Virus record (IMG/VR): IMGVR_UViG_3300020463_000054
Span: 1 to 35,418 of that record
DNA from: a virus
Length of the DNA stretch: 35,418 nucleotides
Direction: 5' to 3' (one strand)
Shown: piece after piece, positions 1-35,418 of the stretch
How positions within the stretch are numbered: position 1 is the stretch's first letter
Layout: each line of letters begins with the position of its first letter
Notes under the pieces: model-generated
Told to the model about the DNA's origin: nothing
What the model saw: only the letters and a program-made list of their open reading frames with translations
The model's database searches: none
Position numbers and translations under genes: made by a program

Positions 1-2387
1 AAATATTGACGTATTCTTGTTTCAGAAGTACTATCATCTAATGCACTATCAAATCGTGCACGAGTATAATATAGATTATTAGGACCTTCTACAAGATCGT
101 TAGTGGTATACGGATCTAATGTGATTCCAACATTAAAACTATCGGTCGCAGTTGTAATCTTAAGATTACCGCTTGTAGAATCAAAAGTAAAATTATTAAC
201 AGTTGATATTGGAACTAAACCAATACTATCAATTTGTCCTAATGAGTCTACGGCAAATCTTGGAACATTAGTTGCATCGCCGTAAGTTCCAGCAACGACA
301 CCTGAAGATGTAATTTTATAAATGCCGTTTACATTATCATAAGATAAACCAGGACCGGCAGATAGAATTCCTTTCATCTGAGCTGAATCAGGTAACTCGT
401 CTATACGCTTGTTTAACGAATCAATAGTTGAACCGGTTAAACTACCAGGAACATTTAATCCTGCTGTTCCGCCTATTTTAAATTGAGCATCAAAAGAATT
501 GTATATAAAGGATTGTTGATTAGATCCACCGCCAACGTATAAACCGGTACCACTGATGGCGCTAAGATCACTATCATCAGCTCTAAAATAAAGGGCTTTA
601 GATGAAGTTTGTAATGAATTAGTATTTAATTCTATACTACCGCCAGCTTCAATTTTAACGTCATCACCAGCAATAAGATCAATGTCGCCGCTATCATTTA
701 ACGATCTGATAGTTTCTACATTTAATCTTCGAGTTCCTCTAATAAATGCTATGTGCGCAGAGTCTGTTACTGTTAAATCACCTGTAACAATACTACCTGT
801 TACAATATTAGCGGAGCTATCTAATCTAAATGTACCGGTAGCTTCGTTATAATCAATTCCAAGACCACCTTCAAAGTGTGCTCTTGCTTCAGCAGGACTT
901 GGGCCGGTATATGTAAAGACTCCTCCAGATTCGAAATAAGTAAATGAGCCGTCGCCGCCTAAATCACTAGCACTAACTTTACCGCGAAGATCTAAGTCAC
1001 TTGGACCGCTATGAGTAAATACGCCGGTTGCTTGGTTATATGTAAGATTTGCTCCGCCTTCTTGATCCGATACAACACTAAAGAGAGCACGTACACTATC
1101 ATCTTCTAATTTAAGAGTGAATTGACCTTTACTCGAATCAAGGGTAAGTTTACCCATTGAAAGAGAATCAACATTAGCTGATAAAAGACTTGAAACATCA
1201 CTTACGCCCGGGCCAGTGTATACTATCCTACCTTGTTTTACGTTATATGTAAGAGATCCTAACCCGCCAGAGTCCTGTACAGTTAAGGAATTACGTATGT
1301 TCGAATCAGTAGTACCGTTAATAGTAAGTAGACCGGTACTAGCATTATAAGAAGCCCCTCCATATGGGCTACTATCGAAAGCAGTATCACCAACAAAATT
1401 AACAGAAAAAGCTGCGCGAGCGTCGCTGTCTGCATAGTGAGCTCCTGTCGTAATACTAAAATTACCAGTAGTATTATTGTATGTTAGATCTCCTCCAGCG
1501 CTGAAGAGCGATCTAATATCAGCATCTGTTCTTTTTGAATAACTTATTTGGCCGGTAGTTTGATCGTAAACTAAATCACCACCGGCAGATATAGATCCTC
1601 TTATATCAGAATCTGTAACTTTTGTAAATGTAAATACACCACTAGTATTATCATATGCTAGTGATCCGTAGTCACCATTATCATTAACTACTGATATAGA
1701 TTGTTGTGCATCACCGGCATCAAAGTCTCCGCCTAGACTACCAGTAAATGTAATTTTACCGGTGGTAGAATCATATGCAAGATTTGATCCAACGTTGATA
1801 ACACTTCGCATGTTAGCAACAGAAGTACCTGTGTATGTTATTTGACCTGATGCGCTATTATATGCAAGAGATCCAAAGCCGACTCCGTTATCTGTAACAC
1901 CAATTGCAGCTCGACCACGAGAATCTGTAAAATATAGATTTGATCCTTCGGCTAAATCATTAGTTGTTTTGCCGGCAAAGTTAGAATCAAATGCTAGTGA
2001 TTGGGTTTGAACATAGAAGGTTCCAGCAGCCGAATCATATTGCAGAATATTATTGCCACTTGGATGTGCACTAAACAACGCGCGAATTTGAGCAGTAGTT
2101 GGACCTACGAGTCTTACCGCTCCAGTACTATCATTATATGTAAGAGTACCAATGGCAGTAGAATCGTATGTAGCATGAATATCAGGACCAGCTATGGTAG
2201 TCGCTGCTACGTGATTAAATTTTCCTGAAGCACTATCGTATTGTAATAAAGTACCATTGGCTAAACCAGTAGTACCGTTAACATCATCTAAACCTGTTAA
2301 TGAACCATTTGCTGCTGATCCCACACGCAGTGGAGTTCCAACAGTAATCTTTTTTACGATCGTGTTTTGTCCAACAACAACCTTCAT
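1..2387 (-). CDS. Repeat-rich tail fibre protein (3' end outside window)
   Basis: An open minus-strand frame runs from ATG at 2387 to the left edge with no stop, giving at least 795 residues. AAGGAA lies six bases before the ATG. The protein carries about 16 degenerate copies of a beta-type unit, roughly 'sLxYDxxTGxFTYTG', often followed by 'DxRxxFS'. Two copies of the fibre motif 'TTNDLxEGxNLYxT' occur, one near residue 140 and one near the window edge. These features are typical of trimeric fibre or baseplate-attached proteins of marine T4-like phages. The product probably forms an elongated virion appendage that contacts the host surface. It follows the small BppU-like gene with a 16-base gap, so the two are probably co-expressed. 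The C-terminal receptor-binding tip is outside the window, so receptor specificity cannot be judged. Confidence 0.8.
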   Translation of the reverse strand, partial: MKVVVGQNTIVKKITVGTPLRVGSAANGSLTGLDDVNGTTGLANGTLLQYDSASGKFNHVAATTIAGPDIHATYDSTAIGTLTYNDSTGAVRLVGPTTAQIRALFSAHPSGNNILQYDSAAGTFYVQTQSLAFDSNFAGKTTNDLAEGSNLYFTDSRGRAAIGVTDNGVGFGSLAYNSASGQITYTGTSVANMRSVINVGSNLAYDSTTGKITFTGSLGGDFDAGDAQQSISVVNDNGDYGSLAYDNTSGVFTFTKVTDSDIRGSISAGGDLVYDQTTGQISYSKRTDADIRSLFSAGGDLTYNNTTGNFSITTGAHYADSDARAAFSVNFVGDTAFDSSPYGGASYNASTGLLTINGTTDSNIRNSLTVQDSGGLGSLTYNVKQGRIVYTGPGVSDVSSLLSANVDSLSMGKLTLDSSKGQFTLKLEDDSVRALFSVVSDQEGGANLTYNQATGVFTHSGPSDLDLRGKVSASDLGGDGSFTYFESGGVFTYTGPSPAEARAHFEGGLGIDYNEATGTFRLDSSANIVTGSIVTGDLTVTDSAHIAFIRGTRRLNVETIRSLNDSGDIDLIAGDDVKIEAGGSIELNTNSLQTSSKALYFRADDSDLSAISGTGLYVGGGSNQQSFIYNSFDAQFKIGGTAGLNVPGSLTGSTIDSLNKRIDELPDSAQMKGILSAGPGLSYDNVNGIYKITSSGVVAGTYGDATNVPRFAVDSLGQIDSIGLVPISTVNNFTFDSTSGNLKITTATDSFNVGITLDPYTTNDLVEGPNNLYYTRARFDSALDDSTSETRIRQY

Positions 2388-2403
2388 ATGGAATTCCTTA
2401 AAG

Positions 2404-2754
2404 CTATGTCACGGATGGCGTGACTGTGATTGTGCCTTCAAGAACTCTTTCTATCACTGTTTCTGCATTACTATCTACGAAAGAAATTTCTACATCATAT
2501 ACGTATCGCCCGGCTTTTAATGCGTCTGTCTGAGTGTTTGTTAATGAAAGGTTTACAACTCCGCCAGTAGCAGGAGCTTTTACCTCGGCAGTAAATGCAG
2601 TTGCTTCGCCATCAGGCGTATTATAAGTTTTTTTAACTTTACCTGCAACCGTGTGATTTGTAAGATTTTTTGCATTGCCGTTAGTATCTTCCAATTCTAA
2701 TTGGAGAGTAACGTCAGTGCCTTTATCTATTGTTAATTCTTCATACTGGGCCAT
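2404..2754 (-). CDS. Small BppU-N-like virion protein
   Basis: A 116-residue protein with one predicted immunoglobulin-like beta domain. Its pattern is 'DKGTDVTLQLELED', then 'NLTNHTVAGKVKKTY', 'GVVNLSLTNTQTDALKAGRYVYDVEI' split over two strands, and an end in 'EGTITVTPSVT'. This resembles the N-terminal domain of phage upper baseplate protein BppU, which attaches receptor-binding modules to the tail. A perfect late promoter box lies 26 bases upstream of its start, and the long fibre gene follows 16 bases downstream. A role as adaptor for that fibre is an inference from position and domain type. Confidence 0.7.
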   Translation of the reverse strand: MAQYEELTIDKGTDVTLQLELEDTNGNAKNLTNHTVAGKVKKTYNTPDGEATAFTAEVKAPATGGVVNLSLTNTQTDALKAGRYVYDVEISFVDSNAETVIERVLEGTITVTPSVT

Positions 2755-2768
2755 TTGAACACTCTAGG

Positions 2769-3686
2769 TTATTTGTTCTTATTTATATCTTCTATCCACT
2801 CCATTTTCTTGTTTATGAAGTGATATATTTTTGCCTTAGGATCTATATGTTTTGGTTCAGTTATTAATTCATCTACTAGCCAATGCCATTCTTTTGCCAT
2901 ATATTGTATTTGAATTTCTCGAGCTTTAACCCAGTATGAAAAGACGGTTTCGTTATCATAATTAAATACTCGTTGAATATTTTTTGGATACATCGAAAAC
3001 TCATCATGTTTTACTTCACTCATAAGTTTTATAATATAATCAAAGTCACGAAAATAATCTAGTCGTTTAATTACTTCTGATGATGCCGCCATAATCCCTG
3101 TATTAAACACATCATTCTCAGGATCATATCCTTCTTCCATAAGAAGAGCATGAGTATTCCAATATTTTGTGGCAGGATTACGTATGCAAAGGTTGTAGTC
3201 TTCTGACTTCATAACTTTACCACGTATTGCCAATCTATTAGATTCAGCAACTGCCAACATTTTATCTACATTATGTACTTGAAATATACAGTTAGTAGTA
3301 TTTGGTACAACATCAAAATCGAGATAACATACATAATTATATTCATCGGCTAAGTCCCTCATTACTCGATGCTTATAAAAGTTTACTATATCATATTCTG
3401 AGATCTCTGTAAACCTATTTTTTATATCATCAAAGAAATTTTTATATGTACTATCATACTGAAATAGTATATAGTCAGCACCTATATCATTTGCGTATTG
3501 TTTTTGCCGTTTAGTTACAAGTTCAGCGTTATTAAGTAAAGCAAGTTTAGTTACTTTACTTTTATTCGTTGTAACTTGTTTGCCTTGATCATACCATCCA
3601 GGATTATCTAAACGATCTTCCGGAATATCAATAAAAATACTGAATACTATTTTATTTTCCAATGACCGTAAACCTTTGAAAGTCAC
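2769..3686 (-). CDS. Glycosyltransferase-like protein (GT-A type)
   Basis: The longest reading is 305 residues. It has the layout of a GT-A nucleotide-sugar transferase: an early strand 'KIVFSIFIDI', then 'VCYLDFDVVPN' with a DxD motif at about D123/D125 for metal and nucleotide-sugar binding, then 'NDVFNTGIM', a common acceptor-side motif. Sugar donor and acceptor cannot be told. The GTG start at 3686 overlaps the previous gene and has no Shine-Dalgarno sequence. A TTG at 3662, preceded by AAAGG ten bases upstream, would start the protein just before the first strand and may be the true start. It is the last of three genes that look like a glycan-modification cassette inside the tail operon. 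Confidence 0.65.
   Translation of the reverse strand: MTFKGLRSLENKIVFSIFIDIPEDRLDNPGWYDQGKQVTTNKSKVTKLALLNNAELVTKRQKQYANDIGADYILFQYDSTYKNFFDDIKNRFTEISEYDIVNFYKHRVMRDLADEYNYVCYLDFDVVPNTTNCIFQVHNVDKMLAVAESNRLAIRGKVMKSEDYNLCIRNPATKYWNTHALLMEEGYDPENDVFNTGIMAASSEVIKRLDYFRDFDYIIKLMSEVKHDEFSMYPKNIQRVFNYDNETVFSYWVKAREIQIQYMAKEWHWLVDELITEPKHIDPKAKIYHFINKKMEWIEDINKNK
2780..2787 (-). promoter_or_regulatory. T4-type late promoter box for BppU-like/long-fibre unit
   Basis: The minus strand reads TATAAATAA, with the consensus box inside the last codons of the glycosyltransferase gene, 26 bases before the BppU-like ATG. It would give the outer fibre genes their own late transcript, separate from the glycosyltransferase cassette. 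Confidence 0.7.
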
Positions 3687-4275
3687 CTAGATCTAAAGTA
3701 TCAACATCAGCAACCCAATCAAGGCCTAAACTTTCTGCAAACATCTCGGCTGTAGGATAGCAATTAACATGAGAATCTAAATCAGTATAGTTATTTGACT
3801 GGAAAGCAACCCAACAACCAGGGTCTTTTGATTTAACTATATTAATTAAATCTTTTTGTTCCATATGCTCACAAGAGGTGTTTACAATCCCTGTATATTG
3901 TGTTATAATAAAAGAGTCACTTATGTTGAGGGTGGAGAATGCAATGTCTTCATCACCAAATAATTCATATCCAAACTCTTCGCACATAGGATCCATATCA
4001 GTAGATTCTATATTCATTTGGTTTTGCGGCCATTGCTTACGTAATTGATAAGCCATCATGCCGTACCATCCACCGAGTACTAATAATTTACCGGCGTCAT
4101 GATTATATAAGTCGTAAAACTTTTTTGCAAGATGTTCTTTTCCAACCCAATGATTATGGTCCATAGAGTGAGATAAATCTTTTATGCGATAGAGATCATC
4201 TACCCCATACATAGATTCGTTATACACTTTCTCGCTTAGTTTTATAGTTCGGTATAAGATCTCCGAATCGTACAT
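3652..4275 (-). CDS. SAM-dependent methyltransferase-like protein
   Basis: A 207-residue protein with class I methyltransferase features. These are a glycine-rich loop 'LLVLGGWYGM' (about residues 64-73), an acidic strand end 'IESTDMDP' (about 89-96), and a following strand 'GIVNTSCEHM' where motif IV normally lies. The fit is a pattern match; no substrate motif is visible. The ATG at 4275 is preceded by TGAGG six bases upstream, which supports this start even though it overlaps the end of the upstream glycosyltransferase gene by 56 bases. Its 3' end overlaps the next glycosyltransferase reading. The tight overlaps suggest coupled translation and a shared job, perhaps making or capping a modified sugar. 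Confidence 0.6.
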   Translation of the reverse strand: MYDSEILYRTIKLSEKVYNESMYGVDDLYRIKDLSHSMDHNHWVGKEHLAKKFYDLYNHDAGKLLVLGGWYGMMAYQLRKQWPQNQMNIESTDMDPMCEEFGYELFGDEDIAFSTLNISDSFIITQYTGIVNTSCEHMEQKDLINIVKSKDPGCWVAFQSNNYTDLDSHVNCYPTAEMFAESLGLDWVADVDTLDLGDFQRFTVIGK

Positions 4276-4924
4276 CTAATTCCTCAAACGATACAATGGC
4301 TGCATCTTTTATATTTTTATCGTATTTCATAGATCTTACAAAATCACGTTTAAACGTTTTCATGTTTATGTCTTCATGAGCCAAGAATCTATCCATGCCA
4401 CCTGAGTATTTTCTCATATAATAATCACGTAAACCATGATTACTAAAATGATTCCATATTTCAAATTGGCTTAGAGCATTCCACGACATTACAGAACTAT
4501 GTATAGTTACATCATAACTAGATAGTCTACCATATCTCTTTTTATCATTTTTCCACGGCGCGCCACACACGTGAAGTGTACTCCAGTCCTTTTCACCAAA
4601 GTGACTGAAACGTGTAAAGATACAATCTTGTACGAATGTATCTAAATCTAAATAAATATTGTAATGACCTTTTCTTACGTATGGCATAGAAGGATCAAAG
4701 AGACGTAACTTATTCCATACGCCTTTTAGTGTTGGATCTGTTTTAGCAGGGATAATATTAATACCATGCATTAATCCCTCTGGATTATCTGTATAACAAT
4801 AGAAATTAAGCCAACGATTTATATAATAGCCTCTGCTAAAATAGCAAATCTCTCTATAAAGTTTATTAACAAATTCAGAATCGTATTTGTTACCGAACTT
4901 AACTGTGAGTATGTTGTAAATCAT
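4220..4924 (-). CDS. Glycosyltransferase-like protein
   Basis: A 234-residue protein. The N-terminus 'MIYNILTVKFGNKYDSEFVN' looks like the first strand and loop of a nucleotide-sugar transferase. 'GVWNKLRLFD' and 'YLDLDTFVQD' follow, the latter containing a DxD motif at about D93/D95. The C-terminal half is rich in aromatic and basic residues. It belongs to the broad GT-A group but is not obviously a copy of the 305-residue neighbour. Its start overlaps the coiled-coil gene by 26 bases with no clear Shine-Dalgarno sequence, so translation is probably coupled. The target could be a virion fibre or a host surface glycan; the sequence does not decide. Confidence 0.6.
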   Translation of the reverse strand: MIYNILTVKFGNKYDSEFVNKLYREICYFSRGYYINRWLNFYCYTDNPEGLMHGINIIPAKTDPTLKGVWNKLRLFDPSMPYVRKGHYNIYLDLDTFVQDCIFTRFSHFGEKDWSTLHVCGAPWKNDKKRYGRLSSYDVTIHSSVMSWNALSQFEIWNHFSNHGLRDYYMRKYSGGMDRFLAHEDINMKTFKRDFVRSMKYDKNIKDAAIVSFEELDVRFGDLIPNYKTKRESV

Positions 4925-6032
4925 TTGTCATTTCATAATATACTGAAAATAATTCAGGAACAGTTTTTGCTTTTCGTACTTTCATTTTTAATTTTCTATC
5001 TTTATGGTTTTTAATCTCTGGTAAATTAAAAATTACTAATTTAGTTTTAAATACAGTATCTTCGTCTTGCATATTAGAAACTAACAATTTAGTTGCATTT
5101 TCAGGACTAAGATTTTCTTGATTAGGTTGTATAGTTCCTAATCTAAACTTATCCATAAAGTTTTGTTTTATATTTTTAATTTCCGTATCTTTAAGTACTT
5201 CTACTTCTTTATAACGAGTTTTTATCTGCTCATCAATTTCTATTTGTAAAGTTTGTAATTGCTGTTGCTTATATGCATCGGCATCTTCATATCTTTGTTT
5301 TATTTGAAGATCTACCTCAGCTTGAAGAACTTCTAATTGCTTTTCTCGATACGCTTCAACATCTTCAAAACCTTCTGCAATACGTTGTTGTACTTGAGCC
5401 TCTAACTTTGCTAACTCTTCTTCCTTATACTCATCTGCTTCTTTATATCGTCGTTCAACTTGCTCATCTAATTCTTTTTGTAATTCAGTTTTACGGTCTG
5501 ATATTTGTCTGTCTACTTCTGCTTGAATATCTCTGTATCCTTCACCTATTCTAATTTCAACCTGGCTATCTACTTCTGACTGTACATTTTTATATTCTTG
5601 ATCAATAGCTTCTTGAATTCCCTCATATCCTTCTTGTACGCGTCTTTCAACTTGCGCATCTGCTTCAGCTTGAAGTATTCCAAGTTGCTCTTCTTTATAT
5701 TTTTCAAAGAGTTCGTATCGCATTCTATCTTGCTCATCTATTTCTTTTTGAGCAATATGAACCCATTCTAAAAATTTTATTTCAGCTGCTTTTTCGATTG
5801 ATTTATATTTTTGATTACCTAATTCTGCATAGTAGTCTCGTGTACTATCATGAAGTTGGTCCATAGAATATTCTTTCAAGAGATCTAAGAAGTCTTGATT
5901 ATTATAATTTATTTCTAAAAAATATGCTGATTCTACATTAGCATCTGGAGTTTGTTTGTAGAGTACTTCAATAGTTTTTTCTCGTTCGTCTACAAATTTG
6001 GCTGATGTAATTTTACCAGAAAATATTGCCAT
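4899..6032 (-). CDS. Coiled-coil repeat protein, probable virion component
   Basis: A 377-residue protein. Residues about 100-290 are almost entirely charged heptad-like sequence in degenerate units of roughly 18-26 residues, for example 'AEVDLQIKQRYEDADAYKQQ' and 'IEIDEQIKTRYKEVEVLKD'. At least five units are visible, predicting one long alpha-helical coiled coil. The N-terminal 100 residues start 'MAIFSGKITSAKFVDE' and look globular; the C-terminal 80 residues are basic. AAAGG precedes the ATG. It sits between structural genes, so a rod or spacer in the baseplate periphery is plausible, but no family is recognised. It could also be a scaffold or an internal protein. Confidence 0.55.
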   Translation of the reverse strand: MAIFSGKITSAKFVDEREKTIEVLYKQTPDANVESAYFLEINYNNQDFLDLLKEYSMDQLHDSTRDYYAELGNQKYKSIEKAAEIKFLEWVHIAQKEIDEQDRMRYELFEKYKEEQLGILQAEADAQVERRVQEGYEGIQEAIDQEYKNVQSEVDSQVEIRIGEGYRDIQAEVDRQISDRKTELQKELDEQVERRYKEADEYKEEELAKLEAQVQQRIAEGFEDVEAYREKQLEVLQAEVDLQIKQRYEDADAYKQQQLQTLQIEIDEQIKTRYKEVEVLKDTEIKNIKQNFMDKFRLGTIQPNQENLSPENATKLLVSNMQDEDTVFKTKLVIFNLPEIKNHKDRKLKMKVRKAKTVPELFSVYYEMTNDLQHTHS

Positions 6033-6047
6033 AATAAAAACCTTTCA

Positions 6048-7061
6048 CTATGCTAAACCGACTCCTAAATATCTTGTTGTTTGAACCGCAGGAGTTCCGG
6101 TCGGAACATTTTGAGAATAATATGTATTTCCGCCATAAGGCTGTTCGTATCTTTGTGTGTAACTACTAGTGTATGTATCAGTCATACCAGTACCCCTAGT
6201 ATTCATATTTTGACTGGATAGGAATGTTGCAGTTCCGTATTGATAACGCAATGCGACTCCGTATGTTGTACTTCCTAACGATGTCATATACTGTATTAGA
6301 TGCGTCATCATCGCTCTAAAATATTCTCTAGGAATAACTTTAACAGACCCATCATCTAAAATAGTTGCAGGTTGCACAAAAAATCCAGGATTCGGAGCTT
6401 CAATTTTATGCAAGAAATAATCTATAGTGGCTGAATTTAATGGCTGATCTACATCTTCAGGTAAATTTCCTGAAGCAAATGCAGCAATGTCTGAGATAGT
6501 ATCTTTATAGATTGGATTAGAACTAACTAATGTTGCGCTACTTTCAGAAGTATTTGTAGATATAAAATATGATCCGCCTGCAGCTTCTGGAGTTAAAGTA
6601 TTACCAGAAATAGATTGTAATGCCGGCCTAATAAAGGTATCGACCATGTCAAGTAGACTTGCAGCTTGTAATTTATTTTGTGAATCTGAATAATAAATTG
6701 GATATGAATGACCAGCATAAATGCTACCAGCTCTATCTTTATATGGAAAAGTATATTTCCATTTCATATCTAATAGTGTTTCGTTATAACCGATTAATTT
6801 ATGAGAAGGAACATCAGGAGTTGGCCAAGGAAAACCGGCGGTTGCAACTGAACTAGCTTGAAATCTAGTATCAGTTAATGTAGAAAGTTTATATTGGTAA
6901 ATTGTACCATCGTCTGGCGCAGACGTTACAGATAATTCGATAGCCGGATCGATAGCATATAATCTTATAACTTCATCTATAAGCTGTTGAACCTGAGCTT
7001 CAGACATTGAACGCAGATCGCCCGAAGGTTCATTAACAATTAAGGGCCTTACGACAGCCAT
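6048..7061 (-). CDS. Virion structural protein of unknown fold
   Basis: A 337-residue protein, not confidently assigned to a named family. It begins 'MAVVRPLIVNEPSGDLRSMS' followed by a helix 'QVQQLIDEVIRLY'. The middle is rich in Ser/Thr, and the C-terminus is a low-complexity Tyr/Gly/Thr/Gln tail ('TQRYEQPYGGNTYYSQNVP'), typical of virion surface proteins. No membrane segment or catalytic motif was found. GGAG lies about six bases upstream of the ATG. It sits between a small fibre-like gene and the coiled-coil protein in one packed operon, so a baseplate or fibre-network role is likely. Confidence 0.5.
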   Translation of the reverse strand: MAVVRPLIVNEPSGDLRSMSEAQVQQLIDEVIRLYAIDPAIELSVTSAPDDGTIYQYKLSTLTDTRFQASSVATAGFPWPTPDVPSHKLIGYNETLLDMKWKYTFPYKDRAGSIYAGHSYPIYYSDSQNKLQAASLLDMVDTFIRPALQSISGNTLTPEAAGGSYFISTNTSESSATLVSSNPIYKDTISDIAAFASGNLPEDVDQPLNSATIDYFLHKIEAPNPGFFVQPATILDDGSVKVIPREYFRAMMTHLIQYMTSLGSTTYGVALRYQYGTATFLSSQNMNTRGTGMTDTYTSSYTQRYEQPYGGNTYYSQNVPTGTPAVQTTRYLGVGLA

Positions 7062-7063
7062 AC

Positions 7064-7450
7064 TTAAGCTCCTGCGCCATACAACTGTTTTAAAAGAGTT
7101 CCCGATGAATCGTAAATTGCAAGTCCTTCAACTGATAAGAGCTGATCTTGGCCAATAGCATCATTGGCCATTTTAGGTAATGTAACAGAAGAGTCTGCAA
7201 GATCTGAAGTATTAACTGGAAACGTTCCACCAATAAGCGCTAGCACTCCGGCGGAATCTAACAAAGCTAAGCCAGATAATGATGCAGTGTTAGTACTAAC
7301 TTCAGTGTGTAATTCGTTAATCGCCTGTACAAGATCTGAGTCCCCACCGGTAGCAAGGTTAGCTAAGTCACCTACTTTGTAACTGATCTCGTTTGTTTTT
7401 TCCCGCCATGTATTAACTAAATCATTTAGATCTACAAAGGTTCTAGCCAT
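7064..7450 (-). CDS. Small fibre-like structural protein
   Basis: A 128-residue protein. The N-terminal pattern 'FVDLNDLVNTWREKTNEIS', then 'VGDLANL' and 'SDLVQAINELH', is a recurring start module of phage fibre and structural proteins: a short attachment helix pair before a shaft. The C-terminal half is a short Ser/Asp/Leu-rich beta region ending 'LYGAGA'. It overlaps the 77-residue upstream gene by eight bases. It probably forms a short trimeric collar or connector near the large DUF4815 protein. The function is inferred from composition and context only. Confidence 0.55.
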   Translation of the reverse strand: MARTFVDLNDLVNTWREKTNEISYKVGDLANLATGGDSDLVQAINELHTEVSTNTASLSGLALLDSAGVLALIGGTFPVNTSDLADSSVTLPKMANDAIGQDQLLSVEGLAIYDSSGTLLKQLYGAGA

Positions 7451-7676
7451 TTTTTTCCACCAATTGTTTTAATAAGGATTTTATGTCAGACATATCTTCC
7501 TTCATTTCTTGTACGTCGTCTTTTACTCTTTCAAATTCTAAAGCTTTCTTTTTTCTTTCGGCTTTAAGAGCTCTTGCTTTTTCTATGCCAAGCAAATCCG
7601 TATTTAATATTGCATTTGTAGAAGGATCTCTAAAAAGCTTATCAGATCCTTCTACTTTCTTATATTCTTTTCTCAT
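7443..7676 (-). CDS. Small conserved coiled-coil protein
   Basis: A 77-residue protein. The N-terminus 'KVEGSDKLFRDPSTNAILN' is followed by a strongly charged helix of about 45 residues ('KARALKAERKKKALEFERVK', then 'MKEDMSDIKSLLKQLVEKNG') that should form a coiled coil. It shares one base with the end of the 1743-residue gene and overlaps the next gene by eight bases, which argues that it is translated. Small proteins with a 'L.RD..TnAIlN.D' start occur in T4-like marine phages. A virion or assembly role is likely but unproven. Confidence 0.55.
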   Translation of the reverse strand: MRKEYKKVEGSDKLFRDPSTNAILNTDLLGIEKARALKAERKKKALEFERVKDDVQEMKEDMSDIKSLLKQLVEKNG

Positions 7677-10600
7677 TAGACAGCCAATGCTATTACCCTT
7701 AAATCTTTGAACTGAGGTACTTTTGCATTGTTTGAAGATTTCATAACAATTTTTATAATAAATCTGTTAAACGGAACAGCCAATCCACCTGGTCCACCTA
7801 CTATATATTCATAGTCTCTAAATATAGTTGGATTTTCATCCGTTGGCAAGTTAGACTCTTTTACTATTTCTACCCAATTTGTTTCATCAAACGATGCATC
7901 ATCGCTAATTGCTTTATAATATACTTCAAAGTCGCAAACAGAAGGACGATTAGCTGCTAATATAATTTTTAATCCAACCGCACTAGCTGCCAATGTTACA
8001 GGTCTCGTAATGTGTTTGGATAGAGCCGTACCACCAGTCTTATCTGTTTCATTAATAAACTGAATTGGAGTATTAATATTGTTTACACTAGATCCAGCAG
8101 AATCAGCGTTATCAATTCTGTTATGAGTTACCCATAAGGAAGCTCTTTGCATGTCAAGAACAGGACTTACATTAGGAGAACTAGATGTCATATTTACTTG
8201 TATAGTAGCAGACTTCTCACCGGCCGGTAAATTAGTCACCTCTAATGCGTCATTAGCAATAACCCTTGGAGAGGAAAATATATTATTTTCTTTTAACAGC
8301 AATGCACTAAAAACTGTGTCTTGGCTATAAGGCGTTTCAGTGCCAGCATTTGATTTACCACTTACAAATTTACCACTTACATCGATTCTTGTAGATTGTG
8401 GTATGTTTGTTTCGATATATGGCAGTACGCTTTCTACTGAATAGTTTTGAGTATTATTAACTGCAAATCCTCCAATTGATACTGAAGAAGTTGCCGCAGA
8501 GTCTGCAGCAAATGTGATTGTATCGTTATCGGCACTATCAATTGTACGAGAACCTATAAGCGAAGTGCCTTTAATTCCAGCATACGTAGTGTTCGAATCA
8601 AATCCGCTAATGACAACTGCATCGCCAGCAAATAATCCATGATCGGCATGTGACATCACCATACGAGTTGAACTTTGTGTTGTTACTATCGGATCAGCTT
8701 CTAATAATCTAAGAGGAACACTAGCATTTCGTAAAATGGCTTGAGACGTTGCAGTGCTAAAGTTAGCGTTATACAATTTAAACATCATGTCCATTGTTTG
8801 GTCTGCTGTCCATGTTGTAGCATTTTGTGACTTAAATAAAGTTCCTAAAGTTGGTTGAGACGTAATACGCTGTTCAGTAGAACCTAAAATAAATTCTTCA
8901 GTCTTTGCAATGTAGACATTATAATTATCAGTTTCCGCTATTAACACTATAGCGTATTCTAAATAAGGACTTAAATAGACTGGCTCGTCAAATTCAAAAG
9001 CTGTTGGGGTGGCCGCATTAGTACTAGTTGTTACTTGAGCCGAAGGTTTAAATACTATAGACCCCGGAACAATGTCAGTAGCACTTGGAGAACCATTTAC
9101 CATAGGCCTAACTTGCAATTGCACCGGAATAGTATCATCTTTAGTTTGAAAGAAAATATCTACTTTACTTAAAAATACCCCATCTTGATCTGGTATAAAG
9201 AACGACTGAGCTAACGGATCTACTTGGCGAACAGTTCGTGGCGGAACAGTCTGAATTCCGTCAACAGTCGTTCTTCCGGTGGTTAAATTAACAACCGTTG
9301 ATTGTACTCTAGATCCCACACGCCGCTGACTAGATGTCGAATTGCTTGCCGTGCCTGTAACAATGTTACGTATACGAGTTGTTTGTATAGTTTGTTGCCG
9401 CGTTTCTAAAACTCCTGTAGAGGCAAATGCCGCAACACCAATTGAGGTTGCAGCTTCTTCATTATCTACAGATATATCAAGCAGCTTAATCTCTCTTAAG
9501 CCAGTTCTAAATACACCGTTTTGAATGAAGAATTCTCCTTCTACAACGCCTGCAGCATCTGTAAACAAAGAGGTAGCTCCGTCTGGATGTCCAGTGTTTC
9601 TATTATATCTGTTACCGACTTCATTATTAGTTGTAGCTATTCTAGTAAATGTATCAGACTTAACCCAATTAGATACATCTTGACCATCAAAGAATGGGAA
9701 TACTCTAGTATTGGGTTTCATACCCTGACATTTAAAGCTTACTCTACGAGATCGCATAAACGGTATTACTGCGACATCAATAACTCTGTTACCAACAACG
9801 CTTCGTATTGTAGAAAACGAATCTACTCTTGCCATAGCAGAGGTTGTAGTAGCTATGTTAGTCTGTACAGTATTAATTGTGTTAAACGAGAATCTCTGGT
9901 TATTATTAATAAGTGTATTCTGAGGCTGAGTTATTACTTCTTGTGAAAGTGAAGATCCTCCGGATCGACTTATAACTTGCGATCTAGATGAACCGATAGT
10001 CGAACCCGCCCAGTTCCATTGTGAGTTATTAAAAAGTTGAGCCTGACTACCAGAGAACGAATTAGAAGTGCCGCCGCCTACTACAACATCAGCAGCTTGC
10101 CTTGTTTCTCTCCACTCGTCAGAAGAAGGAGAAAGTTCCATTACACCCAAATTTGTTATAACTGCAAATGGATTTATATTTATGGATCCAGATACTTGAG
10201 GCTGATTAATATATTCGCTATGTGTAAATTTCTTATATATGTTATCGCCTTTTAAAATAGTATTAGTTGAAAGGTCTGAATCGTATATAAGTCGAATAGC
10301 TTCTTCGCTAAATGCTGGTCTTAAAATTGTATTTTGTGGATCAATAGAAGCTCTATATTCTATACTAGCAGTACTTGATCCCAGCTGATTTTTAAATCCA
10401 TCTACTAAGAAACCTGACTTTGTTCTATCATTTCCTGTAGAGTCAAATACTGCAAAGTTAGCTAATCCAGTTTCGATAAGCGATAACGCTGTAATATCAT
10501 ATAATGCATCAAGCTTTGAAGATATAGTTCCAATATCATCCATGTTAAATAGTTTAGTCTCGAACGGCGCCAAATTAATATCCGAATCACTTTTTGTATA

Positions 10601-12907
10601 GCTTTCTAATTTAGCGTCAGATAATTCTAAAACTTCGGGAGGAACGTTTGGAAACTGTGGGTCTAGAGCAGATGTACCAAGCAAGACTTTAATATTACCT
10701 GTTTCGTCAACTACTATTTTGTCATAACGCGGAAGATAATAATCAGCATCGGTCGTAATCAAATCTGTATTCGTTGGAAGTTCGTTAATACGAGCAGTAC
10801 CACCAGTAAAGTCTGAGTCGCCATCTGTTTTACGTGGTCTAAAATCTAACACATCGTGTAATGATATTTTAGATCCATCGTTTAGTGTATGAGCTGGAAT
10901 GTCTTCATAATTGACCTGACCTGTATATGAATTAACTGCAAAGAATTCGCCTGAAGCCCCGTGTGTGAAGAATCTAAATCTTGCAAACACATTCCCGCTC
11001 GGTGCAGCTTTATCGCCTTTTAGAATTAATCGTGCAGGAGAATACCAGTTATCTCTTTGACCGTTATCTACAATAAAATCATTTATTCTATCTGCGCCAT
11101 CAGAATCAGAATCACGTAAACGATCTAGCTTAAATAAATCTGGTTTTTGTAGACTTATAAATGCAGTACCGCTTCCGTCAGATTCTATAGCCCGTGTGAC
11201 AGTGGTTTCAACAAGAGTTTTAGTACGAACACTACCAGCAGATTTATTGACCTTTGCAATAATCTCAACATTAGAACTCGTCGGACCACCACTAATTGTT
11301 GCAGCCTGAGTACCGGCGCCAGTAATTGTTGGAGTAATAATAGCACCAGATGAATCAACCGATACGATCCATTCATTTACACTACCAAAGGTTTCACCCG
11401 TAGCAGTCAATGTTAAAGTAGCTGCGCCTGATGGATCAAGCGAAGCATTAAATCCTCGATACACTTCTAGTGATATATCTGATAATGTTTTAGGTCTACT
11501 ATTAGGTAATGGGAAAAATAAGTTATTACCAGCTACGTCTTTAAGAATAGCGCTACCGCCGTCCAATACTAAGTTAGCGTAATCAAACGAACTACCGCCA
11601 ATAGATTTTACATTCGCAAACGATTGGCCTGCGTTCATTACGACATCAAAGATATAAAATCTATAATATGATCCATCCTCTTCTACAGCACGAATACGAC
11701 ATGTACCAATGGTTGAACCACCATGGTTAACAGCGGAACGTAAGTTTCTATTTTGAAACACGTTAATATTTGGTAAACCTTTAAGATCTGTAACTGTAAT
11801 ATAGTTACCGTAGGATGCAGCTGCAACTTCATTGTTTTTAGAAATTGTGTCTCTGGCCTTAGGTACTCTAATTCTTGTTGGGAAAGTTTTCTCTACCCTA
11901 TAACCGTTTACATATGCAAGCCCAGAAGATATAACTGCAGCTAAATGAGTATTAGCTGAATCATTTTCATAGTTAACAAAGAAAGGTTTGACAAAGAAAT
12001 CACCATGAATATCTCTTGTACGAGTAGCTAATCGATCTTCAATCTTAGCATATTGATCTGAGCCTGTAACATGATCAAATACAACTCCTCTACGTATTCT
12101 ACAGAAGTAGACAAAGTTTTGATCAGAGTCAACGTCATCCTGATTAGTTAAAATCATTTTAATTCTATATCGATCAGCACCAGGAGCAGATGTATTTGGA
12201 GTAGCACCTTGGTTATCGTACAGAAGTTCAGAATCTGCAGCCGTAATAACCTCTTGTGTTACTAAAAATCCTACGGTCGCATCAGGTGTTTGATCGTATT
12301 TGCTAAGAAGAATAGACTGACGTTCTACAAATACAAAATGGCCTTGTGTAAAGAAATCACCACGTTCTACTGAAAAGCGTGTACCAAATCCAGTTGCAGG
12401 GTTTGCAGTTGTATTAGTGCTTTGAACTGTTAATGTAACACCTGAATTTGTACCAACAATATCTTCACTAGGCGACATAGCGTTTGGAGTAGAGAACGAA
12501 GAGGCTGACAACGTATCAACATAAGCGACATAAATTGTTGCAGGATCGCTTGCTGTTGCGGCAACAACTTCTAAAATTTTAGCTTTAAATGCAGAGTTTT
12601 GACCAGTAAATTCATCTCCAACAATAGTAGAAGTATCTGTTGGCAAGTTGTTTGTAGTTGTATCAAGCTTGATAAATTCATATCGAGTATTAATACTTGG
12701 TCCACCAGGATTTACTGATGAGCCTTCTTTAAATACATTCCGAGCAAATCTTTCAAGTTCTTTATGCGCAATAGTTTGCGATTGAGTTAACTCTCTCGCC
12801 TGCAGAGCGCGGCCAGAATTAAACAGTATCCTATGATAGTTATTACTGTCTCTATAATCGTCTTTATACGTATCCGCAAAGACTTTTTCCGTAAATTTTG
12901 TCGCCAT
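7676..12907 (-). CDS. DUF4815-domain giant virion protein
   Basis: At 1743 residues this is the largest protein in the window. The N-terminal 70 residues, including 'DTYKDDYRDSNNYHRILFNS' and 'ALQARELTQSQTIAHKELER', match the DUF4815 start seen in large structural proteins of marine T4-like phages. The remainder is mostly beta-rich. A C-terminal region around 'FLSKVDIFFQTKD' and 'YLEYAIVLIAETDNYNVYIA' looks like a jelly-roll or carbohydrate-binding-type domain. It follows gp8 directly, the place where T4 has its gp9/gp10 fibre-attachment genes, so a role in the baseplate periphery or fibre network is plausible. Homology to T4 gp10 is not claimed. Confidence 0.75.
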   Translation of the reverse strand: MATKFTEKVFADTYKDDYRDSNNYHRILFNSGRALQARELTQSQTIAHKELERFARNVFKEGSSVNPGGPSINTRYEFIKLDTTTNNLPTDTSTIVGDEFTGQNSAFKAKILEVVAATASDPATIYVAYVDTLSASSFSTPNAMSPSEDIVGTNSGVTLTVQSTNTTANPATGFGTRFSVERGDFFTQGHFVFVERQSILLSKYDQTPDATVGFLVTQEVITAADSELLYDNQGATPNTSAPGADRYRIKMILTNQDDVDSDQNFVYFCRIRRGVVFDHVTGSDQYAKIEDRLATRTRDIHGDFFVKPFFVNYENDSANTHLAAVISSGLAYVNGYRVEKTFPTRIRVPKARDTISKNNEVAAASYGNYITVTDLKGLPNINVFQNRNLRSAVNHGGSTIGTCRIRAVEEDGSYYRFYIFDVVMNAGQSFANVKSIGGSSFDYANLVLDGGSAILKDVAGNNLFFPLPNSRPKTLSDISLEVYRGFNASLDPSGAATLTLTATGETFGSVNEWIVSVDSSGAIITPTITGAGTQAATISGGPTSSNVEIIAKVNKSAGSVRTKTLVETTVTRAIESDGSGTAFISLQKPDLFKLDRLRDSDSDGADRINDFIVDNGQRDNWYSPARLILKGDKAAPSGNVFARFRFFTHGASGEFFAVNSYTGQVNYEDIPAHTLNDGSKISLHDVLDFRPRKTDGDSDFTGGTARINELPTNTDLITTDADYYLPRYDKIVVDETGNIKVLLGTSALDPQFPNVPPEVLELSDAKLESYTKSDSDINLAPFETKLFNMDDIGTISSKLDALYDITALSLIETGLANFAVFDSTGNDRTKSGFLVDGFKNQLGSSTASIEYRASIDPQNTILRPAFSEEAIRLIYDSDLSTNTILKGDNIYKKFTHSEYINQPQVSGSININPFAVITNLGVMELSPSSDEWRETRQAADVVVGGGTSNSFSGSQAQLFNNSQWNWAGSTIGSSRSQVISRSGGSSLSQEVITQPQNTLINNNQRFSFNTINTVQTNIATTTSAMARVDSFSTIRSVVGNRVIDVAVIPFMRSRRVSFKCQGMKPNTRVFPFFDGQDVSNWVKSDTFTRIATTNNEVGNRYNRNTGHPDGATSLFTDAAGVVEGEFFIQNGVFRTGLREIKLLDISVDNEEAATSIGVAAFASTGVLETRQQTIQTTRIRNIVTGTASNSTSSQRRVGSRVQSTVVNLTTGRTTVDGIQTVPPRTVRQVDPLAQSFFIPDQDGVFLSKVDIFFQTKDDTIPVQLQVRPMVNGSPSATDIVPGSIVFKPSAQVTTSTNAATPTAFEFDEPVYLSPYLEYAIVLIAETDNYNVYIAKTEEFILGSTEQRITSQPTLGTLFKSQNATTWTADQTMDMMFKLYNANFSTATSQAILRNASVPLRLLEADPIVTTQSSTRMVMSHADHGLFAGDAVVISGFDSNTTYAGIKGTSLIGSRTIDSADNDTITFAADSAATSSVSIGGFAVNNTQNYSVESVLPYIETNIPQSTRIDVSGKFVSGKSNAGTETPYSQDTVFSALLLKENNIFSSPRVIANDALEVTNLPAGEKSATIQVNMTSSSPNVSPVLDMQRASLWVTHNRIDNADSAGSSVNNINTPIQFINETDKTGGTALSKHITRPVTLAASAVGLKIILAANRPSVCDFEVYYKAISDDASFDETNWVEIVKESNLPTDENPTIFRDYEYIVGGPGGLAVPFNRFIIKIVMKSSNNAKVPQFKDLRVIALAV

Positions 12908-12916
12908 TTAAATACT

Positions 12917-14293
12917 CTACAGTTGAATTATTACTTTGATGTCTTCGGTTTGTGCAGGATCTCTTTCAATCGCAGCTCTATTATCAATATACAATATTTG
13001 ACCAGACAGTGGATTGACTGTTCCTTTTATATATGCCAATGTGTCACCGTCGACTGAAGCCGAATCTAAGATGCCTTCACCATTACCATCTGTCTCTGTA
13101 ACTGTTTCACCTTCAATAAACGTCGCAAACCCAGTAGAATCTGTTTGATGGTACCATACGTAACTTGAATCAGCATTATCAATATATGCCTTAGCCGCAG
13201 ATGTAGATCCTAGAATTGTTTTGTCTTCACTAAAGTTTTGAGCAATAGAACCAAACTTTAATTTATTTAAAACGTTTGCTGCAGGACCTTCAAAATCTGA
13301 ATCTGCAGAATCTGGACCAACTTTAGGATCTTTAATTATTCCTACTTGTCTATAGTCATTACTTGTAATCAACGCATTTGTTTCGTTACCAATTAACTTA
13401 GAATTAAACATAATTGCGCTTGAGCGAAGATCGTCTCTTGCATCTCCACCAATTCCCTTAGGTGTTGATAGTACAGCCCGAGCATGTGCTCCTGTTCCAC
13501 CACCACCAGAAAAGGCAACTGATGCATAATCGTATCCAGCGCCAAAAGCTTTTCCTGTACCAGAATCATTCATTTCAACTTTTACAATTGTGCCATTATA
13601 TACGGTAGCAGTTGCTCCAGGAGTTTTTGTTCCATTACCAGTAAATGTAATAGTTGGAGCAGAAGTATATCCTGTTCCACCGTTATCTACCTTAATACTA
13701 GTAATCTGACCTTTAACGGCTGCATCCTGAATAGTTTTTTGTTCCTGCTCTAATGCCGGATCTGAAACACCGGCAGAGTCAATAAATTGTACAGGAATAT
13801 AATTAGCTGATGTAAACTTTGTTGAACGCAAGGCGGTTTGTCCATACATGTATTTCCACACATAACCGTCTGCAGATGAAATAGGATCTAAAGAAGTGCC
13901 TGTTGGTTTAACCGTAGATGTCACAGCAGATCCTGTAGCATCTTTACCTTGCTGTAAACACATGTAAATAGCTAACTCATCTGTCATAACATAATATGCA
14001 TTTGTTGGATAACCTTGAACATGGTCATCATATGAAGCATAGATTGTACCAGAAGACCAGTTATATCGAGGAATCACATATGAAACATCTTCACCTTTTT
14101 TCATGGCCTGTAAATTTAAACGAAAGTCACGTTCTTCTTTTGCAGTATTTAAAGGAGTGGGAGCTACGTCCGTAGCATTCCAGTCTTGTGATCTACCGAT
14201 ACCAATATAGTACGTAGCCGCAGAATCTGTAACGTTTGTAAAAATATCGTTAAGAACTTGTCTTTTAAATTTATCTGTAATAATTGCAACCAT
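12917..14293 (-). CDS. 8: Baseplate wedge protein gp8-like
   Basis: A 458-residue protein. The start 'MVAIITDKFKRQVLNDIF' followed by 'YYIGIGRSQDWN' corresponds to the T4 gp8 N-terminal pattern, where 'FGRSEPW' is the equivalent. T4 gp8 (about 334 residues) is a dimeric wedge protein bound to gp7 and gp10. This version is longer, with a Gly/Thr-rich insertion containing 'VDNGGTGYTSAPTITFTGNG', a repeat typical of secreted or structural beta domains. It lies downstream of the gp25-gp6-gp7 block, separated by two fibre genes and a protease gene. The wedge order is therefore T4-like but interrupted. Confidence 0.75.
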   Translation of the reverse strand: MVAIITDKFKRQVLNDIFTNVTDSAATYYIGIGRSQDWNATDVAPTPLNTAKEERDFRLNLQAMKKGEDVSYVIPRYNWSSGTIYASYDDHVQGYPTNAYYVMTDELAIYMCLQQGKDATGSAVTSTVKPTGTSLDPISSADGYVWKYMYGQTALRSTKFTSANYIPVQFIDSAGVSDPALEQEQKTIQDAAVKGQITSIKVDNGGTGYTSAPTITFTGNGTKTPGATATVYNGTIVKVEMNDSGTGKAFGAGYDYASVAFSGGGGTGAHARAVLSTPKGIGGDARDDLRSSAIMFNSKLIGNETNALITSNDYRQVGIIKDPKVGPDSADSDFEGPAANVLNKLKFGSIAQNFSEDKTILGSTSAAKAYIDNADSSYVWYHQTDSTGFATFIEGETVTETDGNGEGILDSASVDGDTLAYIKGTVNPLSGQILYIDNRAAIERDPAQTEDIKVIIQL

Positions 14294-14303
14294 TTTAGAT
14301 TCC

Positions 14304-15290
14304 CTAGCTCACTGTTCCGCCGTAGTTACTGACCAATTGCCAACTTGTTCCATCCCATATCATTGTGCATCCTTGATTATTTGCTAAAGCAATGCTAGTT
14401 CCTGGTCCAAAGGTGGCTGGTGTAATAGTAGCAGTACCAGCGTTCTTATTTGTAAATAGTTTATATTCCCCTACTGTCGTACCATTAGCCACTGTTATTG
14501 AAATTGATGTTCCAGAGTTTCCGACAATATATGATTTAGAAGTATCAGCAGCTCCTGTAGCCGTAATCACATCAGAAGAATAAGCTGCTTTTTCAATTTC
14601 GACCGATCCTGTTCCTTTACCACTTAAATTCAGATTAACATTAGGATCATCTCCACTAGCGCTAAGAAGAGGATTAGTACCTGTACCAGCGTTTTGTACG
14701 TTAACATGATTAACTGCACTTCCTGTTGCGGTAATACCAAAGACTTCAGCTCCGTTCACGTCTGCAATGTAACCACTAACTTTTGGTTGAGACATTGTAG
14801 GAGCTGTAAGAGTTTTATTTGTTAATGTCTGAGAAGCAGCAATTAAAGTAAGTGTATCACTATCAGATAGTGTTGGTATATTAAGATTGTGATTCGCAGT
14901 CAATGAACCCGCTATAAAATTATATGTGTGCGATGCATCATTATCTTGAACTTTTATGCCGCTTACTATTGGACCGGTAAGAGTTTTATTTGTAAGAGTC
15001 TGCGTGGCAGAATCAAGTAAAACTGCACCAGAAGCGTTTGGTAAATGAATAACATGATCGGCTGTGGGGTCAACGGCTCTTAAAACTGTTTCGTTTGGAT
15101 CTACCGTAGTTCCTTCAAAAGATATACCGCCAGCAGCTGCAGCAATTGCACCAACTAAAGTATTACTATCTCCACCGAGTTTTTGATAAAGCTCGACAAA
15201 ATTTTCATTAATTTTCTGGCTCGCTTGACGTAATGTATCACCACTTCCGTCATTGGCATACGTACCATTTGCTATGTTCTGACGAGTCAT
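14304..15290 (-). CDS. Tail fibre-like structural protein
   Basis: A 328-residue protein. The N-terminal attachment module is 'NDGSGDTLRQASQKINENFV', followed by 'ELYQKLGGD'. The shaft carries two 'QTLTNKTLT' motifs, common in phage tail fibres. The C-terminus has 'ITVANGTTVGEYKLF' and 'CTMIWDGTSWQLV', a small beta domain often found at the end of such proteins. GAGGT precedes the ATG. A perfect late promoter box lies 24 bases upstream, so this gene heads a transcription unit that continues into gp8 and the DUF4815 protein. Confidence 0.7.
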   Translation of the reverse strand: MTRQNIANGTYANDGSGDTLRQASQKINENFVELYQKLGGDSNTLVGAIAAAAGGISFEGTTVDPNETVLRAVDPTADHVIHLPNASGAVLLDSATQTLTNKTLTGPIVSGIKVQDNDASHTYNFIAGSLTANHNLNIPTLSDSDTLTLIAASQTLTNKTLTAPTMSQPKVSGYIADVNGAEVFGITATGSAVNHVNVQNAGTGTNPLLSASGDDPNVNLNLSGKGTGSVEIEKAAYSSDVITATGAADTSKSYIVGNSGTSISITVANGTTVGEYKLFTNKNAGTATITPATFGPGTSIALANNQGCTMIWDGTSWQLVSNYGGTVS

Positions 15291-15313
15291 TATTACCTCT
15301 AATTCGTTTTATC

Positions 15314-15321
15314 TATTTATA
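15314..15321 (-). promoter_or_regulatory. T4-type late promoter box for second fibre/gp8 unit
   Basis: The minus strand reads TATAAATAG, a perfect consensus overlapping the protease stop codon and ending 24 bases before the next ATG at 15290. It probably starts the unit with the 328-residue fibre protein, gp8 and the DUF4815 protein. Confidence 0.75.
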
Positions 15322-17365
15322 CTACTTTATCGAAGTGTCCGGCGGTTATCGCTAAAGGACCTTCCATTTTAAAATCTGCAGGATATGGAGTATTTATAGG
15401 TATCGTGGCAGCGTATAATACTCTGCGATCAGCACCTTGTAAAGCATTAAAATCACTCGACCAACTACCACCGGCTGTTGTAACTTCAGTTCCTTCATAC
15501 ATGTCAGAGCTCGGTTGTTCTTCTACGTTTGTTTGAATCCAATTACGAAGATTTTCATATGTCCAGCTTCTATTGTATTGCATAACGACGGCCATCATCC
15601 CTGCACCAACTGGGCATGCTGCGCTTGTACCACTAAACCTTGTATCTCTACATGCAGAGATAGCAGTTAAATCAGCGTATTCTCCATCACTTCTACTTGT
15701 GTCAGTTCCGTAAGATGCATCTGGACACGCGGCGAGTGTTCCATCTCCAGGAGCAAAGAAATCAATTGCATTTCCGCAATCACTATAACTCACTTTTCTA
15801 TCTTGATCATAGCTATTAGTCATGTCATCGTCTAAACAACCAACATTGATTGCAGGAAATTTAACCGTAGTATTTCCTTGAAACGTTTGACTTACTGTTT
15901 TTCCTATGTGTTGTGGAAATCCTCTACGATTAGTAGATCCTGTTACACTATAGCCAAATTCACTGAACGTATCTTGATAAAAACTATTTGTATTATTATT
16001 TGAAATACGATTATCATAATTAGGATGATCAGGATTATATTGTGGCTGATTACTATTTCCAGCTGCAGTTACCATAATGACACCTGCTTGAGTTAATTCG
16101 TCTCCAGCCTGTGTCGTACTATTATCATAATGTTCGCTTTTCCAACGACCACCGTCACCCATCAAACCTAACCAACTAATATAGTTTGGTTCGTCTGATG
16201 TTCCACTATAAGAGGTAGCTCCATCTGTTCTAAAGTAATAATAAGTTCCACCTTTAGTGGATGATCTAAATCCCCAGCTATTTGAACTAATTGTAGGATC
16301 TTTTGTGCCAAAGATAGGATTATTAGGTTTATATGTGTGAAATATTTTTTGTACGTCAAATCCGATTTCAAAACTACCTACATTATAACCACTACCATAT
16401 AAGTTTAGATGCCACTTATTTGCATTGTATGCCCACCCGTGTGTACGACCGTATATTAAACTAGCACATTGTGTACCATGATCTGCATCATATGCTGACG
16501 TCGACGGACTGCCATGTACATTGTCTCGAGTATAAGCAGTAGATACAAAAATATTTCCAAATGCAGCAAACGATGAACTACGCTGAGACGAATTTCTCCA
16601 CCAGTTTTGAGCTGCAGATTCAGTCGGTACAACCGTGCCATCCCATCGTGTTTCTAATCTACTTGTATCTGCGTTAAACCAATCTGGATCAATGTAATAA
16701 GGACCATCAAGAACAACATCTAATACGTCACAATATCCTGCCCGATTTAAAACGTTACCTGGCTTATAATCAACAGGATTTACCGCATTTTTTACGCCTT
16801 TATTAATAAATTCTGTATGTGCTATCCATGTGCCGTTATCAGCACATATGACATCAACATTCTCACCTCCACCTTGTTGTTGTACTTTAGAGCTTATAGC
16901 TACGTTTTCATTGGTTGTTGCAGTCTTCCACGGATTTTGTTTTGTTTGCATTCGGTATAGCGCGGTAGTCCTATTAACTGTCGGTTCAGCTCCACTAAAA
17001 TTACCTTGAATAGACGAACTTCCTACTGTCCACATTTGGTAATTATTATATGCGGTATCCCATCGATCTTTTGCTGTTCCCCATATTTGATTTTTTAATT
17101 CGTCAGGAGGTGGCATATATGTTTCAGGGTATCTGTTTGGACTTTCATTAATTATTTTAACACGATCATCGGATTGCAAAGCAGTTGACTCTTCTTCTGT
17201 TAATGAAAATTCACCACGTACATCACTGTGTTCTTTTGTATCAGTACAATCGACTGCTCTATCTGGTATTGTCTCCGGAGTTGAATCAGATGTTATAAGC
17301 TCTGCGCTTATTTCATCAAATTGTTCCTTTGTATATGTTGTTAGTACGTAATACTTTTCGCTCAT
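15317..17365 (-). CDS. Subtilisin-like serine protease (S8 family)
   Basis: A 682-residue protein with a full set of subtilase landmarks. These are a candidate catalytic Asp in 'VDVICADNGTW' (about D176), the His in 'DADHGTQCASLIYG' (about H296), 'SSNSWG' at about 361, the oxyanion Asn in 'VTAAGN' (about N437), 'AIDFFAPGDG' at about 533, and the catalytic Ser in 'FSGTSAACP' (about S581). The Asp motif is less standard than the others. The first 80 residues could be an inhibitory prodomain; no signal peptide is seen. The gene lies between two fibre genes in the tail operon. It may therefore be carried on the virion to cut host surface proteins, or it may process a fibre or itself. It is not the T4-type prohead protease gp21. 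Confidence 0.85.
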   Translation of the reverse strand: MSEKYYVLTTYTKEQFDEISAELITSDSTPETIPDRAVDCTDTKEHSDVRGEFSLTEEESTALQSDDRVKIINESPNRYPETYMPPPDELKNQIWGTAKDRWDTAYNNYQMWTVGSSSIQGNFSGAEPTVNRTTALYRMQTKQNPWKTATTNENVAISSKVQQQGGGENVDVICADNGTWIAHTEFINKGVKNAVNPVDYKPGNVLNRAGYCDVLDVVLDGPYYIDPDWFNADTSRLETRWDGTVVPTESAAQNWWRNSSQRSSSFAAFGNIFVSTAYTRDNVHGSPSTSAYDADHGTQCASLIYGRTHGWAYNANKWHLNLYGSGYNVGSFEIGFDVQKIFHTYKPNNPIFGTKDPTISSNSWGFRSSTKGGTYYYFRTDGATSYSGTSDEPNYISWLGLMGDGGRWKSEHYDNSTTQAGDELTQAGVIMVTAAGNSNQPQYNPDHPNYDNRISNNNTNSFYQDTFSEFGYSVTGSTNRRGFPQHIGKTVSQTFQGNTTVKFPAINVGCLDDDMTNSYDQDRKVSYSDCGNAIDFFAPGDGTLAACPDASYGTDTSRSDGEYADLTAISACRDTRFSGTSAACPVGAGMMAVVMQYNRSWTYENLRNWIQTNVEEQPSSDMYEGTEVTTAGGSWSSDFNALQGADRRVLYAATIPINTPYPADFKMEGPLAITAGHFDKVV

Positions 17366-17369
17366 TTTA

Positions 17370-18965
17370 TCACACTATGTTTATTGTGTTACCCATACCC
17401 GAGTGTGCAGTACATTGATAGTACAATGTAGATGGCGCACCCATCGGAACTTTAAATACGACCGTTCCTACGGCCTGTGTATTTCCTGTTATACCATCAG
17501 CATATGCAGACCCACCATTACTTACACGAATTTCAAATGGATGGCCACTTGCATTTACAACAAAATAATAGGTTTCGCCTCTACGCAAATAGAGAACAGG
17601 ATCGTTTGTCGTCGACGTAAACCAATGATTCTCTGGATCTGAGAATGTGTAATCGCTTGCTCCGCTATTGCCAACGTTAAATACATTAGAACCCTTTGTC
17701 ATCGGATGCCACGCACTATGCTCGTATATTTCCATTTGATTATTATCAGAGTTGTAAATGATTTCACCATTAGATGCTGATAACGAATTACGCTGTGATG
17801 TTGTCATATTGCCAACTCTAAATCCACCGCCTACACCGCCACTGCTGTCACTATTTAAACTAATTGTTACAGAAGCACTCGTAACCATATTAATATCAGT
17901 TGATGATGTAAGAGTAGGTGTGCCAGTTGATTGCGATGTAATATTATCAACTACAAGTCCAGTAGAATTAAAATATCCTACATCTGTACCACCTATTTTA
18001 ATATCGATCTGATCATCAGTACTTGCATGAAAACTTGTATTAGCATTTTGATCTAGTATTAGCTCACTACCGTTCATGTCAATTGATTGACCCTGAGCAA
18101 CGTATGTATTACTGTCTATCGAATATGTTCCGGATCCATTAGTTTTCATAAATCCTGCACTTGCAAAGTCTCCATCTACAAGTACATCAGCATGAGATGT
18201 TTCACTTGTTAGATATGATTGCAAATCACTTATCTGAGATTCAGTAATTGACAAAGCAGCTTGATGAGCTGTTACATCACTTTGAGTTACAGTATAACTT
18301 GTTAGATAGCTCGATAAGTCTGGCGGTGTGTAAGTAGTTACACCGGTGGAATTATTATATGATAAGTTAGCAGAACCCGCTGCAGCGACCGATACGCTGA
18401 AGTCTGTATATGCTAGACCTCCACCGCCTCCACCGCCACTTACGTCAGTAGCAGCTATAAACATTCCTTGCGCTGAATCCCATTTAAGGATTTTATTGTT
18501 TGCAATACCAGACATGTTAACGTTAGATAATTCACCGATACTATCAATGCCTTCTCTTGCTTGCACATATGCACTATCAATAAGCGCAATAGTCTTGGCC
18601 GAGTCAATTCCTGTACCGACATCGTCATAGTCTGCTAATTTTATCCAAGCTCCGCCATGTGCATAATATGCTTTTCCTTCACCGTGCACGTGAGCAAACA
18701 TACCATGATAATCACCTGCACTTGGTAATGCACCAAGAGAATCATAGTTATTTGAATATAATATTTTGTGTGTTCCGAAATTTACGTCAGAATCACCTGC
18801 TATTTGATTTAAGTTTGTTGTAAAAACTTGTGCGTTATCTAATGCTTGTGCAATAGATGTAACCGCCGCTGAATCTAAATCAGCACCTTGCAGTGTGGTA
18901 AAGTTGGCATCGAGTTCGACGTGGGTCAATGCCGTCCCTTTAGTATTTCTTAATGTGATTGCCAT
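17370..18965 (-). CDS. Tail fibre protein with C-terminal cupredoxin-like domain
   Basis: A 531-residue protein. The N-terminus 'NTKGTALTHVELDANFTTLQ' is a common virion-attachment module, and the middle is a Ser/Asp-rich shaft with a glycine run near residue 180. The last 90 residues look like a cupredoxin: 'RRGETYYFVVNASGHPFEIR' with His475, then 'VVFKVPMGAPSTLYYQC' with Cys518, and 'TAHSGMGN' with His521 and Met524. The order His...Cys-x2-His-x2-Met is that of the type 1 copper site of amicyanin. Similar C-terminal domains occur in marine phage structural proteins, usually unannotated. Copper binding is inferred, not shown. GAGGT lies upstream of the ATG. Confidence 0.75.
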   Translation of the reverse strand: MAITLRNTKGTALTHVELDANFTTLQGADLDSAAVTSIAQALDNAQVFTTNLNQIAGDSDVNFGTHKILYSNNYDSLGALPSAGDYHGMFAHVHGEGKAYYAHGGAWIKLADYDDVGTGIDSAKTIALIDSAYVQAREGIDSIGELSNVNMSGIANNKILKWDSAQGMFIAATDVSGGGGGGGLAYTDFSVSVAAAGSANLSYNNSTGVTTYTPPDLSSYLTSYTVTQSDVTAHQAALSITESQISDLQSYLTSETSHADVLVDGDFASAGFMKTNGSGTYSIDSNTYVAQGQSIDMNGSELILDQNANTSFHASTDDQIDIKIGGTDVGYFNSTGLVVDNITSQSTGTPTLTSSTDINMVTSASVTISLNSDSSGGVGGGFRVGNMTTSQRNSLSASNGEIIYNSDNNQMEIYEHSAWHPMTKGSNVFNVGNSGASDYTFSDPENHWFTSTTNDPVLYLRRGETYYFVVNASGHPFEIRVSNGGSAYADGITGNTQAVGTVVFKVPMGAPSTLYYQCTAHSGMGNTINIV

Positions 18966-18974
18966 GTTTTACCT

Positions 18975-19985
18975 CTAACTAAGTTCCGTATAATCTGAGT
19001 CGACATACCCAATAGCCATATATCTTGGGTTACCAGCATCGGAATCGTAGAACCATCTGTTTCTATCCATTCTTTCTATGTCGTTGCTCATTCTCACGCC
19101 ATATGCATATACAGCGTCTTTTGCCGAGTCATCCATCGTCGGCGAGTTAATGTCTTTTGCCTGGTCGATTCTGCCATATGATGAAGCAAATACACCAGCA
19201 GGCATATCTTTAAATCGATCAACTGTTGCTTTCAAGCTAATACGTTCAATAACGCTATCAGAATCTGCATCGTCAGGTAGATAACCAATAGGCTCTACTA
19301 ATCCAAATGGTATATCATAATTTGCCGTACCCTCAACAAATAATGGTGGTGGCGGTTCATCAATATTATCTGGCATAACTAAAAGGGTAGAGTTTGTAGA
19401 CGGTAGTTCAAGAACAACCTCACCGCCTAAAAAGAATCCAGCCGGATGTACAAACTTTTTATATAGATCTCTCCACGTATTAAGCGGAATAGCAGATTTA
19501 ATAAGAACGGAGAATATCTGATATAATCCACCGTCCTGTATAAAATGTAATGACTCAGTACCAATTGTTGACTGAGACTGATTGAGTTTAAATATTCTTT
19601 GCTTCGGATAATCTACTTCAATATCAATACCAAAAAACGCACGAAAGAAACCTTCAGCTGAATACTTTGTACCTTTAACTCTATAAAACTGAGCAAAGTT
19701 TCGAAGTACTTCACGTGGTTCAGTAAAATATGTAGAGTTAGCACCATCAGCAATTGTACCAAAGATGTATTCTAAATTGGTTAACGATGTGCTTTCAATA
19801 TCATATACACTAAATAAATCCTGTATCGCACTAATTGATTCATCAGAGTCTACGTATTCATAATACGATTCCATGAAAGCAATAAGATTAGGATATTCTT
19901 CTCTAAAGTATTGCGGTAAAACTTCAGCAACACTATAATTTCTGAAGTTAGGAACTATCCGGTTATAATCAACGCGATGTGACAT
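18975..19985 (-). CDS. 7: Baseplate wedge protein, gp7 C-terminal-like
   Basis: A 336-residue protein resembling only the C-terminal third of T4 gp7 (1032 residues). The shared pattern is an aromatic helix with 'LIAFMESYYEYVD', then 'YRVKGTKYSAEGFFRAFFG' (about 101-119), then 'DIEVDYPKQRIF' and 'WRDLYKKFVHPAGFFLG' (about 171-187). T4 gp7 has the equivalent 'STKGIEASYKFLFK' and 'FVHPVGF'. The gene starts inside the gp6 stop codon with a one-base overlap, and gp6-gp7 is also the T4 order. In T4, gp7 clamps the wedge and links the inner and peripheral baseplate; this shorter form keeps the part next to gp6. The match was made from memory. Confidence 0.7.
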   Translation of the reverse strand: MSHRVDYNRIVPNFRNYSVAEVLPQYFREEYPNLIAFMESYYEYVDSDESISAIQDLFSVYDIESTSLTNLEYIFGTIADGANSTYFTEPREVLRNFAQFYRVKGTKYSAEGFFRAFFGIDIEVDYPKQRIFKLNQSQSTIGTESLHFIQDGGLYQIFSVLIKSAIPLNTWRDLYKKFVHPAGFFLGGEVVLELPSTNSTLLVMPDNIDEPPPPLFVEGTANYDIPFGLVEPIGYLPDDADSDSVIERISLKATVDRFKDMPAGVFASSYGRIDQAKDINSPTMDDSAKDAVYAYGVRMSNDIERMDRNRWFYDSDAGNPRYMAIGYVDSDYTELS

Positions 19986-21895
19986 TAATAGCCTCCGCCA
20001 GCTCCACCGCTACCTGTTCCATAACTAACAGTGATACCAGTTCCTGTATTACCCGATCCGCCTAATACAACATCAGTATCCTGTCTATCAACCTGGCCGG
20101 TAGTAAACGACGGACCTTGGTCAATATCTAAAATATAACTACGCAAGGGTCGAATAGTTGCTTGGTTTGCAGGAGTACAAGAAATTTTTATATAGTTAAC
20201 GCCTGCTGTAATACTAAATGGATTAAAGCCAGTTAATGTTACAACCCCTTTCAGTGCATCATAAGATCCTATATTATCAACTTCGACTGTGCCAACATTA
20301 TCCACTATCTGTAATTTAGTTAATGATAGAGCATTTTTAATAGAGCAAACTTTATTATTGAATATAAATGTAGATGATGTAATAATATTATCAGTCGTAG
20401 ATGGCGAAGCAATTTCAACAGGAAAGTACATGTTGTATGAAGCGCTTTGAGTCAGGTCTGGAATAAATCTTTGTTGCATCTTCACAGTAGCTTTAGAGTT
20501 CAGGATCGCCTCACTAATATCATCAATTCGAGTTAAAAGCTCTGATCGTCTAAACACACCGCCAAACTGTTTTAATTCTTCATTAATATAAGTTACAAGT
20601 GTGTTAAATACATTTCCCTCTGTCGCTTTAATTGTTTGTCCTGTCAAACTTGGATCAAAGTTAAATGTTAAAATAATTTCTAAGAATGTAGTAACTGGAT
20701 CCTGAAAAGCCGTATCAATCGATAAGATGGAGAGGTTTGAAGATATATCAGTAGTAATGGCATCTTTTACTGCTTGTTTCTGATTATCAGTAGTTCCGTC
20801 TTCAAACACAAGAGAGACATAAACTTTACCATAATCTGCAGGTACATTATCTTCTCCGCCCCATGCAATAGAATCAGTTACGGTCGGATAGTTTCTTTGT
20901 ATCACAGCTTTATAGTCATCAGCAGTAACAAGTCTTTGTTGTGCAGCAAAGGCAATAGGTGCGTTTAATCGTATTGACTCCATAGATTGTTTTGGTCCGC
21001 CGGCACCTGATGCGGCAATAGTGCTAACTTGTAATAGATATTGAGTACTATTAACTGTTACAGTATTTCCTGGAGAAAACACTGCAGCACCGTTTGCTGC
21101 TGCACCAAGACAACTCAGGTATTGTACTTGAATCATTTGACCTGATTCAGGAGCTTTACCAAAAGAAATACCATCGCCAAAGTTTAATTCATAAAAACCA
21201 TTTGGTGCTTCAGATATTTGAAAGTAACGTGATGCTGAATTAACTGTAACAGCATTTGTAATGGGAGTATAGTTAACATAGTTAGAACTGCTAGGAGTAT
21301 CATAGACTCTTATGTCTGCAGTCGTTGTATCAATAGAGTCATCTTGAATAACATAAAGCTGACGTTCACCCTTCTCTCCGACAATAAATCTTTTTCTTGT
21401 CATAGCACCTTCGTATATTAAAATATCACGTGTACCATCAGAGTTTAAAAAGTTATATACGCCAACTCCGTTATCTGTTGCTGTAATATCAGATAGTGTT
21501 CTAAACGTATATGTTGTTTCACCAACAGGAGCCGTAAAAATACTACCTGCTTCAAGAACGACGGACGAAGGTCTATTAATAGCGCCTGATAAGTTTACAC
21601 TTAGATTTACAGTGGCACGTGATGCAATACGAGATCGTGGAACATAACCCAATGTTGCAGCATGAGATACAACAGAGCTTCTTAATTGTGCGGTTGTAAG
21701 GAATGCTTCGTTTAAAGCAAAGTTAGCAGTTAGTGCATTGTAGTGTGTATTGTACGCAAGAACGTCAAGAACATTAGAAAGACCAGAGGCTTCAAAATCA
21801 AAATCTGCAAATTCACCTTTTTCTTGAAAAAAGGCTTTAAGACTATTTTTAACTGCGTCAAAATCAAGTTGAGTATTTTGTACTGTTGTAGCCAT
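19985..21895 (-). CDS. 6: Baseplate wedge protein gp6 (baseplate J-like)
   Basis: A 636-residue protein, close to T4 gp6 (660). The N-terminus has 'FFQEKGEFADFDFEASGLSN', then 'DVLAYNTHYNALTANFALNE' and 'LRSSVVSHAATLGYVPRSRI', the signature of gp6 and related baseplate J proteins. The centre 'YPTVTDSIAWGGEDN' belongs to the same family. The end is a flexible Gly-rich tail ('GTGSGGAGGGY'). In T4, gp6 dimers form the continuous inner ring of the baseplate that changes shape on sheath contraction. It lies between gp25 and gp7, as expected of the wedge core. Confidence 0.9.
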   Translation of the reverse strand: MATTVQNTQLDFDAVKNSLKAFFQEKGEFADFDFEASGLSNVLDVLAYNTHYNALTANFALNEAFLTTAQLRSSVVSHAATLGYVPRSRIASRATVNLSVNLSGAINRPSSVVLEAGSIFTAPVGETTYTFRTLSDITATDNGVGVYNFLNSDGTRDILIYEGAMTRKRFIVGEKGERQLYVIQDDSIDTTTADIRVYDTPSSSNYVNYTPITNAVTVNSASRYFQISEAPNGFYELNFGDGISFGKAPESGQMIQVQYLSCLGAAANGAAVFSPGNTVTVNSTQYLLQVSTIAASGAGGPKQSMESIRLNAPIAFAAQQRLVTADDYKAVIQRNYPTVTDSIAWGGEDNVPADYGKVYVSLVFEDGTTDNQKQAVKDAITTDISSNLSILSIDTAFQDPVTTFLEIILTFNFDPSLTGQTIKATEGNVFNTLVTYINEELKQFGGVFRRSELLTRIDDISEAILNSKATVKMQQRFIPDLTQSASYNMYFPVEIASPSTTDNIITSSTFIFNNKVCSIKNALSLTKLQIVDNVGTVEVDNIGSYDALKGVVTLTGFNPFSITAGVNYIKISCTPANQATIRPLRSYILDIDQGPSFTTGQVDRQDTDVVLGGSGNTGTGITVSYGTGSGGAGGGY

Positions 21896-21896
21896 A

Positions 21897-22340
21897 TTAT
21901 CTTAACCTCGATAAGTTCGTTTCTACTATCACGTCCTCACCGGTGTTACGAATGGCAAAGCGAGTCGTGACGTGTATTCCATTTTTCTCTTCGTCAACTG
22001 TTACACTTATTTTTCTAATAAGTGCACGTGGTTCATGTGTTTGTACAGCCAGTTTAATTGCTAGCTCTAATTCAGGCTCTGTGTCTTCATTAAGTGGCTC
22101 AAATAATAATGTGCCTAGACCTCCGCCAAAACCAGAGTTAAATGGTTTCTCATGAAATCCTGTCATTAGAAGATTTTTAATAGACTGCTTGACAGCAGCT
22201 GCATCGGTCTTCTTATACACATCACCCGTAGGATTTGCACTAAATGTAAGATCGATATCAGAATAATTTCTTTCACGAGAAGCGTTTAAACTTCCAGTAG
22301 ATAAGTTACCGTCTTCAATTGCAAAAGCTCTAAGTGCCAT
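21897..22340 (-). CDS. 25: Baseplate wedge protein gp25
   Basis: A 147-residue protein of the gp25/GPW family (T4 gp25 has 132). Typical features are 'YSDIDLTFSANPTGDVYKKT' at the N-terminus, 'AAAVKQSIKNLLMTGFHEKP' (the conserved helix and loop) and 'EPRALIRKISVTVD' near the end. In T4, gp25 sits with gp53 at the wedge core and helps start sheath assembly. A perfect late promoter box lies 22 bases before the ATG. It therefore heads a unit that runs through gp6, gp7, the cupredoxin-tip fibre and the protease. Confidence 0.92.
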   Translation of the reverse strand: MALRAFAIEDGNLSTGSLNASRERNYSDIDLTFSANPTGDVYKKTDAAAVKQSIKNLLMTGFHEKPFNSGFGGGLGTLLFEPLNEDTEPELELAIKLAVQTHEPRALIRKISVTVDEEKNGIHVTTRFAIRNTGEDVIVETNLSRLR

Positions 22341-22361
22341 ATTCGATCCAATAGTTTAATC

Positions 22362-22369
22362 TATTTATA
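22362..22369 (-). promoter_or_regulatory. T4-type late promoter box for gp25 unit
   Basis: The minus strand reads TATAAATAG, a perfect consensus 22 bases before the gp25 ATG. It lies in the 34-base gap behind the 209-residue gene. It probably starts the gp25-gp6-gp7-fibre-protease transcript. Confidence 0.75.
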
Positions 22370-22374
22370 TGTTA

Positions 22375-23004
22375 TCAAGCGAGAATTTCCAGAAGTTCGC
22401 CGTTTGTTTGCACATTACCGTTAAACGTCGTTGATAATTCTTTTTTGTATGTCGCTTTAAAATTTTGTGGTATTTGTGGCATGGTTAAAATAACGTGACA
22501 TTCTAAATGTCCGTCCGGTGCAAATCTATCATAGTCTAATATTAATTTGTCGTAGAGTATTGTATCTTTCCAATACACAGCCAAGTCAAACATCATTGCG
22601 TGATCAGGTGCACCATTTTGGTTAATCAATTGATACACAATAGCTCGGCCCTTTGTCGCTAAGTCATTTAAACCGTTATCAACTAACTGTTCATTAGCAC
22701 CTTTTGTGTATAGTCCTTCGATCACGATAAGCCGATGGTTTACAAATTTACCTAGAGAATTATTAATACGGTTCATAGCAACGGCTTGAGGATATAAGTT
22801 ACGAGCTATTTGCAATCTTTCTGATTGAGATTGAATGTGGTTTAAGTTTGTTTTTTCACCAGTTCCACCTAAAAACTTTCCAATTGTTATACCTTTTGTA
22901 AGTTTAGTACCAGCATTTATAAACGCAGCATTGTTCGGATTATACAAAGGATCCGGTATAATTTGTTTTTGGCCAGGGTTAGGAGTAAAATAATCGTTTC
23001 TCAT
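22375..23004 (-). CDS. Conserved structural protein, possible inactive M15-peptidase-like fold
   Basis: A 209-residue protein between the beta-helix spike and gp25. No functional family is certain. The order of elements recalls M15-type DD-peptidases: a helix 'ERLQIARNLYPQAVAMNRI', a strand 'HRLIVIEGLYTKGANEQL' where those enzymes have 'SGYR...N', 'LATKGRAIVYQL' in place of 'SxHxxGxAxD', and 'LYDKLILDYD' plus 'GHLECHVIL' in place of the final strand and His motif. The zinc ligands of the first motif are absent, so if related it is probably not catalytic. A structural part of the central spike or hub is an equally good reading. Confidence 0.4.
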   Translation of the reverse strand: MRNDYFTPNPGQKQIIPDPLYNPNNAAFINAGTKLTKGITIGKFLGGTGEKTNLNHIQSQSERLQIARNLYPQAVAMNRINNSLGKFVNHRLIVIEGLYTKGANEQLVDNGLNDLATKGRAIVYQLINQNGAPDHAMMFDLAVYWKDTILYDKLILDYDRFAPDGHLECHVILTMPQIPQNFKATYKKELSTTFNGNVQTNGELLEILA

Positions 23005-23006
23005 AG

Positions 23007-24554
23007 TTAGTTACCATCAAAAGGAATAGAATTTTCTCCAACAGTAGGACTACTACTTACAGATCGTCCTATCTTACTTGGATTTGGCGATGAATATTTT
23101 TCACTTAATTTACCTTCAGCAATTTGTAAAGCAGTAAAGTCAGTGTTGTTTAAAGTATTATTATCTCTTAGTTTTGATCTTACTTCAGTATCAGTTAGCG
23201 GTCTGCCAGTAACTCCACCGTTCGCAGTTTCTCTGTTTAGTCCTTCGGCCATGGCACCGTTTGGATCGACCTTGACTTTCTGAATACCAAAATTACCTTT
23301 TGTATATGTACTTGCCACACTTGCGGTAGGCAAAGCCGTAGCTTTTAAGTCATCTGGAAGCGGAGTGGTATTAATATCTTGATCTAAGTTATTCCATCCG
23401 TAAGACGAACTACCAGAACCAATGCCGCCTGCAGTATTGGCAGCAAACGCTCCTGCAGCCTGGTCTGCAACAATGGCCTCATCGGCTCTACCAGTCAAAT
23501 CTCCATGAAATGTTGGAGCAGTCATACTATTTGTCGCTGTTATATCACCCGTTACATCGATACGCACTGCACGAATTGTATCAACGTTAATTGTACCTGC
23601 TCCGCCTTCACCATCGCCAACCCAAAGGGTATGACCGGCATGAAGATTATGAGCATACATAACCATCTCTTCTCCGCCTATTGTTCCTTTATGTCCAAAG
23701 ACTGATATATCATTAGCTACAATATTTGTATTATCTGATGTAAGTTGTTGTCCTACTTCTGCAGTAATACGCTGAGTTCCTGATGCAAAAATTCCTTGGT
23801 TGCCTTCGCATGCAATCTCCATATCGCCTTTAACAGCTTGTGTACTTCCGCCAAGAATCATCTCAGTCTTCGATTTAGCAATAGTTGTAGAGTATTCACC
23901 TTTAACAGTTTCGCCAAAGTTCTTTTCAACTGTAACTCTCTTTGCACCATCAACTTGTTGTATCTTATCACCATTAATTAATTGATTAAAATTGCCACAC
24001 GTTAGATTGTAATCTCCTGCTACATCGACATTGAGATCGCCTTGATATGTCATGTGTGCATTACCTTCAACAACTACATGTTGATCTGCTCCAGTCATGA
24101 TATGTGTATCACCGCCCGAACTAATCTTTACTGTACCATCCGGCGCAATCTCAATACCTGCACCGGTCTGATGACGAATCAATATTCTTTCATTACCCAT
24201 CGTGTCATCTAATTCTAAGATGTGACCACCAGCAGTTTCAAATACCTGGTTGTATGGATATATCGGAAGCTTTTTAGGTGGCGGTGTAAGATTCCTATTA
24301 TATTCTTCGCTAGCGATCGCATCCGGAACACCAAGCACACGTTTTTGAGATAACGTAGGTATGCCGCCATTTGTGCTAATATCATTGCGCTTTTGATTTC
24401 TTGCGGCTCTGTTCACAGTCGATTTATATGCATATTCAACCTTTGGAAATGTTCCGCTGGGATCTTGAAACCCTACTGGAAATACACCTTGTGTGTATAT
24501 TTGTTTGCCGAATATTAAAGCGCGATCTGGTAATTCATCATTATCTGTTGTCAT
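23007..24554 (-). CDS. 5: gp5-like beta-helix spike protein
   Basis: A 515-residue protein resembling the C-terminal needle of T4 gp5 and VgrG. It contains 'YPYNQVFETAGGHILELDDT' followed by 'MGNERILIRHQTGAGIEIAP' and 'DGTVKISSGGD', the usual sequence leading into the intertwined trimeric beta-helix. Repeats then follow of the kind 'VVVEGNAHMTYQGDLNVDVA', 'GDYNLTCGNFNQ' and 'INGDKIQQVDGAKRVTV'. The C-terminal 150 residues are a Thr/Gly/Ser-rich extension. It lacks any lysozyme domain; those functions are in the two preceding genes. The start overlaps the amidase stop by four bases. The protein should form the membrane-piercing needle at the tail tip. Confidence 0.75.
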   Translation of the reverse strand: MTTDNDELPDRALIFGKQIYTQGVFPVGFQDPSGTFPKVEYAYKSTVNRAARNQKRNDISTNGGIPTLSQKRVLGVPDAIASEEYNRNLTPPPKKLPIYPYNQVFETAGGHILELDDTMGNERILIRHQTGAGIEIAPDGTVKISSGGDTHIMTGADQHVVVEGNAHMTYQGDLNVDVAGDYNLTCGNFNQLINGDKIQQVDGAKRVTVEKNFGETVKGEYSTTIAKSKTEMILGGSTQAVKGDMEIACEGNQGIFASGTQRITAEVGQQLTSDNTNIVANDISVFGHKGTIGGEEMVMYAHNLHAGHTLWVGDGEGGAGTINVDTIRAVRIDVTGDITATNSMTAPTFHGDLTGRADEAIVADQAAGAFAANTAGGIGSGSSSYGWNNLDQDINTTPLPDDLKATALPTASVASTYTKGNFGIQKVKVDPNGAMAEGLNRETANGGVTGRPLTDTEVRSKLRDNNTLNNTDFTALQIAEGKLSEKYSSPNPSKIGRSVSSSPTVGENSIPFDGN

Positions 24555-26104
24555 GTTGTTGGTTCCGTATAAGCTTGTAGTTGTGCTACTGTTAAAGGTG
24601 AAGCTGTTGGTTCTGTAACATTTCTCTTATTAAAATTAGTAAGTATATAATCAGGCACACTAAATCCTGGATCTATCTTATTGAGTGGATCTGTATCCAT
24701 ATGGCCAAATGCCTGACCGCCTGGAAATACATCATAAAAAGTTTTCATAAACATTTTAAACGTTGTGTGTTGTGCAGCAGTAAATGATTCTGGACCTGTC
24801 GAGGCATTGCCGTTCGTAACTCCTGTACTTGGAGTAGTATATCCACCAACAAATGATACCCCAATACTATTTTCGTTATGGCCATTTGCTTTAGCATGTG
24901 CACCTACGTAGTTTATTGGTCGACCGCGTTCAATGGAACCATCACGTCTAATCACATAATGATAGCCAATTCCTGACCATCCTTGTATCTGATGCCATGC
25001 GTGTATTTCTTCAACACCCAGATCTTGATCAGTATAAGTCCCTGTCCAGTGCACAACCGTCTCAGTTATATCTCTTGTCGCTGAAGCAAAGTCGGCTTCT
25101 AATTCTTCTGCTCCACCTACAGTTGTAAATTTATATGGAACATTTCCAGCTCCACCACCAGATCCTCCATATCTATTCGACGGAGTAAATTGTCCTTCCC
25201 ATCCAACAGCGTTAGAACCTATCTGAAAATTAGGAAGTGTTACAGATGCAGAATACGTTACTCGCGTAGTAAATCTTGTGTCGATATTGTAGAGTCGACT
25301 TTCGATTACGCCGATTGGCTGATTTGAGTTTGCAGCTACAATTGCAATTGCTTGCGCATATTGTCCATTTGCTAAAAGCGTTATAACTCCGCTTCTTGCT
25401 GCGGCAGATAAACTACCACCAGTTAGCTCATCTATTGCTAATCCAATAGGAGTGTCAATAGTATCTATTACTGCTTGCATAATCGGAGAAATTGCAGTAC
25501 CTAACGTTAAGTCTACCTTTTTATTAAACTCTGTAATAATAGGTCCAAGGACTTGAGATATGGTACGATTGAATGCCTGAGTCATAAATGATTGGAGACT
25601 TCCATCTTGTGCGGCCCGCACAGCATTTACTATTTGTGACAGTGGATTATTTGTTGCCGTACTTAATAATCCTTGCATACCATTTGCCGAGGTTGCCCCA
25701 TAATAACTAAATAAAAATCCTTTTGCAATTGTATTATCTCCAGTTAAAATTTTAAGAGTAGCTAATACAGTCAGTACATCAGTAAAGTTAGCATTACCTG
25801 ATGAAACTCCACTAAATGAATCTTCAATTTCTTCTACTAGATCTGTTGCAAAACCAGCAACTGTCTCAGTTAGCTTTGCCATTCCGATTCCAAAAAGAGT
25901 ATTTCCGCCTTGACCAGGATAGTCGGCTAATAGATTAATACCCATAAACCCATTTAACGTCTGACCTATAGACTGACCAAGTGGTGATGAGTTAAATGCA
26001 TCATACTCACCTGCAATAGCAGGTCTATTACGCACAAACTCGTCTGACGACAACCTTTGATTGAGTGTAGAAAGATAGCTATTTGTTTTTGTAAATGTAA
26101 CCAT
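24551..26104 (-). CDS. Hub-associated N-acetylmuramoyl-L-alanine amidase
   Basis: A 517-residue protein with two parts. Residues about 1-335 are hydrophobic, Ala/Gly/Thr-rich and unassigned. Residues about 345-490 form an Amidase_2/PGRP domain: 'TVVHWTGT' (zinc ligand H352), 'GWSGIGYHYVIRRDGS' with Y381, 'INYVGAHAKANGHN', and 'FGHMDTDPLNKIDPGF' (zinc ligands H468 and D478, with K476 beside it). The Asp ligand is as in AmpD rather than the Cys of T7 lysozyme. The domain cleaves the bond between MurNAc and the peptide stem. Placed between a lysozyme and the needle gene with one- and four-base overlaps, it probably forms part of the puncturing device. Confidence 0.85.
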   Translation of the reverse strand: MVTFTKTNSYLSTLNQRLSSDEFVRNRPAIAGEYDAFNSSPLGQSIGQTLNGFMGINLLADYPGQGGNTLFGIGMAKLTETVAGFATDLVEEIEDSFSGVSSGNANFTDVLTVLATLKILTGDNTIAKGFLFSYYGATSANGMQGLLSTATNNPLSQIVNAVRAAQDGSLQSFMTQAFNRTISQVLGPIITEFNKKVDLTLGTAISPIMQAVIDTIDTPIGLAIDELTGGSLSAAARSGVITLLANGQYAQAIAIVAANSNQPIGVIESRLYNIDTRFTTRVTYSASVTLPNFQIGSNAVGWEGQFTPSNRYGGSGGGAGNVPYKFTTVGGAEELEADFASATRDITETVVHWTGTYTDQDLGVEEIHAWHQIQGWSGIGYHYVIRRDGSIERGRPINYVGAHAKANGHNENSIGVSFVGGYTTPSTGVTNGNASTGPESFTAAQHTTFKMFMKTFYDVFPGGQAFGHMDTDPLNKIDPGFSVPDYILTNFNKRNVTEPTASPLTVAQLQAYTEPTT

Positions 26105-27000
26105 TAACTTGCAGTTCCTTCATTCAGTTGCAGTACTCGATACGCTTCTCGTATTCGCTTAGCAGTATGTAGTCCTGAACTTCTTTCATATTGTTGATCA
26201 AAGATAGTAGCAGCTTGATCTACGGTTTTAGCAGCTTTTAAGTTTGTGTTTGCTTTCACGTTTAACGCTCCATTATAAGCATCTGCATTATTTAATTCAT
26301 GTACGACAAATCCTAATTGATCTTCAAATGTCGCTGTGTTCCAACCTTTACCTGACCATTGTTCAAAGATAGTTCTGCGACCTGGACCCCATTGTGCAAG
26401 ACCACGAGAGTGCTCACCTGGGCCCTGATCATTATAGTTAACAGCATTAATGTTTAATTCTTGTCCGTTGTATCGTGACTCTACCATAAGATTGCCAACA
26501 ATTCCGGCTGCCTGTTCTTTTGTATAGCCTTGGTTTCTAAAATAATCATAGGCTTGTGTAATCCTGCCTTGATTAGATCCTAATACTGGTAACGGCTGAT
26601 AATCTACTCCACCGTCTGTTCTATTACCAGGATCTGATAATGACTCTTGCCCCTGTGCACCAGCTTTCCATTGCTCAGAAGCAAGTTGTTGTTCAGATGG
26701 TATTTCAATACGTGGCATAGCTCCAATTACACAAGGCGCCTGTGATGATTTACCATCTAAAAATATTCCAAACACTTGTGCACCAGGAATTAATTGTGGT
26801 GTAAACCCTATACCAGATACGCCGCCTACATTAGGTGTCAATACAGTGGCCCATGGTAATGCTCCGGTAGGAATTTGCTGATTGTCCCTAGAATGTATAC
26901 CAAAGATTCTCACCTGTGCACGACCAAGTTGCAACGGATCTAAAACATTGACTACAATTCCAATCCACCATCTAACATTATCTCCATAAAAATCCATCAT
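26104..27000 (-). CDS. 5: gp5-like OB-fold and tail lysozyme protein
   Basis: A 298-residue protein. Residues 1-95 match the gp5 OB fold: 'WWIGIVVNVLDPLQLGRAQV', 'RIFGIHS', 'LPWATVLTP' and 'PGAQVFGIFLDG'. Residues about 145-290 match the phage tail lysozyme family (Phage_lysozyme2): 'YFRNQGYTKEQAAGIVGNLM' with candidate catalytic E174 in 'MVESRYNG', then 'EHSRGLAQWGPGRR' and 'EDQLGFVVHELNN'. This lysozyme family differs from the T4 e-type lysozyme domain of T4 gp5. The OB fold should sit on the gp27-like hub encoded just upstream, which overlaps this gene by four bases. The protein would degrade peptidoglycan during entry. Confidence 0.85.
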   Translation of the reverse strand: MMDFYGDNVRWWIGIVVNVLDPLQLGRAQVRIFGIHSRDNQQIPTGALPWATVLTPNVGGVSGIGFTPQLIPGAQVFGIFLDGKSSQAPCVIGAMPRIEIPSEQQLASEQWKAGAQGQESLSDPGNRTDGGVDYQPLPVLGSNQGRITQAYDYFRNQGYTKEQAAGIVGNLMVESRYNGQELNINAVNYNDQGPGEHSRGLAQWGPGRRTIFEQWSGKGWNTATFEDQLGFVVHELNNADAYNGALNVKANTNLKAAKTVDQAATIFDQQYERSSGLHTAKRIREAYRVLQLNEGTAS

Positions 27001-28445
27001 TGTGCACCAGCTCCTGGATTCACATCCATGGCTGGAGGTTCTGCATACACGCTAGTATTGCCTTCATAATTTGATAACTTCACTAAATCCATTTTGCAGT
27101 TATAGTTATCACCCGTAAAAGAATGACATGCTGCATATACCAAATAGTCACCTGATCTTCGTCTATCTAAAGGTTCATCGTGCTGTTGCATATCACCTAG
27201 TGATATAAATGTAATAACACGGCCAATTGTTTTATTACCGTTATTTCCTTGAGGCATAGTATGTAACCCCGGTACAGTTATCGTAATTGCCTCTTGACCC
27301 AATAATCCTCTTACTACTTTTTGTACTGCTTTAGATGTATGTGCTGCAGTGTTATATTCTTCGTAAGGATTCTTCTGATCATAATATAATAATGATGGAG
27401 CCATTAAATTAATTCTTTTACTTTGATATTTACTTAACGGTCTATCACCAAAATACGAACGCGTATCCGCCACTGGATGTCCTTCTGGTCCTAATATATT
27501 TTTAAAAACCTCATCTAAATCAAAATTAAAAGTATATTCTAATCCATGAGTCGGATCTACAAATTCATATGTAGATCCTAAATTACCGGCTAAAATCATT
27601 TCAAGCGTATTATCATTTTCTGACATTGTTAATTCTGAAGCCAATCGTGTGATATCGGTATTAATATTAGCGTTCTGTACAATATGAGAAGAATATAAAA
27701 ACGGTGTTTGATAGTTTATACTTGGACGACGAATCAAATTAAATAAATCATAAAATCTTAAATTCTCATCGGCTAAACATGCATAACAATAAAATGGTGT
27801 ACCAGTTAGACCTGTTACTCTTGCTGTAATAAATTCTATTGCTTCAAATATATTTACGTTTGGAGCTATGTACCGGATCGCAGCTTGTAGTTCATTAGAG
27901 TTTGCTTCTGTTATTGCACCTAATACTTCTGTCGGAATATCACCTGCAATATTCCAGTTTTCTTCTTGTAGTATTTCTGCACCTTCGCCTCGAACAGCAA
28001 TTTTATTATTTCCGTATACGTCTCTGAGCATGTCATTAATAATAACACCAGGCTTACCATCATATGCTTTATTCAATACTCGTAAGGTACCAACAAATCC
28101 ATCGTACTCAATAAGATTGAGAGTTATAACATTGTCAGTATCTGTTGATGGAATCACTTCTTTTACATTTCTAACGATAAAGGTTTTTTCTAATATTTTA
28201 TCACTTTGATGTAAACCCATTTTTATAATAATACGTTCAGTGCCTTTAAAGTCTGTCATCTCTAAAACTCGACTTGTATCTGCAAATGTAAGAACACCAG
28301 TCAAATAAGGCTTATCTAAATGCTCAAATATATTAAAGCTTACTAGCGCCTGAGTAATATTAACTTGATGTGAAGATCTTGGTGATATTAAGAATATAGA
28401 ATATAACTTATATTCCTTAGGATCCTTAGGAGTATAGCTAGACAT
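26997..28445 (-). CDS. 27: Putative baseplate hub protein, gp27-like
   Basis: A 482-residue beta-rich protein. The N-terminal 110 residues ('QALVSFNIFEHLDKPYLTGV', 'LTFADTSRVLEMTDFKGTER', 'IIIKMG') have the form of the first tube-like domain of gp27/gpD hub proteins. The C-terminus 'SGDYLVYAACHSFTGDNYNC' and 'KMDLVKL' has the form of the second. T4 gp27 (391 residues) trimerises and holds gp5. Sequence identity with T4 looks very low, so the name rests on architecture and on position immediately before the gp5 OB/lysozyme gene. It overlaps gp53 by eight bases upstream and the lysozyme gene by four downstream. Confidence 0.6.
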   Translation of the reverse strand: MSSYTPKDPKEYKLYSIFLISPRSSHQVNITQALVSFNIFEHLDKPYLTGVLTFADTSRVLEMTDFKGTERIIIKMGLHQSDKILEKTFIVRNVKEVIPSTDTDNVITLNLIEYDGFVGTLRVLNKAYDGKPGVIINDMLRDVYGNNKIAVRGEGAEILQEENWNIAGDIPTEVLGAITEANSNELQAAIRYIAPNVNIFEAIEFITARVTGLTGTPFYCYACLADENLRFYDLFNLIRRPSINYQTPFLYSSHIVQNANINTDITRLASELTMSENDNTLEMILAGNLGSTYEFVDPTHGLEYTFNFDLDEVFKNILGPEGHPVADTRSYFGDRPLSKYQSKRINLMAPSLLYYDQKNPYEEYNTAAHTSKAVQKVVRGLLGQEAITITVPGLHTMPQGNNGNKTIGRVITFISLGDMQQHDEPLDRRRSGDYLVYAACHSFTGDNYNCKMDLVKLSNYEGNTSVYAEPPAMDVNPGAGAQ

Positions 28446-29166
28446 TTCTGATTATATCCTGAAACTCTCTTGCAATACTTTCTATCTCACTAGGCTTAAA
28501 TATTTTTATTCTTTTTAATCTATCATTTTGTTGAGCATAATATTCGTAGTGAGTAACAGGAGTATAGAGAGAAGGTCTGTCGTCGTATGGATTTATATCC
28601 CAGTGTTTTAAGTTGCCGTCAATATAATATCTTGTAGAGTTAGGTTCATCAATTGCACTAATTAACTGGACTGACTGCACGGCGTCACCAACCTGAGATG
28701 TGATTGTTTCTGTAGAATTAAAAGAATGTGTTCCTTTAATCATAATTTGGCCGAGATCAAGATTCCTGTGCACAATTGTTCCGGTTGCACCTGATGATGA
28801 TCCTTGCACGACCTGTCCTGGCTTAAACACCCCGGTTAAAACATCTTTTGTTTCCAGAACAGTATTTGGGTGCTGCTTTTGAATCATCTTTATAAGTTCT
28901 GGATATGATAGGGGCCAACCTTGTTCACGAATATGATCATTTAATAAGTAGAATGTCCAATAGTATTTCATATCACCATACATGTATTGAGATACTTGAT
29001 CTGCTCTATCACCTTCTTGAATATAATAATAACCATAAAAAGAAGAATTATCTTTTATATGGTCAATTACATCAACGTATGCTGTTAGGTTTTGAAAAGC
29101 AACTGCAGGTAATTTAGAGCCAAATGAATAAGCTTGAACCGGAAAATTTCTAAAATAATTACTCAT
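28438..29166 (-). CDS. 53: Baseplate wedge protein gp53
   Basis: A 242-residue protein of the gp53 family (T4 gp53 has about 196). 'YYYIQEGDRADQVSQYMYGD' followed by 'MKYYWTFYLLND' (about 46-77) is the conserved LysM-like segment. 'GWPLSYPELIKMIQ' and a C-terminal 'YYAQQNDRLKRIKIFKPSEI' also fit. A Gly/Ser-rich insertion 'GQVVQGSSSGATGTIVH' (about 117-133) may account for the extra length. In T4, gp53 joins the gp25-gp6 wedge core and closes the ring around the hub. Its start shares one base with the gp48 stop, so it should be translated along with the tube cap. Confidence 0.85.
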   Translation of the reverse strand: MSNYFRNFPVQAYSFGSKLPAVAFQNLTAYVDVIDHIKDNSSFYGYYYIQEGDRADQVSQYMYGDMKYYWTFYLLNDHIREQGWPLSYPELIKMIQKQHPNTVLETKDVLTGVFKPGQVVQGSSSGATGTIVHRNLDLGQIMIKGTHSFNSTETITSQVGDAVQSVQLISAIDEPNSTRYYIDGNLKHWDINPYDDRPSLYTPVTHYEYYAQQNDRLKRIKIFKPSEIESIAREFQDIIRNV

Positions 29167-30413
29167 TAGAACGGACCTTTCTTATCATAATTATAATAAG
29201 GTCCACCATAAAAAGGACTATAACCTCTGTTAAGTGGATCTCCTAAAGGTGGTCCGCCGGGTTCACCTGCAAATGCTGGTGGATTTGTAGTTCCCCAATT
29301 AGCATTACGAATGCCCGATGCTTCTTCGTATTGAGCTTGATTCCAGGCCGGTGAACCCTCTGAATAACTATTTATGAAATCCCGTGTAGCAGGCGCCGTA
29401 TATCGTGGATAGCCTTGAGAAGAAGAAGATGCTGGAGATGGCGATGAACCAGGAGGAGCCCAGGTTGGAAAGTTAGTAGTGTTAAAAAGATCAGCTATAA
29501 CGTTATCTGGATCATCAAGATCGTTATACCCTGCTTGAATGTCATCCTTACTTAATGTTCTGTATTCTCTAAAGTTTAATGTAAGATCAATCTCTTGAAA
29601 TTCTCCATCATAATAAAAAGACATATTAGAGGGGTTATAGTTGGTTGTCATATTAATTAAATGAGATCGTAAGTATTGTGTTACAATAGGAGTATTTGCG
29701 CCATATCTCATACGAATTAAGAATTTGTTTGGAAACTTATATGCTACTTTTAATCCACCAACTTTTGCAGTTGGTTCCGGATAAAGCTCCATTCTAAACC
29801 AATCAATAATTGCTCTTACCTCTTGAGCTTCTTCCTGAGATCGTGGTATAAATTTAAATGCAAAACTATGTTCTCTTAAATTAACTGATCGAAAGATAGC
29901 TCGAATATTAGGATTTAACGTAGTTTGTAGTGCTGAGTTAACGACGTTTTGACCTTTACCACTTACACTTGCAACACCTGATACTACTGCTCTAGCAACT
30001 TCTGGATTTTTGATTGCACTCATTAATTTATCAACAGTACCTATTCCTAAAACTCCGCCTGCAATCTGGGCTAAAGAAGTTTCTTCTCCGCTTTGTGCAG
30101 CTTGAAGGGCAGAACCACCACGCACACCTAATTCAGCGTTTTCAAAATTTACGCCATCTTGTACTTGAATAGCAGGAGGTAAGTATAGTTTAACCGTAGT
30201 ACCTTTAGTGCTCTTACCTGCACGTATTCCTGCAGTTACTGCATCAGCTAAAAACTGTGTTCCGCTGAATAATCCAACATCACTACCTTCTTGTCTAAAT
30301 GCAGATGGATCTATTGTTGGAGGTTCTTCGATAATAGTTGTAAAATATACCCTGGCCTTATAATCGTTTTGATCTTCGATTGGATATTTATAAAGTGGCT
30401 GCGATATTGACAT
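29166..30413 (-). CDS. 48: Baseplate tail tube cap gp48-like
   Basis: A 415-residue protein. The middle 'HSFAFKFIPRSQEEAQEVRA' followed by 'IIDWFRMELYPEP' and later 'MSFYYDGEFQEIDLTLNFRE' matches the tube-fold part of gp48 tail tube caps. The N-terminal half is Ala/Gly-rich, and the C-terminal 90 residues are low-complexity Pro/Gly/Tyr/Asn. In T4, gp48 sits on the gp27 hub and with gp54 nucleates the tube. It is the first gene of the minus-strand tail block: a perfect late promoter box lies 34 bases upstream and GGAA lies six bases before the ATG. Confidence 0.75.
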   Translation of the reverse strand: MSISQPLYKYPIEDQNDYKARVYFTTIIEEPPTIDPSAFRQEGSDVGLFSGTQFLADAVTAGIRAGKSTKGTTVKLYLPPAIQVQDGVNFENAELGVRGGSALQAAQSGEETSLAQIAGGVLGIGTVDKLMSAIKNPEVARAVVSGVASVSGKGQNVVNSALQTTLNPNIRAIFRSVNLREHSFAFKFIPRSQEEAQEVRAIIDWFRMELYPEPTAKVGGLKVAYKFPNKFLIRMRYGANTPIVTQYLRSHLINMTTNYNPSNMSFYYDGEFQEIDLTLNFREYRTLSKDDIQAGYNDLDDPDNVIADLFNTTNFPTWAPPGSSPSPASSSSQGYPRYTAPATRDFINSYSEGSPAWNQAQYEEASGIRNANWGTTNPPAFAGEPGGPPLGDPLNRGYSPFYGGPYYNYDKKGPF

Positions 30414-30453
30414 ATTTTTTCCAATAAATACAAAGAAAGTTAGAACTATTTAT
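30414..30453. promoter_or_regulatory. Divergent intergenic control region
   Basis: These 40 bases separate the minus-strand gp48 and plus-strand gp4 genes and hold elements for both directions. The minus late promoter box overlaps the gp4 ATG region, and a one-mismatch box points the other way. A GGAA ribosome site for gp48 is visible. This is the point where transcription of the tail block switches strand. Confidence 0.6.
30423..30430 (+). promoter_or_regulatory. Weak late promoter box for gp4
   Basis: The plus strand reads AATAAATA, one mismatch from the late consensus, 23 bases before the gp4 ATG. The position is suitable for a short leader, but the match is imperfect and the sequence is AT-rich, so it could be chance. 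Confidence 0.35.
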
Positions 30454-30454
30454 A
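30447..30454 (-). promoter_or_regulatory. T4-type late promoter box for gp48 unit
   Basis: The minus strand reads TATAAATAG, a perfect T4 late consensus (TATAAATA) plus G. It ends 34 bases before the gp48 ATG, leaving a leader of roughly 25 bases. It probably drives gp48 to the 209-residue gene. In T4 such boxes are recognised by the gp55 sigma factor with gp33 and the sliding clamp; those genes are not in the window. Confidence 0.75.
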
Positions 30455-30936
30455 TGGCTTATTCAGGAAAATACAAAGTTAAAAACCCAAAGAAGTATGC
30501 TGGAGATCACACCGGTGTTATATTTAGATCAATGTGGGAAAGACATTGCTTTAAATGGTGCGACGATAATCCCAAAGTAAAGTCTTGGTCAAGTGAAGAG
30601 ATTGTAGTTCCATACTATTACGACGGTGATAAGCGATACCATAGATATTTTCCAGACCTCAAGATTGTAATGGAGAATCAAACTTTGTTAGTTGAGATTA
30701 AGCCTGATAAGGAGACTAGACCTCCGAAGGGTCAAAAGCGTACAAAGAAATATATTAACGAAGCTTTTACTTATGTAAAGAATATGAATAAGTGGGAAGC
30801 TGCACAAAAGTATTCTGTAGATCGTGGTTGGCAATTTCAGATATGGACTGAAAAGACTTTGCAGGAAATGAAGATTATGCCAAAATATATTAAGCCGCTA
30901 AAACCTCTCGGGCCCGTGAGAAAAAAGAAAAAATAG
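30454..30936 (+). CDS. 4: Head completion protein gp4 (PD-ExK nuclease-like)
   Basis: A 160-residue protein closely following the pattern of T4 gp4 (150 residues). It starts 'MAYSGKYKVKNPKKYAGD', then 'FRSMWERHCFKWCDDNP', 'YHRYFPDL' and 'LVEIKPDKETRPP'. The protein also resembles TnsA-type endonucleases: E29 with D68 and E81-x-K83 form a PD-(D/E)xK set. In T4, gp4 is needed to complete filled heads before tail joining. The start is set by the conserved 'MAYSGK'. The C-terminus is very basic ('GPVRKKKK'). In T4 this gene is also close to gene 53. Confidence 0.9.
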   Translation: MAYSGKYKVKNPKKYAGDHTGVIFRSMWERHCFKWCDDNPKVKSWSSEEIVVPYYYDGDKRYHRYFPDLKIVMENQTLLVEIKPDKETRPPKGQKRTKKYINEAFTYVKNMNKWEAAQKYSVDRGWQFQIWTEKTLQEMKIMPKYIKPLKPLGPVRKKKK

Positions 30937-30938
30937 TA

Positions 30939-30946
30939 TATAAATA
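30939..30946 (+). promoter_or_regulatory. T4-type late promoter box before 194-aa gene
   Basis: The plus strand reads TATAAATAG, a perfect consensus with the same trailing G as three minus-strand sites. It lies in the 15-base gap between gp4 and the next gene, ending only five bases before that ATG. Transcription would start at or next to the ATG, so the first gene may be leaderless. It should drive the unit through gp26 to the tape measure. Confidence 0.7.
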
Positions 30947-30951
30947 GTGCT

Positions 30952-31536
30952 ATGAGTAATATATTTCAAAAGCTAGAGTTCGAAGCATTTCGAGCAGGCA
31001 TCACACCACGGTCAAAAGAGTCTATGAACTGGTTTCGCCAGAAGGCTCAGGCTATGGGCAGAGTAAATCGTAATGCGCTGATGAAAGAAGAACCGGTCGA
31101 ATTAAAGAGTAAAGGTATTGCAGGAAACATGTACATGTATTTCTACGATCCTAAGACAAAAGATAAGTTACCCTATTATGACAGCTTTCCATTGGTGGTT
31201 GTTGTAGGTCCTGCACCTGGAGGATTTGCCGGTTTAAATCTACATTATCTTCCTGCAACACTTCGCGCAAAATTACTTGATGCCCTTATGGATATTGCAA
31301 GTAATAAAAAGTTTGATGAAACAACAAAATTTCAAGTAACATATAATACTCTAAAACAAACGGCTTCGCTAAAACATTTTAAGCCGTGTTACAAACACTA
31401 TTTAAATTCTAATGTACGAAGTAGATTTGCATATGTCCCTCCACCCGAATGGGAGATTGCAACGTTTTTACCAACAGCCGATTTTCAGAAAGCTGGTAGA
31501 TCTAAAGTATACAAAGATTCTAGGAGTATGATTTAA
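30952..31536 (+). CDS. Conserved T4-like virion/DNA-packaging protein (DNA end protector candidate)
   Basis: A 194-residue protein. The N-terminus 'NIFQKLEFEAFRAGITPRSK' is helical; then come 'YDSFPLVVVVGPAPGGFAGL', 'NLHYLPATLRAKLLDALMDI' and 'HFKPCYKHYLNSNVRSRFAY'. This reads as a compact alpha/beta protein conserved in T4-like marine phages. In T4, gene 2 (DNA end protector, head-tail joining) lies next to gene 4, so gp2 is a candidate by position, but no T4 gp2 motif could be confirmed. No Shine-Dalgarno sequence is visible, and a late promoter box ends five bases before the ATG. The stop overlaps the next start by one base. Confidence 0.55.
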   Translation: MSNIFQKLEFEAFRAGITPRSKESMNWFRQKAQAMGRVNRNALMKEEPVELKSKGIAGNMYMYFYDPKTKDKLPYYDSFPLVVVVGPAPGGFAGLNLHYLPATLRAKLLDALMDIASNKKFDETTKFQVTYNTLKQTASLKHFKPCYKHYLNSNVRSRFAYVPPPEWEIATFLPTADFQKAGRSKVYKDSRSMI

Positions 31537-32135
31537 TGCCATTATCCGTTGACGATTTAAAAGGTGCAGTACGTAGTGGTCCAGCCAGAAGTAATATGTT
31601 TCAGGTTAACCTACCGGCGTTACCTGGACTGGCTCAGACAGATACTCGCGGTCTTAACCTTTTATGTAGAGACGTGCAATTACCTGGTAGACAAGTATTG
31701 TCGAACGAACGTATAATCGGAATGAAACAAGTAAAACAAGCATATGGTTATGCTGCTGAAGATGTTTCAATGACATTCTTAGTTACAAATGATTATGGGG
31801 TAAAATCATATTTTGAACATTGGCAGGAATTAGCGGCAAATCATATTACAAAAGAATTAAATTACCCAACCACGTACAATCGAGACGTAACTATACATCA
31901 GTTAAAGCACGGAATAGGATTTGACATACCAGGGTTCTTTGACCAATCATTTTCTTTTGGTCCTTTCAATATAAACCTTGATGCTGATTTATATTCTGAC
32001 GAACAGAAGATATATAGTTGTAAACTAGTAGACGCATTTTGTACAACGCTAAATGCAATACAATTAAATAATGATCCGAACGGATTAGTTGAACTGAATG
32101 TCCAGTTATCATATAAAGACTGGTTTAAAATTTAA
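31536..32135 (+). CDS. Tail-tube-family protein (gp19/gp54-like)
   Basis: A 199-residue protein with the tube-protein signature. It has 'RSNMFQVNLPALPG' near residue 19, 'LLCRDVQLPGRQVLSNERII' around 42-61, 'DVSMTFLVTNDYGVKSYFEH' around 77-96, and an end in a beta-rich 'LNVQLSYKDWFKI'. This is the T4 gp19 family fold. The main tube protein gp19 normally follows the sheath gene gp18, which is not here. Position beside gp4, gp26 and the tape measure fits better with a baseplate tube initiator such as gp54, itself a tube-fold relative. Finding a second copy next to a sheath gene elsewhere in the genome would settle this. It overlaps the previous gene by one base. Confidence 0.7.
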   Translation: MPLSVDDLKGAVRSGPARSNMFQVNLPALPGLAQTDTRGLNLLCRDVQLPGRQVLSNERIIGMKQVKQAYGYAAEDVSMTFLVTNDYGVKSYFEHWQELAANHITKELNYPTTYNRDVTIHQLKHGIGFDIPGFFDQSFSFGPFNINLDADLYSDEQKIYSCKLVDAFCTTLNAIQLNNDPNGLVELNVQLSYKDWFKI

Positions 32136-32141
32136 GCTTAT

Positions 32142-32145
32142 GAGG
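32142..32145 (+). promoter_or_regulatory. Ribosome binding site of gp26
   Basis: GAGG lies seven bases before the gp26 ATG at 32153, one of the clearest Shine-Dalgarno matches on this strand. By contrast, neither the -1 frame after gp26 nor the tape measure has a strong site. This supports translation of the downstream frames from ribosomes loaded here. Confidence 0.7.
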
Positions 32146-32152
32146 ATATATA

Positions 32153-32857
32153 ATGGCTTTACCAAAAATTAATAGTGCGCCCAAATATGAGATCACTATT
32201 CCTTCTACACAAAAAACGGTAAGATATAGACCGTATCTCGTAAAAGAAGAAAAAATATTAATGATGGCTATGGAAACGCAAGATCAAAAACAAGCCCTTG
32301 CTGCTATAGTTGATACAATTGAATCATGTGTTGAAGAACCAATTGAAAGAAATAGACTAACTACATTTGATGTTGAATATCTTTTTACACAAATTCGTTC
32401 AAAGTCGGTCGGTGAGACTGCTAAAATTGGAATGTCATGTCAGGAATGTGAAACTACAAATGAAATTAGTGTACCGCTAACTGACGTTAACGTAAAAAAT
32501 TTAGAAAATCAGGTTGATACAATTGAATTAACTCCAGAAATTAAGTTAAAAATGAAATGGCCGTCATTTAGTGATATTATTATTACAGAAGATATGGGTA
32601 CAGGTACAGAACAAACATTTAAATTAATTGGGCATTGTATTGATTCAGTACAAACACCAACAGAAAATATAAGACTGTCTGATGAGACTGAGCAAGAAGT
32701 ACAAGAATTTATTGAATCATTAAGTTCAGCACAATTTAATATGATTCGTGAACATGTAGATAAAATTCCAAGAATGGAATATGATATAGAATTTACATGT
32801 CAAAAATGTAATGCAGAGAATAAGGTAACGTTGTCGGGAATTAGCGATTTTTTTTAA
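32153..32857 (+). CDS. 26: gp26-like hub/tail assembly chaperone protein (zero-frame product)
   Basis: A 234-residue protein (T4 gp26 has 208). It starts 'MALPKINSAPKYEITIPSTQ' and continues 'VRYRPYLVKEEKILMMAMET', the conserved start of the T4 gp26 baseplate family. Two Cys pairs, C96/C99 in 'CQEC' and C216/C219 in 'CQKC', suggest a zinc site. In T4, gp26 is required for hub assembly with gp51, gp27, gp28 and gp29. Here it lies one short frame before the tape measure, the position of tail assembly chaperone genes in other tailed phages. The last codons 'gat ttt ttt taa' run through eight T's, a candidate -1 slip site that would add 64 residues. Confidence 0.88.
   Translation: MALPKINSAPKYEITIPSTQKTVRYRPYLVKEEKILMMAMETQDQKQALAAIVDTIESCVEEPIERNRLTTFDVEYLFTQIRSKSVGETAKIGMSCQECETTNEISVPLTDVNVKNLENQVDTIELTPEIKLKMKWPSFSDIIITEDMGTGTEQTFKLIGHCIDSVQTPTENIRLSDETEQEVQEFIESLSSAQFNMIREHVDKIPRMEYDIEFTCQKCNAENKVTLSGISDFF
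32848..32855 (+). promoter_or_regulatory. Candidate -1 programmed ribosomal frameshift site
   Basis: Eight T's include the heptamer T TTT TTT in the gp26 frame (X XXY YYZ with all T), immediately before the gp26 stop TAA at 32855. Both tRNAs could re-pair perfectly one base back. In the -1 frame, a TAG at 32842-32844 lies just upstream and the frame is open from 32845 to 33045. The switch can therefore only take place at this T run. A six-base spacer and a strong stem follow. Efficiency is unknown. Confidence 0.75.
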
Positions 32858-33048
32858 TAGCCCTTTCCCATGAAAGTTTAGTTAACTATTATAAAACTAA
32901 CTTTGCATTAATGCAACATCACCATTACTCTCTCACTGAGATAGAAGCAATGATGCCATGGGAAAGGGAGATTTACCTGACGTTATTGATTCAACATATA
33001 AAAGAAGAAAATGATAGAATGAAAGAGCAACAAACCAAGAGCAGATAA
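32854..33048 (+). CDS. gp51-like -1 frame extension of gp26 (frameshift product C-terminus)
   Basis: The open -1 frame encodes 64 residues if entered by slippage at the T run. It begins 'LIALSHESLVNYYKTNFALM', continues 'QHHHYSLTEIEAMMPWEREI' and ends 'LTLLIQHIKEENDRMKEQQ' plus four residues. The full fusion would be about 298 residues. The helix pair with 'SLTEIEAMMPWEREIY' resembles the short domains of phage tail assembly chaperone T parts. The only internal ATG, at 32911, lacks a ribosome site and would give 45 residues. The stop TAA at 33046-33048 directly abuts the tape-measure ATG. It lies where T4 has gene 51, but homology to gp51 is not shown. Confidence 0.7.
   Translation, partial: LIALSHESLVNYYKTNFALMQHHHYSLTEIEAMMPWEREIYLTLLIQHIKEENDRMKEQQTKSR
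32861..32968 (+). repeat. 12-bp inverted repeat: frameshift-stimulating RNA structure candidate
   Basis: CCCTTTCCCATG at 32861-32872 is perfectly complementary to CATGGGAAAGGG at 32957-32968. The first arm starts six bases after the slippery heptamer. The 84-base loop itself holds a hairpin (32873-32883 with 32895-32904, ten pairs with one bulged T) that starts directly where the outer stem ends. It also holds a 14-base perfect palindrome, TTGCATTAATGCAA, at 32903-32916. The whole would fold as a multibranched RNA. Seven of the 12 outer pairs are G-C, strong for this AT-rich genome. Confidence 0.7.
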
Positions 33049-34974
33049 ATGGCACAGCTAAGCGACATAATCAAAACTTTAAACCAAAATCAAGAGTCTC
33101 AGGAAGAAACAACTGATGCTGTTAATGAGCTGTCTAGTCTTTTTCGTAAAAAGTTTCTTGCCGAAGAACGTGGCGGTTTAGATAGACTAGAAAGACAAAG
33201 AGAAAGTGGTCGCGGCAGAGGAGGAGGCTTAGGTCTTGGCATTTCTACTCTTAACATACCAGGATTAACCACCTTAAATGGTTTTATTGCACTCATTGGA
33301 AATATTATTAAAAAAATTGTGGCTACTGTAGCAGCGGTAGCAGCAGGTGCAGCCGCATTAGCTGCAGCATTTGCGGGTCTTAGAGGTTGGGAATTGCCAC
33401 TTCTTGAAAAATTAAAAAATATTAGATTGGATTTAAGAAGGCTAATACCTGGTTCTGTTAGCAAGTCTATAACTAAAGCTATGCTAAATTTAAGAGCATC
33501 TATTTTAAGATCCTTTGGTATTAATCCAAAAATTCCCACTGAGTTTGATCCAGAAACAAAAAAGAATATGCAAATTAAAATGACACCTGCAAAAATAATA
33601 TCAGATGTCTATAATAAATTAACTACTAGAATATTAAAATCTTTTGGAATTGGTGCTGATGGCAAACTGATTACTGTTCAAGGAAAGGATGGTAAATTTA
33701 AAACAAATATAATTGGTAGACTTACAATTCAAACAAGAAGTTTCTTCAGACCATTTGTTAATTTAGGTAAAGGCTTAACTAAATTTTTTACTGGACCATT
33801 TTTTCAAACTATTAAAAACACATTAGGTACGGGTGTTGGTGGTATTTTAAAGATGGTTAATAGAATACTATGGCCAATTGGATTTTTAGTCTCTTTATAT
33901 GATGGCGTAACCGCTTATATTAAGTCAGATGCAGATGGATTTATTGCAAAATTAGGTGTTGGTATCGGCGCATTTTTTGGATCGTTTATTGGTGCACCTT
34001 TTGATTTAATGAAAAAGGGAATTAGTTGGATCATAAAAAAATTCTTTAATGTTGAAGTAGATAAGGATGGGAATGCATTACCCGGACAAGGATTAGCTGG
34101 TTGGGCAGTTACTGCACTTAATTCATTTTCATTTGAAAAAATTATTAATGGAGTTATATCTGGACTATATCAATTTGTCCAAGATGGCGTAGATTTTGTA
34201 ATTGATTTCTTTACCGATCCAGCTTTTCGTAAAGAGCAGCTTGCAAAGTTAACAGCACTGGTTACAGGACCAGAAGGTATAATTCAAAAAACTAAAGATT
34301 TTTTTAAGAACATATTTGATTTCTTACCAAGTGCACAAGGTATTAAAGACGCATTATATAATCTTTTACCTGATTGGATGAGAACAGATGCAGATGAAAT
34401 TAGGGAAAAACTTAGAGCCCAAACAAATAGAAGACAAAATCAAGAAAATATTTTAAGACAGGCTTATGGAATTCCACAAGGTGGGGAGATTGATTTTAGT
34501 AGTTTTGATGTATCAAAAATTCTCGGAAATGGTATGTTTGGTGATTCAGGTTATAGAAAAAGTGAAGTTCGACTAGCGATCGGAAGACAAGCTAATGCAG
34601 CTAAGCAAATGGAAGATCTTGCACAGGAATTAAAGGAACTTACTGGATTAAATTTAGGTGGTAAGACAAGTAGTAGAATATCTAAAAAGGTTGGATCATT
34701 AGTTAGGATTCATCCAAACGAATTAGTTGTTCCATTAGAAAAAACTGGTGAAGGTCGTGCTCTTAAAAAATTAGATAAGATATTAAATGCGTCTAATGCT
34801 GAATTACAAATGGCACAAGCACAAAATAATAATTACAGTACTACAAATATGGCGCCGATAATCATTAACAACGTTGATAATAGTAACGTAAATAATTCAC
34901 AATCAGATCGCAGAACGTATGTAGCCACCGGTGGTGCCACCGATGGCTTTAATTTAAATCAGACTGTACAGTAG
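33049..34974 (+). CDS. Tail tape measure / hub protein (gp29-like position)
   Basis: A 641-residue protein. A polar helical N-terminus ('LSDIIKTLNQNQESQEETTD') is followed by a basic Gly/Arg stretch. A long hydrophobic segment lies at about 77-110 ('ALIGNIIKKIVATVAAVAAG') and a second at about 270-345 ('RILWPIGFLVSLYDG', 'LGVGIGAFFGSFIGAPF'). The C-terminal region has 'GSLVRIHPNELVVPLEK', seen at the end of many tape measures, and ends in an Asn-rich tail. Such proteins set tail length and pass into the host membrane on ejection. T4 gp29 (590 residues) has this job and also follows the gp26/gp51 genes. There is no strong ribosome site; the ATG abuts the preceding stop, so coupled translation is likely. 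Confidence 0.75.
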   Translation: MAQLSDIIKTLNQNQESQEETTDAVNELSSLFRKKFLAEERGGLDRLERQRESGRGRGGGLGLGISTLNIPGLTTLNGFIALIGNIIKKIVATVAAVAAGAAALAAAFAGLRGWELPLLEKLKNIRLDLRRLIPGSVSKSITKAMLNLRASILRSFGINPKIPTEFDPETKKNMQIKMTPAKIISDVYNKLTTRILKSFGIGADGKLITVQGKDGKFKTNIIGRLTIQTRSFFRPFVNLGKGLTKFFTGPFFQTIKNTLGTGVGGILKMVNRILWPIGFLVSLYDGVTAYIKSDADGFIAKLGVGIGAFFGSFIGAPFDLMKKGISWIIKKFFNVEVDKDGNALPGQGLAGWAVTALNSFSFEKIINGVISGLYQFVQDGVDFVIDFFTDPAFRKEQLAKLTALVTGPEGIIQKTKDFFKNIFDFLPSAQGIKDALYNLLPDWMRTDADEIREKLRAQTNRRQNQENILRQAYGIPQGGEIDFSSFDVSKILGNGMFGDSGYRKSEVRLAIGRQANAAKQMEDLAQELKELTGLNLGGKTSSRISKKVGSLVRIHPNELVVPLEKTGEGRALKKLDKILNASNAELQMAQAQNNNYSTTNMAPIIINNVDNSNVNNSQSDRRTYVATGGATDGFNLNQTVQ

Positions 34975-35418
34975 TTAGTCTGCTTCTGCAAGCTTTGCAA
35001 AATAACTAAGAGTGTCATCATCGTCTTCGACTTTGGTTTGCTCCGCAGTTACTGGTGCACGCTGAGGTTCAGGTGCTGGTTCAGGATCATTCATCTGACG
35101 AGTTTGAGCAATAGTCGGTTCACCTGCATTTGCAAATTCACCAAGAATTGTCATAAGCTTTGCTTTTAACTCATCATACGTTTTGTAGTTTGCAGGATCT
35201 GACCATTCAGATAGATCATACATCTGATCGTAAACAGTTTCGAGTTGCGCATCATCACCACTTAAAAGAGGTTTTTGCTTTGCGAACTCAGACTTATCAT
35301 AGTTACGATAGCCTTCGACATTACGGATCTTTAATTTAAAGTCCGCACCTTCCCACATATCAAATGGATTGATTGCATCTTCGTCTGCAAATTCTGGTTG
35401 CATCATATCCATAATCTT
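34975..35418 (-). CDS. 32: ssDNA-binding protein gp32, C-terminal part (5' end outside window)
   Basis: The frame stays open to the right edge, so the ATG at 35412 is internal and only the last 147 residues are present. 'NPFDMWEGADFKLKIRNVEG' followed by 'YRNYDKSEFAKQKPLL' is the conserved core end of gp32. A Pro/Gln-rich linker leads to the acidic tail 'VEDDDDTLSYFAKLAEAD'. In T4 the acidic tail binds replication proteins such as gp59 and gp61. It is transcribed towards the tape-measure gene, and the two stop codons are adjacent with no bases between them; no terminator is visible. Confidence 0.88.
   Translation of the reverse strand, partial: KIMDMMQPEFADEDAINPFDMWEGADFKLKIRNVEGYRNYDKSEFAKQKPLLSGDDAQLETVYDQMYDLSEWSDPANYKTYDELKAKLMTILGEFANAGEPTIAQTRQMNDPEPAPEPQRAPVTAEQTKVEDDDDTLSYFAKLAEAD

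Follow-up and report, generated by a model that had tools for sequence, protein, structure and literature searches.

Residues 429-531 of a 531-residue phage fibre protein very likely form a cupredoxin domain, as predicted by structure modelling, at the C-terminal end of the chain. The isolated domain is likely to bind copper; no metal data are available and the metal is inferred. The evidence tips, by a modest margin, towards a broader explanation in which this domain is a copper-binding, exchangeable and conserved distal head, carried by baseplate fibres and, in related phages, by subtilases linked to the virion.

The fibre protein and its genomic context

The window, that is the whole stretch of DNA analysed here, is a 35.4-kb virus record bearing a T4-like baseplate operon. 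The features required for the argument are as follows.

17370-18965, minus strand: 531-residue baseplate-associated fibre with a C-terminal predicted cupredoxin head (matches to phrog_677 and phrog_9729, site amid baseplate genes)
17373-17681, minus strand: predicted cupredoxin head domain, fibre residues 429-531 (AlphaFold2 model, Foldseek, VIA-align, PDB profile matches)
15317-17365, minus strand: subtilase (PF00082, E 4.2e-16; phrog_9158), directly downstream of the fibre
14304-15290, minus strand: 328-residue protein with the T4 gp9/gp10 N-terminal domain and without a cupredoxin head, matching positions 1-298 of phrog_677

The members of the baseplate operon include gp25-like, gp6-like and gp8-like wedge proteins, a hub/lysozyme protein, an amidase and a tail tube protein. 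Judged from the gp6-like protein, phage C48C1 (42%) and Methylophilales phages (33%) are the nearest isolates. Fibre residues 198-531 match positions 122-409 of the phrog_677 profile (baseplate wedge tail fiber protein connector; E 2.2e-44) and a match to phrog_9729 (tail fiber protein) lies near the fibre N-terminus. No match to PF07880, the T4 gp9/10 N-terminal domain, was found in the 531-residue fibre by a Pfam scan. Since this domain sits in the 328-residue neighbour, the fibre is gp9-like by its head and is not a full gp9.

Two further regions of the window were noted. A 377-residue protein (4899-6032, minus strand), without a PHROG match, contains long coiled-coil-like repeats each spanning about 30 residues, and three successive genes at the end of the structural operon (2769-4924, minus strand) resemble, by eye, glycosyltransferase- or methyltransferase-type enzymes.

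Fold of the C-terminal head

Both the model and the profile used to search the PDB derive from 107 aligned relatives that had been filtered for the C/H/M loop and whose mean column identity is 36%. The C-terminal 110 residues were modelled by AlphaFold2 with a pLDDT of 94.9 and a pTM of 0.88, and include eight strands. Comparison with the PDB using Foldseek gave 30 matches at E<=0.001, comprising rusticyanin, Cu nitrite reductase, plastocyanin, amicyanin, AcoP, laccase and chains of cytochrome oxidase complexes, and VIA-align superimposed 93 residues on the plastocyanin-like domain of 2dv6 (Z 10.1, rmsd 2.4 A). When the 107-sequence profile was compared with PDB sequences, 57 chains were matched, all of them cupredoxins or cupredoxin-bearing enzymes by name, with E-values of 3.8e-5 for plastocyanin, 4.4e-5 for rusticyanin and 1.3e-4 for amicyanin. 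A single-sequence search of the PDB gave weak matches to plastocyanin and pseudoazurin, and significance was reached only with the 107-row profile. The requirements for membership of the cupredoxin superfamily, an eight-stranded Greek-key β sandwich and profile similarity to solved members, are both met.

In the model, His475 lies just before strand 4, Cys518 ends strand 7, and His521 and Met524 are located in the loop between strands 7 and 8. This predicted placement is the classical arrangement of blue copper proteins; distances between the ligands were not measured. In the printed profile alignments, the same four residues fall on the copper-ligand residues of plastocyanin and rusticyanin.

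In a Pfam scan the window head remains below every cupredoxin cut-off. Its direct assignment to a Pfam family was rejected, the sole match (PF25489) being sub-threshold (17.7 vs 27 bits, E 0.0036). Among other phage copies, L108 (33.5) and L128 (25.1) exceed the Copper-bind cut-off of 21.2, and L108 (31.7) also exceeds the Cupredoxin_1 cut-off of 27.

The model of the full-length fibre is poor (pLDDT 55.6), with low confidence except in the head. The placement of the head at the tip therefore rests on its C-terminal position, which is read directly in the sequence.

Predicted ligand set and its conservation

The predicted ligands are encoded at the following positions.

17541-17543, minus strand: His475, first predicted copper ligand, in the loop before strand 4 (sequence, conservation, profile alignment)
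17412-17414, minus strand: Cys518, predicted copper ligand and the only Cys of the protein (sequence, conservation, profile alignment)
17403-17405, minus strand: His521, predicted copper ligand (sequence, conservation, profile alignment)
17394-17396, minus strand: Met524, predicted axial ligand at Cys+6 (conservation, profile alignment)

The ligand set can be seen in the sequence, with the spacing H-x42-C-x2-H-x2-M; shuffling the last 102 residues produced the pattern H-x(30-60)-C-x2-H-x2-M in 30 of 200,000 trials. The type 1 requirement for a conserved His...Cys...His...Met order with the Cys ending strand 7 is fulfilled. It is likely that His475, Cys518, His521 and Met524 together hold one copper ion in type 1 geometry with a loop of amicyanin length, an inference made without measured distances.

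Among the 107 diverse relatives, a set pre-filtered for the C/H/M loop, the only invariant columns are H475, Y516, C518, H521 and M524. In an unfiltered set of 198 sequences, where only rows having a residue at the position were counted, Cys518 is retained in 162/167, His521 in 162/163 and Met524 in 160/163. These 198 non-redundant copies have a median identity of 37% to the window domain (lowest 16%) and 160 of them possess all four ligands; most of the rest either run off the fetched DNA or are internal repeats poor in ligands. A His box together with a C-x(2-4)-H-x2-M loop is present in 163/163 distinct C-terminal copies, at identities down to about 30%, and the same patterns are met by 112/138 internal copies. 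These patterns miss a few true sites (e.g. in L144), and some internal copies are partial. The relatives were fetched by similarity to ligand-bearing queries, one of the six search peptides covering the Cys and His.

The fold profile still recognises internal copies in other fibres that have lost the Cys, His or Met, for example residues 565-676 of Syn9 protein 103. Because such copies stay folded, the cupredoxin fold does not need its ligands; terminal heads nevertheless do not lose them. This bears on the notion of a relic fold, in which a former cupredoxin would be retained merely as a β-sandwich head and its residues conserved by descent. The ligand-poor copies of other fibres support this notion, in that they imply a fold usable without metal. 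However, all C-terminal copies retain the four ligands while neighbouring positions vary widely, and we regard a relic as very unlikely.

The ligand Cys is the sole cysteine in 90 of the 145 complete ORFs with a terminal copy. A lone Cys might serve another chemistry, such as an inter-chain disulfide or a thiol link to either host or protease, the His and Met residues being incidental. Its being the only Cys of the chain in the window fibre and in many relatives is consistent with this idea, but the equally strict His475, His521 and Met524 would be left unexplained, which makes this explanation highly improbable.

Extra internal copies of the cupredoxin fold were also observed in large downstream fibre proteins of other loci (L095, 5316-9476; L104, 3250-6240; L047; L064-L066). 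They are of the HPMQFSTT...YYYCKxHRYMSG type, some ligand-complete and some without the Cys or a His.

The possibility that Met524 is a non-ligand Met of the pseudoazurin type (Cys+6), with the true ligand at Cys+8, was considered and rejected. Whereas Cys+6 is Met, nearly all relatives have Gly or Asn at Cys+8, so that Met524 is the only axial candidate. Moreover, the profile aligns Met524 with the axial Met of plastocyanin and rusticyanin.

A further alternative is that zinc or another soft metal occupies the site in vivo in a purely structural role, like the iron or zinc of other phage fibres. Metal ions occur in known fibre tips, for example iron in T4 gp37 (PMC11705849). Type 1 sites also bind zinc if copper is absent. 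Against this, cupredoxin folds bearing a His-Cys-His-Met set are of the copper type and the 57 PDB profile matches are copper proteins; we consider this alternative unlikely.

The second shell of the site is distinctive. The residue following the first ligand His is Pro in 104/107 relatives (Pro476 in the window), whereas alignments of plastocyanin show His-Asn. The residue two after the Cys is mostly Phe, Ala, Leu, Ile or Asn and, among the residues seen, never Pro, whereas plastocyanin has Pro. The window head thus does not satisfy a typical, though not universal, type 1 requirement for Asn (or Ser) after the first ligand His. In azurin and plastocyanin, the second-shell positions control backbone hydrogen bonds to the Cys sulphur, and for this reason the site of the head may possibly differ in potential and colour. 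The difference from plastocyanin in the second shell leads us to view the head as a distinct cupredoxin branch.

An earlier note, made from the sequence alone, had described a cupredoxin-like domain with a complete, amicyanin-type set of type 1 ligands in about the last 90 residues of the fibre (17370-17660). The length of 531 residues and the positions of His475, Cys518, His521 and Met524 held exactly, while the extent held in part, the domain being slightly longer. The cupredoxin-like assignment held, since structure prediction and comparison gave a confident cupredoxin fold. A fold placing the four residues far apart, which would have refuted it, was not borne out: the strands of the model and the profile alignments give a blue-copper arrangement, with distances unmeasured. 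The completeness of the type 1 set is upheld by sequence, conservation and profile alignment, copper binding itself being inferred. The amicyanin-type label held in part: the order and loop length fit, but the second-shell signature does not. The relic fold that the note also offered is disfavoured by the conservation of the ligands.

Linkage to a subtilase

The subtilase encoded next to the fibre shows HGT and GTS motifs, and a motif check found no cupredoxin loop in its own sequence. A subtilase is located downstream of the fibre in 27 of the 45 distinct relatives having enough sequence. Fusion of a subtilase to the head was detected in 32 ORFs by pairwise search, and PF00082 scored above its cut-off in 10/10 of the fusion ORFs scanned. 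The fusion set was largely fetched using a fused query, and the frequency of fusions is therefore not a population estimate. Pairing of protease and cupredoxin, a linkage visible at the sequence level, is recurrent in marine phages.

Subtilases adjoining or fused to one or more cupredoxin copies were seen at loci L128, L138, L143, L144, L148, L108 and L111.

Distribution and presence in virions

A tblastn search located the head in 360 phage records, overwhelmingly from Synechococcus and Prochlorococcus phages, and predicted viral-protein structures include many copies of it. Its carriers are usually annotated as baseplate wedge tail fiber connector, tail spike or hypothetical protein, with no mention of copper. 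The head, whose copper site the earlier note had called unexpected at the end of a phage fibre, is neither rare nor unique to the window fibre, since cyanophage gp9-like proteins and phage subtilases also carry it at their C-terminus.

A few bacterial contigs also carry the head, some seemingly phage-derived and others resembling cell-surface proteins. Bacterial carriers (L090, L092, L085 and L089) include, for example, Psychroflexus tropicus and a gammaproteobacterial lipoprotein-like protein.

The protein S-SZBM1_206 (L100) carries the head, with a single Cys (HPF...CTIHSGM). Published mass spectrometry of virions purified on CsCl detected it through 9 peptides, at a coverage of 24.9% (PMC9146016). 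These data indicate that a head-carrying protein is part of at least one phage particle.

No phage structural cupredoxin was described in the literature searched, and the papers found there that combine cupredoxins and phages were unrelated by title. The main text of Sullivan et al. 2010 (PMC3037559) mentions neither gp9 nor copper. The head is widespread in T4-like marine phages and, within the literature searched, apparently not recognised as a cupredoxin so far.

Proposed working and its implications

We propose that the N-terminus of the fibre would dock onto the baseplate, with the head facing outward. The head would be synthesised metal-free in a copper-poor cytoplasm and would acquire copper after release. 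Cytoplasmic copper is kept extremely low, and it is for this reason that uptake is placed after lysis. The bound ion would lock the tip loop and shield the lone thiol. The stiff head would make a conserved contact with the host surface and may help to bring the neighbouring protease to that surface. Copper as the metal, its loading after release, locking of the tip, contact with the host and positioning of the protease are inferred only.

Mean pairwise identity among close fibre homologues is 76% for the head and 61-70% for the stalk, and is highest (87.5%) for an N-terminal motif. The strong conservation of the head favours a general role over the tuning of host range.

It is also possible, though less likely, that the head is a cupredoxin-fold adhesin which binds copper for recognition. 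It would then dock onto a copper or redox protein of the host outer membrane, or onto a receptor for metal uptake. Such a scheme would transfer the iron Trojan Horse idea to copper. Phage fibres generally touch the host with their C-terminal heads, and iron in tail fibres has been put forward in print for marine phages (PMC11705849). In addition, the carriers are mostly marine cyanophages, and their hosts use copper proteins. However, a receptor-binding tip tuned to its host would not be expected to exceed the stalk in conservation, nor to recur on subtilases and in phages with different hosts, as this head does; to our knowledge, no receptor has been identified. The roles suggested in the earlier note, stabilisation of the tip or binding of host metal or redox proteins, cannot be separated using these data.

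A bolder reading, less likely than not, may be entertained as a possibility. The virions of many T4-like marine phages could be blue-copper particles, with a type 1 site in the head of each baseplate fibre. In this reading the site would take up copper from seawater following lysis and would be required for a metal- or redox-dependent contact with the host, acting in concert with a virion-borne subtilase that has the head in common.

Confirmation of copper would mean that, in a very common class of ocean phages, cupredoxin metal sites are exposed on the face presented to the host. It would also give a name to the head domain of hundreds of fibres and proteases whose annotations say no more than hypothetical or baseplate protein, and make a clean colour or metal test feasible on the 110-residue domain. 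On the same condition, copper would join the debate on iron in phage tails, and the stability or infectivity of virions would be tied to the speciation of copper in seawater.

Comparison with known systems

The head shares with plastocyanin, amicyanin and pseudoazurin (PF00127, Copper-bind) the predicted cupredoxin fold, the His...Cys-x2-His...Met set and a significant profile match. The proteins of this group are free electron carriers, whereas the head is part of a phage fibre, has His-Pro in place of His-Asn and is without the Pro before the loop His. The C-x2-H-x2-M loop length of amicyanin is also that of the head. However, amicyanin is a free periplasmic electron carrier of methylamine dehydrogenase while the head belongs to a 531-residue fibre in a baseplate operon, and no redox partner genes were noticed within the window. 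Because its second-shell signature differs, the head is not an amicyanin. The At5g54830-like domain (PF25489), named after a plant protein, is reached by the bacterial relative L090 (31.5 vs 27 bits), whereas the window head scores below the cut-off.

The iron HxH sites of the T4 gp37 and Alteromonas phage R22Y fibres provide a precedent for metal ions within a phage fibre (PMC11705849). Those sites consist of HxH pairs and hold iron, in contrast to the single-chain cupredoxin site for presumed copper in the window head.

Cyanophage gp9-like proteins (phrog_677; P-SSM4 gp9, Syn9 ABA47071 and S-SZBM1_206) resemble the window fibre in their C-terminal head, the four residues and their position in a baseplate operon, but the window fibre is without the gp9/10 N-terminal Pfam domain. 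A subtilase of the phrog_9158 type and a cupredoxin head are also neighbours in P-SSM2 (PSSM2_297-298), and predicted-structure entries from ACG-2014e/h that match the head bear the name Peptidase S8/S53. In contrast to the fused phage subtilases, the window keeps the fibre head and the subtilase as separate genes.

Follow-up and report, generated by a model that had tools for sequence, protein, structure and literature searches.

Among the closest described systems are the tail assembly chaperone pairs of the phages lambda (G/GT) and P2 (E/E+E'), in which a fusion protein of low abundance is made by -1 frameshifting late in the chaperone gene, at a heptameric slip site. The lambda slip site is G_GGA_AAG, and the genes around G/GT follow the order tail tube, chaperone pair, tape measure. 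An RNA structure 5-9 nt downstream of a -1 slip site is common, though not obligatory; in the E. coli dnaX-type signal, the heptamer is combined with a Shine-Dalgarno-like tract about 10 nt upstream and a stem 5-6 nt downstream. T4 was still listed as an exception to G-T frameshifting in 2016 (PMC5009743). Tail assembly chaperones of T4-like phages have since been identified by Vladimirov, Gautam and Davidson (2022, Virology 566:9-15; as cited in PMC10885494 and PMC12846349); according to the papers citing that work, TAC-N genes of T4-like phages are known to contain poly-T slippery sequences (PMC12846349), and some T4-like phages have one short chaperone gene and one long, fused one in place of frameshifting (PMC10885494). 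Cyanophage gp51 has been described as lacking its first ~200 residues, and gp51 has been called absent from Aeh1 (Sullivan et al. 2010, PMC3037559).

The window analysed here, a virus record of 35,418 bases, holds the baseplate region of a marine T4-like phage. We put the probability at roughly 90% that this phage makes gp26 and a gp26-gp51 fusion by programmed -1 ribosomal frameshifting, with an RNA stem downstream as the probable stimulator of the slip and the two products as a predicted chaperone pair of the G/GT kind. This reading draws on the heptamer and its register, the conserved -1 frame, the lack of a start codon for that frame, homology, and a covarying stem, all of which are present in the sequences themselves. 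The features of the locus are:

31536-32135, + strand: tail tube-family protein, upstream neighbour of gp26 (PHROG 45 'tail tube', E 8e-32)
32153-32857, + strand: gp26, predicted short tail assembly chaperone (G-like, TAC-N), 234 aa (PF12322 T4_baseplate, E 8e-62; PHROG 150, E 4e-63)
32836-32839, + strand: GGGA, weak in the window, where relatives have a conserved Shine-Dalgarno-like tract
32842-32844, + strand: TAG stop of the -1 frame, upstream of the slip site and three bases before the T run (direct reading)
32848-32854, + strand: slippery heptamer T_TTT_TTT (direct reading)
32855-32857, + strand: zero-frame stop TAA (direct reading)
32854-33048, + strand: -1 frame extension (gp51 C-terminal domain, predicted T-like), 64 codons and stop (PHROG 634 'baseplate hub assembly catalyst', gp51, E 8e-31)
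32861-32872, + strand: 5' arm of a long-range RNA stem, CCCUUUCCCAUG, perfect 12 bp with 32957-32968 (fold z -4.4; covariation)
32957-32968, + strand: 3' arm of the stem, CAUGGGAAAGGG, within the codons of the conserved PWERE motif (pairing with 32861-32872; covariation; stem probability)
33049-34974, + strand: protein of 641 aa, probably the tail tape measure (weak match to PHROG 28 'tail length tape measure' at E 5e-8; adjacency)

The 3' end of gp26 reads ATT AGC GAT TTT TTT TAA TAG, with eight T at 32848-32855 and the last heptamer codon (32852-32854) as the final sense codon before TAA, as stated in the original prediction; its account of the -1 frame, with a TAG three bases ahead of the run and 64 open codons after it, is equally correct, the frame running from 32854 to its stop TAA at 33046-33048. 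The computed products are gp26 of 234 aa (26.8 kDa) and a fusion of 298 aa (34.6 kDa), slightly heavier than the masses of about 26 and 33 kDa given before. The match to PHROG 634 bears out the assignment of the extension as a gp51-type domain, and the PHROG 150 (gp26) profile itself runs on into the extension (E 8e-7). The gene order is thus PHROG 45, 150, 634 and 28, with the chaperone gene flanked by those for tail tube and tape measure as in lambda and P2; the pair does lie just before the tape measure gene, to the extent that the weak PHROG 28 match identifies it. The stop of the extension is directly followed by the tape measure start (TAAATG, 33046-33051), and in several relatives both frames overlap; translation of the tape measure may be coupled to the frameshifted product.

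We suggest that the majority of ribosomes would end at TAA 32855 and release gp26, while in a minority the peptidyl- and aminoacyl-tRNA-Phe on T_TTT_TTT would move back by one base, so that these ribosomes read the 64 further codons of a fusion predicted, like those of lambda and P2, to be of low abundance. By analogy with lambda, gp26 (as G) would coat the tape measure protein encoded just downstream, and the fusion (as GT) would bring in subunits of the tail tube. The 12-bp RNA stem beginning 6 nt past the heptamer probably stimulates the slip and, in most relatives, the Shine-Dalgarno-like tract upstream probably does so too. In contrast to lambda, the slip site is T_TTT_TTN and the proteins are of the gp26/gp51 type, with no sequence similarity to lambda G/T that the family searches could detect; a further difference from both lambda and P2 is the covarying stem with its 84-nt loop.

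Relatives were gathered from IMG/VR searches and annotated phages, giving 238 loci with an adjoining gp26, from which sequences more than 90% identical were removed to leave a non-redundant set of 157. The expectation that slippery sequence and -1 gp51 frame would recur at this junction in T4-like phages held throughout these loci, with T_TTT_TTN in register and the gp51 frame at -1 in 238/238 loci. The T run begins at a third codon position in all 157 non-redundant relatives; as a control, an in-frame TTTTTTN occurs at only 16 of the 30,706 remaining codon positions of their gp26 genes. The final heptamer codon is TTC in 68, TTT in 53, TTA in 31 and TTG in 5, and since the second Phe codon is replaced freely by TTA or TTG (36/157), it is the bases rather than the residues that are conserved. 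The codon before the heptamer is NNT in 157/157 (58 GAT, 49 AGT, 41 AAT, 9 others), a preference with a log10 p of -36 against synonymous usage in the same phage's genes, by a statistic that ignores relatedness. A chance T run is ruled out by the 238/238 conservation, the fixed register, the 16/30,706 background and the NNT preference.

In the named phages C48C1, P-SSM2, S-CAM1, Mosig, Melnitz, BUCT-ZZ01, S-CRM01, ValKK3, Aeh1, phiM7, RL2RES and LPCS28, NNT TTT TTN sits 0-2 codons before the gp26 stop, or 8 codons in Mosig, and the -1 frame continues as the gp51 domain, typically FF[RL]IxLxHxSLxxYYKxNF. The extension is conserved in Kyanoviridae, Schizotequatrovirus, Cinqassovirus, Emdodecavirus and Pootjesviridae, and in Aeromonas phage Aeh1 it lies in the -1 frame after T_TTT_TTC (L010:3711-3881).

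A T run of this kind might also make RNA polymerase slip and add one U, which would open the same -1 frame, and the eight T of the window and of 35/157 relatives would suit such a mechanism. In 104/157 relatives, however, the run is broken by C, A or G and comprises only six T, for which reason transcriptional slippage is rejected as the general mechanism; moreover, the codon register kept in 157/157 is not needed for slippage of the polymerase, and the conserved RNA stem that follows after 6 nt suits slippage of the ribosome. We find the polymerase explanation hardly credible.

The small frame could, alternatively, give a separate gp51 protein, through coupled reinitiation at the gp26 stop (a UAAUG-type overlap) or through internal initiation. 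Such an overlap would also put gp51 in the -1 frame; a start codon overlapping the gp26 stop is found in 18/157 relatives, which may thus also be capable of reinitiation, and several records annotate gp51 from it (ValKK3, S-CRM01, RL2RES). The heptamer, however, is universal and is kept in these relatives too, while 139/157 relatives lack an ATG in the 10 codons that follow the slip and yet conserve the -1 residues right behind it, with third codon positions the most variable, as in coding sequence; T4, in addition, has the domain joined in frame to a gp26-type domain. For the window, both routes are rejected because no ATG, GTG or TTG is present in the first 19 extension codons. The first start codon is the ATG at 32911 (codon 20), which has no Shine-Dalgarno sequence, in agreement with the earlier statement that the small frame has no ribosome site of its own, and from which a protein of 45 aa without the conserved LSHxSLxNYYKTNFA part would be made. 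A separate gp51 protein is on these grounds very unlikely, and the combination of a heptamer in register, a conserved -1 gp51 frame and, mostly, no ATG leaves programmed -1 frameshifting well supported.

Relatives among the Ackermannviridae count against the frameshift account, in that they keep the -1 arrangement without the heptamer. PhaxI and Kamild of this family and Vibrio phage K469 have a gp51-like -1 frame after gp26 (L013:3780-3990, L014:3770-3960 and L015:3690-3910), with GAR ATT TTC ATT TAA or CTT TTT GCG TAA in place of a T6 heptamer; Kamild and K469 have UAAUG, and PhaxI is without an ATG at the overlap. Phages of this type could use a tetramer U_UUY slip or reinitiation.

The fold of 32840-33000 (-39.3 kcal/mol, z -4.4) contains the perfect 12-bp stem, missed in the original prediction, with a 6-nt spacer after the heptamer and an 84-nt loop. 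Of all 12-bp helices in the 171 nt covered, it is the one that pairs best across 151 gap-free relatives, and standard pairing falls from 77.5% to 74.4 +/- 0.3% (13 columns, z about 11) when synonymous codons are shuffled among the relatives; in the same scan, no other helix exceeded z 3.0 except versions of the same stem, and none inside the loop stood out. With columns counted from 0 at the heptamer, sister pairs show joint changes at 14/119 (p 5e-8) and 17/116 (p 6e-7), all of them third codon positions, and of the third positions tested none matches better than the stem partner column. In 73 sequences, the covariation score is 0.181 versus 0.119 +/- 0.008 in column shuffles, none of which (0/500) reached the observed score. 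The mean stem probability is 0.64 versus 0.47 +/- 0.02 after synonymous-codon shuffles, and the mean MFE -29.6 versus -23.3 +/- 0.3. Relatedness is only partly controlled in these statistics, best so in the sister-pair test.

We thus believe that the stem probably promotes the slip. Even with a real frameshift, it might be a non-stimulatory by-product of conserved codons, since both arms lie within such codons (the PWERE and LSH motifs), fewer than 10 of the 12 pairs are formed in 43/151 relatives, and RNAalifold predicted no consensus structure from the 73 sequences. The latter is probably due to differences between lineages and to the long loop, and is the reason why codon-shuffle and pairwise tests were used instead. 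The protein-preserving synonymous shuffles, however, lower both pairing and stem probability, and third codon positions covary with their partner columns in sister pairs. In addition, a local hairpin of at least 7 bp is found in 13/43 of the relatives with fewer than 10 stem pairs, compared to 4/108 of the others (p 2e-5). We therefore consider a by-product rather unlikely, and a stimulatory stem the better explanation.

Local hairpins in cultured cyanophages begin about 4-5 nt past the heptamer and comprise 12 bp in S-SSM7, 11 bp in P-SSM2 and S-CAM7, and 10 bp in ACG-2014f; in Syn19, P-RSM4, S-RIM8 and ACG-2014d neither the long-range stem nor a local hairpin is clear. A group of eight loci with T_TTT_TTA has a local hairpin of 8-9 bp, the arms of which vary together (GGCUCUC/GAGAGCC, GACUUUC/GAAAGUC, GACUAUC/GAUAGUC). 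Upstream of the heptamer, mostly by 12-15 nt, Shine-Dalgarno-like 4-mers are found in 80% of relatives versus 54 +/- 3% in synonymous resampling; the window has only GGGA at this position.

These observations lead us to lean, by a modest degree, towards a three-part recoding signal, so far undescribed, that would set the ratio of the tail chaperones across the T4 superfamily: the Shine-Dalgarno-like tract upstream, T_TTT_TTN, and an RNA structure downstream. The structure would be either the long-range stem, double-coded in the PWERE motif (the window lineage, Mosig, Melnitz), or a lineage-specific local hairpin (P-SSM2, S-SSM7, ACG-2014f, S-CAM7). As the 3' arm of the long-range stem lies inside the extension, only shifted ribosomes would reach and melt the stem. 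The window's predicted signal has the same three parts as dnaX, but its stem is long-range and its upstream tract weak. In a limited search of the open-access literature, no account of the stem, of the local hairpins or of the upstream tract turned up, and the RNA signal may be new.

With regard to T4 itself, the earlier statement that gp26 and gp51 are separate genes is right, and they are even on opposite strands; they are nonetheless not simply the two halves of the fusion, since gp51 has a gp26-type domain of its own. PF12322 matches T4 gp26 (9e-64) as well as residues 1-201 of T4 gp51 (4e-52), a profile comparison of gp26-type with gp51-type alignments gave 98.7%, and hhalign of the extension against the C-terminus of T4-type gp51 gave 96.6%; the T run is in neither T4 gene. 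Judging from these matches, T4 gp51 is a gp26-type domain and the extension domain in one frame, so that T4 would have one gene of the G type and another of the GT type.

The chaperone identity proposed earlier, in which gp26 corresponds to G and the gp51 domain to T, is supported by conservation, register, homology, synteny and the predicted fold. The model of gp26 has a mean pLDDT of 87.5, and its residues 1-95 resemble 3FGX (Z 8.2) and the HK97 tail assembly chaperone 2OB9 (Z 7.0), the next match being at 2.6; Z values of 7.0 and 8.2 fall in the range that the comparison tool calls common. Foldseek ranks 2OB9 first in the PDB for the model with an E of only 0.29, so the fold match is supportive and not decisive; a sequence search of gp26 against solved structures returned nothing credible.

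The original prediction knew of no description of this arrangement. The T4-like chaperones of Vladimirov et al. (2022), as reported in PMC10885494 and PMC12846349, are such a description: poly-T slippage and paired short and fused genes, as given there, fit the window and T4 gp26/gp51, respectively, and the frameshift scheme is of this published kind, with the window phage as an additional member. That paper covers at least part of the implications for T4-like phages, namely a link of two T4 hub-assembly factors of unclear function to the G/GT chaperones of lambda and, in the comparison of T4 with its relatives, a switch that has frameshifting on one side and a pair of separate genes on the other. 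A long-standing oddity is also explained, in that cyanophage gp51, encoded by a nearly universal T4-like gene, seemed to have lost 200 residues (PMC3037559): it would be the -1 extension of gp26 rather than a gene, with the same C-terminal domain as T4 gp51, and it is present in Aeh1. This would account for its apparent truncation and its inconsistent or missing annotation. Seven public records give the extension as a truncated internal-start gene, list gp51 separately, or omit it, and none of the records examined annotates it as a frameshift product. The covarying stem, for its part, is a concrete candidate control element in abundant marine phages. Elsewhere in the window, the baseplate region also encodes a protein of 1743 aa (7676-12907, - strand) that matches PHROG 358 (unknown function) with an E of 0.
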